From: Actinomyces dentalis DSM 19115
GTDB taxonomy: Bacteria; Actinomycetota; Actinomycetes; Actinomycetales; Actinomycetaceae
Length of the DNA: 64,000 bases
Assembly: GCF_000429225.1 (NCBI RefSeq)
Contig: NZ_AUBL01000016.1
Coordinates: 1-64,000, forward strand
Direction of reading: 5' to 3'
Shown: positions 1-64,000 of the stretch, in pieces
Numbering within the stretch: position 1 is the stretch's first letter
Layout of the letters: every line of letters begins with the position of its first letter
Program-made: the position numbers and the translations under genes
Notes under the pieces: model-generated
Databases searched by the model: none
Told to the model about the DNA's origin: nothing
What the model saw: the letters and a program-made list of their open reading frames with translations, nothing else

Positions 1-134
1 CACCGACCACCGCGCCCCACCACGCGCGGCGAACCACCGCACCCCCATGCCACAATCAACCCCGCAGCACCGGCAACGACGCCGCCCAACCCCACCCAAC
101 CAGACGATGAAAGATCGAGGTTAATGCGGGACCC

Positions 135-265
135 AAAAAGGTGGCCGCCGCATATCTTTCACCCCCCATCCCAGGCGCACCCCGTCCCGAAGTGGCGCAA
201 TGACGCCATTCCCCGTGAGCGCAAGAGCCGCCGCGCACCCGAAAGTTATGCGCCAGCCACCTTTT
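135..265. repeat. Palindromic repeat family A, copy 1
   Basis: A 131-bp element bounded by imperfect inverted ends: AAAAAGGTGGCC on the left and GCCAGCCACCTTTT on the right, each followed inward by a CATATCTTTC/GAAAGTTATG-like stretch. The centre has a second dyad around GTGGCGCAATGACGCCA. A second copy lies at 43234-43375 with its interior in the opposite orientation. It has no coding capacity of its own. MITE-like or a structured extragenic element; the class is inference. Confidence 0.7.
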
Positions 266-402
266 CGCCTCCTCGGGCCACCCGCCACCGGCCGGTCCGC
301 GCCCGCGGGGCCCCAAGTGGCGAGCAGGGCGGCCAGATTCACCGCGCCCCGGCAGGTCCGCGCCCGCGGGGCCCCAAGGACGACGTCGGGCTGTTCACTA
401 CG

Positions 403-513
403 CCTTTTTCCCTCTGCTACGCTCCTCCGCCCTCCACTACGCTTCTTCTTCCCGTACAGTGAAGGGTCAAGGGGCGTAGCAGAGGGAAAGAGACGTAGCA
501 GACGACCTCGGAC
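403..513. repeat. Palindromic repeat family B, copy 1
   Basis: An inverted-repeat element just downstream of the mutM stop. The left side carries CCCTCTGCTACGC and a degenerate second CACTACGC. The centre has CGTACAGTGAAGGGT. The right side carries GGGGCGTAGCAGAGGG followed by GACGTAGCAGACG. The same order recurs at 21028-21126. A hairpin here could end mutM transcription, but there is no U-tract. Confidence 0.65.
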
Positions 514-532
514 CGGAACCGGCGGCGATCGG

Positions 533-1648
533 TCACGGGCGCGAGCGGGGACGGGTCTGGCAGCGCGGGCAGAAGGCGTGGCTGCGCCCGCCGATCACCT
601 CCGAGCGCAGCGGCGTCCCGCAGCGCCGGCAGGGCAGGCCCGCGCGCCCGTACACGGCGAGCCGGCGGGCGAAGAAGCCGGCCGCCCCCTCGACGTCGAC
701 GTAGAGGGCGTCGAAGCTCGTCCCGCCGACTTCGAGGGCGCGGCGCATCACCCCCGCGGTCTCGCGCAGGATCCGGGCGGTCACGCGCGGGCCGAGCTCC
801 TCGCCGCGCCGCAGCCCGTGGACGCGGGCGGCCCACAGGCCCTCGTCGGCGTAGATGTTGCCGATCCCCGAGACGATCCCCTGATCGAGCAGCAGGGTCT
901 TGACGGCCCGGCGGGAGGAGCGCATGCGGCCGATGACGCCGGCCTCGTCCAGATGGGGGTCGAGCAGATCCCGGGCGATGTGGGTGGCGCCGGCGGGCAG
1001 GAGGGGCGCGTCGTCGCCCCGGCCCCCGGGGGCGCCGTCGGCCGTGGGCACGAGGGGCGCCAGGTGCAGGCCGCCCAGCATGCGCTGATCGACCAGGTCG
1101 AGGGCGGCGACCGGCCCGTCCGCGCCGGTCGCAGGGTCGCCCGGGCGGGGGCCCAGGTGCAGGCGCACTCGCAGGTGCCGGGGGCGCAGCGACAGGTCCC
1201 GCACCAGGGTCGGGGCGCGCGTGGCCGTCAGGTCCGGGGGCTGTGCGCCGTCGGGCGCCGGGAGATCGGCATTCGGGGAGCCCTCGCCATCGCCCCGGGC
1301 GCCGGCGCCGGGCGGGGCGGCGCCAGCCGGGTCAATGCCGGACGGGTCAGCGCCGGGCAGACCAGTGACAGCGCCGGCCGGGGCGGCGGTGCGCACGAGC
1401 AGCTGGCCGCTCATGCCCAGGTGCGCGACCAGCGCCGCGCCGTCGTCGAGCGGCAGCCACAGGAACTTGCCGCGCCGCACCGCCGCCATGAGCACCCGGC
1501 CCTCCAGGCCCCGGACGAAGGCCCCGGGTCCCCCGGCCTGCCGGCGCAGCGGCCGGGCGTCGAAGACCTCCACCCGCTCGACGCGCCGCCCCAGGACGTG
1601 ACGGGCCAGTCCGGCCCGCACCGCCTCGACCTCCGGCAGCTCAGGCAC
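533..1648 (-). CDS. mutM: Formamidopyrimidine-DNA glycosylase (MutM/Fpg)
   Basis: Base-excision glycosylase/AP lyase that removes 8-oxoguanine and formamidopyrimidines. After the GTG start the protein reads PELPEVEAVRAGL, giving the catalytic N-terminal proline and Glu3. The helix-two-turn-helix region (LLDQGIVSGIGNIYADE) and a C-terminal zinc finger with two CxxC pairs (CRRC and CPRC) are intact. At 371 residues it is about 90 longer than usual; the excess is a Pro/Ala/Gly/Asp-rich insert around residues 85-145 and a second short one near residues 190-215. It lies 27 bases downstream of rnc and is probably the last gene of the coaD-to-mutM run. The related Nei family is excluded by the PELPEVE start and overall fit, with good confidence. 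Confidence 0.95.
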   Translation of the reverse strand: MPELPEVEAVRAGLARHVLGRRVERVEVFDARPLRRQAGGPGAFVRGLEGRVLMAAVRRGKFLWLPLDDGAALVAHLGMSGQLLVRTAAPAGAVTGLPGADPSGIDPAGAAPPGAGARGDGEGSPNADLPAPDGAQPPDLTATRAPTLVRDLSLRPRHLRVRLHLGPRPGDPATGADGPVAALDLVDQRMLGGLHLAPLVPTADGAPGGRGDDAPLLPAGATHIARDLLDPHLDEAGVIGRMRSSRRAVKTLLLDQGIVSGIGNIYADEGLWAARVHGLRRGEELGPRVTARILRETAGVMRRALEVGGTSFDALYVDVEGAAGFFARRLAVYGRAGLPCRRCGTPLRSEVIGGRSHAFCPRCQTRPRSRP

Positions 1649-1675
1649 GGCGCACCCCCGCGGGCCGCGACCGGC

Positions 1676-2596
1676 TCACGGCCGCGGATCCGGGTCGGCG
1701 CCGGATCGGTCCGAGGCGGCGTGGAGGACGTTACCGGCGCCGGGGCGACCCGGACCGGTGCGCGGGCCGGCGCCGGGGTCGGGCAGGCCCGGGTCGGCGC
1801 CGGGGGCGCCGGGCAGGCCCAGGTCGGCGCGCAGGGCCTCGTTGACGCCGGGCAGGTCGAGTCCGCCGTCGCCGTGGCGCGCCAGGAGCTCCGCGTAGGC
1901 GGCCTCGGCGGCGTCGTGCTCGGCCGTCTTCTTCGACGAGCCGGTCCCCCGGCCCAGGGCCCGCCCGTCGACCAGCGCCGTGGCCGTGAAGACCCGCCTG
2001 TGGTCCGGGCCCTCGCCGACGACCTCGTAGGAGGGGCTGCCCAGGTGGTGGGCGGCGGTCAGCTCCTGCAGGCTCGTCTTCCAGTCCAGCCCCGCGCCGC
2101 GCGTGGGCGCGGCGGACAGGAAGCGGGAGACCAGGCGGGTGACGACCTCGCGGGTCGGCTCCAGCCCGTGGGTGAGGTAGGCAGCCCCGATGAGCGCCTC
2201 GACCGTGTCCGCCAGGATCGAGTCCTTCCGCCTGCCGCCGGACAGGGCCTCGCCCTTGCCGAGCTTGATGAACTCCCCCACCCCCAGGTCGCGGGCGACG
2301 GCGGCCAGCGCGGGCTCGGAGACGGTGGCCGCCCGCATCTTGGCGAGCTGGCCCTCGGGGGCGTCGGGGTGGGTGCGGTAGAGGTTCTCCGTCACCACGA
2401 TGGACAGGACCGAGTCCCCCAGGAACTCCAGGCGCTCGTTGGTGGGCAGGCCGCCGTTCTCATGGGCCCAGGAGCGGTGGGTCAGGGCCAGGTCCAGCAG
2501 CGCCGGGTCGATCTGCGCCCCCCACCGGAAGACGAGGGACTCGACGTCCGCGCGCGCGGGGGGCGGCGTGCGCCGGGACTTGCGGGACCCCGGCAT
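1676..2596 (-). CDS. rnc: Ribonuclease III
   Basis: Double-stranded-RNA endonuclease for rRNA precursors and structured mRNAs. The signature [15 protein letters not shown] lies near residues 58-72 and the second acidic cluster [12 protein letters not shown] near 130. The dsRNA-binding domain follows, with [14 protein letters not shown] and [16 protein letters not shown]. The final 60 residues are a Pro/Gly/Asp-rich tail absent from typical family members (about 230-250 residues). The ATG overlaps the stop of the upstream DUF177 gene as TGATG, so translation is probably coupled. The usual actinobacterial order has rpmF between these two genes, but there is no space for it here. Confidence 0.95.
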
Positions 2597-3246
2597 CAGG
2601 CCCGCACCTCCCCGTCGCCGACGGCGCCCCCGCCGTCACCGGCACCGTCATTCCCGCCGCTCCCATCACCGCCGACGGCGCCGCCCGGGGCCCCGTCCCC
2701 GCCCCCGGCATCGCCGTCGAACAGCCCCGCCAGCGCGGACCAGCGCGGGTCGACCACCTCGTGGGCGTGGCCCTCGGGCAGGTCCTCCATCCTCTCGCCG
2801 CAGCCGGGGCACAGCCCCGGGCAGTCGGGGCGGCACAAGGGCCGCTGGGGCAGGCCCAGGATCAGGGCGTCGCGCAGGGCGGGCTCGAGGTCGAGGTCGG
2901 TCTCGCCCACGAGGAAGAGGTCCGCGGCCTCCTCGTCCCCCTCCTCGAGCCGGGCGGCCGCCGCCCCGGGCAGGAGGTAGAGCTCGTCGAAGTCCACCGT
3001 GCGCTCCTCGTCCAGGTCGCGCAGGCAGCGCACGCACTCGCCGTGCACGCGCACCCGCGCGCCGGCGCGCACGAGGACCCCGTTGTCCATGGAGATCAGG
3101 GTGGCGTCGAGAAGGATCGGCGAGCCCTCCGGCACGCCGATGACCGGCGTGCCCAGGCCCGCGGGGGCGGGCGCCCGGCGGTGCACGGTCTTCGCGGCGC
3201 CGCTGGAGCGGGGCAGGTCCACGATATCGACGACGAGTCCGGTCAC
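2596..3246 (-). CDS. DUF177 (YceD-like) large-subunit assembly protein
   Basis: DUF177/YceD proteins are linked to 23S rRNA or large-subunit biogenesis and typically precede the L32 gene. The sequence shows the family pattern CVRCLRDL around residue 85, the acidic stretch FDELYLL, then [14 protein letters not shown] near 150, and a conserved [12 protein letters not shown] end. After that comes a low-complexity Gly/Asp tail of about 35 residues. Start ATG at 3246 follows CAGGAGGAAG. Four cysteines in the CPxC-type segment could bind metal. The L32 gene expected immediately downstream is missing; rnc follows directly. Confidence 0.85.
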
Positions 3247-3345
3247 ATCTTCCTCCTGGTCCGGGGCCGCCGCCGGGGCGGGGCCTTCGCGGGGTGAATC
3301 TACCGGCGTCGGGCGCCCGAGCGGGAGCCGGGGGCGGCCGGGGGG

Positions 3346-3906
3346 TCAGCGCGAGGCGGTCGGGTCCACCGACCACCCGGCGAAGCGGCGCGAGGACTCC
3401 TGGGAGCGCTCGCGCCCCTCGCCGTTCTGGGCGCCGCCGAGCCTGCCCGCGAGCACCTCGCGCCCCGCCCTGACCTGCTCGGCGAGCCGGCTGATCTCCG
3501 CCTCCAGGAAGGCCAGGGACCGGTCGGAGTACTCGTCGGCGCCCCGGCGCAGCGCCCCGGCGCGCTCCTCGGCGGTGCTGACGATCGCGTCGGCGCGGTC
3601 ATTGGCCATGCGCACCACGTTCTCGCTGGCGGCCAGGCGCTCGGCCTCCTCCTGGGCGCGCAGGACGATCCTCTCGGCCTCCGCCTTCCCCTGGGCGAGG
3701 ACCGCGTCGGCGTCGGCCACGATCTGCTCGGCGCGGCGCACCGCCCTCGGGACGGACTCGCGGGCCTTCTCAATGAGCTCGAGGGCGTCCTGGCGGTGGA
3801 CGATCGCGGAGGCGCTCATGGGCATGGAGCGCGCCGAGGCGATGAGGGTGTCGAGCTCATCGAGGATGCGCAGGAGGTCCTCTCCCGCGTCACGGCTGGT
3901 CGTCAC
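3346..3906 (-). CDS. SepIVA-like coiled-coil cell-division protein
   Basis: A 186-residue, largely helical protein with long charged heptad-like segments (residues 40-150, rich in Ala, Glu and Arg), and no membrane segment or signal peptide. In mycobacteria the gene at this position beside the DUF177-rnc-fpg block is SepIVA, a DivIVA-type septation factor. I base the call on that synteny plus the coiled-coil character. The C-terminal 35 residues (GGAQNGEGRERSQ...) look disordered. The start MTTSRDAGED follows a GGATGAGACC stretch. The exact role here is inferred. Confidence 0.7.
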   Translation of the reverse strand: MTTSRDAGEDLLRILDELDTLIASARSMPMSASAIVHRQDALELIEKARESVPRAVRRAEQIVADADAVLAQGKAEAERIVLRAQEEAERLAASENVVRMANDRADAIVSTAEERAGALRRGADEYSDRSLAFLEAEISRLAEQVRAGREVLAGRLGGAQNGEGRERSQESSRRFAGWSVDPTASR

Positions 3907-3937
3907 GGTCTCATCCTTCCAGATGGCGTTGAGGTGG

Positions 3938-4450
3938 TCAGGGTCGCCCGGCCGGCGGGCGGGCCGCGGCGGGGGCGAGCTCGCGCTCGAGGGCCGCCAG
4001 CACGGCGGCGGGCACGAGCCCGGACACGTCGCCGCCGTGCCCGGCCACGTCCTTGACCAGGGAGGAGGAGACGCGGGCGTGGGCGCCGGCCGCGGCCAGG
4101 AAGACCGTCTCCGGCCCGCCCAGGTCGCGGTTGAGCAGCGCCATGGGGACCTCGGCGTCCAGATCCGTGCCGCCGCGCAGACCCTTGACGATCGCCCCCG
4201 CCCCGCGCTCGCGGCAGTAGTCGGCCAGGAGCCCGGGGACGACGTCGACCTCCACCCCGCTCAGATGGGCCAGGGAGGCGCGGGCCAGCTCCAGGCGCTC
4301 GTCGAGGCCGAACAGGTGGCGGCCGCGCTTGGCGGCGTTGTGGGCGACGCCGACGACGACCCGGTCGAAGACGGTGCGGGCGCGGGTGACGACGTCGACG
4401 TGCCCGAGGGTGATCGGGTCGAAGGTTCCGGGGTACACGGCGAGCGTCAT
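3938..4450 (-). CDS. coaD: Phosphopantetheine adenylyltransferase
   Basis: Catalyses the fourth step of coenzyme A synthesis, 4'-phosphopantetheine + ATP to dephospho-CoA. The nucleotidyltransferase motif GTFDPITLGHVDVV sits at residues 8-21, with the T/HxGH-type histidine. The substrate-binding run GLRGGTDLDAEVPMALLNR is near 92-110, and VSSSLVKDVAGHGGDVSGLV closely fits the family's C-terminal motif. At 170 residues it has typical length. It begins the minus-strand run coaD, SepIVA-like, DUF177, rnc, mutM, with a 31-base gap to the next gene. Confidence 0.97.
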   Translation of the reverse strand: MTLAVYPGTFDPITLGHVDVVTRARTVFDRVVVGVAHNAAKRGRHLFGLDERLELARASLAHLSGVEVDVVPGLLADYCRERGAGAIVKGLRGGTDLDAEVPMALLNRDLGGPETVFLAAAGAHARVSSSLVKDVAGHGGDVSGLVPAAVLAALERELAPAAARPPAGRP

Positions 4451-4571
4451 GGCAGCACGCTAGCGGGCGGGCCGCGCGGAGGCGGGACGCGCGCCGAGGA
4501 CCGGCCCGCTCCGCCCGTGTGACGACGCCGACCCCGCCGCCCCCGGCCCGCAACACGGCTCCCCGTTTTGC

Positions 4572-4601
4572 TTGCATCCTGGGCGCGCCCCTCCTTACAG
4601 T
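4572..4601 (+). promoter_or_regulatory. Sigma-70-type promoter candidate
   Basis: TTGCAT at 4572-4577 and TACAGT at 4596-4601, separated by 18 bases. Transcription would start near 4608 and run toward the small frames at 4682 and 4774, the lipoprotein gene at 4997, and possibly rsmD. No operator-like repeat is evident. Confidence 0.5.
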
Positions 4602-4681
4602 GGGCTCATCCATCGCAACCCGACATATTGACCGACCGGTCCCGGCGCCGCGCGCCGGAGCCCGGTCGACACGGAGTAGAC

Positions 4682-4774
4682 ATGGCTCAGTCCAGGATCC
4701 AGGCAGCTTCCTCGACGTCCCCCGCCGCGACCGGCGACTTCTGCCGCACGACCTCGTATCGCCGTTGTCAGTGA
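4682..4774 (+). CDS. Possible 30-residue leader peptide
   Basis: ATG preceded at good distance by GGAG (ACACGGAGTAGAC), encoding a peptide that starts MAQSRIQAASS, ends SYRRCQ and contains two cysteines in its last twelve residues. It lies about 75 bases downstream of the promoter candidate at 4572-4601 and its stop overlaps the ATG of the next short frame. A regulatory upstream ORF is plausible. It could equally be chance, since no homologous family is recognised. Confidence 0.25.
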   Translation: MAQSRIQAASSTSPAATGDFCRTTSYRRCQ

Positions 4775-4996
4775 TGTTGACGACCGCGCGCGCCCCGACC
4801 CTGGCCGGGCTGCGCCCTCGCGGTCGTGCAGTCGCACTCCATGCCGTCCCGGTCCGCACCGCCGTCGCGCACCGGGACGCGCCCGTCAGCGCCCCCTCGT
4901 CTTCGCGCGACCCTCTTCCACGGCATTCCTGACTCGCGCCCTCGTATTCTCGCACATTTCCACAAAGTCTTCGAATCAGCTTTTCCGGAGTATCTC

Positions 4997-5332
4997 ATGA
5001 CCTCTCAACGTCTTCAATTCTTTCGCCGTCGACGCGCCGACCAGGTGAACTCCCCCTCGCTGCGCACCGCCCGCCGCGTCGCCCAGACGATCGCCATCCT
5101 GACCTCCGTGAGCCTGGCGCTGCTGACCGCCTGCATCTGCGTGGAGCAATCCACGGCCTGGGGGGCGCCGGGACCGCAGGGGGCCCTGGCCGCGGGTCCG
5201 GCCACCCTCCCCGACGACGTGGAGGTATTCATCGAGCCCGCCCACCGCGGCGCGGGGCGCACCGTGGCGCAGGACTTCGTCGAGCGCGGCGCGGGGAGCG
5301 AGCGGGTCGAGTTCTGGTCCGTGCAGAGCTGA
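4997..5332 (+). CDS. Small predicted lipoprotein or membrane-anchored protein
   Basis: 111 residues starting at ATG 4997, chosen because GGAG stands six bases upstream; a longer in-frame start at 4826 lacks support. A basic N-terminus (FFRRRRADQ) precedes a hydrophobic segment (residues 31-52) ending in LLTAC, which fits a lipobox. The mature part is about 65 residues, Gly/Ala-rich, then DVEVFIEPAHRGAGRTVAQD. I do not recognise a family. It lies 42 bases upstream of rsmD on the same strand. A simple single-pass membrane anchor rather than lipidation is possible. Confidence 0.55.
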   Translation: MTSQRLQFFRRRRADQVNSPSLRTARRVAQTIAILTSVSLALLTACICVEQSTAWGAPGPQGALAAGPATLPDDVEVFIEPAHRGAGRTVAQDFVERGAGSERVEFWSVQS

Positions 5333-5374
5333 CGGGCCGACGACGGGGCGCGGGTCCGGCGTAGGGTCTGGGCC

Positions 5375-6016
5375 ATGACGAGGATCGTGGCCGGGTCGGT
5401 CGGGGGACGCCGGATCGAGGTGCCCCGCCGCGGCACGCGCCCGACCTCCGAGCGCGTCCGGGAGTCCCTCTTCGGCAGGCTCGAGCACTACGGGGCACTC
5501 GACGGCACCCGCGTGCTCGACCTGTGCGCGGGCTCGGGGGCGCTGGGTCTGGAGGCGGCCAGCCGCGGCGCCGGCGAGGTGGTGCTGGTGGACTCCTCGC
5601 GCACCGCCGTCGCGGTGTGCCGGGCCAATATCCGCGCCCTGGGCCTGCGCGGCGTGCGGGCGGCCTGCGCGAAGGCGACGAGCTTCCTGGCCGGGCCCGC
5701 CTTCGCCCCGATGGACCTGGTGCTCATCGACCCGCCCTACGACCTCGACGAGGCGGGCGTCGCCGCCATGCTCGCGCCCCTGGTCCGGCGCCGGGATCCG
5801 TGGCTGGCGCCGGGCGCCGTCGTCGTCCTGGAGCGCTCGGCCCGCTCCCCCGAACCGGTCTGGCCCGCGGGGCTGAGACGATTCGGCGAGAAGAGGTACG
5901 GCGAGACGCGCGTGTGGTTCGCCGAGCCCGGCGGGACCGGCGCGCCCGATGGGGCCGACGTGCTTGCCGAGCCCGACGCGCCCGCCGAGCCCGGCGGGAC
6001 CGGCGCGCCCGGGTGA
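5375..6016 (+). CDS. rsmD: 16S rRNA guanine-N2 methyltransferase RsmD
   Basis: SAM-dependent enzyme expected to methylate G966 of 16S rRNA. The N-terminus MTRIVAGSVGGRRIEVP is highly typical. Motif I is LDLCAGSGALGLEA (residues 48-61) and motif IV is LIDPPYDL (near 119-126), the DPPY variant common in RsmD. Residues after about 185 are a low-complexity tail containing two copies of a GGTGAP unit and Asp/Glu/Pro-rich linkers, encoded by a short direct repeat (near 5930-5946 and 5994-6010). In many actinobacteria rsmD sits beside coaD and recG; here coaD is divergent, about 0.9 kb to the left. Confidence 0.93.
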   Translation: MTRIVAGSVGGRRIEVPRRGTRPTSERVRESLFGRLEHYGALDGTRVLDLCAGSGALGLEAASRGAGEVVLVDSSRTAVAVCRANIRALGLRGVRAACAKATSFLAGPAFAPMDLVLIDPPYDLDEAGVAAMLAPLVRRRDPWLAPGAVVVLERSARSPEPVWPAGLRRFGEKRYGETRVWFAEPGGTGAPDGADVLAEPDAPAEPGGTGAPG

Positions 6017-6077
6017 ACCGGCGCGCCCGGGTGAACCGGCCGCCCCGCCGTCGGCGCGCCCGGGGCGGGGCGGCGCC

Positions 6078-6917
6078 CTACAGCTTGCCGAGACTGATCT
6101 TCCACGCGATCCCGGTGCCGATGTGGTACAGTTCCGAGAACGAGTCCTGGTTGACGGCGACGCCGATGTTGAGCAGGGAGTTGACGTACACCAGCGGCTC
6201 CCCGACTGAGACGCCGGCGAAGGTGCGCGTGAACGGCATCTGGTTCTGGTACCGGAGCTTGCCGTTCTCGCGGATGGAGACCCGGACGAAGTCGCCCGAG
6301 TCCACCCCCAGCGCCCTGAAGGAGTCGGCCGGGATATTGGTCCACAGCGACCCGAAGCGGATGTCCAGGATATCGATGGTCCCGGTGATCTCCCCGTCGC
6401 CGACGACGACCTCGCCCAGGGGCAGTCGCACGAGCTCGGCCGGGGGCAGGGGCCCGCCGAGCTGCTCGAAGGAGATCCGCCCGCCGGCCAGGCGCGCCCC
6501 GGCGTAGGCGTAGATGTCGCGGCCGTGGAAGGTGTGGCTCTCCCGGCTGCCGGCCAGGGCGTGGGCGTCCTCGTCGATCTCGCGCGCCTGACGGATCCCG
6601 ATGTAGCGGGCGAGGTGGGTGAGCGTGCCGTTGTCCGGGGTGATGACGATGTGCCCGCCGTCGGTCCGCACGGCGACGCTGCGGCGGTCCGAGCCCACGC
6701 CCGGATCCACGACGGAGACGAAGACCGTGCCGGCGGGCCAGTGGCTCGTCGTCTGGTAGAGCCGGTAGGAGGCCGCGAAGATGTCGAAGGGCGGGATCTC
6801 GTGGGTCAGGTCGTGGATCGACAGCGTCTCGTCCACGCTGAGGGCGACCCCGTACATGGCCGCGACGGCGCCGTCGACCAGCCCGAAATCCGTTTGCAGC
6901 ACCAGCTTCGCACTCAC
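6078..6917 (-). CDS. S-adenosyl-L-methionine hydroxide adenosyltransferase (DUF62)
   Basis: Family of the bacterial fluorinase/chlorinase, whose common members hydrolyse SAM to adenosine and methionine. Visible hallmarks are LQTDFGLVDGAVAAM (residues 7-21), FVSVVDPGVGS (65-75), VITPDNGTLT (near 90) and SHTFHGRDIYAY (near 124), which carry the Asp-Arg-His residues of the hydrolase subgroup. At 279 residues it is the standard length. The start is GTG at 6917. It stands alone between rsmD and recG, so its pathway partner is not shown by context. Halogenase activity is unlikely given the hydrolase-like HGRD motif. Confidence 0.88.
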   Translation of the reverse strand: MSAKLVLQTDFGLVDGAVAAMYGVALSVDETLSIHDLTHEIPPFDIFAASYRLYQTTSHWPAGTVFVSVVDPGVGSDRRSVAVRTDGGHIVITPDNGTLTHLARYIGIRQAREIDEDAHALAGSRESHTFHGRDIYAYAGARLAGGRISFEQLGGPLPPAELVRLPLGEVVVGDGEITGTIDILDIRFGSLWTNIPADSFRALGVDSGDFVRVSIRENGKLRYQNQMPFTRTFAGVSVGEPLVYVNSLLNIGVAVNQDSFSELYHIGTGIAWKISLGKL

Positions 6918-7074
6918 CGGGGCGGGCTCCTTCGCAGATCGACGCGCGGCGGGATCTTAGCAGAGCCATCGGCCCCGCCGCGGACGGCCGTGGCCCGCGG
7001 GCGCCGTCCCGCCGGCGCGCGGCCGGGGCGGCGGGCGGCCGGGCGCTCGCCGCCCGTGCGCGGCGGCGCCCCGC

Positions 7075-9381
7075 TCAGGCCCGGTCCAGGAAGGCCTCGG
7101 ACTCGGCGTCGAGGCGGTCCGCGATGGCTGCCGCCAGCGCCCGGTGGTCCCTCAGCTCCGGGTCGACGGCGATGACGGCCTCCGCCTCGACGCGCGCCTG
7201 GGCGATGACGTCCCCGTCGCGGGTGACCTTGAGCAGGTCCAGGTCGCTGGCCCGGCCCGACTGGGCGGCGCCGAGCACATTGCCCTCGCTGCGCAGGGCC
7301 AGGTCCGCCTCGGCCAGGGCGAAGCCGTCGCCGATCCGGGCGAAGGCCCGCAGCCGGTGGTAGGCCGGGGAGCCGACCTCGGCGCCCGTGACCGCGATGC
7401 ACACCGATTCGCGCCCCCCGCGCCCCACGCGCCCGCGCAGCTGGTGGAGCTGGGACAGGCCGAAGCGGTCGGCGTCGAGGATGACCATGAGGCTGGCCTC
7501 GGGCACGTCCACCCCGACCTCGACGACGGTGGTCGCCACGAGCACGGGGGCGCGCCCGGAGGCGAAGTCCTCCATGGCGGCGTCCTTGTCCGCCTGGCTC
7601 ATGCGGCCGGTCAGGGTCCCGATGCGCACGCCCTCCAGCGCGGGCTCGGCCCCCAGGCGCTCGGCCCACTCGGCCACGGCGGCCGGGGGCCGGGCCGGGG
7701 CGTCGGCGAGCCCGTCCAGGAGGTCGTCGTCGGTCCCGACGACGTCCTCATCGGCGGGCCCCGACCCGGGCTCCCCGGTGGCGTCGATGCGGGGGCACAC
7801 GACGTAGACGCGCCCTCCCGCGGCGACCTCCCGGGCGGCGCGCCGCCAGATGCCGGCCACCCACGTCTCGCGCTCCCAGGGCACCAGGTGCGTGGTCACC
7901 GGGCGGCGCCCGGCGGGCAGCTCGTCCAGGACGGTCATCTCCAGGTCGCCAAAGATGGTCATGGCGACCGTGCGCGGGATGGGGGTGGCGGTCATGACCA
8001 GCAGGTGGGGGGTCAGCCGTCTGCCGGTGGCGGGGTCGACGGCGAGCGCGCGCTCGCGCAGGGCGTCGCGCTGGGCCACGCCGAAGCGGTGCTGCTCGTC
8101 GACGACGACGAGCCCCAGGAGGGGCATCTGGACGGTCTCGGACAGCAGGGCGTGCGTGCCCACGACGATGACCGGCTCCCCGGCGGCGAGCTCGGCGAGG
8201 ATCCGGCGGCGGGCGGAGGCGGGCGTGGAGCCGGTCAGCAGGTGGACGCGGGTGGCGCGCTCGGCCCCGCCGAGCATGCCGGCGCCCGCCAGGGGGCCCA
8301 GAAGCGAGCCGAGCGAGGCGTGGTGCTGGGCGGCGAGGACCTCGGTGGGGGCGAGCAGGGCCGCCTGGCCGCCGCCCCCGACGACCTGCAGCATGGCGCG
8401 CAGGGCCACGAGCGTCTTGCCGGAGCCGACGTCGCCCTGGAGGAGGCGCTGCATGGGCACGGTCGAGTCGAGCGCGGCGGCGAGCTCGGAGCCGACCCGC
8501 TCCTGCCCGGCGGTCAGTGCGAAGGGCAGGGCGGCGTCGAGGTCGGAGCGCAGGGAGTCGGGCCCGGGCACGGGCCAGGCGACGGCGGTGCGGGTCGCCT
8601 CGTGCTCGGCGCGGCGCCGGGCCAGGGCCGCCTGGAGGACGAAGGCCTCCTCGTGGCGCAGGCGGCGGCGCGCGGCCCGCCACTGCCCGGCGTCCTCGGG
8701 CCGGTGGACCCAGCGGTAGGCGGTGAGGGCGTCGACGAGGCGGTGGGCGGCGCGCACCGCCTCGGGCAGGGGCTCGGGCACGTCGCCGGGGGCGAGGCGG
8801 TCCAGGACGGTGCGCACGATCCTGGCCACCTTCAGGCCGGGCAGGGACTCGGTGGCGGGGTAGATGGGGATGGGGCGGGCCAGGAAGGCCTCCCGCTCGG
8901 CCTCGTCCATGTCCTCGAGGATCTCCAGGCGCGGGGAGGCCAGCTGCTTGCGCCCGTGGTGGAGGCCGACCCGCCCGGACAGCAGCACGGTGGTGCCGGG
9001 GGCGAATTGCTCGGCGTAGTGATTCATGAGTCCCACGCCGCCGAAGAAGACCACCTCCATGTTGGCCGCGCCGTCGGTGACGATGGCCTCCATGAGGGCG
9101 GGCGGGCGGCCGGCGCGCGTGCGCCTGGCGAAGGCCCGCACCACCTGCACCTGCACGGTGGCCTGCTCGCCGTCGGCCAGCGCGCTCAGGTCGGTCAGAT
9201 CGCCCCAGGTGTCGTAGCGTCGCGGCAGGAGGCGCAGCAGCCTGCCGACGGTGGTCACGCCCTGCTTGGCGAGCCGGTCGGCGGTGCGCTTGCCCACCAG
9301 CCGGGCCAGGGGGGCGTCGATGAGGGGGACCGAGCCCCGGCGGGCGCGGGCGGGGCCGGTGCGGGGCGCGTCGTCGGTCAC
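7075..9381 (-). CDS. recG: ATP-dependent DNA helicase RecG
   Basis: Branch-migration helicase that regresses stalled forks. The wedge/OB domain spans roughly residues 1-250. Walker A is LLQGDVGSGKTLVALRAM, the DExH box is VVVDEQHRFGV, motif III is MTATPIPRTVAMTIFGD, and motif VI is QLHQLRGRVGRGG. The 768-residue length assumes the GTG at 9381 (GTGACCGACGACGCG); upstream the frame stays open to 11559 only because it shadows the DAK2 gene. Eleven bases separate it from that gene's stop, so the two are probably co-transcribed, as in many actinobacteria. Confidence 0.95.
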   Translation of the reverse strand: MTDDAPRTGPARARRGSVPLIDAPLARLVGKRTADRLAKQGVTTVGRLLRLLPRRYDTWGDLTDLSALADGEQATVQVQVVRAFARRTRAGRPPALMEAIVTDGAANMEVVFFGGVGLMNHYAEQFAPGTTVLLSGRVGLHHGRKQLASPRLEILEDMDEAEREAFLARPIPIYPATESLPGLKVARIVRTVLDRLAPGDVPEPLPEAVRAAHRLVDALTAYRWVHRPEDAGQWRAARRRLRHEEAFVLQAALARRRAEHEATRTAVAWPVPGPDSLRSDLDAALPFALTAGQERVGSELAAALDSTVPMQRLLQGDVGSGKTLVALRAMLQVVGGGGQAALLAPTEVLAAQHHASLGSLLGPLAGAGMLGGAERATRVHLLTGSTPASARRRILAELAAGEPVIVVGTHALLSETVQMPLLGLVVVDEQHRFGVAQRDALRERALAVDPATGRRLTPHLLVMTATPIPRTVAMTIFGDLEMTVLDELPAGRRPVTTHLVPWERETWVAGIWRRAAREVAAGGRVYVVCPRIDATGEPGSGPADEDVVGTDDDLLDGLADAPARPPAAVAEWAERLGAEPALEGVRIGTLTGRMSQADKDAAMEDFASGRAPVLVATTVVEVGVDVPEASLMVILDADRFGLSQLHQLRGRVGRGGRESVCIAVTGAEVGSPAYHRLRAFARIGDGFALAEADLALRSEGNVLGAAQSGRASDLDLLKVTRDGDVIAQARVEAEAVIAVDPELRDHRALAAAIADRLDAESEAFLDRA

Positions 9382-9392
9382 TGCGGGCGGCC

Positions 9393-11330
9393 CTACTCCA
9401 CGGCCAGCAGGACGTCGGGGCGGGCCTGCCCGCCGGCGTGGATGACGACCTCGACGGCGCCGGGGTCGCCGACGAGCGCCCCGGCCCGCTGGGTGGCGGC
9501 GGCGGCGAGGTCGCCGACGTCGGGCAGGGCGTCGCGGCCGAGGATGACGGTCAGGAGCTCGTCGTCGGGCCGCAGGAGGGAGGAGATGGCGTCGGCGACG
9601 GCGTCGGGCTCGGCGTCGGGGCCGCTCAGGGCCAGGGTGCGCATGTCCGCCCCGGCCCGCCCGGCCCGCAGGGCGAGCTCGGACAGGGACTCCCCGCCGG
9701 TCTGCCCGGCGACGGCGACGGCGGCCGCCAGGACGCGGGCCTCGTCGTCGGTGTCGCACACGAGGAGCTGGGTGCCCCGGGGGAACGGGTCCGAGGCGGT
9801 GCCCGAGGCCGTCGAGCGGGTGCTGTAGACCGCCGAGCGGGTGCCGGCGGGGCCCGAGATGATCGCGGGCAGGGCGCGCGCCGCCAGGTACCGGGCGGCC
9901 TCGTGGGCGCGGGCGGCCGAATCGGCGTCGCAGGGCAGGACGAGGACCCGGCTCAGGCCCAGGTCGCCGGCGGCGCGCACGATCCCCTCGCGCTCGGGGT
10001 CCAGGACGACGACGGCGCCGGTGCGGGCGAGCTGCTCGACGAGCCCGGGGGCGCGGGTGCACACGATGACGCCGATGCGGTCGGCCCCGGGATCCTCCCG
10101 GGAGGGGCGCCGGCCGGGGGAGGCGCCGGAGCGGAAGCGCTGCTGGGAGGGGTGCATGCGCATGGACTTGTCGCGCTCGGAGGCCACGCGGCGGCCCCGG
10201 CGGGCGGCGAGTCTCTCGAAGGAGACGACGTGCCCGACGCCTGCCTGGGAGTGGCTCGCGTAGGGCAGGGGCGGATCCCCCGCGTCCCAGGGGGCCGCCA
10301 GGGCCAGCGTCGTGGGGTGGAGGTGGTGGACGCACACCTGGCGGGCGCGCCCCCTGCGGGGCAGGGCGGCCCGGGGGGTGTCGGTGTGGACGTGGACCTG
10401 GTAGAGGCCCACGCCGAGGGCGTCGGGGGTGCCGACGACGCCCACGCAGTCGCCGATCTCCTCCAGCTGGCCGCGCAGCTCGGCGGCCTGGGGGGCGGTG
10501 GCCTCCAGCAGGTACATGACCTCGAACTCGCCCGTGGAGAAGTCGGGGGCGCCCGCGCCGTCGGCCTCGGCGGTGTGGGAGACGCCGCCGGCGGCCAGGT
10601 CGGTGAGCATCTGCCGGGCGACCTCGGTGTAGGCGGAGGGCGCGCCGTCGTCCTCCGGGGGCGCCAGGGCGTCGGACAGGGCGGTGAACAGCAGCATGAG
10701 GGCCGCTCCCCCGGCGTCGACGGGCCCGTGCCCCAGGCCCGCGGTCTCCACCACGGACTCCTGGGCCCCCAGGGCGGCGGCGGCGGCGAGGTCCGCGATC
10801 GTGGCCGGAGCGTCCAGCTCGCAGCCCGTCAGGGCCGAGCGGGCGGCGGCGGCCGCGTCGCGGGCGACGGTGAGCAGGGTCCCGGCCACGGGGCGGGAGA
10901 CGGCGGCCCAGGTGCTGGAGGCGATCTGCTCGTAGACGCGGACCAGTTCGACGGGCTGCAAACCGGCCGGGTCGGGGGCCTCGGCGCTCACGTCCGCCAG
11001 CGCCGCCAGGGCCTGGGAGATCAGGAGCCCGGAGTTGCCGCGGGCGCCCCGCACGGCGCCGTCGGCCGTGGCGCGGGTGGCCTGGGCCACGTCGGCGCCC
11101 TCCGGCAGGAGCGCCAGGGCGTCGGCGGCCGAGCGCAGGGTGAGCAGCACGTTGGTGCCGGTGTCGGAGTCCGGAACGGGGAAGACGTTGAGGGAGTCGA
11201 CGAGCTCGCGCGTCTCCTCCGCGGAGGTCACCGCCAGGGCGAACCAGTCGCGGACCGCCCCGGCGTCCAGCAGGCGAGTCCGCTGCTCGGTTCCTGCGCG
11301 CCGGGGGCCGGGTCCGTAGCCGTGGAGCAC
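9393..11330 (-). CDS. DAK2-domain fatty-acid-kinase-like protein (FakA/YloV family)
   Basis: FakA-type proteins phosphorylate fatty acids held by a FakB carrier. The DAK2 nucleotide-binding domain occupies residues 1-210, with NVFPVPDSDTGTNVLLTL and RGARGNSGLLISQALAAL, then VDAGGAALMLLFTAL. A middle domain has EFEVMYLLEATAPQAAELR. The C-terminal half resembles the FakA regulatory part and carries a serine/arginine-rich linker near residue 390. GTG at 11330 was chosen because GGAGG lies seven bases before it; the open frame continues far upstream without a start signal. Length is 645 residues versus about 550 typical. No fakB gene is nearby. Beside recG this gene is often annotated dihydroxyacetone kinase-like. 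Confidence 0.85.
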   Translation of the reverse strand: MLHGYGPGPRRAGTEQRTRLLDAGAVRDWFALAVTSAEETRELVDSLNVFPVPDSDTGTNVLLTLRSAADALALLPEGADVAQATRATADGAVRGARGNSGLLISQALAALADVSAEAPDPAGLQPVELVRVYEQIASSTWAAVSRPVAGTLLTVARDAAAAARSALTGCELDAPATIADLAAAAALGAQESVVETAGLGHGPVDAGGAALMLLFTALSDALAPPEDDGAPSAYTEVARQMLTDLAAGGVSHTAEADGAGAPDFSTGEFEVMYLLEATAPQAAELRGQLEEIGDCVGVVGTPDALGVGLYQVHVHTDTPRAALPRRGRARQVCVHHLHPTTLALAAPWDAGDPPLPYASHSQAGVGHVVSFERLAARRGRRVASERDKSMRMHPSQQRFRSGASPGRRPSREDPGADRIGVIVCTRAPGLVEQLARTGAVVVLDPEREGIVRAAGDLGLSRVLVLPCDADSAARAHEAARYLAARALPAIISGPAGTRSAVYSTRSTASGTASDPFPRGTQLLVCDTDDEARVLAAAVAVAGQTGGESLSELALRAGRAGADMRTLALSGPDAEPDAVADAISSLLRPDDELLTVILGRDALPDVGDLAAAATQRAGALVGDPGAVEVVIHAGGQARPDVLLAVE

Positions 11331-11768
11331 CTCGTCCTCCTGTTGTCGTGGGCCGGGCACCGGCGCTGATGGGGCCCGGCCGTGCCTCAAGGCTACCCGG
11401 CGCGCCGTGTTGCGGCAGCGCGAACGGGGACGGCCCGCCCGGCGCGGCCGTCCCGGGCCTCCGACCCCTTCCGGCGAGGGCGGCCGGTCGTGCCCGCACG
11501 CGGCAATCGTCCTCCCGGCCCCGCGCCCCTCCCGGCGAAGGGCCGCCCCGACCCGCCACCTGTCACTCCCGTCGGAGCCGCCCGCGCCCCTCCCGGCGGG
11601 GGCCGTCAGGAGGGACGCCGTGTGCCTGAGCCCACGCCCCGGGTGCTTGGGGCCGAGGGCCGCGGTCGGATACAGTGTCCGGGTTGCCCGTGGGACTTCT
11701 CCCGGGCGGTGGACCTCGCGTCGGGCGCTCGCCCTGACGTCCCGGCAAGAAGATTCAGGAGTGAAACC
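11331..11768. other. Divergent spacer upstream of rpmB
   Basis: 438 bases between the DAK2 gene (minus) and rpmB (plus). It holds the rpmB promoter candidate (11647-11676) and a direct repeat of the type CGCGCCCCTCCCGGCG (near 11520-11537 and 11582-11599). The rpmB leader would be about 85 bases. No gene is evident. Confidence 0.5.
11647..11676 (+). promoter_or_regulatory. Promoter candidate for rpmB
   Basis: TTGGGG (11647-11652) and TACAGT (11671-11676) are 18 bases apart, on the proper strand and about 90 bases before the rpmB start. The -10 element is the same hexamer as in the candidate at 4596-4601. Confidence 0.45.
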
Positions 11769-11960
11769 ATGGCTGCTGTGTGCGACGTCTGCGGCAAGGG
11801 CCCCATCTTCGGCAAGAGCGTCTCGCACTCCCACGTGCGGACCAGCCGCCGGTGGAACCCGAACATCCAGCGCGTGCGCGCCCTCGTGAACGGCACCCCC
11901 AAGCGCCTCAACGTGTGCACGTCCTGCCTCAAGGCCGGCAAGGTGACGCGCAACATCTGA
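11769..11960 (+). CDS. rpmB: 50S ribosomal protein L28
   Basis: Large-subunit ribosomal protein of 63 residues. It begins [20 protein letters not shown], which with CTSCLKAGK near residue 50 forms two CxxC pairs, so this is the zinc-binding (C+) type. The central [14 protein letters not shown] stretch is diagnostic. AGGAG precedes the ATG by seven bases. It stands alone, with its own promoter and a strong hairpin 31 bases after the stop. Confidence 0.97.
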
Positions 11961-11991
11961 ATATCTGAGCGCACCTCGCCGCCGAGCACGT

Positions 11992-12022
11992 GAAGGCCGC
12001 CACCCGGTGGGTGGCGGCCTTC
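11992..12022. terminator. Rho-independent-like hairpin after rpmB
   Basis: A perfect 14-bp stem (GAAGGCCGCCACCC against GGGTGGCGGCCTTC) with a 3-base loop, 31 bases past the rpmB stop and facing the convergent lipoprotein gene. No U-run follows, which is common in GC-rich actinobacteria. It may serve both strands. Confidence 0.8.
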
Positions 12023-12156
12023 GTCGCGCCCGGCGCATCACGCCCGGAGCGCGGGGCGGACGCGGTCGGGCCCCGCTGAGGGCGGATCACTCGGCGGCAT
12101 CGGCGGCGGGAGAAGCGGGGGCGGTCGCGGTCGGACCCGCGGCGGCGGGCAGTGGC

Positions 12157-12444
12157 TCAGCCGTTGATCTCGCGGATGCGCGAGTTATCGGATCCGGCCG
12201 TCTTGCAGAACAGGGTCGCGGACATCTTCGCCGTCGAGATCGCGCCGTTCGAGGGATCGTCGTTCTTCTCCTTGAGAAGGAGCTTGATCGCCTCCGTCTT
12301 CTCGTCGTTCGACATCTTCAGGTACTCGGCGCAGGTCGTATCCCCGCCCTTGCTGGCCGCGCTCCCCAGGGAGCAGGCGCTCAGCATCGTGCTGCACGCG
12401 AGGACGACGGCAGTGGCGGCGACGGCGCATTTCTTGATACTCAT
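12157..12444 (-). CDS. Small lipoprotein with HdeA-like two-cysteine helical domain
   Basis: 95 residues from ATG 12444, preceded by AGGAGG; the longer frame start is unsupported. Residues 1-24 form a lipoprotein signal (SIKKCAVAATAVVLACSTM, then LSAC as lipobox). The mature domain begins TCAEYLKMSNDEKTEAI and ends KMSATLFCKTAG, so two cysteines about 40 residues apart could pair. This short helical two-cysteine layout resembles HdeA-type periplasmic acid chaperones, but that is a fold-level guess. It neighbours a small membrane-protein gene, also minus strand, about 100 bases upstream. Confidence 0.6.
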   Translation of the reverse strand: MSIKKCAVAATAVVLACSTMLSACSLGSAASKGGDTTCAEYLKMSNDEKTEAIKLLLKEKNDDPSNGAISTAKMSATLFCKTAGSDNSRIREING

Positions 12445-12546
12445 GATGATCCTCCTGTCGGTCCTTTCAATTCTATCCGGTCCTCCCCTCGCCAGGCGCC
12501 TCATCCGGCCGCGGAGGAGTCGTACTCACCGGTCGAGGGGCCCGTA

Positions 12547-12894
12547 TCACCACCAGAAGAAGAGCCATTTCCTCTCCCCGGGCACGAGCAGATAGACCCC
12601 GTATCCGCCGAGCACAACGGCCCCGAGCAGGATCTTGAAATCGAATCCGGTGATGGAGAGAAGATACAGGAGCAGGACGGCGACGAGCACGCTCACGACG
12701 CCGAACACCTTGACGAAGATCCACTGCAGACCACTGAGACCGGCCCCGATCCCCCTGCCGATGGTATCGGACACCCGAGCGACCTTCGCCCCGGTTCCGC
12801 CCTTCTCCTGCGCCTTCTCCTTCCACGTCTCATACAGCCAGGACACTCCGAAGAATGCGGCCACCAGCAGTATCCCCCCGAGCCAAGCCGGCAT
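12547..12894 (-). CDS. Small membrane protein of unknown function
   Basis: 115 residues from ATG 12894, which has AAGGAGGGACATC in front. There is an N-terminal hydrophobic segment (residues 3-18, ending VSWLYETWKEKAQEK), an amphipathic Gly-rich middle, two further hydrophobic segments (about 52-72 and 80-100), and an aromatic end KWLFFWW. No family recognised. It probably sits in the cytoplasmic membrane and may be co-transcribed with the small lipoprotein gene that follows after about 100 bases. Confidence 0.6.
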   Translation of the reverse strand: MPAWLGGILLVAAFFGVSWLYETWKEKAQEKGGTGAKVARVSDTIGRGIGAGLSGLQWIFVKVFGVVSVLVAVLLLYLLSITGFDFKILLGAVVLGGYGVYLLVPGERKWLFFWW

Positions 12895-13042
12895 GATGTC
12901 CCTCCTTGGAACGAGTCCGGCGCCGCCCAAGACGGCGCACCCTCCGTGCGAATCCATTCTTGGAGGGGACCGCCCTCCCCGCAAGTCTCAGAATTGAGAC
13001 AAAACCCGCCAACCATCCGACCCGCTCATTCCATTGGTTAGA

Positions 13043-13090
13043 CCTATCGGCCGACCCGGTCGAATAATTTCAGTCGACCGGCCGATCGGG
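13043..13090. repeat. Imperfect dyad around an A+T-rich centre
   Basis: Left arm CTATCGGCCGACCCGGTCGA and right arm TCGACCGGCCGATCGGG flank ATAATTTCAG. It looks like an operator or hairpin 150 bases upstream of the small membrane-protein gene on the minus strand; its target is unknown. Confidence 0.4.
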
Positions 13091-13435
13091 GGCGGAGCAC
13101 GTGCGCGGACGGGGCCCGCATCGCGGGCCGCGGAGCCCTCGCGAGGCCCGGGGATCGACGCGAGGGCGGGGATCTTCGACGGGTCCGAACCGTCCTCTGA
13201 ACGCATGGAGCGGGCGGTGCCCCTTTCTCCCATCAGAAGACCGGGGAGGCGACCCTCTTCGCAGTCGACGGGCACTGAAGCACCCGGATTGATGCGAAGC
13301 ATGAAATATGAAGCGCCTTTCTCGCCGGGTCGCCGGAGATGCTCCGGGGCGGGATCTGCGCCGCGGTCAGCGAGGATCGCGACGCCGGCCACTTCCTCGC
13401 CGAGATGTGCATTTTGCACTCGAGAACAACGGTTG

Positions 13436-13478
13436 GAACTGCACTTTCGAGTGCGAAGTGCGCGTCTCGACGTCAGGG
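13436..13478. repeat. Dispersed repeat family E, copy 1
   Basis: A stretch with core TTCGAGTGCGAAGTGCGCG followed by TCTCGACGTC. It matches 41807-41848 (core CTCGAGTGCGAAGTGCACG, then TCTCGGCGTC). A degenerate reverse copy appears near 14062-14090. In this copy an upstream TGCACTCGAGAA makes a hairpin with the core. Confidence 0.55.
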
Positions 13479-13555
13479 AGCGCCCGCCGCGGCCGCCGCC
13501 CGGCCCGCGGCGCCCCTCCGGGGGATCCTCGGCGGCGACCGCGGCGGCGCAAGTT

Positions 13556-13671
13556 GTCCAAATCTGTTGCAAAGGCCCCGATCGCGCCGGAGTGCACGGA
13601 GAGAATCGTTGATATTCCGCGCTTCTGCTCAACGCCGATCCCGCCGCGAGACGCCTTTGCAACAGATCTGG
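13556..13671. repeat. Long-range 21-bp inverted repeat
   Basis: GTCCAAATCTGTTGCAAAGG C (13556-13576) is the reverse complement, with one mismatch, of the stretch at 13651-13671. The 74-base interior has no gene. The CCTTTGCAAC end also occurs upstream of both Excalibur genes (17978 and 19145 regions). Function unknown; a protein-binding site or a remnant of a small element is possible. Confidence 0.6.
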
Positions 13672-13870
13672 ACACGCCCCCGTCCCGGTCCGTCCCAGGA
13701 GCCCCACCAGTATCATCCCATGCCCGCCCACCCCCGTCACCACGCCGATCCTGGCCCATGGACTACCGTTCCCGGCGAGAAAGGCGCAATATCAGTTCGA
13801 GCAGCCATGGACCTTTCTCGCCGGGAGCGGTGCCGCGGGGACGGGGAGTCTCGTCGGGGCAGGGCCGGCG

Positions 13871-14030
13871 CCGAGATCGCCGGGTAACCCGCGAGATCGT
13901 CGGGTGGGTGCCGAGATCGCCACTTAACCCGCGAGAACGTCTGCTAGAGGTACGTGCTCGCGGGTCAAGTGACGTGCTCGCGGGTCAAGCGGCGATCTCG
14001 CGGGTTAAGTGACGTGCTCGCGGACCGGGA
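13871..14030. repeat. Palindromic 20-bp-unit array, family D, copy 1
   Basis: About eight head-to-tail 20-bp units, four in one orientation (ending like CCACTTAACCCGCGAGAACG) then four in the other (GTGCTCGCGGGTCAAGTGAC and variants with GATCTCGCGGGTTAAG), around a short centre CTGCTAGAGGTAC. The whole could fold into one long hairpin. Smaller copies lie at 39422-39520 and 41874-41989, all extragenic. Compared with the copy at 39422-39520 the centre is inverted. Confidence 0.8.
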
Positions 14031-14239
14031 GACGTCGGACCGAGGCGTTTCCCGGCGTCGGAATTGCACTTCGCTCTCAAAAGGGCGACTCTGACCGCTG
14101 CTCTCGAGAGCGGGGCGAACGTCTCAGCGGGAAAGGGGCCGACCGCGTCCGGCGGGGGCGGTTCCACAGTCCCGCGTTCTCCCGCGCCACCGCGCCGAGG
14201 GACTCGCCCGGGGCGGGTTCGGGCGAATCGAAGAACCCC

Positions 14240-16570
14240 TCACCCGCGCCGCAGGCTGAGGGCGATCTCGCCGTCGCGGGTGGCGACGACGAGCAGTCCG
14301 CGGGAGCGCGGCGGCACCCGCACAACGACCCGCCCACGGTCCACCCCCTCCAGGAACCGCGCCACGACCTTCACGAGCCGACTGCGCTCAGAACCCTCCG
14401 TCGGGGGCGCCTCCATCATCCCCTCCGCCGTCGAACCGGCGTCGTCGAGCAGGACGACGTCCACGCCGCGCGCTCGCGCCCGCCGCGCCGCCCCCACCAC
14501 CGCGGTCCCGGTGAAGCAGGCCGCGCGGATCTCATCGCGCAGCTCGGCCTCCAGCAGCCGGGCCCGCGTGCGGATCCCCTCGTCGATGACCCCGGAGGCG
14601 ATCTCCCGGAGCACCGGCAGGGCCCGGCGCGCCACCGACGCCCGCGCCTCCATGAGCACCCGCTCGGTCTCCTCCTCGGCCCGGCGCTGCGCCCGCAGGG
14701 ACTGCAGGCGGCGCTGCTGGAAGCCGATCGCCCGGTACGCCCGATCCGACCACATCGCGGTCAGGCTCCATAGGGCCAGGGTCAGGGCGTGGCCGCCGTT
14801 GTAGGCGCCGACGACGAGCAGCGACCCGCCCGTGGCGAGCGTCCACGCCGTCGTCCCCGCCACCATGAGGGCCATCGCCGCCCAGGCCTGCCGCCCCCGA
14901 CCCCGCAGGACGAGGCCGCAGGCGAGGAAGGTCCCCGCCCCGGCCGTCCAGTGGTCCCACCCCGGCGAGGGGCGGGACACGATCACGGCGAACTGGGCGC
15001 CGTTGGCCGCCCCGACGGCGACGGCCACCGCCCAGGCGGCCGACATCGGCATGGCGCCCGACCAGCGTCTGACCAGGAGCCAGGTGCAGGCGGCCAGAAG
15101 GAGGAAGCACGCCGGGGAGACCCAGGCGATCCGGTATTCCGACCAGTGGAGCAGGACGCTGCCCAGGTGGAAGGCCACGATGATCAGGACGATCGTCCGC
15201 GCCGACGGCGTCTCCATGACCGGGAGGAAGACCGCCTCGGACGCGGTGGCGTCCACGGGCCCGCGCGGTCCGCCCGCTCCGGTCGCGCCGCCCGCACCGC
15301 ACCCCGTCCTCTCCGCCGGCTCTTCGCCCCCTCCCACCGGCTCCGCCGGCTCCCAGCGCAGGACGACGGCGGCCCCCTCCCCCGGCGCGGAGCGGATCTC
15401 GACCCCCACCCCCGCGTCCGCACCCCGCCGCTCGATCGAGTCCGTGATCCCCAGGCGGTCCGAGCGGGCGGACGCGGCGAAGCCCACGCCGTCGTCCTCG
15501 ACCCGGATGCTCAGCGCGCCGTCGCGGCAGTCGAGGGCGATGCTGCGGCGCACCCCGCGGCCGGTCGGGTCGGCGTGCCGCACGGAGTTGGCCACGGCCT
15601 GCCTGGCGGCCAGGAGCAGCGCCCGGGCGACGGCGGGCGGCAGGTCCGCCTCACCGTCGATCCGCGTGCGGACGTCGATGCGCACCGGGAACGAGGCCGC
15701 CATCCGCTCCAGAGCGGCGGACATCTCCCGGGCGGTGGCCGGCGGCGCCGTCCACGCCGCCGCACCGGCGTCGGACAGGGCCGCGATCGCCTCGACCGCG
15801 GCGCGCGCCGCCCGTTCGCCGTCCACGCGACCGGTCGCCGCGGGGATGAGGGCGGACAGGATGTCGTCATGGACGAAGGCGTTCGCGCTCCGCCGGGCGA
15901 GGACGACGGCGCGGCGCGCGGCCAGCGCATCCTCCTGCCGCGACCCCGCCGCCTCCGCCTCGTCGAGGGCCTCGACCCTCCCCAGGGTCCACCCGAAGAT
16001 GCCGACGACGCTCAACGCCAGGCAGGTGTAGTAACCGGCGGTCAGCCACACGCGATAGTCCGGGAGCGCCCCCGGCGTCGCATTGAGGAGGATCTGCAGG
16101 GGCCCGAGGAGGAGCACCCAGACGAACGCCCAACGGACCGGCAGGGAGCCGACCGCCAGGAGCACGACCGGGGTGAACAGGGAGGTCAGGGGCGCCGTCG
16201 TCGTGACGCCGCCCGCTCCCGCCGGGTTCAGGAGGGCGCGGGCGAGTCCCCAGCCGATGCAGAAGGCCGTGTACCACAGGACCTGGGCCAGGGCGAGGCG
16301 CTCCCACGCGCGCTCGACGAGGCGCCCGCCGGGGCGCTCGGGCCGACGGCGGGCCAGGAGGATCGAGGCGAGGGCGAGGGCGGAGGTCGGCAGGGGCAGG
16401 GCGAGCCCGACGGCGGAGGCCGCCAGAACGGGGAGGGGGGCGCCGATGAGCCAGGACAGCAGCGCGCCCCCCGTCGACCCGATTGCGGCGAGCATCGCCG
16501 GACCCGAGCAGGCGACCGCCATGCGACGGGTCTGACGGCTGCGGGGTCCCTCCGGCTCCACAACCGTCAT
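14240..16570 (-). CDS. Two-module membrane sensor kinase (NarL-type partner)
   Basis: 776 residues from ATG 16570 (the stop of the regulator lies 13 bases before). Module 1: several hydrophobic segments (residues 20-195), then RRSANAFVHDDILSALI with the candidate phospho-histidine near 232, an ATPase N-box AVANSVRHA near 320 and G-box VEDDGVGFAA near 355. A Gly/Thr/Pro linker follows (410-440). Module 2 repeats the plan: hydrophobic segments (about 455-610), a charged helix, then a region (640-776) placed like an ATPase domain but without visible N or G boxes. The second half may be a degenerate kinase copy that senses or regulates. It forms a pair with the LuxR-type regulator immediately upstream. 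Confidence 0.75.
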   Translation of the reverse strand: MTVVEPEGPRSRQTRRMAVACSGPAMLAAIGSTGGALLSWLIGAPLPVLAASAVGLALPLPTSALALASILLARRRPERPGGRLVERAWERLALAQVLWYTAFCIGWGLARALLNPAGAGGVTTTAPLTSLFTPVVLLAVGSLPVRWAFVWVLLLGPLQILLNATPGALPDYRVWLTAGYYTCLALSVVGIFGWTLGRVEALDEAEAAGSRQEDALAARRAVVLARRSANAFVHDDILSALIPAATGRVDGERAARAAVEAIAALSDAGAAAWTAPPATAREMSAALERMAASFPVRIDVRTRIDGEADLPPAVARALLLAARQAVANSVRHADPTGRGVRRSIALDCRDGALSIRVEDDGVGFAASARSDRLGITDSIERRGADAGVGVEIRSAPGEGAAVVLRWEPAEPVGGGEEPAERTGCGAGGATGAGGPRGPVDATASEAVFLPVMETPSARTIVLIIVAFHLGSVLLHWSEYRIAWVSPACFLLLAACTWLLVRRWSGAMPMSAAWAVAVAVGAANGAQFAVIVSRPSPGWDHWTAGAGTFLACGLVLRGRGRQAWAAMALMVAGTTAWTLATGGSLLVVGAYNGGHALTLALWSLTAMWSDRAYRAIGFQQRRLQSLRAQRRAEEETERVLMEARASVARRALPVLREIASGVIDEGIRTRARLLEAELRDEIRAACFTGTAVVGAARRARARGVDVVLLDDAGSTAEGMMEAPPTEGSERSRLVKVVARFLEGVDRGRVVVRVPPRSRGLLVVATRDGEIALSLRRG

Positions 16571-16583
16571 GGGCGCACAGTTA

Positions 16584-17234
16584 TCATGAACAGCACACGC
16601 AGGGCAAAAGTCCGTCCTCAACCGCACGGCGGAACAGGTCGACGCGCGAGTGCACCGGTCTGCCGGCCGCGCGGTACTTGTTGCGGATGCGGGTGACGTA
16701 GGTGTTGACGGTGGCCAGCGACAGGTCCATCTCGCGGGCCACGACTCCCGAGGTCGCCCCCGAGGCGTAGTACGTGAGCACCCCCGCCTCCGTGCTCGTC
16801 AGGTGCCTGGCGACGAAGTCCTCGTCGGCGTCCAGGGCCGACGCCCAGTCCGGGCCGGGCACCGCCTCGCCGTCCGCCGCGGCGCGCACGGCGTCCACGA
16901 GTTCGTCCACGGGGGCGGACTTGCGCACGATCGCCAGGGCCCCGGCCGCAATGGCCTCACGGACGAGGCACGGGTTCTCCGCGGAGGTGTACACGACGAC
17001 GGGGTGGCCTGCCCCGGACAGCGCCGTGATGTTGTCGCGGGGGCTGGAGTCGTCGTTCAGACGCAGGTCGAGCACGACGACGGCGCCGGTCGGGATCCGG
17101 GCCGGATCCACCGCGGGGAGCCACAGGGCATCATCGGCCACGCCGGCGTCGAGCAGAGCGCTTCGAACGCCAAGACTGACGACCTGATGATCGTCGATGA
17201 TCATGACGGTTCGGGACATAGCGGGGGGCGTCAT
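16584..17234 (-). CDS. LuxR/NarL-family response regulator
   Basis: 216 residues from ATG 17234, which is preceded by GAGGAG at five bases; an earlier in-frame ATG at 17255 lacks this. The receiver has the acidic pair IIDDHQ (near residue 13), the phosphoacceptor in VVVLDLRLND (near 54), VVVYTSA and the conserved lysine in IVRKSAP. The C-terminal HTH contains LTSTEAGVLTYYASG and LATVNTYVTRIRNKY. It probably receives phosphate from the unusual kinase encoded 13 bases downstream. Likely targets, such as the nearby secreted-protein genes, are a guess. Confidence 0.88.
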   Translation of the reverse strand: MTPPAMSRTVMIIDDHQVVSLGVRSALLDAGVADDALWLPAVDPARIPTGAVVVLDLRLNDDSSPRDNITALSGAGHPVVVYTSAENPCLVREAIAAGALAIVRKSAPVDELVDAVRAAADGEAVPGPDWASALDADEDFVARHLTSTEAGVLTYYASGATSGVVAREMDLSLATVNTYVTRIRNKYRAAGRPVHSRVDLFRRAVEDGLLPCVCCS

Positions 17235-17429
17235 CACCACTCCTCGTTCTTGCACAGGTCAGACACAGGGGATGCAAGTATTGTCCCGTCGCCCCGACGC
17301 TCTCGGAAGTACAATTTCTTGTATAGAACCGACGGTCGGTCAGCCGTGGTGCGGAGCGGCGCCCCGCGTCCGAGACGTCGTGCGCGCCCGGCGCGGAATG
17401 ACGCACCGGGCGCGCACGACGGCGACGGC

Positions 17430-17891
17430 TCACTTCTCGCAGGCGATCCCGTCGTGGTCGCGGTCCAGTTCGGCGCGGTAGCCGGATTCGCCCAGGTACA
17501 GCGGGGCCGCGCCCGCGGCGCGGGCCTCCTTGCAGTTCGCGTAGTACACGCCGCTCGACCCGCCGCCCGACTGCTCCTGAGTCTGATCCGACTCGGTCTG
17601 ATCCGACTCGATCTGGTCCGACTCGGGCTGGTCCTGAGCCTGCTGCTGATCCTGTTCCTCCCCCGCCTCCTCCGCGGCGGCCGTGGCGGAGGCCGAGTCC
17701 GTGGTCGGGGTGTCTTCAGCGAGAGAGTCATCGCACCCGGCGAGGGCCGGGGTCAGGGCGAGGACCAGGGCGACGAGGCAGCCGCCGGCGGACAGCGCCC
17801 TGCGGCGCGGGCGCAACGGGGCGGACTGCGGCGAAGGGCCGGACTGCGGCGGAACGGGGCGAGAACAGGCGCAACGGGACATGATCGGCAC
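17430..17891 (-). CDS. Excalibur-domain lipoprotein
   Basis: About 153 residues. GTG 17891 was chosen because AAGGA lies seven bases upstream and the same context is conserved in the paralogue at 19062; ATG 17882 is the alternative. An Arg-rich n-region (RPRRRALSAGG) and hydrophobic core end in LAGC, a lipobox. Then comes a Glu/Gln/Asp/Ser-rich linker with ESDQ repeats (residues 75-110), and a C-terminal Excalibur calcium-binding-like domain with YYANCKEARAAGAAP and LDRDHDGIACEK. Cell-surface location is expected. It is a partial duplicate of the next gene; the leader DNA of the two is nearly identical. Confidence 0.82.
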   Translation of the reverse strand: MPIMSRCACSRPVPPQSGPSPQSAPLRPRRRALSAGGCLVALVLALTPALAGCDDSLAEDTPTTDSASATAAAEEAGEEQDQQQAQDQPESDQIESDQTESDQTQEQSGGGSSGVYYANCKEARAAGAAPLYLGESGYRAELDRDHDGIACEK

Positions 17892-17934
17892 GATGGGATC
17901 CTTAAAGGGGTGGGGAGTGTGCAGAACCTCCTCA

Positions 17935-17962
17935 GGTATACGCGCGCCCACCACGGGTACAA
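17935..17962 (-). promoter_or_regulatory. Promoter of the first Excalibur gene
   Basis: On the minus strand TTGTAC (17962-17957), a 16-base spacer, then TATACC (17940-17935), about 45 bases before the start codon. The arrangement and spacer are kept in the duplicated leader of the second gene (TTGCTC-16-TATACC), which supports function. Confidence 0.6.
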
Positions 17963-18138
17963 GCCCCTCGACCGCCTTTGCAACCATACGGTGACCTACC
18001 GCCTCGCACCCGGCGGCGAAGACACCGCGGCCCCGGGGTCGCTCAGTACGCCGTTGAACGCGGGTCGGCGCCCCGCGTCCGAAACGTCGTGCGCGCCCGA
18101 CGCGTCATTCCGCACCAGGCGCGCACGACGGCGACGGC

Positions 18139-19062
18139 TCACTTCCACTCGCAGGCGATCCCGTCGTTGTCGCGGTCCAGCTTCTCGCGGTAGCCGGGCT
18201 CGCCCCGGTAGATCGGGGCCGCCCCCGCGGCCCGCGCCTCGGAGCAGTTCTTGTAGAACGTTCCGCTCGACCCGCCCGACTGCTCCTGGGACGAGTCCTG
18301 CTCGGGCTGCCCCTGCTTCCACTCGCAGGCGATCCCGTCGTCATCGCGGTCCAGCCCGGCGCGGTAGCCGGGGTCGCCCCGATGCAGCGGGGCCGCCCCC
18401 GCGGCCCACGCATCCGCGCAGTTCGCGTAGTACGTCCCGCTCGACCCGTCCGACTGCTCCTGAGTCTGATCCGGCTCGGTCTGGACCGGCTGCTGCGTCT
18501 GTTGCTGGGTCTGCTCCGCGGCGCGGGCCGCTTCCTGCCGGGCCTGCTCCGCCGCGGCCGCGGACGCCGACGCCTCGGCGGCGGCCGCGGCGGAGGCCGA
18601 TGCCCTGGCCGAGGCCGCCGCCTTGGCGGAGTCGTGGTTGACGGTCAGGGTGATCGCCTGACCCGCCGGAACCTGGGCGCCGGCCGCCGGCTCCTGGGCG
18701 GTGACGGACCAGTTGCCCGGTTCCCACACGGACTCCTTGCCGTCGACGTCCGTATAACTCGGCGCCTGAGTGAGCCCGGCCGTCTTGAGGGCCTCGGCCG
18801 CGGCGTCACCCTTCATGCCGACGACATCGGGAACCGCGACGAGGACCTGCTGCTGGACCGTGGCGGCCCTCGTGGGCGAAGTGCCCTGCGCGGTGGCCTC
18901 ACCGCACCCGGCGAGGGCCGGGGTCAGGGCGAGGACCAGGGCGACGAGACAGCCGCCGGCGGACAGCGCCCTGCGGCGCGGGCGCAACGGGGCGGACTGC
19001 GGCGAAGGGCCGGACTGCGGCGCAGCAGGGCGGGGACAGGCGCAACGGGACATGATCGGCAC
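18139..19062 (-). CDS. PASTA plus double-Excalibur lipoprotein
   Basis: 307 residues from GTG 19062 (AAGGA seven bases before). The signal and lipobox (LAGC) are nearly the same as in the neighbouring gene. Then a PASTA-like domain (residues about 70-145: VAVPDVVGMKGDAAAEALKT, then AGAQVPAGQAITLTV), an Ala/Ser and Gln-rich stalk (150-215), and two Excalibur domains in tandem (CADAWAAGAAP...DRDDDGIACEWK and CSEARAAGAAP...DRDNDGIACEWK). PASTA domains bind muropeptides or beta-lactams in kinases and PBPs, so a wall-associated role is plausible. The two Excalibur units differ at few positions, showing recent internal duplication. Confidence 0.85.
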   Translation of the reverse strand: MPIMSRCACPRPAAPQSGPSPQSAPLRPRRRALSAGGCLVALVLALTPALAGCGEATAQGTSPTRAATVQQQVLVAVPDVVGMKGDAAAEALKTAGLTQAPSYTDVDGKESVWEPGNWSVTAQEPAAGAQVPAGQAITLTVNHDSAKAAASARASASAAAAAEASASAAAAEQARQEAARAAEQTQQQTQQPVQTEPDQTQEQSDGSSGTYYANCADAWAAGAAPLHRGDPGYRAGLDRDDDGIACEWKQGQPEQDSSQEQSGGSSGTFYKNCSEARAAGAAPIYRGEPGYREKLDRDNDGIACEWK

Positions 19063-19389
19063 GATGGGATCCTTAAAGGGGTGGGGAGTGTGCAGAGCCT
19101 CCTCAGGTATACGCGCGCGCACCACGGGAGCAAGCCTCCGGCCGCCTTTGCAACCATACGGTGACCTACCGCCCCGCACCCGGCGGGAGCCCCCGACGAC
19201 GACACCACCGCCGTCGAGCGCAGGATGCCGTCCTGCGCCCCGACGAAGACACCGCGGCCCCGGAGCCGCACGGAACGCCGTCGGCGCCGACGCGCACCCC
19301 CGCCCCGCCCGACGGACGGCCCGGCCCGCGCACCGGAACCGAGCGGCGCCCGGACGTGCGCGCACCCGCCCGGCGGGTAGCCTGACGCC
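19063..19389. other. Divergent spacer between Excalibur gene and rph
   Basis: 327 bases. The left third duplicates the leader of the neighbouring Excalibur gene (compare 17892-18025), including CCTTTGCAACCATACGGTGA and the promoter at 19106-19133. The right part has no clear promoter for rph and no gene; it holds GC-rich dyads. Confidence 0.5.
19106..19133 (-). promoter_or_regulatory. Promoter of the second Excalibur gene
   Basis: Minus strand TTGCTC (19133-19128), 16 bases, TATACC (19111-19106). Same architecture and position as the copy at 17935-17962. Confidence 0.6.
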
Positions 19390-20175
19390 GTGACTGGAAC
19401 CAGGACCCGCAAGGACGGGCGCGCGGCCGATGAGCTGCGCCCCGTCACCATCACCCGCCACTGGCAGGAGCACGGCGAGGGCAATGTCCTCATCGAGTTC
19501 GGGCTCACCCGCGTCCTGTGCGTGGCCTCCTTCACCGAGGGCGTGCCGCGCTGGCGCAAGGGCGGCGGCGAGGGCTGGGTGACCGCAGAGTACGCCATGC
19601 TCCCTCGCGCGGGCTCCGAGCGCTCCGGCCGCGAGTCCGTGCGCGGGCGGGTCGGCGGCCGCACCCACGAGATCTCCCGCCTCATCGGCCGCTCCCTGCG
19701 CGGCATTATCGACGTGGCCGCCCTGGGGGAGAACACGATCGCCCTGGACTGCGACGTTCTGCAGGCCGACGGCGGTACCCGCACCGCCGCCATCACGGGC
19801 GCCTACATCGCCCTGGCCGACGCCGTCGCCTGGGCCGGCGGACGGGGCCTCATCAAACCCCGCGCCGGCGGGCCCGTCCTGTCCGACTCGCTGTCGGCGA
19901 TCAGCGTCGGCATTGTCGACGGCGCCCCCTGCCTGGACCTGCCCTACGAGGAGGACGTGCGGGCGCACACGGACATGAACGTCGTCCAGACCGGGGCGGG
20001 CAAGTTCATCGAGGTGCAGGGCACTGCTGAGCACGCCCCCTTCAACCGCGACGAGCTGTGCGCCCTGCTCGACCTGGCCGCCAAGGGCAATGCCGAGCTG
20101 GCAGGGCTGCAGGCCCGCGCCCTGGCCGGTCCGACCGGCGAGGCCTTCACCGTCCGCTCCGGCGAGCGGGGCTGA
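19390..20175 (+). CDS. rph: Ribonuclease PH
   Basis: Phosphorolytic 3' exoribonuclease that trims tRNA precursors. Diagnostic stretches are [19 protein letters not shown] at the start, [15 protein letters not shown] (near residue 65), [19 protein letters not shown] (near 83-101) and [20 protein letters not shown]. The length of 261 fits the family (about 240-260). Start is GTG at 19390. The stop is three bases before the start of the next gene, so rph and rdgB form an operon, a very common pairing. Confidence 0.96.
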
Positions 20176-20178
20176 GAG

Positions 20179-20940
20179 GTGAACCGGATGGAGGAGGAGC
20201 GGACGACGGCGCCCGCGCAGTCGGCGCCGCCGTCGGAGGCACCGACGCCGCCGGTCGCGCCGCCGTCTGCGCCGTCGGCCGTACTGTCACCGGTCGCGCC
20301 GCCCCCGGGCGCCCGCCTGGTCCTGGCCACCCGCAACCCCGGCAAGCTCGCCGAGCTGCGGGCCATTCTCGCCCCGCTCGTGCCCGGCCTGGCCCCGGAG
20401 GCGATCATCTCGGCGGCCGCGCTGGACGCGCCCGCGCCGGTCGAGAGCGGGCTCACCTTCGCGGCCAATGCGCGGATCAAGGCCCGGGCCCTGGCGGAGG
20501 CGAGCGGGCTGCCCGCCGTCGCCGACGACTCGGGGCTGTGCGTGGACGTGCTCGGCGGAGCGCCGGGGGTCTTCTCGGCGCGCTGGTGCGGCCGCCACGG
20601 CGACGACGACGCCAACCTGCGGCTCCTGCTCGCCCAGATCGCCGACGTCGACGACGAGCACCGCGGGGCGCGCTTCACCTGCGCGGCGGTGCTCGTGCGC
20701 CCCGGCGCCGCCGACGACCTCGTCGTCGAGCGCTCGATGGAGGGCCGGATCCTGCGCTCGCCGCGAGGCGGGGGCGGCTTCGGCTACGACCCCGTCTTCG
20801 TGCCCGCGGCGGAGGACGCGCCGGGCGGCGCCGGGCGGACGACGGCGCAGATGAGCGCGCGGGAGAAGAACGCGATCTCCCACCGCGGTCGGGCCTTCCG
20901 CGCCCTCGCCCCCGCCCTGGTTGAGCTGCTCACCGCCTGA
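20179..20940 (+). CDS. rdgB: Non-canonical purine NTP pyrophosphatase (RdgB/HAM1)
   Basis: House-cleaning enzyme that converts ITP, dITP and XTP to monophosphates. Motifs are LVLATRNPGKLAELRAIL (residues about 44-61), VADDSGLCVDVLGGAPGVF, GGFGYDPVFVPA and a C-terminal SAREKNAISHRGRAFRALA. The first 40 residues are a Pro/Ala/Ser-rich extension; a start further in cannot be excluded, but GTG 20179 lies just after rph with a GAGAGG stretch in front. Total length 253 versus about 200 typical. Confidence 0.94.
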   Translation: MNRMEEERTTAPAQSAPPSEAPTPPVAPPSAPSAVLSPVAPPPGARLVLATRNPGKLAELRAILAPLVPGLAPEAIISAAALDAPAPVESGLTFAANARIKARALAEASGLPAVADDSGLCVDVLGGAPGVFSARWCGRHGDDDANLRLLLAQIADVDDEHRGARFTCAAVLVRPGAADDLVVERSMEGRILRSPRGGGGFGYDPVFVPAAEDAPGGAGRTTAQMSAREKNAISHRGRAFRALAPALVELLTA

Positions 20941-20990
20941 ATTCGCCGAAACCGGCGGAAACGACGCGCGAGACCGGCGGAAGCGACATA
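20941..20990. repeat. Dispersed repeat family C, copy 1
   Basis: Two GACCGGCGGAA-type motifs spaced by ACGACGCGCG, followed by CGACATACGATTCGATG. The same order occurs at about 56150-56205, and in reverse at 21611-21668. It begins directly after the rdgB stop. Confidence 0.55.
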
Positions 20991-21027
20991 CGATTCGATG
21001 TATCGGTTGCCCGCCGCCGCGCCCGCT

Positions 21028-21126
21028 TCACCCTCGGCTGCGCTCACTTCGCCCTCTGCTGCGCTCCTTTTTCTCGTACAGTGAAGGGTGAAGGGGCGTA
21101 GCAGATGGAAAGGGGCGTAGCAGACG
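21028..21126. repeat. Palindromic repeat family B, copy 2
   Basis: Shares with 403-513 the central CGTACAGTGAAGGGT and the right-hand AAGGGGCGTAGCAGA, then GGAAAGGGGCGTAGCAGACG. The left arm (CCCTCTGCTGCGCTCC) can pair with it. Extragenic, downstream of rdgB. Confidence 0.65.
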
Positions 21127-21282
21127 CGGGTCCGCGCTCCTGTGGTTGACGGCGGCGCCTTTGGCCCCGGCCTTGGTGACGAAGTCGCGGGTCCGCGCTC
21201 CTGTGGTCGACGGGGCGGTCGGCGGGGTCGGTCCTCGTGGGCGCGCGGGGTCGATCGGCGGGCTCCATCGGATCCTGATTCT

Positions 21283-21402
21283 GGCGCCCTGGGAGGATCG
21301 TTCGGGCGGGCACCTCGGATGCGCTCGGCGATTTCCGCATGATTCCGCGGTTGTGGCGCCAACGTGCTGGGGTGCCGGCGCGAACGATCCTCCCAGGGCG
21401 CC
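21283..21402. repeat. Perfect 22-bp inverted repeat with 76-base centre
   Basis: The arms at 21283-21304 and 21381-21402 are exact reverse complements (ends GGCGCCCTGG and CCAGGGCGCC), and the similarity continues imperfectly inward (GGGCACCTCGG against GGGGTGCCGG). The centre holds CGATTTCCGCATGATTCCGCG and no gene. It might be a small non-autonomous element, a recombination site or a structured RNA. Confidence 0.7.
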
Positions 21403-21610
21403 GCTTCCCGCCCCGAGCGGGCTCCGCGGAAGCCGCCTTCCGCGCGGTCCTCGCCAGCCCTCGTGGTCGTCACCCGACACCTGCGCCTTCTCCGCGTGGG
21501 CCGCGCGGTCCTGCGAGCCGCCGAGCGGGAGTCCCGCGGGAATTGCCGCCACGCCAAGAGCCGCACCCGGGACGCCGGGGGCGACGAGGAGGACCCGGTC
21601 CGCGAGAAGA

Positions 21611-21668
21611 GGCCGATGCGCATTTTCCGCCGGTTTCGCGTGTCTTTTCCGCCGGTTGCGGCGAAGGG
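21611..21668. repeat. Dispersed repeat family C, copy 2 (reverse)
   Basis: TTTTCCGCCGGTTTCGCGTG followed by TTTTCCGCCGGTTGCGGCGAA, the reverse complement of the pattern at 20941-20990. Lies just beyond the stop of the acetyltransferase gene. Confidence 0.55.
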
Positions 21669-21681
21669 TGCGGGGCGCCCC

Positions 21682-22647
21682 TCACAGGAGCACGGTGGCG
21701 AAGGTGCCCGCGCGCTCGAACCCCAGGCGCCCGTACAGGCCCAGGGCCGCCGTGTTGAAGTCGTTGACGTACAGGCTCACGGTCCCCCGGGCCCCGACGT
21801 GCCGGGCCCGCACCGCCCCGATCACGGCCGCCAGGGCCACCGAGGCCAGCCCCCTGCCGCGCAGGTCCTGCCTCGTCCACACCCCCGTCAGCTGGGCGAC
21901 GCCGTCCACACGCCCGGGCACCGGGTTCCACAGGGCCCCGACGTCGGCCTTGAAGGCCACCCGACGGCGGCCACCGGGCAGCGGCGGGCGCCCCTCGCCG
22001 TCGTCGACGACGACGTAGCTGCGCCGCGCGGCCACGAGCCAGTTCACGTGGCGGGCGTAGGCGCCCCCCGCGGAGGTGGGGTCGTAGCCGACCTCTTCGG
22101 CGAACATGGCGACGGAGGCCGGCAGGACGAGTTCCTCCTCGCCCAGGGTCGCGGCGTGAAGGCCCTCGGCCGCCCAGCCCATGTCCGGGTGGCGCCGCAC
22201 GGCGTCCCGGGTCAGCCCCACGGTCTCCCGCGGGGCCACCAGGAGCGGCTGGACCCAGCGCTCCTCGCGCGAGCGCAGACCGCAGTCGGCCAGGTGCGGC
22301 CACACCGCGGCCACGTCCGCGGCGGGCCCGTAGACCGATCCGTTGCGGGTCAGGCGCGCCCCGGCGTGCTCGGCCAGAGCCCGCACCTGCCGGCGGGTGG
22401 CGCCGTCGTGACCGAGCCCGGGCCGGGGCGCCAGGCCGAAGGGCAGGAGCGAGCCGGTGGCCCAGGCGGCGCCGGCCGGGCGCGCGGACCGGCCCAGCGC
22501 GACGACGTCGCCGTCGTTCCAGGATCGCCAGCGCCCCACCTGCTGGGCCAGGCACACGCCGCCGACCGGGTCGAGGGCGCACAGCGCCAGCAGACCCTCG
22601 GTGCGCGCGGGGGCGACGCAGGTCAGGTGCCGGGCCGGGATCCTCAT
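21682..22647 (-). CDS. GNAT acetyltransferase of the DUF4081 type
   Basis: 321 residues. The N-terminal half corresponds to the DUF4081 domain found in actinobacterial proteins encoded beside gcpE/ispG. The C-terminal half is a GNAT domain with the acetyl-CoA motif LTGVWTRQDLRGRGLASVAL near residue 245-264, and ends SLYVNDFNTAALGLYGRLGF, the usual GNAT beta-strand/helix motif B. Substrate unknown. The gene lies 48 bases downstream of ispG on the same strand, a pairing also present in mycobacteria, so co-transcription is likely. No signal peptide or membrane segment. Confidence 0.82.
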   Translation of the reverse strand: MRIPARHLTCVAPARTEGLLALCALDPVGGVCLAQQVGRWRSWNDGDVVALGRSARPAGAAWATGSLLPFGLAPRPGLGHDGATRRQVRALAEHAGARLTRNGSVYGPAADVAAVWPHLADCGLRSREERWVQPLLVAPRETVGLTRDAVRRHPDMGWAAEGLHAATLGEEELVLPASVAMFAEEVGYDPTSAGGAYARHVNWLVAARRSYVVVDDGEGRPPLPGGRRRVAFKADVGALWNPVPGRVDGVAQLTGVWTRQDLRGRGLASVALAAVIGAVRARHVGARGTVSLYVNDFNTAALGLYGRLGFERAGTFATVLL

Positions 22648-22695
22648 GGTGACGCGGGACGGTCGGGACGCGCGGCCCTCACTGGCGCACCGGGC

Positions 22696-23877
22696 CTACA
22701 CGCCCGCGACGACGGCGGGGCGGGTGCCGGCCAGGGCCTCCTCGCCGAGCTCGGCCGTGAGGGTGTCGGCCATGTCCTGGGCGTGGCGCAGAAGGGTCTC
22801 GACCACCCGGGCCTCGGGGACGGTCTCGACGACCCTGCCGTGCACGAAGATCTGGCCCTTGCCGTTGCCCGAGGCGCAGCCCAGGTCGGCCTCGCGCGCC
22901 TCGCCGGGCCCGTTGACGACGCACCCCATGACGGCCACGCGCAGGGGCGCCTTGACGTCCTTGAGCCCCGCCTCGACCTCCTCGGCCAGGGTCCACACGT
23001 CCACCTGGGCGCGCCCGCACGACGGACAGGAGACGATCTCGAGCTTGCGCTCGCGCAGGCCCATGAACTCCAGCAGCTTGGTGCCGACCTTGACCTCCTC
23101 CACCGGCGGGGCGGACAGGGAGACCCGGATCGTGTCGCCGATGCCCTGGGCGAGCAGCGTGCCGAAGGCGGCGCAGGACTTGATGGTGCCCTGGAAGGCG
23201 GGGCCGGCCTCGGTCACCCCCAGGTGCAGGGGCCAGTCGCCCCTCTCGGACAGCAGCTGGTAGGCCTGGACCATGGTGACCACGTCGTGGTGCTTGACGG
23301 AGATCTTGAAGTCGTGGAAGCCGCACTCCTCGAACAGGCCCGCCTCCCACACGGCCGACTCGACCAGCGCCTCGGGCGTGGCCCGGCCGTACTTCTTGAG
23401 CAGGCGCTTGTCGAGGCTGCCGGCGTTGACGCCGATGCGCAGGGAGACGTTGTGGTCGGAGGCCGCCTTGCAGATCTCGGCGACCTGATCGTCGAATTTG
23501 CGGATATTGCCCGGATTGACGCGCACCGCCCCGCAGCCGGCCTCGATGGCCGCGAAGACGTACTTGGGATTGAAGTGGATGTCGGCGATGACCGGGATGC
23601 GGGACTGCTTGGCGATGACGGGCAGGGCGGCGGCGTCCTTGTCCGTGGGGCAGGCCACGCGCACGATGTCGCAGCCGGCTGCCGTCAATTCGGCGATCTG
23701 CTGGAGGGTGGCGCCGATGTCGTGGGTCTTGGTGGTCGTCATGGACTGGACCGTGATCGGTGCATCGCCGCCCACGTACCGGTCCCCCACCCTGATCCTG
23801 CGGGTGGGCCTGCGCGGCGCCAGAACGGGACGCTCCTCGCGAATGGTAGGGATGCCAAGGGCGATCGCTTGAGTCAC
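22696..23877 (-). CDS. ispG: 4-hydroxy-3-methylbut-2-enyl diphosphate synthase (IspG/GcpE)
   Basis: Fe-S enzyme of the MEP isoprenoid route, making HMBPP. Clear features are [14 protein letters not shown] (near residue 40), [29 protein letters not shown] and the iron-sulfur cysteines in SCPSCGR (near 258) and [15 protein letters not shown] (near 300). 393 residues is standard. Start is GTG at 23877. It is divergent from the mevalonate-kinase operon, with 330 bases between, so the two isoprenoid routes meet head to head here. Confidence 0.97.
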
Positions 23878-24207
23878 GACGCCCAGTATGGCACCTGGAT
23901 CCGGGGCCGCGGCCCGGCGAGAACCCTCTCACTCGTGAAAGGCGACACCCGCGGGCGCCCGGGCGGCGGGGCGGCCTCGTCCGCACCGAGATCGGCCGCC
24001 ACGGACACACGCGGCCGCCCGGGCGGCGCCGTCCCGCGCCGTCGATCTGACGAGGCTTGCGGCTGAGCGGACGGGGTCGATACGCTCTTCCCCGCTCGCC
24101 GCCGATCCCGAGAAGTCGAGGGACGTCAACGGCTTCGCGCGCACATCGCACACCCCTCAACCCGGCCCGGGCCCTCCCGCACTCTCAGGCCACAGGCAAG
24201 GAAAGAC
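23878..24207. other. Divergent spacer between ispG and the mevalonate operon
   Basis: 330 bases without a gene. It includes two GCCCGGGCGGCG-type repeats (about 23955-23972 and 24012-24027), and the plus-strand promoter candidate at 24057-24086. This shared region could allow coordinated control of the MEP gene and the mevalonate operon. Confidence 0.45.
24057..24086 (+). promoter_or_regulatory. Promoter candidate of the mevalonate operon
   Basis: TTGCGG (24057-24062) and TACGCT (24081-24086) separated by 18 bases, about 115 bases upstream of the mvk start. No operator found. Confidence 0.42.
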
Positions 24208-25166
24208 ATGGAAAGGCGCTCCCCCGCCCGCGTGGGGCACGGCCGCACCTGGGCCAAGGCCATCCTCCTGGGCGAGCACTCCGTCGTGTACGGGCACCCC
24301 GCCGTGGCCCTGCCGCTGCACGATCTGCAGATGCGGGCGACGGCCGCCCCCGTCCACGGCCCCTCGAGGCTGCGCAGCCTCGACTACTGCGGCCCCATCG
24401 ACCACGCCGGGCCCCGGTTCGCCTGCATCGCCCGGGCCTTCGAGGCGGCCCGCGAGTTCTCCGGGCGTCTGGACCTGTCCTTCGAGATCACCACCCGCAG
24501 CGACTTCCCCCACGAGCGCGGGCTGGGATCGTCGGCCGCCGCCGCGGGCGCGATCATCCGCGCCGTCCTGGACGCCTGCCGGCGCGACGCCTCCACCAGC
24601 GAGCTGTTCGCGCTCACGCAGACGGCCGAGAAGGTCGCGCACGGCAGGCCGTCCGGGCTGGACGCGGCCGCGACCTGCTCCCCCTGCCCCATCCGGTTCC
24701 AGGGCGGCCAGATGCGCCCCCTCAGCCAGCGCATCGAGCGCGCCCACCTGGTCATCGCCGACTCGGGCGTCCACGGCAGCACCCGCGAGGCCGTCGGCGC
24801 GCTGCGCCGGCGCTACAAGGAGGACACCGGGACCGTCGGCCCGCTCATCGGCTCCCTCGGCGCGCTCACGCGCACGGCGATCGCGGCGCTGAACGACGGC
24901 GACGCCCCCGCCCTGGGGGCGGCCATGAACCGGGCGCACGCGGTGCTCGCCGAGCTCGGCCTGAGCCTGCCGATCCTCGACGGGCTCACCGGGGCCGCCC
25001 GCCGGGCCGGGGCCCTGGGGGCCAAGCTCACCGGCGGGGGGCTGGGCGGGTGCACGATCGCGCTGGCGGACGGCCCGCGGACGGCGGACCGCATCCGCGC
25101 CGAACTGGAGCGCGCCGGGGCGGCGGCGACGTGGACCTACCGCATGCGCGTCAGCGAGGCGGACGG

Positions 25167-25170
<4 letters not shown>
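24208..25170 (+). CDS. mvk: Mevalonate kinase
   Basis: GHMP-family kinase, mevalonate to 5-phosphomevalonate. N-terminal WAKAILLGEHSVVYGHPAV (residues 15-33), the ATP loop PHERGLGSSAAAAGAIIRA (near 103-121), GRPSGLDAAATCSPCPIRF (near 149) and the C-terminal GHMP motif KLTGGGLGGCTIALADGP. 320 residues fits bacterial enzymes. AAGGAAAG precedes the ATG. First of four genes coupled by ATGA/GTGA overlaps: mvk, mvaD, pmk, idi2, the order known from actinomycete mevalonate clusters. Confidence 0.93.
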
Positions 25171-26173
<1,003 letters not shown>

Positions 26174-26177
<4 letters not shown>

Positions 26178-27298
26178 CGGCCGGCGCCCCCCGCGGTGAC
26201 TTCAGCGCAGTCCCCCGCGGCGCGACCGGCAGCGCCCCCGGCAAGCTCTACATCGCCGGCGAGTACGCCGTCGTCGAGCCCGGTCACCGGGCGGTGCTGG
26301 TCGCCCTCGACCGCTTCATCACCGTGCGGGCCGCGGCCGCCGAGGGATCCGGCCGCATCAGCTCCGACCTGTACGAGGACGGCCCGCTGACCTGGCGCCG
26401 GCGCGCCGGGGACTCCATGGCGCAGGCCCCGGACCGGGCGGGCGACTACGTGATCTCGGCGATCCGCGCCGTCGAGCGGATGGTGCTCGAGACGGGCGGC
26501 GGGCTGCGCCTCTTCGACCTGGACATCTCCAGCGAGCTGGACGACGCCGGCGGGCGCAAGCTCGGCCTGGGCTCCTCCGCGGCGGTGACCGTGGCCGCGG
26601 TGCGGGCCGTGGCGGGCCTGTACGGCCTGCCCCTGGACGACCTGGCCGTGTACAAACTGGCGCTGCTGGCCACCGACGCCGTCCAGCCCATCGGATCCGG
26701 GGGCGATATCGCCGCCGCCGCCTTCACCGGCTGGGTCGCCTACGCCTCCCCCGACCGCGCCTGGCTGCGCCGGGCGCGCACCCGCATGAGCACGGGCGAG
26801 CTGGTGCGCGCGCGCTGGCCGCGCCTGAGCATCTGCCGCCTGCCCGCCCCGGACCTGCGCCTGCGCGCGGGCTGGACCGGCGACCCCGCCTCCACCCCGC
26901 GCCTGGTGGCGGACGTCCGGGCCGGCGCGCGCGGGGACGACGGCGCCTACGCCGTCTTCCTGCGCGATTCCGAGGCCTGCCTGGCCCGTCTGGTGCGGGC
27001 GCTCGAGGAGGGCGACTCCCGGGGGGTCATGCGGCGGATCGAGCAGAGCCGACGGCTCCTGCTGGGCCTGAGCCGCACCAGCGGCGTCGTCATCGAGACC
27101 CCTCTGCTGGAGCGGCTCGTGGACATCGCCCGAGAGCACGGGGCGGCGGCCAAGAGCTCGGGCGCCGGGGGCGGGGACTGCGGCATCGCCCTGTGCCCGC
27201 CGGCCACGGACGCGGCCGCCATGTGCGCGGCCTGGGAGGCGGCGGGCATCGTGCCACTGGACCTGTCAGTCCACTCGCGCCCCGGGGCCGCCTCATGA
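26174..27298 (+). CDS. Phosphomevalonate kinase
   Basis: GHMP kinase phosphorylating 5-phosphomevalonate. GSAPGKLYIAGEYAVVEPGH opens the protein (residues 18-37), the loop GGRKLGLGSSAAVTVAAVRA is near 127-146, and the C-terminal motif KSSGAGGGDCGIAL is near 331. 374 residues matches actinobacterial and Gram-positive phosphomevalonate kinases. GTG start inside a GTGA overlap with mvaD, ATGA overlap with the isomerase gene. Its place in the operon and the GEYAVVE motif separate it from mevalonate kinase. Confidence 0.93.
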
Positions 27299-28551
27299 AC
27301 CGGCCCGCCGGCTCTGCCGGACCCGCCGGATCCACGGGGACGGCCCGGCCCGCCGGCCCCGCCGCCCCGGCCCGACCCGCCGGCCCCGCGGAGTCGGAGC
27401 GCGCCGCCCGCAAGGACGAGCACCTGGAGCTGGCCGTGCGCCTGCACGGGGCGGACCGGCCCAGCGCCTTCGACGACCTGGCCTTCGTCCACCACGCCCT
27501 GCCGGGCATCGGCACCGAGGCGGTCGACACGAGCACGACCGTGTGCGGCGCGCGCTGGCAGGTCCCCTTCTACATCAATGCGATGACCGGGGGCACGCGG
27601 GCCACGGCGGCGGTCAACGCCGATCTGGCCGGGGCCGCCGCCGACGCGGGCGTCGCGATCGCCTGCGGCTCCCAGCACATCGCCCTGAGGGACCCCGAGC
27701 GCGCCGAGGGCTTCCGCGTCATCCGCCGCGAGGCCCCCCGCGCCTTCGTGCTCGCCAACGTGGGCCCGACGCTCGCCCCGGAGCAGGCGGTGCGCGCCGT
27801 CGAGATGCTCCAGGCCGACGCCCTGCAGATCCATCTCAACGCGGCCCAGGAACTGGTCATGCCCGAGGGGGACCGGGACTTCCGCGACTGGGCCGGGCGG
27901 ATCGCCGCCATCGCCGCGGCCGTGGACGTGCCGGTCGTGGTCAAGGAGGTGGGGTTCGGGCTCTCGCGCCGCACGATCACGGCGCTGGAGGGGACCGGGG
28001 TCGGGGCCGTCGACGTGGCCGGCGCCGGCGGCACGGACTTCGTCGCCATTGAGAACGAGCGGCGCCCCCGCCGGGACTACTCCTACCTGACCGGCTGGGG
28101 CCAGTCGACGGCGCTGTGCCTCCTGGAAGCGCTGGGCGGCGAGGAGCCCGTCGGCCTGCCGGTGCTCGCCTCCGGGGGCGTGCGCAACCCGCTCGACGTC
28201 GTGCGCGCGCTCGCGCTGGGGGCGAGCGCCGTCGGCGCCTCCGGCCACTTCCTGCGCACCCTGGTCCACGACGGCGCCGACGGGCTGCGGCGGGAGCTGC
28301 GCACGTGGACCGATCACGTGCGCGCGCTCATGACCCTGCTGGGCGCGGCCGACGTCGAGCAGTTGCGCCGCACGGACGTTCTGGTGACGGGGCGCACCGC
28401 CGAGCAGGCGCGTCTGCTCGGCGTGGACCCGGGGCTCCTGGCCCGCCGCTCGGCGCGCCGCGCTTCGATGCCGCTCGGCGCGACCGGTGCATCCGATGCC
28501 GCCGGCCCGGCACCGCACGTCCGCACCGATGATGCACGCACCCGCTCGTAA
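27295..28551 (+). CDS. fni: Isopentenyl-diphosphate delta-isomerase, type 2 (FMN-dependent)
   Basis: Interconverts IPP and DMAPP. RKDEHLELAVRLHG begins the conserved part (near residue 38), then VPFYINAMTGGTRATAAVN, ACGSQHIALRDPE, QIHLNAAQELVMPEGDRDF, VVVKEVGFGLSR, VDVAGAGGTDFVAIENERR and VLASGGVRNPLDV. All are hallmarks of the flavin-dependent type 2 enzyme, unrelated to type 1. The 36-residue N-terminus is built of Pro/Ala/Gly repeats (PAGPA units) and there is a 40-residue C-terminal tail, making 418 residues versus about 350. Last of the operon; HMG-CoA reductase and synthase, which follow in Streptomyces clusters, are not here. Confidence 0.94.
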   Translation: MNRPAGSAGPAGSTGTARPAGPAAPARPAGPAESERAARKDEHLELAVRLHGADRPSAFDDLAFVHHALPGIGTEAVDTSTTVCGARWQVPFYINAMTGGTRATAAVNADLAGAAADAGVAIACGSQHIALRDPERAEGFRVIRREAPRAFVLANVGPTLAPEQAVRAVEMLQADALQIHLNAAQELVMPEGDRDFRDWAGRIAAIAAAVDVPVVVKEVGFGLSRRTITALEGTGVGAVDVAGAGGTDFVAIENERRPRRDYSYLTGWGQSTALCLLEALGGEEPVGLPVLASGGVRNPLDVVRALALGASAVGASGHFLRTLVHDGADGLRRELRTWTDHVRALMTLLGAADVEQLRRTDVLVTGRTAEQARLLGVDPGLLARRSARRASMPLGATGASDAAGPAPHVRTDDARTRS

Positions 28552-28562
28552 CCGTCGGTCGC

Positions 28563-28577
28563 ACACTAGTGTAAAAT
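28563..28577 (+). promoter_or_regulatory. Promoter with overlapping palindromic operator
   Basis: TAAAAT (28572-28577) serves as a -10 element and is overlapped on its left by the perfect palindrome ACACTAGTGT (28563-28572). A -35 element is weak. Directly upstream of the two-gene unit at 28610-29559; a palindrome on the promoter suggests autoregulation. Confidence 0.45.
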
Positions 28578-28609
28578 GTCATTGAGATGCAGTCCGACGG
28601 GAGGACGAC

Positions 28610-28816
28610 ATGCCGACGACGCAGATGGACGGCCTCGTCCGCACATTCACCGAGGATGAACTCCTGGAGCGGAGATCAGAGGTCGTCAAGAAGTTGGAGC
28701 GCCGCTTCGGCAGCCTGGAGCGCGCGCTCGAACGCGAGCAGGATTGGAACTATGACGAGGAGGAGAGCATGCTCTTCTCTGAATACCACGCCGTCACCTT
28801 CCTGCTCTTCAAATGA
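28610..28816 (+). CDS. Conserved small acidic helical protein, first of a two-gene unit
   Basis: 68 residues, GGAGG nine bases before the ATG. Almost entirely charged helix: TEDELLERRSEVVKKLERRF then LERALEREQDWNYDEEES, ending EYHAVTFLLFK. I recall similar short proteins paired with a larger gene like the next one in other actinobacteria, but without a known function. Its stop overlaps the start of the 248-residue protein (AAATGATG), so both are co-translated. The size, charge and coupling would fit an antitoxin or cofactor. The DNA is more A+T-rich than the surroundings. Confidence 0.6.
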   Translation: MPTTQMDGLVRTFTEDELLERRSEVVKKLERRFGSLERALEREQDWNYDEEESMLFSEYHAVTFLLFK

Positions 28817-29559
28817 TGAGCACATTGTCGCAGCAGGTCCGAGAGGCTCGTGAATTCGCAGATCAAACGACCCGGACGATTCGCACCGTGTGCGAGTCGG
28901 CACCCGACTGCATAGTCGATGAAAGCACCAAAGGAAATGTTTGGAGGGCGACAATCGCACCTCCTAACAATAAACCTGCACCCTTGACGATCAACGGCGC
29001 ACAAATCCTCAAACTGCTGGTCAATTATGAGTGCACCTCATCCCCCCGCCACTCGCACATGCTCATCGAGACATCACGGTTCATTCTCCTTCCGAAGGAT
29101 GCGAATGAGCCTCTCATGCGAATGGAATACATGCGGCATCCGAGATCGAGCGTTCCCAGTTTTCACATGCACATGCATGCACATCGGGACGCTTGGACAT
29201 TCACTATGTGCCGCGACGGCGTCGGCAGTAGTCGGAAAAAAGTTTATCAACGCGGAAGCACGAAGCGAGTCCCACAGCTTTCCGACATCCATATCCCGGT
29301 CGGTGGGCCGCGCCTGCGACCGGCCCTCGAAGACCTCCTTGAGATGCTTATACACGATCTTGGCGTTGACCACGCCGATGACGCACTCAAAGTACTTGAA
29401 GAGCAGCGTGTCCGCTGGCGCATCACGCAAGTGCAGGCGATTGCAAAATCAATGCCGAACATCGTAGCGGACGCTCTTCGCGACGAAGGGTATAAGGTCA
29501 TCTCACCTGCTGATTCCGAACCGACGAACCAGCCGCCTCCTTGGGTCCACCGTTATTGA
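28813..29559 (+). CDS. Uncharacterised 248-residue protein with HMHMHAHRD motif
   Basis: No function known to me. Residues 1-60 are mixed helical, 61-110 contain beta-type segments (SHMLIETSRFILLP, EPLMRMEYMRHP), residues 118-126 read HMHMHAHRD, and VPQLSDIHIPVGGPRLRPAL follows at about 153, then LEDLLEMLIHDLGVD. The spaced histidines, an acidic residue and the later DIHIP could form a metal or nuclease-like site. ATG overlaps the small gene's stop; a second ATG is three bases later. A+T-rich codon use (for example AAA, TTT, ACA) compared with neighbours suggests transfer. Candidate toxin-antitoxin or defence unit by layout only. Confidence 0.6.
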   Translation: MMSTLSQQVREAREFADQTTRTIRTVCESAPDCIVDESTKGNVWRATIAPPNNKPAPLTINGAQILKLLVNYECTSSPRHSHMLIETSRFILLPKDANEPLMRMEYMRHPRSSVPSFHMHMHAHRDAWTFTMCRDGVGSSRKKVYQRGSTKRVPQLSDIHIPVGGPRLRPALEDLLEMLIHDLGVDHADDALKVLEEQRVRWRITQVQAIAKSMPNIVADALRDEGYKVISPADSEPTNQPPPWVHRY

Positions 29560-29601
29560 CGCGCGTCCCCCAAGAGCTCGGTTGGTCCAAGCGGGTCGGC
29601 G

Positions 29602-29640
29602 GCGTCACGACATGCGAGACGCCGTCCCGCCATGCGGATC
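29602..29640. repeat. Dispersed repeat family F, copy 1
   Basis: GCGTCACGACATGCGAGACG followed by CCGTCCCGCCATGCG. It matches 41993-42033 nearly base for base. Extragenic in both places; lies between the two-gene unit and the HicB-like gene. Confidence 0.55.
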
Positions 29641-29711
29641 GATCGACGGGACGGGACCCTCGCGGCGATCGCCCGTGACCTGGCCCCCGTGCTCGGGAAA
29701 GGATGGTTGAG

Positions 29712-30014
29712 ATGAGCACCTACACCGTCACCCGCGAAGCGGACGCATGGCTCGCCCAGTGCGACCAGGAGCCCACCGCCCGCACTTGGGCCCCTACTCT
29801 GGTCGCGCTGCGTCACGCGATCATTGACGCCATCATCCTGGCCGCCGATCTGCCCGACGACGCCGTCGTCGATGTGCGCCTGATCGCCGGGGAGGATCTG
29901 GGGGACGACGTCGTCCGGGCCATCGACTTGGATCGGATCATCCCGGGCGCGATGGAGGGCCTGAATCCGCGGAAGGATGAGGATCGCGCCCGCGCCCGAG
30001 AATTATCCCGATAA
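29712..30014 (+). CDS. HicB-like or DUF1902-type small protein
   Basis: 100 residues from ATG 29712 (AAAGGA eight bases before); an in-frame ATG at 29703 is less well placed. The fold pattern STYTVTREADAWLAQCDQEP, followed by a helix (TLVALRHAIIDAIILAA) and VVDVRLI, resembles HicB-type partial RNase H antitoxins. The C-terminal part lacks a clear DNA-binding helix pair, and no HicA toxin with its conserved histidine is adjacent; a 27-codon frame just upstream (29632-29715) overlaps it but is unrecognisable. Orphan antitoxin or unrelated small protein. Confidence 0.5.
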   Translation: MSTYTVTREADAWLAQCDQEPTARTWAPTLVALRHAIIDAIILAADLPDDAVVDVRLIAGEDLGDDVVRAIDLDRIIPGAMEGLNPRKDEDRARARELSR

Positions 30015-30105
30015 ACCGGAAAGCCACGGGGCCAGGACCGAGTTCCGGGGCAACGTCGGGCCAGAGAGGCCGGGATCGGGCGATCCGGTTGGCGCCGGGC
30101 GCTCC

Positions 30106-30121
30106 GGCCAGGTCCCTGGCC
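30106..30121. terminator. Hairpin between convergent genes
   Basis: GGCCAGG-TC-CCTGGCC, a perfect 16-base palindrome among several GC dyads in the 190-base space between the HicB-like gene and tctA. No U-run. Confidence 0.35.
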
Positions 30122-30205
30122 GACCCGGGACGGTCCCGGTTGACCCTGACCGGTCCTGGCCGATCCCGGCAGGCTACGGCAGTCCCGAGCCGGCCCGGGG
30201 CGGCT

Positions 30206-31570
30206 TCAGGCCAGGGCGGCCAGGGCCGTGACGATTCCGGGCGCGGCGTAGAGCGTCATGAATTGCACGCCGTAGGAGACTCCGAGTCGGTTGAACGCCC
30301 CGCACACCACGCCGATGAGAAGCACCCCGAACATGTTCGGGACGCCCGCGTCGATGTAGGCGAGCAGCAGGATGAACGCCACGAACAGGGCGAGCACCGC
30401 CTCATGCGGAATGCGGCGCATGACGAAGTAGGTGATCTGCGACGACCAGCGCACGGCGATGACGTAGGTGATGGCGACGGAGATCAGCGCGCCCAGGGTG
30501 ACGACTCCAATGAAATCGACCATCTGCAGCTGGTGGTGCAGATTATTGTCCAGGTCGTAGACGGGCGGCGCCTTGAACAGCGGACCCGCGGGCCCCGCGG
30601 AGACCCCCGAGACGGGAATGCCCAGCGCCACGAGCGGGATGATGACTCCGGCGAGGTACGTCGAGTGCGTCAGCGCGCTCATCACGGTCACGGCGCGCTG
30701 CGCTCGCAGCACGGGATCCCTCTTCTGGCGGGCCGCGGACGCCTCCCCCAGCAGGAAGGTCAAACCGACGGGGCTCAGGACGAACAGGGGCGTCGAGACG
30801 GCCGCCATGGCGGCGCTCCACAGACCCTCGGAGCCGGAGACCAGGCGGGCGGGCACCAGCTCCTGCGAGTCGAATCCGGAGCGCAGGAGCGTCGCCCTCG
30901 TGCGGCTGCCGTGCGGGAGGGCCGCGCGGCGCCCGGCGTTGAGCAGCTCCAGCAGGGTGATGAGCATGGGACCCACCGTGATCCCCAGGAAGAAGGAGAT
31001 GTTCACGCTGTCGTCCTTGGAGATGACGCCGGTCGAGCGGTAGAGCGCGGGCAGTGCCTGGAACATGAGCGCCAGGGGGATGATCGCCGCCAGCGAGAGG
31101 ATCCGGTTCTTGCCCAGCAGCGCCAGGAGCACCGCCCCCGCCGCCAGGATGACGGGGGTCTGGGCCTTGATCGGCTCGGCGAAGGGGGCGAGCAGCCCCG
31201 CCAGGGCGAAGCTGAGGGGGATGGAGACCAGGGTTCCCACGGCGGAGCCGACCGCCATCTTCCGGATCGTGCTCGAGGCGAGTCCCCTGCGGCGCAGGAG
31301 CACGGAGTGGTCCATGAGCGGGGCCGACATCACCCCGCCCGGCAGGCCCACCAGCGCCGTGGGTATGCCGTTCATGAGGTTGAGGGTGACGACCGCCGAG
31401 ACGAAGAAGGCGAGCACCACCTGCGGCGGGGCGCCGGCCAGCACGACGGCCAGGGTGACGGGCGCGAGCACGCTCGTCTCGTCGGTGCCGGGGATGAAGC
31501 CGATGAAGGTGTAGAGGACGACGGCGCCGAGCACCGCCGCCAGCATCATGGGAACGAGTTCCGCGGTCAT
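30206..31570 (-). CDS. TctA-family permease (tripartite tricarboxylate-type transporter)
   Basis: 454-residue integral membrane protein with about eleven hydrophobic segments. The N-terminal loop region GFIPGTDETSVLAPVTLAV and the LMNGIPTALVGLPGGVM stretch (near residues 66-82) match the conserved Gly-rich loops of TctA (DUF112) proteins, and PVSGVSAGPAGPLFKAPP resembles the second loop. TctA works with a small TctB subunit (the overlapping gene upstream) and a periplasmic TctC binder, which is absent here. The substrate is therefore unknown; many members carry carboxylates. Start ATG overlaps the stop of the small gene. Confidence 0.75.
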   Translation of the reverse strand: MTAELVPMMLAAVLGAVVLYTFIGFIPGTDETSVLAPVTLAVVLAGAPPQVVLAFFVSAVVTLNLMNGIPTALVGLPGGVMSAPLMDHSVLLRRRGLASSTIRKMAVGSAVGTLVSIPLSFALAGLLAPFAEPIKAQTPVILAAGAVLLALLGKNRILSLAAIIPLALMFQALPALYRSTGVISKDDSVNISFFLGITVGPMLITLLELLNAGRRAALPHGSRTRATLLRSGFDSQELVPARLVSGSEGLWSAAMAAVSTPLFVLSPVGLTFLLGEASAARQKRDPVLRAQRAVTVMSALTHSTYLAGVIIPLVALGIPVSGVSAGPAGPLFKAPPVYDLDNNLHHQLQMVDFIGVVTLGALISVAITYVIAVRWSSQITYFVMRRIPHEAVLALFVAFILLLAYIDAGVPNMFGVLLIGVVCGAFNRLGVSYGVQFMTLYAAPGIVTALAALA

Positions 31571-31896
31571 TCGTCGTCACCGCCTCCGCCGGCGCCGACG
31601 AGATCCGCGCCGTCGACGCCATCGGCAACGTCGATGCCATCCGCGTCATCGACTATGACGACCTCCCGCTTGGGGGTCACGAGAAGACAATTCACAATGA
31701 AACCGGCGACCGACGCCCCCAGTCCCCAGAAAAGCGTCTGCCCGCCGGACCGCGGGGATATCAGGACCGCCGCGGCGGCGCAGGCCACCGATACCAGCAG
31801 GCAGATCACCAGGTCCCGGGGCGAGACGAGGTCATTCCAGACCTCGATATTCTGACGCCCCGTGCCCTCGGAATCGGATTCGGGAATATCGCGCAC
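31567..31896 (-). CDS. Small membrane subunit, TctB-like
   Basis: 109 residues. A hydrophilic N-terminus (residues 1-25) precedes two hydrophobic segments (about 28-46 and 54-71), then a long acidic tail with repeated VDG/ADG motifs. Its stop overlaps the TctA-like start (ATGA), so it is almost certainly the partner subunit, in place of the four-helix TctB (about 150 residues). The short length and the Asp/Gly-rich tail make it atypical. Not recognisable by sequence alone; the call depends on context. Confidence 0.5.
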   Translation of the reverse strand: MRDIPESDSEGTGRQNIEVWNDLVSPRDLVICLLVSVACAAAAVLISPRSGGQTLFWGLGASVAGFIVNCLLVTPKREVVIVDDADGIDVADGVDGADLVGAGGGGDDE

Positions 31897-32033
31897 GATC
31901 GGTGATGCTATGCCAATCCCGCCGGGCGCACTATATGTCCTTGGTCATGACCGGGAGGGCTCCCGTCCGGCGCTCACGGCGGCGCCTCGCCGGACCGCCG
32001 GGTGCGCGCTCGCGCGGCGCGGCGCCCCGGCGC

Positions 32034-33347
32034 TCACAGCGGCGCCACGACGTCGACCCACACGAGCACCAGGGTCATGACGATGAGCAGGACGAAGACG
32101 GCCTGACCCACCGGCAGCATGCGCGCGGTGTCGACGTAACCGGGGTCGGGGCGCCCGCGCCGGCGCGCGATCCGCCGTCGGGCCCCCTCCCACAGGGCCC
32201 CGGCGACGTGCCCGCCGTCCAGGGGCAGCAGGGGGATGAGGTTGAAGGCGAACAGCGCCAGGTTGAGCGAGCCCAGGAGGCTGAGCATGGAGAACAGGCG
32301 CACCGCGAAGGGCACGGTGCCCGACCCCGCGCCCGCGCTGGAGACCTCGCCCGCGATCCTGCCCACGCCGACCAGGCTGACGAGCCCCTCCGGGCTGCGC
32401 TTCTCCGCTCCCAGCCCGGCGGCGACGGCGTGGTAGAGCCCGACGGGCAGGGTCACGATGGCCCTGAGGGTCTGCCCGACGGCGGTGCCCACGACCGCGG
32501 GGATCTGGCTCGGAGGAGTGCGCTGGGTGCCCAGGGCGGGCCCGATGCCGACGTAGGGGCGCTGCTCGGTGACCGGCTCGCCGTCGGCGCCGGTGACGAC
32601 GCTGCCGTCGGCGGCGTAGACGGTGCGGGGCACCTCGACGGCGGTGACCGTCAGGGTCAGCTCCTGCCCGTCGCGCTCGACGACGACGGCGGCCGGGGCG
32701 GTCCCCGAGGCGCGGATGGCCTGCTGGACCTGCGCCCACGTGGTGGTGGGGGCCCCGTTCCAGGAGCGGATCTCGTCGCCGACCCTCAGGCCCGCGGCGG
32801 CGGCCGGCGAGGGGGCGTCGGCATCGGCGCAGGCGCCGGCGGCGTCGACGTCGGCGGGCACGCAGGCGGACACGGAGGCCAGCGTGGAGGTGTAGGCGCT
32901 CTGCCCGACGACGCCCAGGGCGAGGGCGAGCAGGATGACGCCCAGCGCCAGATTGGTCAGGATCCCCCCGGCCATGACGATCAGCTTCTTGGGCACGCTC
33001 AGCCGGTAGAAGGCGCGGTGCTGCTCGTCGGGACCGAGCTCGGCCAGGGACTCGGCCCGGGCGTCGGCCACCATGGAGTCGGGCTTGTCGGCGCGCCCGG
33101 GCTTGGCCGGGGGCACCATGCCCAGGAGCTTGACGTAGCCGCCCAACCAGATCGCCTTGACGCCGTACTCGGTCTCGCCGCGCTTGAAGGACCAGAGCCT
33201 GGGCCCGAAGCCGATGAAGTACTCCGGGACCTTCACCCCGAAGCGCTTGGCCGGGATCATGTGCCCCAGCTCGTGGAGGGCGACCGACAGGCCGATCCCG
33301 ATGATGAGAACGACGATGCCGAGGACGTAGGCGACGGTCTGACTCAC
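32034..33347 (-). CDS. Site-2 intramembrane metalloprotease (RseP/Rip1 type, M50)
   Basis: Cleaves transmembrane anti-sigma factors and related proteins within the membrane. The zinc motif HELGH is near residue 26 (VALHELGHMIPAKRFGVKVPE) inside the first membrane segment. A PDZ domain spans about 170-290 (AAGLRVGDEIRSWNGAPTTT), and the third zinc ligand lies in NLIPLLPLDGGHVAGAL near residue 372. 437 residues, standard. It lies 72 bases downstream of dxr on the same strand, the order known from mycobacteria (dxr-rip1-ispG). The ORF starts MSQTVAYVLG, probably GTG. Confidence 0.93.
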   Translation of the reverse strand: MSQTVAYVLGIVVLIIGIGLSVALHELGHMIPAKRFGVKVPEYFIGFGPRLWSFKRGETEYGVKAIWLGGYVKLLGMVPPAKPGRADKPDSMVADARAESLAELGPDEQHRAFYRLSVPKKLIVMAGGILTNLALGVILLALALGVVGQSAYTSTLASVSACVPADVDAAGACADADAPSPAAAAGLRVGDEIRSWNGAPTTTWAQVQQAIRASGTAPAAVVVERDGQELTLTVTAVEVPRTVYAADGSVVTGADGEPVTEQRPYVGIGPALGTQRTPPSQIPAVVGTAVGQTLRAIVTLPVGLYHAVAAGLGAEKRSPEGLVSLVGVGRIAGEVSSAGAGSGTVPFAVRLFSMLSLLGSLNLALFAFNLIPLLPLDGGHVAGALWEGARRRIARRRGRPDPGYVDTARMLPVGQAVFVLLIVMTLVLVWVDVVAPL

Positions 33348-33419
33348 GGAGCGGCCTCCCTGGGGTTGTGTGCGCGCCGGCGGTCGGCGCGGAGGATCGG
33401 CGCAGGGGACCAGTGTGCC

Positions 33420-34835
33420 CTACCGCGGGCCTCCGGAGGCAGCGGCGATGATCTCATCGGCGCGGGCGCGGGCCCAGGCCTCGGCGGCCAGAACGTCGTC
33501 GAGACCGGGGGGCGGATCGTCGGCCCGCGCGGTGTGCTCGGCGACGACGGCGGCGTCGACCTCGACGATGCCCGCCCAGTCGAGGCGGCCGGTCAGGAAG
33601 GCGCCGACGGCCTGCTCGTTGGCGGCGTTGAGGACGGCCGGGTGGGTGGCGGAGGCGGCCACGGCCGAGCGGGCCAGGTCGACCGCGGGGAAGGTCTGCG
33701 CGTCCAGGGGCTCGAAGTCCCAGGAGACGGGCTCCTCCCAGGCGTTGGGGGCCACGAGCCCGGACAGGTCCGCCCGGGCGGGCCAGGTCAGGCCCAGGGC
33801 GATGGGCAGGCGCATATCGGGCGGGGAGGCCTGGGCCAGTGTGGCGCCGTCGATGAACTCGACCATGGAGTGGATGACGGACTGCGGGTGGACGACGACG
33901 ACGATATCGGCCGGGTCGATGTCGAACAGCAGGTGCGCCTCGATGAGCTCCAGCCCCTTGTTGATCAGGGTCGAGGAGTTGACCGTGACGACCGGGCCCA
34001 TGGCCCAGGTGGGGTGGGCCAGGGCCTGCTCGGCGGTCACGCCGGTCAGCTCGGCCCGGCTGCGGCCGCGGAAGGGCCCGCCCGAGGCGGTGAGGATGAG
34101 GCGGCGCACCTCGGTGCGGCCGGTCTGAACGGGACTGGTCAGCCCCTTCTCGTGGACGCCCGAGCGCAGCGCCTGGGCGATGGCCGAGTGCTCGGAGTCC
34201 ACGGGCACGACCTGCCCGGGGCGCACCAGGGCCCGCCTGACCAGGGCCCCGCCCACCACGAGGGACTCCTTGTTGGCCAGGGCGAGGGTGGCGCCGCCGG
34301 CGAGGGCGGCCAGGGTGGGCCGCAGCCCCACGGAGCCGGTGATGCCGTTGAGGACCGTGTCGCCCGGTCCCACTGCGGCGGCCTCGACGACGTCGGCGGC
34401 CGCGTCGGGTCCGGTGAGGATCCGCCGGACGGGGTCGGGGCGCCCGAGGCGCTCGGCCGCCTCGGCCAGGTGGGCGCGCAGGCGGGGGACGGCGTCGGCG
34501 CCGGCGCTGACGGCCAGCAGCGGCACCTCGTGGCGCACGGCCTGCTCGGCGAGCTCTGCGGGCCTGGAGCCGCCGGCGGCCAGGGCCGCGACGCGCGGGG
34601 CGCTCACGCCCTCGGGCCGGCCGGCGGCCAGGCGCTCGACGACGTCGAGGGTCTGAACTCCGATGGAGCCGGTGGAGCCGAGCAGGACCAGGCGCGGGTC
34701 CGCGGAGGCCGGGGCGGGGTCGGGCGGGACGGGGGGGATCGGACCGGCCGGGGCGGGGGGATCGCTCGGAGCGGGAACGGCGGGAGCGGCCGAGTCGGTC
34801 GGGACGGCGGGGATGGGGGGATTCGACTGCGTCAT
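33420..34835 (-). CDS. dxr: 1-deoxy-D-xylulose 5-phosphate reductoisomerase
   Basis: Second enzyme of the MEP route, DXP to MEP with NADPH. The N-terminal nucleotide motif LVLLGSTGSIGVQTLDVVER comes after a 45-residue Pro/Ala/Ser-rich extension. Conserved parts: LALANKESLVVGGALV (near 190), VDSEHSAIAQAL (near 212), LILTASGGPFRGR (near 249) and VNSSTLINKGLELIEAHLLF (near 280). Length 471 versus about 390-400. It pairs with the intramembrane protease gene downstream and shows that the MEP route coexists with the mevalonate genes 8 kb away. Confidence 0.95.
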   Translation of the reverse strand: MTQSNPPIPAVPTDSAAPAVPAPSDPPAPAGPIPPVPPDPAPASADPRLVLLGSTGSIGVQTLDVVERLAAGRPEGVSAPRVAALAAGGSRPAELAEQAVRHEVPLLAVSAGADAVPRLRAHLAEAAERLGRPDPVRRILTGPDAAADVVEAAAVGPGDTVLNGITGSVGLRPTLAALAGGATLALANKESLVVGGALVRRALVRPGQVVPVDSEHSAIAQALRSGVHEKGLTSPVQTGRTEVRRLILTASGGPFRGRSRAELTGVTAEQALAHPTWAMGPVVTVNSSTLINKGLELIEAHLLFDIDPADIVVVVHPQSVIHSMVEFIDGATLAQASPPDMRLPIALGLTWPARADLSGLVAPNAWEEPVSWDFEPLDAQTFPAVDLARSAVAASATHPAVLNAANEQAVGAFLTGRLDWAGIVEVDAAVVAEHTARADDPPPGLDDVLAAEAWARARADEIIAAASGGPR

Positions 34836-34902
34836 TGTGATCGCCTGGTCTCCTCGGCGGCGGGATTCGGAAGGCGGGGGCGGGCGGTCGGCGGGGCGGG
34901 GC

Positions 34903-35448
34903 TCACTCGACGGACAGGAGGACCTCGACGACGCGGGCCAGATAGCGGTCGACGCTGGTCTCCTCGTAGGCCCTGTCCCGCTTGGCCGACCCGAAGGTCG
35001 CCGAGCGGACCTCGTCGGAGGTGATGGCGCCGTCGGAGTCGAAGTAGGCGGCGATGCGGTCCATGAGGGCGTCGACGTCCTGCTTGGAGTAGCCGACCTT
35101 GGGCGCCGGGGCGAAGCGCTCGCCCGCGGGGCGCAGCAGGCGCGGGTAGAGGCTGGTGGCGAGCTCGGCGACCTGATCCATCCAGGCCTGGCGGCCGTTG
35201 GCAGCCACGAACTCGGCCCGGCGGCGCTGGAGGAAGGCGGCCTCGAGGCGGTCGAGCGCGGAGTCGACGGCGTCGGGCTGGTAGCCGCCGCGCACGACGT
35301 CGAAGGCGACGGTGCGCACGCCCTCGGAGTCCATCTCCTCCAGCTCGCCGGCGTCGTAGATCTCGTGGGCGATCTCGAAGTAGCGGTCGACCTGCTCGAC
35401 GCGGTAGCCCTGCTGCAGGGCTCCGACTCTGGGGAACAGTTCGCTCAT
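34903..35448 (-). CDS. DivIVA-domain coiled-coil protein
   Basis: 181 residues. The N-terminal [28 protein letters not shown] fits the short DivIVA/DUF3018-like lipid-binding motif found in actinobacterial septation proteins. A second copy appears after residue 110 ([22 protein letters not shown]), so the protein consists of two DivIVA-type repeats. No membrane segment. The ATG overlaps the rlmN stop, so it is coupled to that gene. Likely role in polar growth or septum placement, inferred from the domain only. Confidence 0.7.
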
Positions 35449-36734
35449 CGGATCCTCCTCGCCGTTTCCTGATTGAGCACCTCGGCGGCCAGCTGACCGC
35501 AGGCGCCGTCGATATCGCTGCCGCGCGTATCGCGCACGGTGGTGGTGATGCCCGCGCGCCGCAGTGTATCCACGAAGCGGTCCTGCACGTCGGGTTCCGA
35601 GCAGGTCCAGATGGAGCCCGGCGTGGGATTGAGCGGAATGGGGTTGACATGGGCCCAGCCGCGGCCGCGGGCGTTGAGCTCGTCGGCCAGGCGCTGGGCG
35701 CGCCAGGCGTGATCGTTCATATCCTTGATGAGAGCGTACTCGATGGACACGCGCCGGCCGGTAACGCGGAAGTAGTCGTGGGCGGCGTCGAGGAGCTCGC
35801 CGACCTTCCACCTGGAGTTAATGGGAATGAGCTCGTCGCGCAGAGCGTCGTCGGGGGCGTGGAGGGAGACGGCGAGCGTGACCGCCATCCCCTCCCCCGC
35901 CAGCTTGCGGATGAGCGGCACCAGGCCCACGGTGGAGACGGTGATGGCGCGGGCGGACAGGCCGAACCCCTCCGGGGCGGGGTCGATGAGGCGGTGGAGG
36001 GCGGCGACGACGTTCTTGTAGTTGATCATGGGCTCGCCCATGCCCATGAACACGACATTGCTCAGGCGGACCGGATCGCCGCCCAGCTCGCCCTCCCGGC
36101 AGGCCCGGGCGGCGCGGCGGACCTGCTCGATGATCTCGCCGGTGGACAGGTTCCGGGTCAGACCCATCTGGCCGGTGGCGCAGAAGGGGCAGGCCATGCC
36201 GCAGCCGGCCTGGGAGGACACGCACAGGGTGGTGCGGTCCCGGTAGCGCATGAGGACGGACTCCACGCGCACGCCGTCGTGCAGCTCCCACAGGTGCTTG
36301 ACGGTCCGTCCGCCGTCGGCCCGCAGGGTGCGCACGACGGCGGCGAGCTCGGGCAGGAGCTCGGCGACGAGCCGGTCGCGCCCGCCGGCGGGCAGGTCGG
36401 TCATATCGGCGGCGTCGCGGGTGAAGCGGGTGAAGTAGTGGCGGGAGATCTGGTCGGCCCGGAAGGCCGGCAGCCCGGCCTCGGCGAGGACCGCCCTGCG
36501 CCCGGCCAGGTCGAGGTCGGCCAGGTGACGCGGCGCCCTGCCCCAGGCCGGCGGCGCCGCGAAGGACAGTCGGGGGCGCGCGTCGGGACTGGCGGCGCCC
36601 TCCGGCGGCTGGTCGGTGGGCAGCACCTGGACCTCACCGGGGACGGGACCTGCGGGGCCGGGCGCGGGGCGCCGGATCGCCACGGGCGCGGCTCGCGCCG
36701 GGCGGCGACGGGTCTGCTCGGGTGCGGGGCTCAC
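35445..36734 (-). CDS. rlmN: 23S rRNA (adenine-2503-C2)-methyltransferase RlmN
   Basis: Radical-SAM enzyme for A2503 of 23S rRNA and A37 of some tRNAs. The SAM cluster motif is [19 protein letters not shown] (near residue 170), preceded by [52 protein letters not shown] and [14 protein letters not shown] follow, and the catalytic methyl-cysteine sits in [13 protein letters not shown] near the end. GTG 36734 was chosen over the in-frame ATG at 36788 because AGGAG lies about ten bases before it. The first 60 residues are Pro/Arg-rich. 429 residues. Confidence 0.95.
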
Positions 36735-36920
36735 GTGGGTGCGTCTCCTTCCTCTCACGGGTCTCACGGGACGCGCGGCGATGCGCATTCACCGAGAGTA
36801 CCGCCCGGAGCGGATCGGCGCCGCAGCAGGCGGCCCTGGCGGGTTCTTCCGCCCGCGGGCGGGATGCGGGACGCCGGCCCGCGCCCCGCGCGAGTGGGCG
36901 GCCCCGGCCCCACCGCCCTT

Positions 36921-37874
36921 TTACAGCATAATGAGGCTGAAAACGTAGACGACGGGCGCGGCCACGAGAATGGAGTCGAGGCGGTCCATGAGGCCGCCGT
37001 GGCCCGGCAGGAGCGTGCCCATGTCCTTCAGGCCGAGGTCGCGTTTGAGCAACGATTCACCCAGATCCCCCAGGGTGGACACGATGACGACGACGATTCC
37101 CAGCAGCGCCCCGGCCGGTATGCACGCCGCCGTCCGCCCGCCGAGCGCCCACACGCAGCCCGCGCCGGTGAGAATGGCCGCCACCATGGAGCCGGCGAAT
37201 CCCTCCCAGGACTTCTTCGGGGACACGCTCGGCGCCATGGGGTGCTTGCCGAAGATGATGCCCGCGAGCCAGCCGCCCGTGTCATTGGCCACGGGCAGGG
37301 CGATGAGCATGACGACCTTGCCGACCCCGTGGTCCTGCGCCACGAGCAGCACCGCGAAGCCGGCGAGGAAGGGCAGGTAGGTGGCGGCGAAGACGGCCGC
37401 CGAGGCGGTGACGGAGCGGGAGCGGCGCACCTCGTCGTGGATATTGGTCCGCGGGACGTCGTCGTGCTCGGCGGACTCCAGCGCGGTGCCGGTCTCCGCC
37501 TCGGCCTGGTCCATGAAGCTCCACAGCGCGCAGGCCCCCGCGGTGGCGATGTAGGCGCCGAAGGCGGACTCCGCGCCCACCGTCCAGGCGGACACGGCGA
37601 TGCCGAGCGCGCCCAGCCACAGGGGCGCCAGCGGCAGGCGGATGCCCTTGCGGGCGAAGGCGCCGGCCAGCTCCCACAGGGCCCCCCACACGGCCACGAC
37701 CACCACGCCGACGAAGGCGACCTTGTTGAACATGAGGGAGGCCAGGATGGCCCCCACGAGGATCACGGCGACCCCGATCGCGGCGGGCAGGTTGCGCCCC
37801 GCGCGCCCGGTGGCGGGCAGGGGGGCGTGGTTGCGGGTGGGCGGCGGGGACAGCAGCGCGGTGAACGGGCTCAC
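36921..37874 (-). CDS. cdsA: Phosphatidate cytidylyltransferase
   Basis: Membrane enzyme making CDP-diacylglycerol from phosphatidate and CTP. Eight or so hydrophobic segments across 317 residues. Signature: SPKKSWEGFAGSMVAA near residue 215 and LGDLGESLLKRDLGLKDMG then LLPGHGGLMDRLDSILVAAP near 275-305, which carries the conserved HGGxxDRxDS. The N-terminus has about 35 polar residues. It lies 56 bases downstream of frr in the rpsB-tsf-pyrH-frr-cdsA-rlmN order. Confidence 0.95.
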   Translation of the reverse strand: MSPFTALLSPPPTRNHAPLPATGRAGRNLPAAIGVAVILVGAILASLMFNKVAFVGVVVVAVWGALWELAGAFARKGIRLPLAPLWLGALGIAVSAWTVGAESAFGAYIATAGACALWSFMDQAEAETGTALESAEHDDVPRTNIHDEVRRSRSVTASAAVFAATYLPFLAGFAVLLVAQDHGVGKVVMLIALPVANDTGGWLAGIIFGKHPMAPSVSPKKSWEGFAGSMVAAILTGAGCVWALGGRTAACIPAGALLGIVVVIVSTLGDLGESLLKRDLGLKDMGTLLPGHGGLMDRLDSILVAAPVVYVFSLIML

Positions 37875-37930
37875 GGGTCTTTCAGCGGGTGGGCGGGCGG
37901 CGGTGCGGCGGAGGGCGGGCCGGGAGGGCC

Positions 37931-38488
37931 TCAGACCTCCATCAGCTCCGACTCCTTGGCGGACAGGGCGGTGTCGATGGCCTCGACGAAGCGCCTGGTG
38001 AGGGCGTCGAGCTCGGTCTCGGCGCGCTTGACGTCGTCCTCGCCGGCCTCGCCCGCCCTCTTGATGGCCTCGAGCTCCTTCTTGGACCTGCCGCGGATGC
38101 CGCGCACCTGCACGCGGGACTCCTCGGCGCGCGACCTGGCGAGCTTGACGTAGTCGCGACGGCGCTCCTCGGTCAGGGCGGGCAGGGTCACCCGGATGAT
38201 CGTGCCGTCGTCGGTGGGGTTGACGCCCAGGTCGGACTCGCGGATGGCGGTGGTGATGGCCTTCATGGCGCTGCGGTCGTAGGGGCTGACGATGACGGTG
38301 CGGGCCTCGGGGATGGTGATGCCCGCCAGCTGCTGGAGGGGCGTGGGGGCGCCGTAGTAGTCGACAAGGATCGGGTTGAACATGGAGGGGTTGGCGCGGC
38401 CGGTGCGGATGGAGGCGAGCTCGCGCTTGGAGGCCTCCAGGGCCTGCTCCATCTTCTCCTCGGCCTCGAGCATGACGTCGTCGATCAT
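37931..38488 (-). CDS. frr: Ribosome recycling factor
   Basis: Splits the post-termination ribosome with EF-G. 185 residues, exact family length. LASIRTGRANPSMFNPILVD (near residue 25-44), YYGAPTPLQQLAGITIPEAR, ITTAIRESDLGVNPTDDGT, IRVTLPALTEERRRDYVKLA and VRGIRGRSKKELE are all diagnostic. Follows pyrH by 48 bases. Confidence 0.97.
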   Translation of the reverse strand: MIDDVMLEAEEKMEQALEASKRELASIRTGRANPSMFNPILVDYYGAPTPLQQLAGITIPEARTVIVSPYDRSAMKAITTAIRESDLGVNPTDDGTIIRVTLPALTEERRRDYVKLARSRAEESRVQVRGIRGRSKKELEAIKRAGEAGEDDVKRAETELDALTRRFVEAIDTALSAKESELMEV

Positions 38489-38536
38489 AGTGGTTCGGCT
38501 CCTTGCCTTGATGGTGCGGTGTGGTGGCGGATGCGC

Positions 38537-39283
38537 TCAGACGGCGGTGACCAGAGTGCCAATCTTCTCACCGAGGAGGGCACGGGTGATGTTACCGGGC
38601 TCGCCCATGCCGAACACGCGCATTGTCAGACCGTTGTCGCGGCACAGGGCGAAGGCGGAGGCGTCGACGACCTTGAGCCCCTCGGCCAGGGCCCGGGCGT
38701 AGGTCAGGTGGTCCAGCCGTTCGGCCTCGGGGTCGGTGCGCGGGTCGGCGGTGTAGACGCCGTCGACGCCGTTCTTGCCCACGAGGAGCTCGTCGCAGTG
38801 CGTCTCCAGCGCCCGCTGGGCCGAGACCGTGTCGGTGGAGAAGTAGGGCAGGCCCGCGCCGGCGCCGAAGATGACCACGCGGCCCTTCTCCAGGTGCCGG
38901 ATGGCGCGCAGCGGCACGTAGGGCTCGGCGACCTGCGTCATGGCGATGGCGGACTGGACGCGCGCGGGCACCCCGGCCTTCTCGATGAAGTCCTGCAGGG
39001 CCAGGGCGTTCATGACGGTGCCGAGCATGCCCATGTAGTCGGCGCGGGCCCGGTCCAGGCCGCGCTCGGACAGCTCGGCGCCGCGGAAGAAGTTGCCGCC
39101 GCCCACGACGACCGCCACCTGCACGCCCTGGCGGACGGCCCGGGCGATCTGGCGGGCGGCGTCGGCCACGACGTCGGGGGCCAGGCCGACGGCGCCGCCG
39201 CCGAACACCTCGCCGGAGAGCTTGAGCAGAATGCGACGGGGGCGTCCCGAGGGGGTGGCGGTGTCCTGCGGCTGTGCGGTCAT
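38537..39283 (-). CDS. pyrH: UMP kinase
   Basis: Phosphorylates UMP to UDP in pyrimidine synthesis. ATG 39283 is supported by GAGGAG eight bases upstream; the frame is open further but without such a signal. Motifs: [13 protein letters not shown] (near residue 21), [14 protein letters not shown] (near 58), [34 protein letters not shown] and [20 protein letters not shown]. 248 residues, standard. Between tsf (upstream) and frr. Confidence 0.96.
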
Positions 39284-39421
39284 ACAAGGCTCTCCTCGCT
39301 CGTCGGCGCGCGTCGGCTGCCGGCGCGCCGGCGCGCGCCTTGGCAGAGGGTACAGCACGGGACCGGGGGGCGGCCCGGCCCCGTCCGCGCGGCACGGACC
39401 GCCCGTGGACGCGGCCCGACG

Positions 39422-39520
39422 CGCGAGAACGTCACTTGACCCGCGAGAACGTACCTCTAGCAGACGTGCTCGCGGGTCAAGTGACGTGCTCGCGGGTCAA
39501 GCGGCGATCTCGCGGACCGG
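39422..39520. repeat. Palindromic 20-bp-unit array, family D, copy 2
   Basis: Units CGCGAGAACGTCACTTGACC on the left and GTGCTCGCGGGTCAAGTGAC on the right, around the centre GTACCTCTAGCAGAC. That centre is the exact reverse complement of the centre in copy 1 (GTCTGCTAGAGGTAC), while the flanking units to the right are in the same orientation. Lies in the spacer between tsf and pyrH. Confidence 0.8.
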
Positions 39521-39563
39521 GGCCGGCGCGTGGGCCGGACCGGCGGCGGTCCCGGACGGCGGC

Positions 39564-40403
39564 TCAGGCGCCGACGCGGAAGCGCAGGAAGCCGGTGATC
39601 GTGCCGCCAGCGGCCTTGATGACCTTGCCGACGGTGGTCTTCGGGTCCTTGGCGTAGGGCTGGTCGACCAGGCAGTTCTCCTTGAAGAAGCCGTTCAGGC
39701 GGCCCTCGACGATCCTGGGGATGGCCTTCTCGGGCTTGCCCTCGGCGCGCGTGGTCTCCTCGGCGATGGAGCGCTCCTTGGCGATCGTCTCGGCGGGGAC
39801 GTCCTCGCGGCTGAGGTAGAGCGGGGAGTAGGCCGCGGTGTGCATGGCGATGTCGTGGGCGACCCCGGCGCCGGCGGCGTCGGTGCCGATGAGGACCGCG
39901 ACCTGCGCCGGCAGGTCAGGGCTGGTGCGGTGCAGGTAGATCTCGACCTTCGGGGCGGCCAGGCGGCCGACGCGGCGCACGACGATCTTCTCGCCGATGA
40001 CGGCCTGCATGGAGTCGGTCAGGTCCTTGACGGTGGTGCCGTCGACGTCGGCCTCGGCGAGGGCCTCGACGGTCTCGGCCCCGGAGGCGACGGCGGCGGC
40101 CAGGACCCGGTCGGCGAAGTCGAGGAACTTCTCGTTCTTGGCCACGAAGTCGGTCTCGGCGTTGATCTCGACCACGACGCCGACCTGGCCGTCGGCGGCG
40201 TCGACGACCCTGGCGGCGACGAGGCCGGCGGAGGCGCTGCGCCCCTCGCGCTTGGCGATGCCCTTCAGGCCCTTGACGCGGATGATCTCAGTGGCCTTCT
40301 CGACGTCGCCGTCGGCCTCGTCGAGGGCCTTCTTGACGTCGAGCATGCCGGCGCCGGTCTTCTCGCGCAGCGCCTTGATGTCGGCGGTGGTGTAGTTCGC
40401 CAT
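39564..40403 (-). CDS. tsf: Elongation factor Ts
   Basis: Guanine-nucleotide exchange factor for EF-Tu. 279 residues. DIKALREKTGAGMLDVKKAL at the start, EKATEIIRVKGLKGIAKREG, VEINAETDFVAKNEKFLDFA and VAHDIAMHTAAYSPLYL are clear. Start ATG 40403 follows GGGAGG. It is 54 bases downstream of rpsB, the universal order. Confidence 0.97.
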   Translation of the reverse strand: MANYTTADIKALREKTGAGMLDVKKALDEADGDVEKATEIIRVKGLKGIAKREGRSASAGLVAARVVDAADGQVGVVVEINAETDFVAKNEKFLDFADRVLAAAVASGAETVEALAEADVDGTTVKDLTDSMQAVIGEKIVVRRVGRLAAPKVEIYLHRTSPDLPAQVAVLIGTDAAGAGVAHDIAMHTAAYSPLYLSREDVPAETIAKERSIAEETTRAEGKPEKAIPRIVEGRLNGFFKENCLVDQPYAKDPKTTVGKVIKAAGGTITGFLRFRVGA

Positions 40404-40457
40404 GGATGTCCTCCCTTGAAAGCTGTGTTGAACGTGGGCGTGCGGTTGGCGGGCGGC

Positions 40458-41294
40458 TCAGGCCCGCTCGGCGGCCTCGGCCGGGGCGGCCTGGGTCGAA
40501 GCGGCCTCCTCGGCGCCGGCGAGGAGGGCGGCCTCCCACTCGGGCAGCGGCTCGGCGTCGGCGGTGCCCGCCTCGGCCTCCTCGCCCGTGCGGCGCAGGC
40601 CAGCGGAGCGGGCCACGAGTCCGTCGGCGACGGCGTCGGCCACGACGCGGGTCAGCAGCGTCACGGCGCGGATGGCGTCGTCGTTGCCGGGCACGCCGTA
40701 GGTGACCTCATCGGGGTCGCAGTTGGTGTCCAGGATCGCAATGACCGGGATGCCCAGCTTCTGGGCCTCGGAGACCGCCAGGTGCTCCTTCTTCGTGTCC
40801 ACGACCCACAGGGCCGCGGGCAGCTTGGACATGTCGCGGATGCCGCCGAGGGTCTTGACCAGCTTGTCCTTCTCGCGGCGCATCATGAGCAGCTCCTTCT
40901 TGGTGCGCCCGGAGCCGGCCACGTCGTCGAAGTCGATCTGCTCGAGCTCCTTCATGCGGTCCAGACGGGCGTGCACGGTGGAGAAGTTGGTGAGCATGCC
41001 GCCCAGCCAGCGCTGGCTGACGTAGGGCATGCCCACGCGCTGGGCCTGCTCGGCCACGGCGGCCTGGGCCTGCTTCTTGGTGCCGACGAACAGGATGTTG
41101 CCGCCGCGGGCGACGGTCTCCTTGACGAAGTCGTAGGCGGTGTTGATGCCGGAGACGGTCTGGTTGAGGTCGATGACGTAGATGCCATTGCGCTCGGTGA
41201 GGATGAATCGCTTCATCTTCGGGTTCCAGCGGCGGGTCTGGTGGCCGAAGTGAACGCCGGACTCCAGGAGCTGACGCATGGTGACAGTGGCCAT
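40458..41294 (-). CDS. rpsB: 30S ribosomal protein S2
   Basis: [20 protein letters not shown] then [20 protein letters not shown] define S2 from residue 2 on. [49 protein letters not shown] and [16 protein letters not shown] follow. The ATG at 41294 has GGAAGG in front; the open frame runs upstream to 41603 without a start signal. The C-terminal 45 residues are an Ala/Glu-rich extension. 278 residues. Heads the rpsB-tsf-pyrH-frr-cdsA-rlmN block. Confidence 0.96.
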
Positions 41295-41806
41295 GACGGT
41301 CCTTCCGTGCGCGTGCGGAGGTCGCCTCACGCGCGCTTCTCTCGGGGGGCGGGCGCCGGGTCCGACGCCGCCCCGAAGGGTGGTTCCTCCCCTGCCGCCG
41401 ACCCGGCCGGGCGGCGGCTCCGCCTCGCGGAAGGCGGGTGGGGCCTGGTGCCCGCGACGCCCGACCGCCCTCCGCCCGCTGGGGCGGGAGGGACCTCGGC
41501 CGTGGCGCCCGAAAGGACGGCCCGGCGCCCCGTGGCGGAGGGCCCCGCCCGGGCCGCGGGTGCGGACACGCGAAGTCAGCCGCCGACCGCCGACCCGGGA
41601 CAACCGGCTCGACCCACAGGCGACTGCGTGCGCGACGGTATCACACGGGACGGATCTTCCGGCGTCCCGGCGGGGGAATCCGGGGTCCGGGGCCGTGTCG
41701 CGCGCATCACCCCGCCTCCCTCCGCCGCTCCCCCCGCCTCCCCGGCCCCGGAAGGTTATTCAGTGGGCTCATGGCGTTGCTCTTCTTGGACCACTTGCGT
41801 GCGGTT

Positions 41807-41848
41807 GAAACTGCCCGCTCGAGTGCGAAGTGCACGTCTCGGCGTCCG
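41807..41848. repeat. Dispersed repeat family E, copy 2
   Basis: Core CTCGAGTGCGAAGTGCACG, matching 13436-13478. It is followed here directly by the family D array. Confidence 0.55.
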
Positions 41849-41873
41849 GGGCGCGGCGGCGGGCGCCGCGGTC

Positions 41874-41989
41874 CGCGAGATCGTCGGGTAACCCGCGAGA
41901 ACGTCGGGTAACCGCCGAGATCGTCACTTAACCCGCGAGCACGTCTGCCAGAGTGACGTGCTCGCGGGTTAAGTGACGATCTCGCGGGC
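41874..41989. repeat. Palindromic 20-bp-unit array, family D, copy 3
   Basis: Units CGCGAGATCGTCGGGTAACC, CGCGAGAACGTCGGGTAACC and CCGAGATCGTCACTTAACC on the left, GTGCTCGCGGGTTAAGTGAC and GATCTCGCGGGCC on the right; centre GTCTGCCAGAGTGAC. Same structure as the copies at 13871 and 39422. Confidence 0.8.
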
Positions 41990-41992
41990 CGG

Positions 41993-42033
41993 CCGCGTCA
42001 CGACATGCGAGACGCCGTCCCACCATGCGAGAT
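41993..42033. repeat. Dispersed repeat family F, copy 2
   Basis: GCGTCACGACATGCGAGACG then CCGTCCCACCATGCGAG, nearly identical to 29602-29640. It abuts the family D array. Confidence 0.55.
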
Positions 42034-42448
42034 GCACTATCGGGGCGAAGCGGGGACGGGGCGCCGGAATCGCCCCGCCGCCGCCCGGGCCGCCCACGCT
42101 CGGGCCGCCCCCGCCTGGGCCGTCCCCGACGACCGCACCGGCCGATTCCGCCGCGCCCGACCCCCCGACGCGCCCGGGGGTGACCAGACGCCCTCACAGC
42201 CACGCAGACGGCCCTACCCGACCCCCCGACGCGCCCGGAGGCGACCCGAGCGGGCCGTCACGGCCGACCCTCACGCCCCACGCCTTCAAAACCACCCCTG
42301 AACAACCTTCCCGGTCCCGGCCCGTGCGCGGCGGGCGCGCGGCGCGGGGCGGCGCCCCGGGCTCCACAGCCGACGGCGGCGACGGGGCCGTCCACAGGGC
42401 TCGCGCGACCGGGGTGCGCGGCCCGCCGCCCCGCCCCAGCCTGGAGTC

Positions 42449-43105
42449 ATGAGCGCAGCCTCCCCCTCCCCCGTCCCGAACGGGTCCCGGCGCGCACCGC
42501 GCTCCCCCGTCCCGCGCGCATCCCGGCGCACGGCGCGGGGCGCCCCGCGCCGACTCGTCGCGGTCGCGGCCGCCCTGGCGCTGTGCGCCCGCCTCCCGGC
42601 GACGGCCCCCGCGAGCGCCCTCGGCGCCGCGGGATCGCCGGGCGCGGTCGAGGCCCCGTCCGCGGCGCCCGCCGCCGACCGGCGCGCGCCGCGCTCGGCC
42701 TACACCTGGCCCACGGGCGGGCCCGCCGCGGTCCTGGAGGGCTTCGACCCGCCGGCCGTGGTGTGGGGCTCCGGCCACCGGGGCGTCGACCTGGCCCTGG
42801 CGGCGGGCTCGCCCGTCCTGGCCGCCGGCGACGGCACGGTGGTCTTCGCCGGGATGGTGGCGGGTCGGCCCGTGGTCTCGATCGACCACGCCGGCGGGAT
42901 CCGCACCACCTACGAGCCGGTCGAGGCGGTCGTGAGCGCCGGGGAGGCGGTCGGGCGCGGCCAGGTCATCGGCACGCTGGTGGCGGGGCACCGCTCCGAC
43001 GGCGTGGACGCCCTGCACTGGGGGGCGCGCACGGGCCCGAAGACCTACATCAATCCCCTGCGGCTGCTCGATCCCCCGATCATCCGCCTCAAGCCGGTTC
43101 AGTAG
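42449..43105 (+). CDS. Secreted M23-family (LytM) peptidase-like protein
   Basis: 218 residues, GGAGTC just before the ATG. Arg-rich n-region and hydrophobic core (residues 28-50, LVAVAAALALCARL) form a signal peptide. The LytM domain starts near residue 90: GSGHRGVDLALAAGSPVLAA, GDGTVVFAG, VVSIDHAGGIRTTYEPVEAV, and ends DGVDALHWGARTG near residue 200. The zinc ligands H and D of the first motif and the last histidine are present, but the first histidine of the usual HxH is replaced (DALHWG), as in many actinobacterial members. It may therefore bind rather than cut peptidoglycan. Divergent from rpsB. Confidence 0.85.
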   Translation: MSAASPSPVPNGSRRAPRSPVPRASRRTARGAPRRLVAVAAALALCARLPATAPASALGAAGSPGAVEAPSAAPAADRRAPRSAYTWPTGGPAAVLEGFDPPAVVWGSGHRGVDLALAAGSPVLAAGDGTVVFAGMVAGRPVVSIDHAGGIRTTYEPVEAVVSAGEAVGRGQVIGTLVAGHRSDGVDALHWGARTGPKTYINPLRLLDPPIIRLKPVQ

Positions 43106-43518
43106 GGCCGGGCGGGGCGCCGCCCCGACCGTCCGGTGCCCCTGCCGCGGTCCGGGCCCGGTCGATGAAGGTTCGAGCGCGGTCGGGGCCTCCAGCACCC
43201 TCGCCGTCGTGGTCCGGGGCGTCGGCGGGGCGGAAAAAGGTGGCCGGCGCGTGACTTTCGGGTGCGCGGCGGCTCCTGCGCGTCCGAGCAATGGCGTCAT
43301 TGCGCCACTTCGGGACGGGAGGAGTGTGGGACCGAGGGCGAAAGATATGCGCTGGCCACCTTTTTGAACCGCCGGGCCGCCCGTCACCGGCCGGCCCGCA
43401 CCCACGGCGGGATGGATGGGGCGAACGGGACGGGTGTGACGACAACCTCGCGCGCGACGGCGTCCGCCGGGCCGCCCGCGCCCACGGCGGGGCGGACGGG
43501 CCCGCCGGGGCTCGGCGC
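43106..43518. other. Convergent spacer holding repeat A
   Basis: 413 bases between the M23 gene and xerC, with no gene. The centre is repeat family A copy 2 (43234-43375); the rest is GC-rich with direct repeats of CCGCCCGCGCCCACGGCGGGG type (about 43392-43413 and 43472-43493). Confidence 0.5.
43234..43375. repeat. Palindromic repeat family A, copy 2
   Basis: Inverted ends AAAAAGGTGGCCGGCGCG and GCGCTGGCCACCTTTTT, with central dyad TGGCGTCATTGCGCCA. The interior aligns with the reverse complement of 135-265, while the right-hand flank (GGGCCGCCCGTCACCGGCCG) resembles the right-hand flank of copy 1 in direct orientation. Confidence 0.7.
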
Positions 43519-44514
43519 TCAGGCCCGGGGGAAGGCCCGGGCGTAAACGGCGCGCAGGCGGTCGGTGGAGACGTGGGTGTAGCGCTGGGTGGTGGCCAGC
43601 GAGGCGTGGCCCAGCAGCTCCTGGATGACGCGCAGGTCCGCCCCGCCGCTCAGGACGTGGGTGGCCGCCGAGTGGCGCAGCCCGTGCGGGCCGAGGTCGG
43701 GCACGCCCGCGTCCGCCGCGGCCCGGTGGACGACGCCCCTCACGATGCGCGGGTCGATGCGCCCGCCGCGAGCCCCGAGGAAGAGGGCGTCCGCCGAGGC
43801 GCCCGAGGTCAGGCGGGGGCGCACGGCCAGCCACCCGTCCAGCGCCCGGGCCGCGGGCGCCCCGTAGGGCACCATGCGTTCCTTGTCGCCCTTGCCGATG
43901 ACGCGCACCGTGCGCTGGGAGGCGTCGACGTCGCCCAGGTCCAGGCCGCACAGCTCCGCCACGCGCGCGCCCGTGGCGTAGAGCATCTCCAGGATCGCCA
44001 GGTCGCGGCGGGCGAGGGCGCCGGCCGCGCCGGGCCTCGCGGCGCGCCGGGTCGGGGGCGGCGCCGCGCGGTCGGCCCGCTCGGCCTGCTCGGCGCGCTG
44101 CGCGGCGGCGGCCAGCAGGTCGCGGGCCTGCTCGACGGTCAGGACGGCGGGCAGGCGGTTGTCCACGCGCGGGGAGTACAGGCGCAGGGCGACGTCGCGC
44201 CTGAGCAGCCCGGAGCGGAAGGCCCATGTGGAGAAGGTGCGCATGGCGGCGCTGCGCCGGGCCAGGGTGGCGCGGGCGTGCCCGGAGGCGGCCAGGGCGG
44301 CGAGCCAGGCGCGCAGGTCGGCCAGGGTCAGGCCGCGCAGGACGGGCCCCACGGGCGCCGACTCGTCCGGGTCGACGCCCAGGAAGCCGAGCAGATCCTC
44401 CAGGTCCCCGGCGTAGGCGCGCACCGTGTGCTCGGACAGGCCCCGCCGGAGGCTCAGGTGCCTCGTCCAGGCGTCGAGGAGCTCGCCTCGGGTCTCGGGC
44501 CGGTCCTGGTTCAC
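43519..44514 (-). CDS. xerC: Tyrosine recombinase XerC
   Basis: Site-specific recombinase resolving chromosome dimers at dif. The N-terminal SAM-like domain (residues 10-105) is followed by the catalytic domain with Arg in [15 protein letters not shown], Lys in [48 protein letters not shown] and the tyrosine in that last motif (near residue 312). An Ala/Arg/Pro-rich insert of about 30 residues lies near 135-165. 331 residues. GTG start in a GTGA overlap with dprA. Its place in the core block, not beside phage genes, argues for the housekeeping enzyme. Confidence 0.94.
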
Positions 44515-45941
44515 GCATCCAGGTTAGACGCCCGGCGGTCCGATGCCCGCGCGCGGCGCCAGGACTCGCCCTCGCGCCCGACCCGCCCGGCCAGCTCGAG
44601 CAGGCCGAGGGCGGAGACGACCTCCCGCTCGCTCAGTCCGGCGACCCGGGCCAGGGCGGCGGCGCCGGTGGCGCCGCGCGCGGGCATGGCGTCCAGGACC
44701 GCCGCGGGCAGCTCGTCCAGCCCGTCGAGCAGTCCGCCGCCGCGCTCCTCGGCCCGGCGGGCCTTGAGGGCGTCGGGGTCGCTGGCGCCCAGGGGCCCGA
44801 TGAGCTCCAGGACCTCGTCGGCGTCGGTGACGCACACGGCGCCCTCGCGCAGGAGCCGGTGGCATCCGGCCGAGGCCATGGAGGTCACCGGGCCGGGCAC
44901 CGCGCCCAGCTCCCGTCCCAGGTCGCGGGCGTGGCGGGCGGTGGACAGGGCCCCGGAGCGCCAGGCGGCCTCGACGACGACGGTCCCCCCGGTCATGGCG
45001 GCGATGAGCCGGTTGCGCGACAGGAAGCGGTGGCGCCCGGGCTGGCAGCCCGGGGGGACCTCGGCGACGAGGGCCCCGGTGGTCACGATCTCCTCCAGGA
45101 CCCCGGCGTTGCCCGCCGGGTAGAGGCGGTCGACGCCCCCGGCGGACACCGACAGGGTCCTGCCGCCCTGCTGGGCGCCGCGGTGGGCGGCGGCGTCGAT
45201 GCCGTAGGCGCCCCCCGACACGATGAGGACGCCGCGGGCGGCGAGCTCGCGCCCCAGGTCCCGGGCGACGCCCTCCCCGTAGGCGGTCGAGGCCCGCGAG
45301 CCCACGAGCGCGACCGCCAGGCCGGCGCCGGGTCCGGCGGGGACGCGGTCCTGGCGGCCGGGCGGGGGCCGGCCTCCCCCGGGCTCCGGCTCGCCGCGGA
45401 GGGCCAGCAGCGCGGGGTCGCCGCGCACCCACAGGCAGAAGGGCGGCTGCTCGAGCTCGTCCAGGCCCGGGGGCCACCACGGGTCCCCGGGGATGACGAG
45501 GCTCCCGCCCAGGCGCTCGAGGGTCTCGAGCTCGCGGCGCAGGTCGAGGCCCTCCAGGCGCGGCGTCCACCGGGCGACGGCGCCCGCCCAGGCCGCTGCG
45601 GCCCGGGCGGGGTCGTGTCCGGTGGGCAGGGGCGGGTCGAGCGCGGCCGGGGGCGCGCCGTCGGCCCTGCGCGCCTGCTCCAGGACCCAGTCGAGCGCGG
45701 CGACCGGACCGAGTCCCGCCACGAGGGCGGCGGCGGCCTTGTCGGCGGGCTCGGCGAGCCGCGACCAGGTGACGCGGGCCATGACCGGGTCGCGGTGGTC
45801 GTAGGGGAGGGCGCCCGGCGCCGGGCGCGGGTCCGCTCCGCCCGCTCCCCCGGGCCGCGAGGCGGGGTCGGGGTCGACGGCGGTCGCAATGGGGTCGGCG
45901 GCCGGGCCGGCGGCGTCGGCAGTGGCGGCAGTGGCGGTCAT
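44511..45941 (-). CDS. dprA: DNA-processing protein DprA
   Basis: Loads RecA on incoming single-stranded DNA during transformation. The Rossmann-like core has [18 protein letters not shown] (near residue 190), [16 protein letters not shown] (near 225), ENR-type [20 protein letters not shown] (near 290) and [22 protein letters not shown]-terminal winged-helix-like region ends the protein. The first 45 residues are low-complexity. 476 residues versus about 370. ATG at 45941 overlaps the comM stop (ATGA); GAGGAG lies upstream. Confidence 0.94.
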
Positions 45942-47509
45942 GGGCGGGCTCCTCTCGTGCGCAGGGCCAGGGCGGTGCCCAGGTGGGTCGGGTCGGGGGC
46001 GGCGGCTCCGGCCAGATCCGCCAGGGTCCACGCCAGGCGCAGGACCCGGTCCACGCCGCGCAGGCTCAGATCGCCCCGGTCGAGCGCCCCCATGAGGCGG
46101 CGCACCAGGGCGGGGTCGGTGCCCGAGGCCTCGGAGCGGATCCACGAGCCGGGCACCTGGCTCATGAGACTCCACGGGGTGGACTCCAGGCGCCTGGCGG
46201 CGCGGCGGCGGGCGGACGCCACCCGGGCGGCGACCGTCCGGCTGCTCTCCCCCGGGACGGCGCGGGACAGCTCGACGGCGCTGACGGCCCCGACCTCGAC
46301 CTGGATGTCGACCCGGTCCAGGAGCGGGCCCGACAGCCGGGAGAAGTAGCGGCGCCGCTGCAGGGAGGTGCAGGTGCATCCCTTGCCGTGCCCCGTGGCC
46401 CTCCCGCAGGGGCAGGGGTTGGCGGCCAGGACGAGCTGGAAGGCAGCCGGGTAGGTCGCCCGCCCGCCGGCCCGGTCGATGGTCACCTCGCCGGACTCCA
46501 GTGGCTGGCGCAGGCAGTCCAGGACGCCGGAGGGGAACTCGGGGGCCTCGTCGAGCAGGAGCACGCCGCGGTGGGCCAGGGACACGTCGCCGGGGCGGGG
46601 CATTCCGCTGCCCCCGCCGATGACGGCGGCCCGCGTGGCCGTGTGGTGGGGGCTGCGCAGCGGCGGAGTGGTCACCAGGCCCCGCTCGGCGTCGAGGAGG
46701 CCGGCCACCGAGTGGATGGAGGTGACCGTCACGGCGTCGGCGGGGCCCAGCGGCGGCAGGATCGAGGGCAGGCGCTCGGCGAGCATGGTCTTGCCGGCCC
46801 CGGGCGGGCCGACGAGCAGGATGTGGTGGCCCCCGGCGGCGGCGACCTCGAGGGCGTGTCGGGCCCCGGCCTGACCGACGACGTCGGCCAGGTCGGGCGC
46901 CGGCGCGCGGTCGGCCGACCCGGCCGGCTCGTGACGGCGCCGGCCCCGGGCCCCCTCCACGAGACCGGTGACGGCGGCGGGGACCTCGCCCCCCAGGGCG
47001 GCGATGAGCTCGCCCAGGTGGCTGACGGCCAGGATCCGCATGCCGGGCACGAGCCGGGCCTCGGCCTGCGCGTCGGCGGGGACGACGACCCGCTCGACGC
47101 CGGCGCGCGCCGCGGCGTGGACGGCGGGCAGGACGCCGCGCACCGGCCGGACGGAGGCGTCCAGGCCGAGTTCGCCGATGAAGACGGTGCCCGCCAGGGA
47201 CGCCAGGGCGCGCCGCGGCAGCTCCCCGCGGGCGGCCAGGACCGCGAGCGCCATACTCACGTCGAAGCCGGTGCCCGTCTTGGGCAGGTCCGCCGGGGAG
47301 AGGTTGACGGTCAGGCGCCTCTCCCCCCAGGTGACGCCGCAGGTCGACAGGGCGGCCCGCACCCGCTCGCGCGACTCCCTCACGGCGGCGTCGGGCAGGC
47401 CAACGAGCGTGAAGGCCGGCAGGCCCGGGGCGCAGTGGGCCTCGACCTCGACGATGTGCCCCGTCAGGCCGGTGAGGGTGACGGCGAGGGTGCGCGCCAG
47501 CCCGCTCAC
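45938..47509 (-). CDS. comM: Mg-chelatase-like AAA ATPase (ComM/YifB)
   Basis: Hexameric helicase that promotes branch migration in natural transformation. The N-terminal LonC-like domain has TLVGLPDAAVRESRERVRAA (near residue 33-52) and VNLSPADLPKTGTGFDVSMA. Walker A is LLVGPPGAGKTMLAERLP (near 225), followed by LLDEAPEFPSGVLDCLRQPL, NPCPCGRATGHG and a C-terminal LRGVDRVLRLAWTLADL. GTG 47509 overlaps the yraN stop. 523 residues, standard. Works with dprA, encoded directly downstream. Confidence 0.95.
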   Translation of the reverse strand: MSGLARTLAVTLTGLTGHIVEVEAHCAPGLPAFTLVGLPDAAVRESRERVRAALSTCGVTWGERRLTVNLSPADLPKTGTGFDVSMALAVLAARGELPRRALASLAGTVFIGELGLDASVRPVRGVLPAVHAAARAGVERVVVPADAQAEARLVPGMRILAVSHLGELIAALGGEVPAAVTGLVEGARGRRRHEPAGSADRAPAPDLADVVGQAGARHALEVAAAGGHHILLVGPPGAGKTMLAERLPSILPPLGPADAVTVTSIHSVAGLLDAERGLVTTPPLRSPHHTATRAAVIGGGSGMPRPGDVSLAHRGVLLLDEAPEFPSGVLDCLRQPLESGEVTIDRAGGRATYPAAFQLVLAANPCPCGRATGHGKGCTCTSLQRRRYFSRLSGPLLDRVDIQVEVGAVSAVELSRAVPGESSRTVAARVASARRRAARRLESTPWSLMSQVPGSWIRSEASGTDPALVRRLMGALDRGDLSLRGVDRVLRLAWTLADLAGAAAPDPTHLGTALALRTRGARP

Positions 47510-47997
47510 AGTCCCACCCCCCGGTGGTGGCGCAGCACGGCGGGCAGGCCGGGGCGCAGCACGATGGACACGACGTCGATGCGCAGCCCGCAGTGGGCGA
47601 CCTCGTGCGAGGCGGCCCAGGCGCAGGTCAGGGCGCGCAGCCGGGCGAGCTTGGCGGCGGTGACGGCCGCCGCGGGCGGGGCGGCGGGCGGTGCGGCGGG
47701 CCGGGACGCGCGGGTCTTGACCTCGACGCACACGAGGGCGGGGCCGGGCGCGCCGGTCGTCGGGTCGAGGGCGACCAGGTCGAGCTCGCCGCGCAGTCCC
47801 GCGCCCGGCCTCCAGTTGCGCTCGAGCACCCGCCAGCCGCAGTCGGCGAGGTAGCGCGCGGCGATCCGCTCGCCCAGGCGCCCCGTCTCCCGCCGGTGCT
47901 GCGCGGCGGACTCGCCCCGGCCGCCGGGCGGCCTCCCCGCGCCGGCGGGAGCCGCGGCCCCGGCCGAGCGCCCCCGCGCCGGGCGTGCTGGGCTCAT
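47506..47997 (-). CDS. UPF0102 YraN-family predicted endonuclease
   Basis: 163 residues from ATG 47997, which has an exceptionally good GGAGGTGATC upstream. The conserved part begins ETGRLGERIAARYLADCGWR (near residue 40). LRGELDLVALD and LVCVEVKTRAS give the restriction-endonuclease-like D...ExK motif. Short Pro/Ala runs interrupt the middle. Members accompany comM and dprA in many genomes, but their role is unproven. Overlaps comM by GTGA. Confidence 0.88.
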   Translation of the reverse strand: MSPARPARGRSAGAAAPAGAGRPPGGRGESAAQHRRETGRLGERIAARYLADCGWRVLERNWRPGAGLRGELDLVALDPTTGAPGPALVCVEVKTRASRPAAPPAAPPAAAVTAAKLARLRALTCAWAASHEVAHCGLRIDVVSIVLRPGLPAVLRHHRGVGL

Positions 47998-48217
47998 GGC
48001 GATCACCTCCGCCACCAGGCTGCGCCTCGGGGCGCTCGCGGCCAAGGGGCGCCGTCGAGGGCTGTGGATCACCCCCTCACGGGGGCGGCCTGTGGTGCCC
48101 GGCGGGGCGCGCGGGACCGGGGAACCACCCTGGTGGACCCGCCCCGGCCGCCGGGCGGCCGTCCCGGCGCCGGCCGGGGGTCCCGCGCCGGCGGGCGCCG
48201 CGGCGCGGGAGGGGCGC

Positions 48218-48523
48218 TCAGGAGGGGATGTCCATCTCGGGCTTGGTCAGCTCCTCGACGTTGACGTCCTTGAAGGTGACCACGTGGACGGATTTGACGA
48301 AGCGGGAGGAGCGGTAGATGTCCCAGACCCAGGCGTCCTCAAGGGTGAGTTCGAAGAAGACCTCGCCGCCGTTGGTGCGCACCTGGACGTCGACGGCGTT
48401 GGCGAGGTAGAAGCGCCGTTCGGTCTCGACGACGTAGGAGAAGAGGGAGACGACGTCGCGGTACTCGCGGTACAGGTCGAGCTCCAGATCGTTCTCGTAG
48501 GCCTCAATGTCTTCAGCACTCAC
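48218..48523 (-). CDS. DUF2469 conserved actinobacterial protein
   Basis: 101 residues from GTG 48523. SAEDIEAYENDLELDLYREY at the start, then VSLFSYVVETERRFYLANAV and YRSSRFVKSVHVVTFKDVNV, match the DUF2469 family, found only in Actinomycetota next to rnhB (as in mycobacteria). Function unknown. Located 62 bases after rnhB and 220 bases before yraN. Confidence 0.92.
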   Translation of the reverse strand: MSAEDIEAYENDLELDLYREYRDVVSLFSYVVETERRFYLANAVDVQVRTNGGEVFFELTLEDAWVWDIYRSSRFVKSVHVVTFKDVNVEELTKPEMDIPS

Positions 48524-48585
48524 CGGCACATCATGCCCCGGCGCCGGTGGGCCGCGCATCCAGGTGCGCGGGGCGCGTCGGCGCC

Positions 48586-49320
48586 TCAGCCCGTGGCGAA
48601 GGCCCCGAGACCGGGCAGGCGCCAGGAGCGGCGGTGCTGGTCGCCGGCGCCCAGGCGTCTGAGCCCCGCCACATGGGCGGGGGTGGCGTACCCCTTGTTG
48701 GAGGCCCAGTCGTAGCCGGGATCCTCCAGGCCCGCCATGAGGGCGTCGCGCTCGACCTTGGCCAGCACGGAGGCCGCCGCGACGACGGCGCAGCGGGCGT
48801 CCGCCCCAACCTGCGTGCGCACCGGCGGGATCTCCGGCAGGGCCTGCCGCGGGGCGCTCGGCCCGGAGCCCGCCGGCCCGAGCGCCGTGAGCAGATCCTC
48901 ATCGGGGCGGCTGAGCCAGTCGGCGGATCCGTCGAGGATGACGATCCCGGGGGCGTGCCCGCGCTCGCCGACCCGGGCCAGCGCCCGCGCGCCCGCCAGG
49001 CGCAGGGCGCCGACGATGCCCAGGGCGTCGATCTCCGCCGGCTGGGCGTGGGCGACGACGCTGTCGACCAGCCAGGCGCGGCAGGGTTCGACGAGCGCCT
49101 CGCGGCGGGCGGGGGACAGCTGCTTGGAGTCGGCCAGCCCCCGGGGGAAGGCGTCGGGGGTGGCAGCGCCGACGATGGCCAGGCCCACGCTCACGGGCCC
49201 GGCCAGGGCGCCGCGCCCCACCTCGTCCATGCCGCCGACCAGGGCGTGGGAGGCCAGGAGCTCGGCCTCGGTCCGCCGGTCGGGCCGGAGGCGCGTGCGC
49301 GGGCGCCGGGCCGGGCTCAC
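48586..49320 (-). CDS. rnhB: Ribonuclease HII
   Basis: Removes ribonucleotides from DNA-RNA hybrids. GMDEVGRGALAGPVSVGLAI (residues 29-48) holds the catalytic Asp-Glu, GLADSKQLSPARRE follows near 63, VILDGSADWL near 125 and VAAASVLAKVERDALM near 180, with the two further acidic residues. GTG start overlaps the lepB stop by GTGA. 244 residues, standard. Confidence 0.95.
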   Translation of the reverse strand: MSPARRPRTRLRPDRRTEAELLASHALVGGMDEVGRGALAGPVSVGLAIVGAATPDAFPRGLADSKQLSPARREALVEPCRAWLVDSVVAHAQPAEIDALGIVGALRLAGARALARVGERGHAPGIVILDGSADWLSRPDEDLLTALGPAGSGPSAPRQALPEIPPVRTQVGADARCAVVAAASVLAKVERDALMAGLEDPGYDWASNKGYATPAHVAGLRRLGAGDQHRRSWRLPGLGAFATG

Positions 49321-51572
49321 GCGCCGTCCTCCGGGGCGGGGGCGGCCGGCGCGGGGGCCCGGCCGGGCTCGGGGACGTCCTTGAAGGCCTCGTGGCCGTC
49401 GCCCAGGCCGCGCCAGTGGCCGATGGGCCACACCACGACCTTGGCGACGCCGGCGACGTCGTCGATGGGCACGAAGCCGCCGTGGGCGTCGTCCTGGTGG
49501 TAGCGCGAGTCGGCCGAGTTGGAGCGGTTGTCCCCCATGACCCAGACGAAGCCCTCGGGCACGACGACGTCGAAGGCCACTTCGGAGGGGGAGGTCCCGT
49601 TCTTGAGGTAGGTCTCGTCCAGGGGCGCGCCGTTGACGGTGAGGGAGCCCCGGCCGTCGGCGACGATGTGGTCCCCGGCCACGCCGATGACCCGCTTGAT
49701 GAGGTAGTGGCCGGTGTTCTCGGGCAGGAGGTGGATGAGGATGAGGGTGTCGCGGATGACGCCGCGCAGGCCGGTGGGGTCCTCGACGTCGAGCCAGTGG
49801 TCGGGGTCGGTGAAGACGACGACGTCGCCGCGTTCGAGGTCCTGGGCGTCGTACATGGTCACGGCCACCTCGTCGCCGACCTCCAGGGTGTTCTCCATGG
49901 AGCCGGAGGGGATCTCGAACCACTGGATGACGAAGGTCTTGAACAGGGCCGTGAGCGCGACGACGATGACGACGACGAGAATCGTCGAGCGGTGCGGGAT
50001 CCACCGGCGGCGACGACGGGGCGATGATCCGGACCTCGCCCTCGCCCGTCGTGAGCGGCGCGGCGGCGGGTAGGAGGGGGGGAGGTCGGCCTTGGCGGCG
50101 GGCAGGTCGACCGGGGCGGCGTCGGGCGTCTCCGCCGCCCGCAGGGTCGTGACGTCCGGGGCCTGCCCGGCCTCGGCGGCCTCCTCGGCCTCCCCGACAT
50201 CCCCGGGCTCCCCGGCCTCCCCGCCGGTCTCCGGTATCTCCTGCGCGGGTCCGGCGCCCCGCGAGTCCCGTCCATCGGCCTCCGACGCCCCGGACACGTC
50301 CGCGACGCGCGGGGCCGCCGCGGGCGAGGCGGTGTCCCATGGGGCCGCCGAGGGCCCCTCGACGGCCCGCGGGACCTCCTCGCCGGACTCCCCGAGACCC
50401 TCCGGCGAGCCCTCAACGGCATCCTCGGCGGCGTCCCGCGGGTCCGCCGCGGGCTCCTCTTCAACGGACTCCTCGAGACCATCAGACGGCCGCTCTTCGG
50501 CCTCCGGGGCCTCCGGAGGGGAGGCAGCCTCGACGACGACCGGGAACTCCTCGGTCCTGTCGGGAACGACCCCGACCGCCCCGGCCTCCGGCGCGGACAC
50601 GGCGCCCCGCGAGTCCCCCGACCCGGCATCGTGCGGCTCCCCCTCGTCGGCCTCGAGGCCCTCCGACGAGCCCTCGTCGGCCTCCGGCGCCTCCACGGCG
50701 GCGTCCGGCGCCTCCACGGCGGCGTCCGGCGCCTCCACAGGCTCCTCGACGGCGTTCTCCTCGGCGTCCGGCGCCTCCGCGGGCTCCTCGACGGCCCGCG
50801 GGACATCCTCGCCGTCGGCCTCCTCGAGACCCTCCGGCGGCTCCGCGGGCTCCGAGACCTCCGGAGGGGAGGCCGCCTCGACGACCGGGAACTCCTCGGT
50901 CCTGTCGGGAACGACCCCGACCGCCCCGGCCTCCGGCGCCTCCTGCGCGGGCTCGTCAGCGGCCTGCGGGATCTCCGCGGACTCCTCGACGACCCGCGTC
51001 TCGTCGGCGGCCTCCGGCATCTCCTGCGCGGGCTCCTCCCGAACGGCCTCCTGGGGACCGTCGAACGGCCCCTCGACGGCGTCCCCGCCGGGCTCCGGAT
51101 CCTCCGCGCCCCCGCCGGCGTCGCGCGGATCCTCCTCAGCGGCCCCCGAGCCCTCAGCGGCCTCCGAGTCCTCCGCAGCCTCCGGACCCTCCTCAGCGGC
51201 CCCCGAGCCCTCGACGGCCTCCGGATCCTCCGCGGGCTCGTCGTCGGCCCGCGGGGCCAGCTCCTCGCCGTCATCCTCGATCACCACGATCGGGATCTCC
51301 TCGGTGATGGCGCCCAGGGTCCGGGCCCATCCGGCGGCGATCTCCGGGAAGACCGCGGTCCTGCCGGCGGATCGCGGGGGATCCTGCCCGGCCGTGTCCG
51401 GCTCCGGTTCCTCCCCGGTCCTCCCGCCGGCCTTTAAAGGCCCCTCCTCGACGGCCGGGGGCGCCTCCTCGTCGGCCCTCCCGGGCTCCGGGACCCCGGG
51501 CCCGCCCTTCTTCTCGGTGACGGCGGCGAGGCGATCGCGGTCGGTCCCGGCCTCATCCCTGGTGGGCTCCAT
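49317..51572 (-). CDS. lepB: Signal peptidase I with a 500-residue acidic extension
   Basis: 751 residues. The catalytic part begins near residue 529 with a membrane segment (STILVVVIVVALTALF), then EIPSGSMENTLEVGDEV with the serine near 558, YLIKRVIGVAGDHIVADGRG with the general-base lysine near 626, and GDNRSNSADSRYHQ. Residues 1-500 are extraordinarily acidic (runs of Glu, Asp, Pro, Ala), with repeats such as VEAPDAA three times and GAVGVVPDRTEEFPVVEAAS twice, and a basic patch (about 505-525) just before the membrane. This part should be cytoplasmic and disordered. The gene lies between rplS and rnhB; a second, normal lepB stands 0.7 kb upstream. I accept the ATG at 51572 because the frame and composition stay consistent. 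Confidence 0.88.
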   Translation of the reverse strand: MEPTRDEAGTDRDRLAAVTEKKGGPGVPEPGRADEEAPPAVEEGPLKAGGRTGEEPEPDTAGQDPPRSAGRTAVFPEIAAGWARTLGAITEEIPIVVIEDDGEELAPRADDEPAEDPEAVEGSGAAEEGPEAAEDSEAAEGSGAAEEDPRDAGGGAEDPEPGGDAVEGPFDGPQEAVREEPAQEMPEAADETRVVEESAEIPQAADEPAQEAPEAGAVGVVPDRTEEFPVVEAASPPEVSEPAEPPEGLEEADGEDVPRAVEEPAEAPDAEENAVEEPVEAPDAAVEAPDAAVEAPEADEGSSEGLEADEGEPHDAGSGDSRGAVSAPEAGAVGVVPDRTEEFPVVVEAASPPEAPEAEERPSDGLEESVEEEPAADPRDAAEDAVEGSPEGLGESGEEVPRAVEGPSAAPWDTASPAAAPRVADVSGASEADGRDSRGAGPAQEIPETGGEAGEPGDVGEAEEAAEAGQAPDVTTLRAAETPDAAPVDLPAAKADLPPSYPPPRRSRRARARSGSSPRRRRRWIPHRSTILVVVIVVALTALFKTFVIQWFEIPSGSMENTLEVGDEVAVTMYDAQDLERGDVVVFTDPDHWLDVEDPTGLRGVIRDTLILIHLLPENTGHYLIKRVIGVAGDHIVADGRGSLTVNGAPLDETYLKNGTSPSEVAFDVVVPEGFVWVMGDNRSNSADSRYHQDDAHGGFVPIDDVAGVAKVVVWPIGHWRGLGDGHEAFKDVPEPGRAPAPAAPAPEDGA

Positions 51573-51704
51573 GGTTGCTACCTCTCAGCGGTATCCCGGA
51601 AGCGGCGCCCCGGCGGAGGGGCGGTGGTTATGAGACGCCGCCCGGAGCCCGGAGTGGGCCTCGGGCGACGCCGATGAGCTGGAAGGAACGGGCGGCGGGG
51701 ACGC

Positions 51705-52055
51705 TCAGTCCTCGCGGAGCTCCTTGATCTTGGCGGCCTTGCCGTGCAGGTTGCGCAGGTAGTACAGCTTGGCGCGGCGCACGTCGCCGCGGGTGACGAC
51801 CTCGATCCTGTCGATGGAGGGCGTGTGGACCGGGAAGGTGCGCTCGACGCCGATGCCGAAGGAGATCTTGCGGACGGTGAAGGTCTCCGAGACGCCGCCG
51901 CCCTGGCGGGCGATGACGACGCCCTGGAAGACCTGGATGCGGGAGCGGGTGCCCTCGACGACCTTGACGTGCACCTTGAGGGTGTCGCCGGGGCGGAAGG
52001 CCGGGATGTCGTCGCGCAGCGACGCGGCGTTGATCTCGTCGATCAGGTTGCTCAT
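51705..52055 (-). CDS. rplS: 50S ribosomal protein L19
   Basis: 116 residues. [59 protein letters not shown] and [20 protein letters not shown] are all diagnostic. ATG 52055 is eight codons into the longest frame and gives the usual N-terminus (MSNLIDEIN). It separates the two signal-peptidase genes. Confidence 0.97.
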
Positions 52056-52214
52056 GAGTTGTCTCCACGCTCGTGCCACTGGTCAGGGGCGCTGGGTAGG
52101 CGGCGCCGCGGGCGGGATTTGGACCCGCGCGGGGACACCGGGTTCGGTCGCCCGCGGGTCCTGCGCGTGGAGCGCCCCCCCAGTGGCAGAGGCGTCCCGA
52201 GGCCCGAGAGCGGG

Positions 52215-52244
52215 CCCAGTCTGCCACAGCCCCCGCCCGGCTTG
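52215..52244 (-). promoter_or_regulatory. Weak promoter candidate for rplS
   Basis: On the minus strand TCGCAA, 18 bases, CAGACT in the GC-rich 218-base space before rplS. The match is poor; listed because L19 often has its own promoter. Confidence 0.22.
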
Positions 52245-52273
52245 CGAGACGGCGATGTGGGACGTGCGCGACC

Positions 52274-53053
52274 TCACGCCGGGTCGGGAACCGCCGCGAA
52301 GGCCTCGCGCCCCTCGCTCAGTCCGCTCCACCGGGACAGTGGCCACACGATCTGCTTGGCGACCCCGATGACGTCATCGATGGGCACGAAGCCGCCGTGG
52401 GCGTCGTCCTGGTGGTAGCGCGAGTCGGAGGAGTTGGAGCGGTTGTCCCCCATGACCCAGACGAAGCCCCGGGGCACGACGACGTCGAAGGCCATCTCGG
52501 AGGCGGAGCGGCCCGGTTTGAGATACGTCTCGTTCACGGGGACCCCGTTGACGGTGAGGGAGCCCCGGCCGTCGGCGACGATGTGGTCCCCGGCCACGCC
52601 GATGACCCGCTTGATGAGGTGGTGGCCGGGGTTGGCGGGCAGGATCCTCAGGGCGACCAGGGCGTCCTGGATGATCTTGTGCAGGCCGGTCGGCTCGGTG
52701 ACGGTCAGCCAGTTGTCCGGGTCGTTGAAGACGACGATGTCCCCGCGCCTGATCTCGTCGACGTCGTACATGGTCACGGCCACGCGGTCGCCCTCGGCGA
52801 GGGTGTCCTCCATCGAGCTCGACGGGATGACGAAGGTCTGGACGACCGTGCTGCGTATGACGATGACGATGACCAGGACCAGGAGGAAGGCGCCGAGGTT
52901 GCCGATCAGCGGGTGCAGGCGCCGGCGGCGAGCGGGCTCCGCGGCGTCGCCGGTCGCGCCCTCGGCGGGCTCGGGGGGCGGGACGGCGCCGTTGTCCGCC
53001 CGGTGTCTCGCGGCGGTGCTCCTGCGGGCGTCCGTGGGGGACTCAGTGCTCAC
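52274..53053 (-). CDS. lepB: Signal peptidase I (second copy)
   Basis: 259 residues, normal architecture. About 45 polar residues precede a membrane segment (AFLLVLVIVIVIRSTVVQTF). Catalytic IPSSSMEDTLAEGDRVAVTM follows, then HHLIKRVIGVAGDHIVADGR with the lysine, and GDNRSNSSDSRYHQDDAHGG. Large parts are nearly identical in DNA to the corresponding part of the other lepB (for example 52372-52470 against 49456-49550), pointing to recent duplication or gene conversion. ATG overlaps the 3' end of trmD by about ten bases. Confidence 0.95.
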   Translation of the reverse strand: MSTESPTDARRSTAARHRADNGAVPPPEPAEGATGDAAEPARRRRLHPLIGNLGAFLLVLVIVIVIRSTVVQTFVIPSSSMEDTLAEGDRVAVTMYDVDEIRRGDIVVFNDPDNWLTVTEPTGLHKIIQDALVALRILPANPGHHLIKRVIGVAGDHIVADGRGSLTVNGVPVNETYLKPGRSASEMAFDVVVPRGFVWVMGDNRSNSSDSRYHQDDAHGGFVPIDDVIGVAKQIVWPLSRWSGLSEGREAFAAVPDPA

Positions 53054-54533
53054 CGGCGGCCTCCTGGGGGTTGAGGACCATGACGATATCGCGGCAGGTG
53101 CGCCCGCCGACGTCGTAGGTGCGCGATCCCGCCCCGGCGAAGCCGGAGCGCCGGTAGGCCCTCCGGGCGCGGCGGTTGGCGTCGTTCGTGCCCAGCCACA
53201 GGGCGGTCACGCCCCGGGCGGCGGCGTCGCGCACGGCCTCGGCCAGCAGGGCGGCGGCCGTGCCGGAGCCGCGCAGGCGCGCGTCGACGTAGACCTTGGA
53301 CAGTTCGGCGGCCAGTCCGGCCCCGCCGTCGGGGGCGGCCGGGACCCTCACGCCGTCGGGGCGGGGATCCAGGCCGGGGGGCGGCGCACCGCCGTCGCCG
53401 GGCTCGATGAGCACGGCGCTGTAGCCGATGAGCTCGCCGGATGCGACCCGTCCGCCCCGGGTCGCGGTGTCCCGGCCGAGCGCGGCGACCGTCAGGACGA
53501 CGCGGGGGTCGGCCAGCCAGTCGGCGAAGCGCGCGGGGGTCAGGTGGGCGGCCACGTGCTCGGCGATCTGCTCGGCCGTGAGGAGGGGCGGGCAGGCGTC
53601 CGGGAAGGTGCGCGCGGCCAGGTCCGCCAGCTCCGCCAGGTCGGCCGCGGCGGCGGGGCGGACCACCAGCTCGACGGGGCCCGCGGCGCCGGCGGGCACG
53701 GCCCACCCGCCCCGGGCCAGGGCGGCCCGGTCGGCGGCGTCGAGGTCGTCGGGGCGCAGGCGCGCGATCATGTCGGGGCGGCGCGCGATGGTGCGGGCGA
53801 TGGCCCGGTCGCGGCGCAGGCGGGCGATGCGGGCGTGGTCGCCGCTGAGCAGCTCCGGCCGGGCGCGGGACACGTCCAGGCCGCGCCAGGCGACGGGGCG
53901 CGTGTAGACCTCCTGCTCCAGCAGGCCGGACGCGCCGTGGGACTCCTCGACGACGGAGTCGGGGTTGCCCAGCACGCCCGGGCGCAGGCGCGCGATCGCC
54001 TCGATCATGACCAGGGCGGCGGCCTCGCCGCCGCTGAGGACGTAGTCGCCTATGGACAGCTCGGCCACCTCCACGCCGGCGGCCCGGTAGTGCTCGGCGA
54101 CCCGGGCGTCGATGCCCTCGTAGCGCCCGCAGGCGAAGACGATGTGGTCGGCGCGGGCCAGGTCCTCGGCGGTGCGCTGGGTGAAGACCCCGCCGGAGGG
54201 CGTGGGCACGACCAGGACCCGGCGTCCGCGGGCCGCGGCGGATTCGCGGGCGGCGGCCGCGTCGGCGGGCAGGGAGAGAACCTCGTCGAGCGCCTCGCCC
54301 CACACGTCCGGCTTCATCACCATGCCGGCGCCCCCGCCCAGCGGGGTGTCGTCGACGGTGCGGTGGCGGTCGCGGGTCCAGCCGCGCAGGTCGTGCACGC
54401 GCAGGTCGATGAGCCCCTCCCCCGCCGCCCGGCCGATGAGGGACAGGTCCAGGGCCCGCAGGTAGTCGGGGAAGATGGTGATCACGTCCAGCCGCAGGGG
54501 CGCGCCGACGGCGTCGGGGGCGGCGGCGCTCAC
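53043..54533 (-). CDS. trmD: tRNA (guanine-37-N1)-methyltransferase TrmD fused to a GNAT acetyltransferase
   Basis: Residues 1-265 are TrmD: LDVITIFPDYLRALDLSLIG, TVDDTPLGGGAGMVMKPDV, FACGRYEGIDARV and ELSIGDYVLSGGEAAALVMI with the knotted SAM site. Residues 285-490 continue in the same frame as a GNAT domain: ELVVRPAAAADLAELADLAA, then VDARLRGSGTAAALLAEAVR with the acetyl-CoA loop and WLGTNDANRRARRAYRRSGF at the end. The link is a short Ala/Gly stretch, with no stop or start signal between. TrmD alone is about 230-260 residues. The acetyltransferase substrate is unknown. The start overlaps the rimM stop. Confidence 0.92.
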   Translation of the reverse strand: MSAAAPDAVGAPLRLDVITIFPDYLRALDLSLIGRAAGEGLIDLRVHDLRGWTRDRHRTVDDTPLGGGAGMVMKPDVWGEALDEVLSLPADAAAARESAAARGRRVLVVPTPSGGVFTQRTAEDLARADHIVFACGRYEGIDARVAEHYRAAGVEVAELSIGDYVLSGGEAAALVMIEAIARLRPGVLGNPDSVVEESHGASGLLEQEVYTRPVAWRGLDVSRARPELLSGDHARIARLRRDRAIARTIARRPDMIARLRPDDLDAADRAALARGGWAVPAGAAGPVELVVRPAAAADLAELADLAARTFPDACPPLLTAEQIAEHVAAHLTPARFADWLADPRVVLTVAALGRDTATRGGRVASGELIGYSAVLIEPGDGGAPPPGLDPRPDGVRVPAAPDGGAGLAAELSKVYVDARLRGSGTAAALLAEAVRDAAARGVTALWLGTNDANRRARRAYRRSGFAGAGSRTYDVGGRTCRDIVMVLNPQEAAGEH

Positions 54534-55072
54534 GGCAGGGCCCCCTCGGCCGCGCCGAGCCCCGGGAAGAGCCCGCCGGGCGGATCGAGGGTGACGGTGC
54601 CGGCCTCGACGTCGACCTCGGGGACGAGGGCGGCGACGAAGGGCACGGCCACGTCCCGGCCGGAGCCGGTGCGCACGACGATGCGGTCCTGGGCGACCCC
54701 CCGCTCCAGGTCGACCACCTCGCCGAGGGTCTCGGCGGCGCCGTCGGGCAGCCGCCGCACGGCCCGCAGGCCGATGAGCTCATGGGCGTACCAGGCGTCG
54801 TCCTCGGCGTCCTCGTCGTCGGTCTCCACCAGCAGGCGAACCCCGCGCAGGGCCTCGGCGGCGGTGCGGTCGCCGGCCTCGGCGAAGACGGCGAACCAGC
54901 GGGAGCCGTCGAAGCGCAGGCGGGTCACGGTCAGGGGCCCGGCGTCGGCCGGAGCGGTGGGCAGGGCGGTGCCCGGGGCCAGACGGCCCTCGGGGTCGTC
55001 GGTGCGGATATCGAGGCGGACCTCGCCCTTGAGGGCGCGGGCGGAGCCGATGACGGCGACGGTCAGGAGCAC
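54530..55072 (-). CDS. rimM: 16S rRNA processing protein RimM
   Basis: Assists 30S maturation near S19. 180 residues: TVAVIGSARALKGEVRLDIR at the start (typical xGxxGxRGxVxV pattern), FAEAGDRTAAEALRGVRLLV in the middle and a PRC barrel with WYAHELIGLRAV, then VPFVAALVPEVDVEAGTVTL. The start is GTG at 55072. 149 bases downstream of the KH gene, coupled to trmD. Confidence 0.94.
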   Translation of the reverse strand: MLLTVAVIGSARALKGEVRLDIRTDDPEGRLAPGTALPTAPADAGPLTVTRLRFDGSRWFAVFAEAGDRTAAEALRGVRLLVETDDEDAEDDAWYAHELIGLRAVRRLPDGAAETLGEVVDLERGVAQDRIVVRTGSGRDVAVPFVAALVPEVDVEAGTVTLDPPGGLFPGLGAAEGALP

Positions 55073-55221
55073 GGGCCCAAACCTACCGCGTGGTCGCGCC
55101 GTCGCCGGGCCCGGGACGCGTGCGCTGCCCCACCCGGGCCGGTCCTCCTCGGACGCGGCGCCGCCCGACCCCGGGAGGGGCCGGGCGGCGCGGTCCGGTA
55201 CGGGTTCGTCGGCGGGGCGCG

Positions 55222-55458
55222 TCAGCGCCGGTCGGTGTCGACGACGTCGACGCGCACCGGCGCGTCGGCCAGGGCCCCGACGACCGTGCGCAGGGCGCGG
55301 GCGGTGCGGCCCGAGCGGCCGATGACGCGGCCCAGGTCCTCGGGGTTGACCCGCACCTCCAGCAGGTCGCCGCGGCGCAGCGACCGGGAGGTGACGGTGA
55401 CGTCGTCGGGGTGGTCGACGATGCCCCGCACGAGGTGCTCGAGCGCGTCGGCCAGCAT
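55222..55458 (-). CDS. khpA: KH-domain RNA-binding protein (KhpA type)
   Basis: 78 residues with one KH domain: VRGIVDHPDDVTV, then LEVRVNPEDLGRVIGRSGRT containing the GxxG loop (GRSG), and ARALRTVVGALAD. Such proteins bind small RNAs and mRNAs, in some species together with KhpB in cell-wall control. It lies one base after the rpsP stop, the conserved order rpsP-khpA-rimM-trmD. Confidence 0.94.
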   Translation of the reverse strand: MLADALEHLVRGIVDHPDDVTVTSRSLRRGDLLEVRVNPEDLGRVIGRSGRTARALRTVVGALADAPVRVDVVDTDRR

Positions 55459-55459
55459 G

Positions 55460-55915
55460 TCAGGCCTCCTCGGCGGGGGCCTCGCCGCCCTCGGCGGCCG
55501 GGGCCTCGGCGGCCTCGGCGGCCTCCTTGTCCGCCGCGGCCTTGGCGGCGGCGGCCTTGTGCTTCTCGGCGTCGTCGGCGGCGGCCCTGACGGCGGCCTC
55601 CTTGAGCGCCGCGGCGGCCTGCTCGTCCTTGACCTTCAGCTTGCCCTCCGGGATCGGCAGCCCCTTGAAGGCGTGGTAGTCGCCGGTGATCTTGAGCAGG
55701 TTGAACACGGTGTTGGAGGGCTGGGCGCCGACTCCGAGCCAGTACTGCGCGCGCTCGGAGTCGATGCGGATGAGCGAGGGCTCCTGCATCGGGTCGTACA
55801 CGCCGATCTCCTCGATGACACGGCCGTCGCGCTTCTTGCGCCCGTCGACGACGACGACGCGGTAGAAGGGCGCGAACTTCTTGCCCATGCGCTTGAGGCG
55901 AATCTTGACTGCCAC
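55460..55915 (-). CDS. rpsP: 30S ribosomal protein S16
   Basis: [40 protein letters not shown] and [20 protein letters not shown] identify S16. GTG 55915 is preceded by AGGAG at nine bases. Residues beyond about 100 are a 50-residue Ala/Glu/Lys-rich tail, so the length is 151 versus 80-140 usually. It starts the rpsP-khpA-rimM-trmD-lepB-rplS run. In most actinobacteria ffh lies just upstream; here 7.6 kb of accessory genes separate them. Confidence 0.95.
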
Positions 55916-56267
55916 TTGGTTGAACTCCTGGTTCTGGATGGTTTGGCGCGCGCCGGCCCCCGGTGAGGGGCGAAGCAGCGGTTTCCGGCGTGAGCCGAGA
56001 CGCGGGCGGAGGAGGGAGAGGGGCCTGCCGCCGCCTGAGTACAGCCGGTCATTGTGCCAGAGCCCCGTGCGGGCCCGCCAGCGTTGACGGGGCGCTGCGG
56101 CGCCGCGGCGCTGCGAGATCGCCCACAGCCCCGCCCCGCCCTCCCCTCGCCGAGGTCGGCGGAGAAGTCGCGCGGGACCGGCGGGAAGCGCTGCGGATGC
56201 GAATGATCCGGGGTCGGCGCCGGAACGGGTCTGGACGCGGCGGGCGGGTCGGGCGGAGGCTAGGAGT
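55916..56267. other. Divergent spacer upstream of rpsP
   Basis: 352 bases without a gene. On the minus strand a -10-like CACAAT near 56051-56056 could serve rpsP, but the -35 element is unclear. Repeat family C copy 3 lies at about 56150-56205, next to the promoter-proximal side of the plus-strand gene. Confidence 0.45.
56150..56205. repeat. Dispersed repeat family C, copy 3
   Basis: GAGGTCGGCGGAGAAGTCGC then GCGGGACCGGCGGGAAGCGC, followed by TGCGGATGCGAATGAT. It corresponds unit by unit to 20941-20990. Extragenic. Confidence 0.5.
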
Positions 56268-57821
56268 GTGAAGCGTCTCTTCCCCGGCATCCGTCCCCCC
56301 GGCGCGCCGACCTCCATCCGCCCGCCGACGTCGACCTCCATCCGCCCGCCGAAGCAGGGCTCCTACACGAGTCCGCCTCGGCCGGGGCGCGTACGGCGCT
56401 CCGACCGCAGCAGAACTCCCGGCCAGCGCCGCCCCCGCGCGTCCCGCACGCCCCGCACGCCCCGCGGATCGCGCGGCTCGGGCGTCGCCGTGGTCGTCCT
56501 GGTCCTGATCGTCGCGGTGCTGGTCGCAGCGCTGCCCGACCTCGTCGAGGACCTGTCGCGCCCCCGGGTCGCCGTCGGCCCGACCTTCCCGGCCCGCACC
56601 ATCGCGGCCCGGCGCACGCCGTCGCCGTCGCCCACCCCGTCCGATCGGCCCGCGTACGCGGGCTCCTGGCAGGAGGCCTGGAGCCTGGACGACCCGGTCC
56701 TGGTCGGCACGAGCACCAGCCGCCGCGAGGCGCTCCTGTACGCCTGGGGCGACTACTTCGTCGTGGCCCACCGGCTCGGCAGCGGCTCCGACTCCCGCGC
56801 CAGCGTGACGGGGTACCGGCTCGGGGCCGCCGACCCGGAGCGGGCCTGGACCATCACCATGGACGGATTCACCGAGCATCCCAAGGAGAGCACGCCCTGG
56901 GGCTCCAAGCTCATCATGGGAGGGAAGCTGGTCGACGTTGCCACGGGGGAGGCGTCCGACGCGCCCTGGGAGCGGGCCTCCCCGAGGCTCGTCTTCAACA
57001 ACCTCGCGATCGTGTGCGCCGGCTCGGGCGACTGGTGCGCCGGGTGGGACTGGAACGACGGCGACCCGGTTGAGAGATGGCGGCGGGGATCCATGGAGAG
57101 GAACTGGTACTTCCCGACGGCGCGGGTCGTCGGCGACGACGCCACGGGCCACGTCCGGATCGAGGAGCGCCCCAGGAGCAGGAGATCCGGTTCGTCGACA
57201 TCCGGCCCGTCGGCATCCGGCTTCCTCTCCCTGGCCGACGGCTCCATCCACAATTCCTCCAATTCCTCCTCCTCGAAGACCGATCAGACGACCTACATCC
57301 CCGCCGCGGACGGCTGGCTCCGCCGGTCCAAGAACGCATCGGGCTTCGAGATGCTCAGTCCCGACGGCACCCCCGCGGGCGCCGTCAAACCGGCGACGAC
57401 GGACGACGAGTACCTCGTCCTCCTGTCGCCGACGGGGCCGCCGACCCTGGACGAGTACCGCCGCGCCTACGAGCTGGGCGACACCGGCTGGGCGACGACG
57501 GCCCTGACCTCATCGCGCGACGGGAGGTCGAGGCCGCAGCTCCTCAACGGCCGGCCCCTGGCGAACAGGACCCCCTCCACCCCGCGCGTGCCCACCGTCT
57601 TCGAGGACAACCGCGCGCTCCTGAGCCCGGACGGGCGCACCCTGCTCGTGACGCGGAGTTCCCCCGACATCCCGGTCGTCGCCGTCGATCTGACGACGAG
57701 CACCGCCACCGACCTGCCCCCCGAGGTCACCGACGGCGACCACGTCAGGGTCACCATCCGCGCGGACCTCATCATCGCCGTCGTCGGCACGAGGATCGTG
57801 GGCTACGCCCCGACCGGGTGA
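56268..57821 (+). CDS. Membrane-anchored extracellular protein of unknown function
   Basis: 517 residues from GTG 56268 (GGAGGCTAGGAGT upstream). Residues 1-70 are a basic Pro/Arg/Ser cytoplasmic tail with an IRPP motif three times. There is one membrane segment at 72-92 ([19 protein letters not shown]), then a Ser/Pro linker. The outer part (from about 130) has repeated WG/YxxWGD-type strands ([61 protein letters not shown]), which suggests a beta-propeller such as in PQQ- or WD-type sensors. No catalytic motif seen. It begins the accessory block between rpsP and ffh. Confidence 0.6.
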
Positions 57822-57845
57822 CCGGCGGGCCGGGAGGCGCCTGAC

Positions 57846-57872
57846 ACCTGTCATACGGAAGCGGTGACGGGT
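57846..57872. promoter_or_regulatory. Inverted-repeat operator before the ABC-transporter operon
   Basis: ACCTGTCA and TGACGGGT (the reverse complement of ACCCGTCA) form a dyad with 11 bases between, centred about 55 bases before the ATP-binding-protein start. A plausible site for the LuxR-type regulator at the operon's 3' end. Confidence 0.5.
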
Positions 57873-57912
57873 CTCAGTACCGGGCCTCGGCGGGCGGGCC
57901 GATCCTTGAGCC

Positions 57913-58887
57913 ATGAGCACCACAGCACCGGCCCCCCTCCCCGTCAGGGCCCGCCCCGCCAGGACCCCCGCCGTCGAGGTCAGGGGCCTGACCAAGACCT
58001 TCGGCCCCGTCACCGCCGTCGACCGCCTCGACCTCACGGTGGCCTCCGGCGAGGTCGTCGCCTTCCTCGGCCCCAACGGGGCCGGCAAGTCCACGACCCT
58101 CGACGTCCTCCTCGGCTTCACCCGGCCCGACGCCGGCACCGCCGCCGTCCTGGGCGTCGAGCCCCGGGAGGCGGTGCGGGCCGGGCGCGTGGGCGCGGTC
58201 CTCCAGTCCGGGGGGATCCTGCCCTCCTACACGGTCCGCCAGACCCTCGACATCATCGCCTCCCTCCAGCTGCGCGCCCCCGACGTCGAGGCCATCATCG
58301 ACCAGACCGACCTGCGCGGAATCCTGCGGCGGCGGGTCGCCCGCTGCTCCGGCGGGGAGGTCCAGCGCATCCGCCTGGCGATGGCCCTGATGGCCCAGCC
58401 CGAGCTGCTGATCCTGGACGAGCCGACCACCGGCCTGGACCCCAACGCCCGCGCCGCCTTCTGGGCCACCATGCGCGCCCAGACGGCGGCGGGCCGCTCC
58501 ATCCTCTTCGCCACCCACTACCTGCAGGAGGCCGCCGACTTCGCCGACCGCATCGTCATCATCGACCGCGGCCGCCTGGTCGCCTCCGGCTCGGTGGACG
58601 AGGTGCGCGCCATGGGCGAGGGCACCACGGTGAGCGCGACCTGGCCGGGGCTGAGCGGCCAGGCCCGGCTGCGCGCGGCCCTGGCCCCCGTGTCCGACTC
58701 CCTGCTGGCGGTGGAGGTCCACGGCGAGCACCTGGAGGTGCGCACCACCGCCCCCGACGACGTCGCCCGCCTCCTGCTGACCACCACCCCGGCCGCCCAC
58801 CTGGGCATCGCGGCGCTCAGCCTGGAGGAGATCTTCGCCGAGCTCGTCGGCGAGGAGCACGACGGCGCCCCCGCCCGCGCCGCCTGA
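57913..58887 (+). CDS. ABC-2 exporter ATP-binding protein
   Basis: 324 residues. Walker A GPNGAGKSTTLDVLLG (near residue 56), Q-loop GAVLQSGGILPSYTVRQTLD, signature CSGGEVQRIRLAMALMAQP (C-SGGE in place of LSGGQ), Walker B LLILDEPTTGLDPNARAAFW and H-loop FATHYLQEAADFADR. The first 20 residues are Pro/Ala-rich. It belongs with the permease 87 bases downstream and the kinase/regulator pair after it, the arrangement of antibiotic- or lipid-responsive exporters. Confidence 0.92.
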   Translation: MSTTAPAPLPVRARPARTPAVEVRGLTKTFGPVTAVDRLDLTVASGEVVAFLGPNGAGKSTTLDVLLGFTRPDAGTAAVLGVEPREAVRAGRVGAVLQSGGILPSYTVRQTLDIIASLQLRAPDVEAIIDQTDLRGILRRRVARCSGGEVQRIRLAMALMAQPELLILDEPTTGLDPNARAAFWATMRAQTAAGRSILFATHYLQEAADFADRIVIIDRGRLVASGSVDEVRAMGEGTTVSATWPGLSGQARLRAALAPVSDSLLAVEVHGEHLEVRTTAPDDVARLLLTTTPAAHLGIAALSLEEIFAELVGEEHDGAPARAA

Positions 58888-58974
58888 GCCGGCCGCTCCC
58901 CCGGCCGCCCCCCGCCCGCCGGACCGCCGGCCCGGCGCCCCCGTCCACCCGTCACCAGAATCGAGGAACCAGCC

Positions 58975-59907
58975 ATGACCACCGCCGCCTTCGCCGCTCG
59001 CGGCAATGCCCGCCCCACCCGGACCGCACGCCCCGCTCCCGCGGCCCGTCCCGCCGGCGACCCCGGGCGCCCCGCTCCCGCGGCCCGCCCCGCCGGCGAC
59101 CGCAGCCGCACCGCCCCGGCCGGGCGCCGCCCGCGCCCGTGGGTCTACACGCGCATCGACGCCCTGACCACCCTGATCCGCCCCGACATGCTCTTCTTCA
59201 CCCTCATCATGCCGCTGGGCATGTACTTGTTCTGGGGCGCCATGCAGGACTTCTCCGCCCACGACGCCGGCCGGGGCAACGTCGCCTCCACGATCATGAT
59301 CAATATGTCGGTCTTCTCCGTGGCCATCGCCGCCACCTGCACGGCCGCCGGCGCCGCCGTCGAGCAGGCCGGCGGGTGGGGCCGCCAGATGGCGCTCACG
59401 GCGGGCGGCCTGCGCGCCTACGTCACCACCAAGCTGCTGACCGCCCTCATCGTCTCGGTCTTCCCGGTCACCGTCATCTTCATCGCCGGGGCCCTCACGG
59501 GCGCGCAGATGGACGCGCCCTGGGTGTGGGCCACCAGCTACGCCCTGGCCCTGCTGACCGCCGTCCCCTTCGCCTGCTACGGCCTGGCCATGGGGCTGTG
59601 GATCCCGGCGCAGGCGGCGGTCGGCATCGCGGGCGCCTCGATCAGCATCTTCGCCTTCCTCGGCAACCTGTTCATGCCGCTGAGCGGGAGCCTGTTCGAC
59701 TTCGCCCACTTCACCCCCATGTACGGGGTCGGCAACCTGGCCCTGCGCGCCCTCCAGGGCGACGCCGTGGCCACCATGAGCGCCACCGGCGAGAACAGGA
59801 TCGTCCACGAGGCCCTGTGGCTGCCCCTCACTAGTATCGCCGTGTGGACTCTCATCTTCGTCATCGCGTGCCTGGCCGCCCGGCGCCGGACGACGGCGCG
59901 GCACTGA
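58975..59907 (+). CDS. ABC-2 type permease
   Basis: 310 residues. The first 55 are a Pro/Ala/Arg linker with a duplicated PAPAARPAGD unit. About six hydrophobic segments follow from residue 78 (MLFFTLIMPLGMYLFWGAMQ) to the end (TSIAVWTLIFVIACLAA), with a conserved-looking AFLGNLFMPLSGSLFDFAHF near 240 that resembles the ABC-2 core. Works with the ATPase encoded before it. Exported substrate unknown. Confidence 0.88.
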   Translation: MTTAAFAARGNARPTRTARPAPAARPAGDPGRPAPAARPAGDRSRTAPAGRRPRPWVYTRIDALTTLIRPDMLFFTLIMPLGMYLFWGAMQDFSAHDAGRGNVASTIMINMSVFSVAIAATCTAAGAAVEQAGGWGRQMALTAGGLRAYVTTKLLTALIVSVFPVTVIFIAGALTGAQMDAPWVWATSYALALLTAVPFACYGLAMGLWIPAQAAVGIAGASISIFAFLGNLFMPLSGSLFDFAHFTPMYGVGNLALRALQGDAVATMSATGENRIVHEALWLPLTSIAVWTLIFVIACLAARRRTTARH

Positions 59908-59924
59908 CCGGCGGGGAACCCGAG

Positions 59925-61088
59925 ATGGGCATCATCTCCGCAGGACGCACGGCCGTCACCGCCCCGGTGGCGGCCGACGCCCGTCCCGGCCCCTGGTACC
60001 GGCGGATCGACTGGGCCGCGTCCTTCTGGATCGTCTTCCTCTTCATCCCCCTGGTCTTCCTGATCAGGACCGACATGCCGGGGCCGCTCAAGGCGCTGGG
60101 CATCGTGGGGATCGGCGTCTTCGCCTGCGTCTACATCTGGGCCGTGTCCACCATGGCGATCTGGCTGGAACTGCCGGATGGGGCCGGCGTCCTCGACCAG
60201 CTGCGGCCGGTGGCCGGCAGATTCGCGCTGCTGACGGGCGTCACCGCCGCCTCGGCCCCGGGCCTGAACTGGTGGTACGCGCTGACCTACCTGCCCTACT
60301 TCTGCGCGATCATCCTGTTCGCGACGAGGCTGCGCACCGGCCTGATCCTCTCCGGCTGCCTCACCGCCCTGACCGACCTCGTCGTCTTCGCTCTCGCCCC
60401 GACGACGGACATCAGATGGGCGGCCTTCGGATTCTCCCTGTCCACCGTCATCGTCGCGGTGTCCCGCATCGCGGCCGAGCTCAACGCCCGGCGCGAGGCG
60501 GAGAGGCGCAAGCTCGTCGTCGCCGCCGAGCGCGAGGAGATCGCCCGCAACGTCCACGACATCCTGGGCCATTCCCTGACCGTGCTCACCCTCAAGGCGG
60601 AGGTCGCCCACCGGCTCGTGCGCCGCGACCCCGGGGCCGCCGAGCGCGAGCTCGCCGAGATCGTCGAGATGTCCCGCTCGGCCCTGGCGGACGTGCGCGC
60701 CACCGTCTCCCGCCTGCGCGCCCCGGACCTGGCCGGGCAGATGGAGGCCTCCCGCACGGCCTTCGCCGCCGCCGACGTCGCCGCCGAGTTCTCGGGGCGG
60801 GCCTCCGACATCCCCCTGCCCCAGCGCGAACTGCTCGCCTGGGCCCTGCGGGAGGGGACGACGAACATCCTGCGGCACGCCGGGGCCGCCCGCGTCCGCG
60901 TGGACCTGACCCCCGGGCGGGTGCGCGTCCAGGACGACGGCGCGGGCGTCGTCGGGCGCCGCCTGGGCAACGGGCTGAGCGGCCTGCGCGAGCGCGTCGA
61001 GGCCGTGGGCGGCGCCCTCATCCTGACCAGTCCCGCCCCGGACGGCACCGACGCGCGCCCGGGCACCATCCTGGAGGTCACCCTGTGA
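59925..61088 (+). CDS. Sensor histidine kinase (DesK/LiaS-like)
   Basis: 387 residues from ATG 59925, GGGGA eight bases before; the frame also covers the permease end. Membrane part: about six hydrophobic segments, residues 30-180. The HisKA_3 motif AEREEIARNVHDILGHSLTV (near residue 200) holds the phospho-histidine, and the ATPase domain has ALREGTTNILRHAGAARV and VQDDGAGVVGRRLGNGLSGL. It overlaps the regulator start (GTGA) and lies 17 bases after the permease stop. Likely senses membrane stress or a transported compound. Confidence 0.92.
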   Translation: MGIISAGRTAVTAPVAADARPGPWYRRIDWAASFWIVFLFIPLVFLIRTDMPGPLKALGIVGIGVFACVYIWAVSTMAIWLELPDGAGVLDQLRPVAGRFALLTGVTAASAPGLNWWYALTYLPYFCAIILFATRLRTGLILSGCLTALTDLVVFALAPTTDIRWAAFGFSLSTVIVAVSRIAAELNARREAERRKLVVAAEREEIARNVHDILGHSLTVLTLKAEVAHRLVRRDPGAAERELAEIVEMSRSALADVRATVSRLRAPDLAGQMEASRTAFAAADVAAEFSGRASDIPLPQRELLAWALREGTTNILRHAGAARVRVDLTPGRVRVQDDGAGVVGRRLGNGLSGLRERVEAVGGALILTSPAPDGTDARPGTILEVTL

Positions 61089-61699
61089 GCGCTCCCATCC
61101 GCATCCTCATCGCCGACGACCAGGCCCTCGTCCGGGGGGCCCTGGCCACGCTGCTCGGACTGGAGCCGGACATCGACGTCGTCGCCCAGACGGGCAGCGG
61201 ACGGGCGGTGGCGGCCCTGGCCCGGGAGCACGCCGTCGACGTCGCCCTGCTGGACATCGACATGCCGGACATGGACGGCCTGGCCGCCGCGGCGGCGCTG
61301 ACCGCCTCGGGCGCGGCCTGCCGCAGCCTCATCGTCACGACCTTCGGGCGCCCCGGCTACCTCTCGCGCGCCCTGGAGGCCGGGGCCTCGGGATTCCTGG
61401 TCAAGGACACCCCGCCCCAGGAGCTGGCCGAGGCGATCCGCAAGATCGCGGCGGGGCTGCGCGTCATCGACCCGACCCTCGCCCAGGAGTCGGTGATCGT
61501 GGGGCCCAACCCGCTCACGGACCGGGAGAAGGACGTGCTGCGGCTGGCGGCGCGCGGCGCGGACGCCCGCGATATCGCCGACTGCCTGCACCTGGGCGCC
61601 GGGACGGTGCGCAACTACCTGTCCAGCGCGATCAGCAAGACGCACGCGCGCAACCGCACCGAGGCGGCCCGCACCGCCGAGACCAACGGCTGGCTGTGA
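61085..61699 (+). CDS. LuxR/NarL-family response regulator
   Basis: 204 residues from GTG 61085. Receiver: LIADDQALVRGALATLLG, phosphoacceptor in DVALLDIDMPDMDGLAAA (near 53), IVTTFGRPGYLSRALEAGAS and GFLVKDTPPQ. HTH: NPLTDREKDVLRLAARGADA then LGAGTVRNYLSSAISKTHAR. Partner of the preceding kinase; the exporter operon with its dyad at 57846-57872 is the likely target, giving autogenous control. Confidence 0.95.
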   Translation: MSAPIRILIADDQALVRGALATLLGLEPDIDVVAQTGSGRAVAALAREHAVDVALLDIDMPDMDGLAAAAALTASGAACRSLIVTTFGRPGYLSRALEAGASGFLVKDTPPQELAEAIRKIAAGLRVIDPTLAQESVIVGPNPLTDREKDVLRLAARGADARDIADCLHLGAGTVRNYLSSAISKTHARNRTEAARTAETNGWL

Positions 61700-61712
61700 G
61701 GCGGGGCGGACG

Positions 61713-62300
61713 TCAAATCGCACCGGCCCGTGCGAGTGCGGCCAGGAGATCGGCCTCGAACGCGGCGAAGGACGGGCTGCGCCCACGGGCTTGGGCAAGG
61801 TCCATAACGGCGGAGAAGCGCGCCTGGTGGAGGGTCTCCCTATACGATTCCGTCATCCGTGTCGCGAGGACTCCCTTGGCATCTCTTGGGCGCTCGGGTT
61901 CCCCGTCGAACACCGCGTCGCCACTGACGCCGCCATGCCCTCGAAGCGACTCGATGGCCGCCAAGAACCAAGCCTCGTACTCGCGTACGGCCACCGCGAT
62001 GACCGTGGTTCCTCCGGCTCCGCGGCCAAGGATGCTCGTGATCTGCGCCTGCATCTCACCAGGATCATCGTCGTCGGCATCGAGAAGAACCAGCACTACA
62101 CCATTATCACCAACGCGAATGCGCTGCATTCTGACTGCACCAACCAGCCTCCCATTCAGCATCTGGGTCCTGGGAAGGCGATATGGATGCTCCACATGAA
62201 GGTCGAACACCTCGTGAGCCTCGCAAATTCTTCGAATGAGGATCGGAAGAGCCCTGACTTCTCCGTGGCCCTCAACTACCGCACCCACTCGGACAGTCAT
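61713..62300 (-). CDS. DUF4276 (Toprim-like) protein of a two-gene ATPase module
   Basis: 195 residues. The N-terminus VRVGAVVEGHGEVRALPIL has the Toprim-type glutamate (VEGxxE), and VVLVLLDADDDDPGEM near residue 68 supplies the DxD cluster, the pattern of metal-dependent Toprim nuclease domains. TVIAVAVREYEAWFLAAIES and a helical C-terminus follow. Its ATG lies in the ATGA overlap with the ATPase gene, so both are made together. In OLD and Gabija nucleases the ATPase and Toprim parts are fused; here they are split, as in PARIS-type defence pairs. Codon use is more A+T-rich than in neighbours. Convergent with the regulator gene. Confidence 0.75.
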   Translation of the reverse strand: MTVRVGAVVEGHGEVRALPILIRRICEAHEVFDLHVEHPYRLPRTQMLNGRLVGAVRMQRIRVGDNGVVLVLLDADDDDPGEMQAQITSILGRGAGGTTVIAVAVREYEAWFLAAIESLRGHGGVSGDAVFDGEPERPRDAKGVLATRMTESYRETLHQARFSAVMDLAQARGRSPSFAAFEADLLAALARAGAI

Positions 62301-63478
62301 CGGGATACGGCTTCCTCAGGTTCGGGCTGAAACTGATCGGCTCGCAGCAGCTCGCCCGCGGTGAAGAGCGACTCGTCGAATGCGAACCGGACCGCGGCAT
62401 CGGGATGACCGACCTCGGTCGTCCCCCCGACCGATCGCACAGCGAACAGCTCACCGGGAAGGATCGTAGAAGAATCGAGAAGATCGGGACTGTGAGTCGT
62501 CAGCAGCACCTGACGATGCTCACTGGCGTCTCGGATCGCGTCCAGGAGGACGCCCGCGGCCGCCGGATGGAGCGCGATCTCGGGCTCCTCCACGCCGACG
62601 GGGCTCAGCGCCTCGCCCGTTCCGGCGAACAGCGCCACGAGCACGCCAAGGGCGCGCAGCGTCCCATCACTGACCGCGGAGGCCGGGAACGACCACGGAC
62701 CGACCGACCCCGAGACGTCCTGCTGGAACTCCAGAGTCTCCCACCCGGACACCGCCGACGACCTGACCGACCTGATGCCGGGAACGATCGCACGCAGGTA
62801 CTCCTCGACCCGCCGTTCAGTCTCCGGGCTTGAATGCCGCAACATCTCGAGGACTGAAGCGATATTGGATCCGTCGCGTCGGAGAGGATCTCCGGGGGTC
62901 GGCGCCTGAGGACGCCGCATGGCCTCCGGCGAGGGATTGAACACCTCCATGCCCGCGAGTCCGTCGTAGACGGGTCTGAATTCCTCGAGACCCGACAAGG
63001 CCACGAGAGCCAGACGGTCCACCGCCGTTCGCGGCAGGCGGCTTTCCGAGCTCCGAACGGCACGACCATTCCTCAACTCGTAGAAGTGGTCCTCGCCATC
63101 GGCGCCCTCGGGATCAGAGGAGGATATGCGGCACACCTCTCTCGCCACTCCGATCCCCCCGTCATCGGTCGTCCCGATTCTGACCTCATAAACTCCACTG
63201 AATTTCCCGGAAGAGAATTCCAGGGAGATGGTGAAATCGGTGGGGCTTCCGGCAGATCTGCGTCTTACCCCCGCGATGCCGCCCCGCTCGCTCACGGCCC
63301 TGGAAATATTCTCCTCGAGCGCCTGGCGGATGAACCTCAAAGAGTCCAGGATATTAGACTTGCCCGCCCCGTTCTGACCGACGAATATCGCCAGGGGCCC
63401 GAGCTCCAGATCGCAGGATCCGATACTGCGGTAGTTCTTCAGTCCGAGACGGCGCAGGGAGAAGGTGGCATCGGTCAT
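62297..63478 (-). CDS. AAA-family SMC-like ATPase of the two-gene module
   Basis: 393 residues. RLGLKNYRSIGSCDLELGPL at the start and FVGQNGAGKSNILDSLRFIR (Walker A near residue 36) are typical of RecF/OLD-type ATPases (AAA_21/AAA_15). The central insert holds the coiled or lid region (residues 70-240). VSDGTLRALGVLVALFAGTG is the signature-like stretch, PVGVEEPEIALHPAAAGVLL is Walker B with catalytic Glu, and QVLLTTHSPDLLDSSTI is the switch. No Toprim domain is attached; that role goes to the partner. Little SD sequence precedes the ATG. The pair resembles a phage-defence unit, an inference from architecture. Confidence 0.8.
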   Translation of the reverse strand: MTDATFSLRRLGLKNYRSIGSCDLELGPLAIFVGQNGAGKSNILDSLRFIRQALEENISRAVSERGGIAGVRRRSAGSPTDFTISLEFSSGKFSGVYEVRIGTTDDGGIGVAREVCRISSSDPEGADGEDHFYELRNGRAVRSSESRLPRTAVDRLALVALSGLEEFRPVYDGLAGMEVFNPSPEAMRRPQAPTPGDPLRRDGSNIASVLEMLRHSSPETERRVEEYLRAIVPGIRSVRSSAVSGWETLEFQQDVSGSVGPWSFPASAVSDGTLRALGVLVALFAGTGEALSPVGVEEPEIALHPAAAGVLLDAIRDASEHRQVLLTTHSPDLLDSSTILPGELFAVRSVGGTTEVGHPDAAVRFAFDESLFTAGELLRADQFQPEPEEAVSR

Positions 63479-63549
63479 GGAGCAAGGCTAGACCATGAAA
63501 GGAACCGATCCGACCCGCACGCGGCGGAATCCGGGGCGCGCCGGCGCCC

Positions 63550-64000
63550 CTACAGGCCCAGGTGGCGGCGCAGGTCCTCGGGCAGGGCGTCCACGGCGTC
63601 GGCGACCTCGTCCGCGCTCGGCTGCCCGCCGCGCTCCGCCGCGCTTCGCCCCGGCATGATCCCGTAGCCCTGGGAGGCGTCCTGCCCGCCCAGCCCGAAG
63701 GCCGCGCCCCGCCCCGGCGCGCCCGCCGGGGCGGACGTCTCGGCGCTGCGCCTGGCGGCGGCCTCCTTGGCCTGGCGCGCGGCCTTGGCGGGGTTGCCGC
63801 TGCGACCCTTCCTGCCGCCCCTGCCCCGCTTGCCCTTGGGGGCCTGGCGGGCCCTGGCGCGCTTGCCCGTGCCGGGCAGGGACCCCATGCCGGGCATGGG
63901 CCCGCCCTCCCCGAAGCCGCCGGAGGCCATGGCCTCCATCATCTTCTTGGCGGCCTCGAAGCGGTCGACGAGTTCGTTGACGGCCTGGACGGTGGTGCCC
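63550..64000 (-). CDS. ffh: Signal recognition particle protein Ffh, C-terminal part
   Basis: Only the last 149 codons are in the window; the rest lies beyond its right edge. The visible start GTTVQAVNELVDRFEAAKKM, followed by MEAMASGGFGEG, is the end of the M domain that binds 4.5S RNA and signal sequences. The tail after that (residues rich in Gly, Arg, Lys: KRARARQAPKGKRGRGGRKG) is longer than in most Ffh proteins and ends AVDALPEDLRRHLGL. Ffh delivers nascent membrane proteins to the translocon. Downstream neighbours normally are rpsP and khpA; here an accessory block intervenes. Confidence 0.88.
   Translation of the reverse strand, partial: GTTVQAVNELVDRFEAAKKMMEAMASGGFGEGGPMPGMGSLPGTGKRARARQAPKGKRGRGGRKGRSGNPAKAARQAKEAAARRSAETSAPAGAPGRGAAFGLGGQDASQGYGIMPGRSAAERGGQPSADEVADAVDALPEDLRRHLGL

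Follow-up and report, generated by a model that had tools for sequence, protein, structure and literature searches.

A HEC-01-type pair of an ABC ATPase and a predicted Toprim nuclease beside ffh in Actinomyces dentalis, a candidate phage-defence module

Do two overlapping genes beside ffh in Actinomyces dentalis DSM 19115 form a phage-defence module, and how do they relate to the defence systems already catalogued? A sequence-only reading had proposed that they are such a module, and we followed this up in the window, by which we mean the whole stretch of 64,000 nucleotides that was analysed. The two genes, referred to here as A and B, and their junction are as follows.

62297-63478, minus strand: gene A, a HEC-01A-like ABC/SMC-type ATPase of 393 amino acids (Pfam; PADLOC PDLC04178, 481.4 bits).
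61713-62300, minus strand: gene B, a HEC-01B-like DUF4276 protein of 195 amino acids, predicted to be a Toprim nuclease (Pfam; PADLOC PDLC04196, 210.7 bits; structure model).
62297-62300, minus strand: ATGA overlap of the A stop and the B start (TCAT on the plus strand), read from the sequence.

Both reading frames and the shared ATGA were confirmed, and the overlap suggests that A and B are translationally coupled within one operon; the same 4-base overlap is present at seven of the ten genome_contigs loci in which both ends are readable. The pair lies, as proposed, in the block that separates rpsP (55460-55915) from ffh (ending at 63550), with transporter and two-component genes in between, and on the minus strand A starts 71 bases past the ffh stop. 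No promoter or terminator pattern was found in 61500-63800, the gap between ffh and A has no significant fold (z 0.51), and Rfam gave no match at gathering score in 55000-64000.

The codons of the pair had been described as richer in A+T than those of its neighbours. The GC content is 64.4% for A (GC3 0.751) and 62.1% for B (GC3 0.658), and none of the 46 called window genes of at least 150 amino acids lies below A or B in GC or GC3 (medians 0.762 and 0.96) or in codon score, this comparison set being biased, as low-GC genes, the pair among them, escape the gene caller. An uncalled 248-amino acid frame at 28813-29559 has an even lower GC content (55.2%), and the composition of the pair is unusual in the window rather than unique. 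That frame is part of a second low-GC two-gene unit (28610-29559), in which frames of 68 and 248 amino acids share an ATGA overlap and for which Pfam and PADLOC gave no match up to E 0.01. Two further features of the window are a single 496-amino acid frame at 53043-54533, which joins TrmD (tRNA m1G methyltransferase) to a GNAT acetyltransferase domain at the C-terminal end, and two adjacent predicted lipoproteins at 17430-18987 that share one long signal-peptide stretch at their starts and are likely a local duplication.

Gene A had been read as an OLD/RecF-type ATPase lacking a nuclease, and Pfam is in agreement, with matches to AAA_21 (9.5e-24) and AAA_15 (8.6e-18) and no nuclease family among them; none of the 21 NCBIfam models listed was above its cut-off. 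When a profile of A was compared with PDB chains, Thermus OLD (6p74) ranked first (5.6e-19), followed by PtuA and GajA chains. Foldseek places the A model (pLDDT 88.3) nearest to PtuA of Septu and retron I-A (E 4.8e-14), and VIA places it nearest to Rad50, SMC and PtuA, with Z about 20-22. We assign A to the SMC/Rad50/PtuA group of ABC-type ATPases, and its motifs are located as follows.

63356-63379, minus strand: Walker A motif of A, GQNGAGKS (G34-S41), intact in 24 of 25 A rows.
62660-62671, minus strand: ABC signature-like SDGT of A (residues 270-273), with G272 and T273 in 25 of 25 rows and D271 replaced by Glu in two.
62579-62590, minus strand: Walker B motif of A, EEPE (residues 297-300), in 25 of 25 A rows.

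The Walker A motif is absent from the row used for G048, where A is split by a frameshift. At residue 329, the position of the H-loop histidine, Gln is found in L095-L098 (two Streptomyces plasmids, G090 and G209).

Among the PADLOC models, A is matched best by PDLC04178 (HEC-01A; 5.4e-145, 481 bits, residues 1-389), the best model outside the HEC group giving 116 bits and those for AriA, Old and GajA 84 (3.9e-24), 61 and 47 bits, and B is matched best by PDLC04196 (HEC-01B; 5e-63, 211 bits, residues 1-189). Since these are the best matches of both proteins, the pair is, by its profile matches, a copy of the catalogued candidate defence system HEC-01, and the module is not new. HEC reportedly stands for 'Hma-embedded candidate', a term from a 2024 preprint by Payne et al., and HEC-01 is said to have been found originally through its association with other defence systems, an association that is not required of each copy. 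The correspondence extends to the layout: HEC-01, like the window pair, consists of an ATPase and a DUF4276 protein, the models are matched over nearly the full length, and A and B are adjacent and co-directional, with A directly upstream of B in all 11 genome_contigs loci, which come from several phyla (two of the loci are Actinomyces, and L012 has a frameshift that splits A). The surroundings differ, in that one relative (L009) lies two genes from HmaC and others lie inside restriction-modification operons, whereas the window copy adjoins ffh and is not embedded in another defence system. Several HECs, HEC-06 among them, are reported to have shown antiviral activity (PMC12988326), and the one paper on bacterial defence found to name HEC-01 itself lists it in a genome survey (PMC12724379). 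The literature searched, which did not include the originating HEC preprint, yielded no test of HEC-01 antiviral activity.

What would B do in such a system? DUF4276 (5.6e-12) is the sole Pfam family matched by B up to E 1, and is a family of unknown function that was named nowhere in the literature searched; there was no NCBIfam match. The AlphaFold2 model of B, built from 11 sequences, has a pLDDT of 92.7 and a pTM of 0.89, with strands at residues 3-9 and 68-74; the conserved E10 follows the first of these, and the DxD described below the second. The sequence-only reading hinged on B folding as a Toprim domain, and this is the fold to which the model points, with modest scores. In a Foldseek search of the PDB, the first five ranks are all C-terminal Toprim regions of OLD proteins, the best with E 1.4e-3 and probability 0.99; nothing was found at 1e-3 or better, and the TM-scores of the top five (0.34-0.46) are below 0.5. 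By VIA the best match is 6nk8_B (Z 9.0, 163 residues aligned, 4.2 Å), and 6njw follows with Z 8.5; the PARIS chain 8ux9_A (306 residues, presumably AriB, as chain B of 8ux9 is AriA) has Z 6.6. Piwi MID domains also reach Z 8.5, and with unrelated Rossmann-like folds this close behind OLD the case for a Toprim domain in B rests on the fold and the residues together.

The VEGxxE and DxD motifs ascribed to this 195-residue protein are present as VEGHGE (residues 9-14) and D74-A-D76. A B profile found no sequence match among PDB chains, and when aligned as a profile of 21 rows to 12 OLD-like Toprims, a comparison that the earlier reading had called for, both motifs fell in register (P 0.015), at an hhalign probability of only 2.9%; for 14 other families P ranged from 0.089 to 0.84. 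In Burkholderia (Bp) OLD, as described in PMC6755086, E400, D455 and D457 hold metal A, E404, T506 and E508 hold metal B, and K562 is catalytic. The proposed counterparts in B are listed below, where intact rows are 21 of the 24 B rows, L012 (contig end, frameshift) and L033 and L036 (broken B) being left out.

62259-62273, minus strand: E10-G-H-G-E14 of B, with the Toprim glutamate (E10) and a second acidic residue (E14), both kept in all 21 intact rows (compare Bp OLD E400 and E404).
62073-62081, minus strand: Toprim DxD of B, D74-A-D76, in 24 of 24 rows (compare Bp OLD D455 and D457).
61974-61982, minus strand: E107-Y-E109 of B within VREYEAWFLA, likely metal-B ligands, in 21 of 21 intact rows (compare Bp OLD T506 and E508, paired by chain order only).
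61875-61877, minus strand: K142 of B, likely the catalytic lysine, in 20 of 21 intact rows and Ala in L094 (compare Bp OLD K562, paired by order only).

D77 is likewise invariant in the 24 rows. The order of the two-metal site of Bp OLD is mirrored in B, with E10 and E14 four apart, D74xD76, E107xE109 and K142, and B is probably, judging from its model, a small Toprim protein with an OLD-type two-metal site that serves as an effector nuclease.

Kinship with OLD, PARIS and Gabija had been proposed from the start, and the likeness to these systems stands, while membership of PARIS or Gabija does not. AriB of PARIS belongs to DUF4435, and with DUF4276 as the only Pfam match of B we rejected PARIS as the identity of the pair; a split ABC ATPase with a separate Toprim protein is common to both, as reflected in the VIA match of B to 8ux9_A and the AriA model match on A, but B has 195 amino acids and A scores 481 bits with HEC-01A against 84 with AriA. 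With the OLD proteins and GajA, the pair shares the ATPase superfamily, the Toprim fold predicted in B and the counterparts of the two-metal site, but ATPase and Toprim are two genes in the window rather than one polypeptide, and OLD classes 1-3 and Gabija GajA were rejected on this ground; also at variance with Gabija, there is no UvrD-like helicase among the genes called beside the pair. The PtuA chains of Septu and retron I-A are the nearest solved structures to A by Foldseek, but the partner differs, B being Toprim-like rather than HNH, and Septu was rejected because B has no HNH family among its Pfam, PADLOC or NCBIfam matches. According to PMC12409363, PtuB is an HNH protein, AriA is the ATPase sensor of PARIS and AriB its Toprim two-metal tRNase, and the Toprims of OLD and Gabija cut DNA, that of OLD cutting ssRNA too. 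A review counts PARIS, whose domains are split, as a candidate for class 4 of the OLD proteins (PMC10568477).

The pair is rare and patchy. Of 49 genus genomes, 10 have A and nine have B; at the family level B is found in 8 of 200 genomes, every one an Actinomyces, and at the phylum level in 5 of 396 (the window's genome is counted in each case), so that these are not core genes, which would have told against a defence role. A scan of viral_contigs returned 43 pattern stretches and no relative of the pair. B finds three Streptomyces plasmids, two of which were looked at, and A matched no plasmid at E 1e-40, a threshold that also misses these three. One locus, L094 (MT835995.1), is from a 'Bacteriophage sp.' record from human faeces that carries a HEC-01 pair; its other genes are chromosome-like when their translations are read by eye, and we rejected a phage origin for it, the label looking wrong.

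Within Actinomyces there is one site. The pair adjoins ffh in six genomes, an amidohydrolase-like gene (named by eye) separates the two in G003, G004 and G029, the contig ends at the pair in G018, where the rpsP side matches, and A is alone at the site in G012. The rpsP-ffh interval varies from 0.7 kb in G021 to 8.0 kb in the window and 16.4 kb in G043, and besides the pair contains mainly ABC-transporter, two-component and symporter-like genes, as read by eye, with Pfam used for the window's own genes and clustering before reading for those of pair-less genomes. A C5 DNA methylase in the G048 interval is the sole DNA-modification gene recognised beside the ten genus copies, and no defence island surrounds the pair in the window. 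On its two sides ffh is flanked by modules alike in make-up, each with an ABC ATPase, an ABC-2 permease, a histidine kinase and a response regulator, at 57913-61699 of the window and at 13575-17209 of L032, on the contig beyond the window, and cross-matches of the ffh-flanking modules between G000 and G032 are at about 66-69% in DNA. G016 has two rpsP copies (C1:213547-213915 and 1768678-1769046), one of them far from ffh beside a GntR-ABC set.

The history of the pair appears to differ from that of ffh. When presence of the pair is mapped onto an ffh tree built from 47 genus genomes, at least five changes are needed, and well-supported branches force four of these. AU tests on the ffh tree reject two groupings seen with A, G014/G027/G048 (p-AU 0.0017) and G003/G004/G012/G018/G029 (p-AU 3.7e-5), and the A tree in turn rejects the grouping G003/G004/G014/G029/G048 seen with ffh (p-AU 2.6e-46), these p values being indicative as the groups were named after the trees had been seen. 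On the A tree the ten genus copies do not form one clade and L094 falls among them, but a single clade is not clearly rejected (p-AU 0.055). We infer exchange between species into one site, by way of its conserved flanks, together with loss. One could suppose instead that the pair has a housekeeping role in DNA repair or the chromosome, for which the OLD family offers a precedent in Cran1, an archaeal member with a part in the cell cycle (PMC12796447), and to which the single genus site beside the core gene ffh would lend itself; but a gene pair of this scarcity, with broken copies, low GC and a tree that disagrees with that of ffh, makes such a role most improbable.

Three genus copies are damaged. 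In G032, A is 95% identical and B has an internal deletion; in G048 B is interrupted by a stop and A by a frameshift; and in G012 A is kept and B is not recognisable. Both genes are under purifying selection in unbroken copies, with dN/dS (NG86) of 0.06-0.23 for A and 0.11-0.44 for B, as against 0.57 and 0.54 in comparisons with the broken G048; the residual B of G032 gives 0.37. The module is real, apparently transferred, and selectively kept. The presence of A without a whole B in G032 and G012 is what one would see if A were harmless and B costly, but chance decay explains it equally well. These data also bear on whether the pair might be a selfish, toxin-antitoxin-like element in which B is restrained by A and which is kept by addiction rather than antiviral benefit. 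Small size, translational coupling, patchiness, apparent exchange and the existence of plasmid copies would all suit such an element, and we nonetheless think it quite unlikely, since unbroken copies of both genes are under purifying selection and loss of the effector is tolerated, with A lacking an intact B in G032 and G012 and both genes broken in G048, a tolerance that does not address loss of B first.

The sequence-only reading also expected other defence genes near relatives of the pair, and such genes were recognised near some of them and not at the window locus. Known defence systems are present at five of the 16 loci other than the genus copies (L003, L005-L012 and L094-L100), and in three of the five the pair lies between the methylase and nuclease genes of a restriction system; the Gabija and restriction-modification genes were confirmed by single-gene scans. 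The gene order at these five loci is as follows.

L005, Isoptericola, type I restriction-modification: HsdM, HsdS, AbiD, A, B, further genes, HsdR.
L097, type I restriction-modification: HsdM, A, B, a transposase-like gene (by eye), HsdR in two frames.
L007, Akkermansia, type III restriction-modification: Fic protein (PDC-S24), type III methylase, A, B, type III nuclease in two frames.
L009: HmaC, one gene, A.
L095, Streptomyces plasmid, Gabija: GajA and GajB, separated from B by two small genes.

At the other 11 loci no defence system was recognised in incomplete scans of chosen genes. L006 has a TIR-TPR gene nearby and L003 a SocA-like gene, neither of which PADLOC recognises, and L098 has a gene matching the PADLOC 'subtilase' and IetS models, which was left out of the count. 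Gene calls outside annotated records were made de novo, miss low-GC genes and are poor in L098 and L100. At a threshold of 1e-20, PADLOC matched 141 families from 111 neighbour proteins pooled over 11 loci (all except L008, L009, L012, L094 and L100, one L009 gene being scanned separately) against 3 from 133 proteins in 10 control regions, a contrast rather than a gene count, inflated by overlapping and generic models. Among the 25 of the 141 families that were listed, some are generic, as with a TAP-like peptidase at L003 and a kinase at L097 (PD-T4-6 models), and the control matches are to mad3 (three proteins), one type IIG model and one type I model. The controls are 10 of 19 regions, with none from G090 (short contigs) and without L128 and the first L112 protein.

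These neighbours bear on what the pair might be directed against. Wadjet acts against plasmids, and a pair with the same ATPase-nuclease logic could target plasmids or other mobile DNA in place of phages, in which case the SMC/Rad50-like head of A would be in keeping and the Streptomyces plasmid copies might be a weapon between mobile elements. We regard this as unlikely, in view of the recognised neighbours, which are restriction, Gabija and Hma genes and mostly read as anti-phage, and of the 393 amino acids of A, which would be too short for a long SMC coiled coil. A different idea, by analogy with PARIS, which answers Ocr, is that HEC-01 is a guard of restriction systems, in which A would detect restriction complexes that have been disarmed, or the anti-restriction proteins of phages, and would free B in response; this would explain the position of the pair between methylase and restriction-nuclease genes in bacteria as unlike as those of L005, L097 and L007, but we hold it to be rather improbable.

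The reading we prefer, and consider likely, is that the pair is a HEC-01-type candidate in which A is the ATPase sensor and restraint and B is a Toprim effector nuclease activated on infection so as to block phage growth. A would assemble into an oligomer acting as both sensor and restraint, and would sense a trigger that arises at infection or on entry of foreign DNA, for which a phage protein, DNA ends and a changed state of the DNA are candidates. Binding or hydrolysis of ATP by A would then activate or release B, presumably within a complex of the two, and B would cut nucleic acid, either tRNA, the target in PARIS, or DNA, the target of OLD and Gabija, with the block to phage growth as the outcome. 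The original proposal of a candidate phage-defence module is thus supported, with HEC-01 as the best PADLOC match of both proteins, a Toprim fold predicted for B and genes that are not core, the antiviral activity being a prediction.

The recognition of DUF4276 as a putative OLD-type Toprim with counterparts of the two-metal site gives an otherwise opaque catalogued candidate a testable effector and named residues, and natural variants can be compared at the ffh-side site in Actinomyces, where the copies of sister species may be whole, half or broken. HEC-01 would be a second split type of OLD protein beside PARIS, and if the proposal is true, split ATPase-Toprim immunity would be broader than PARIS.
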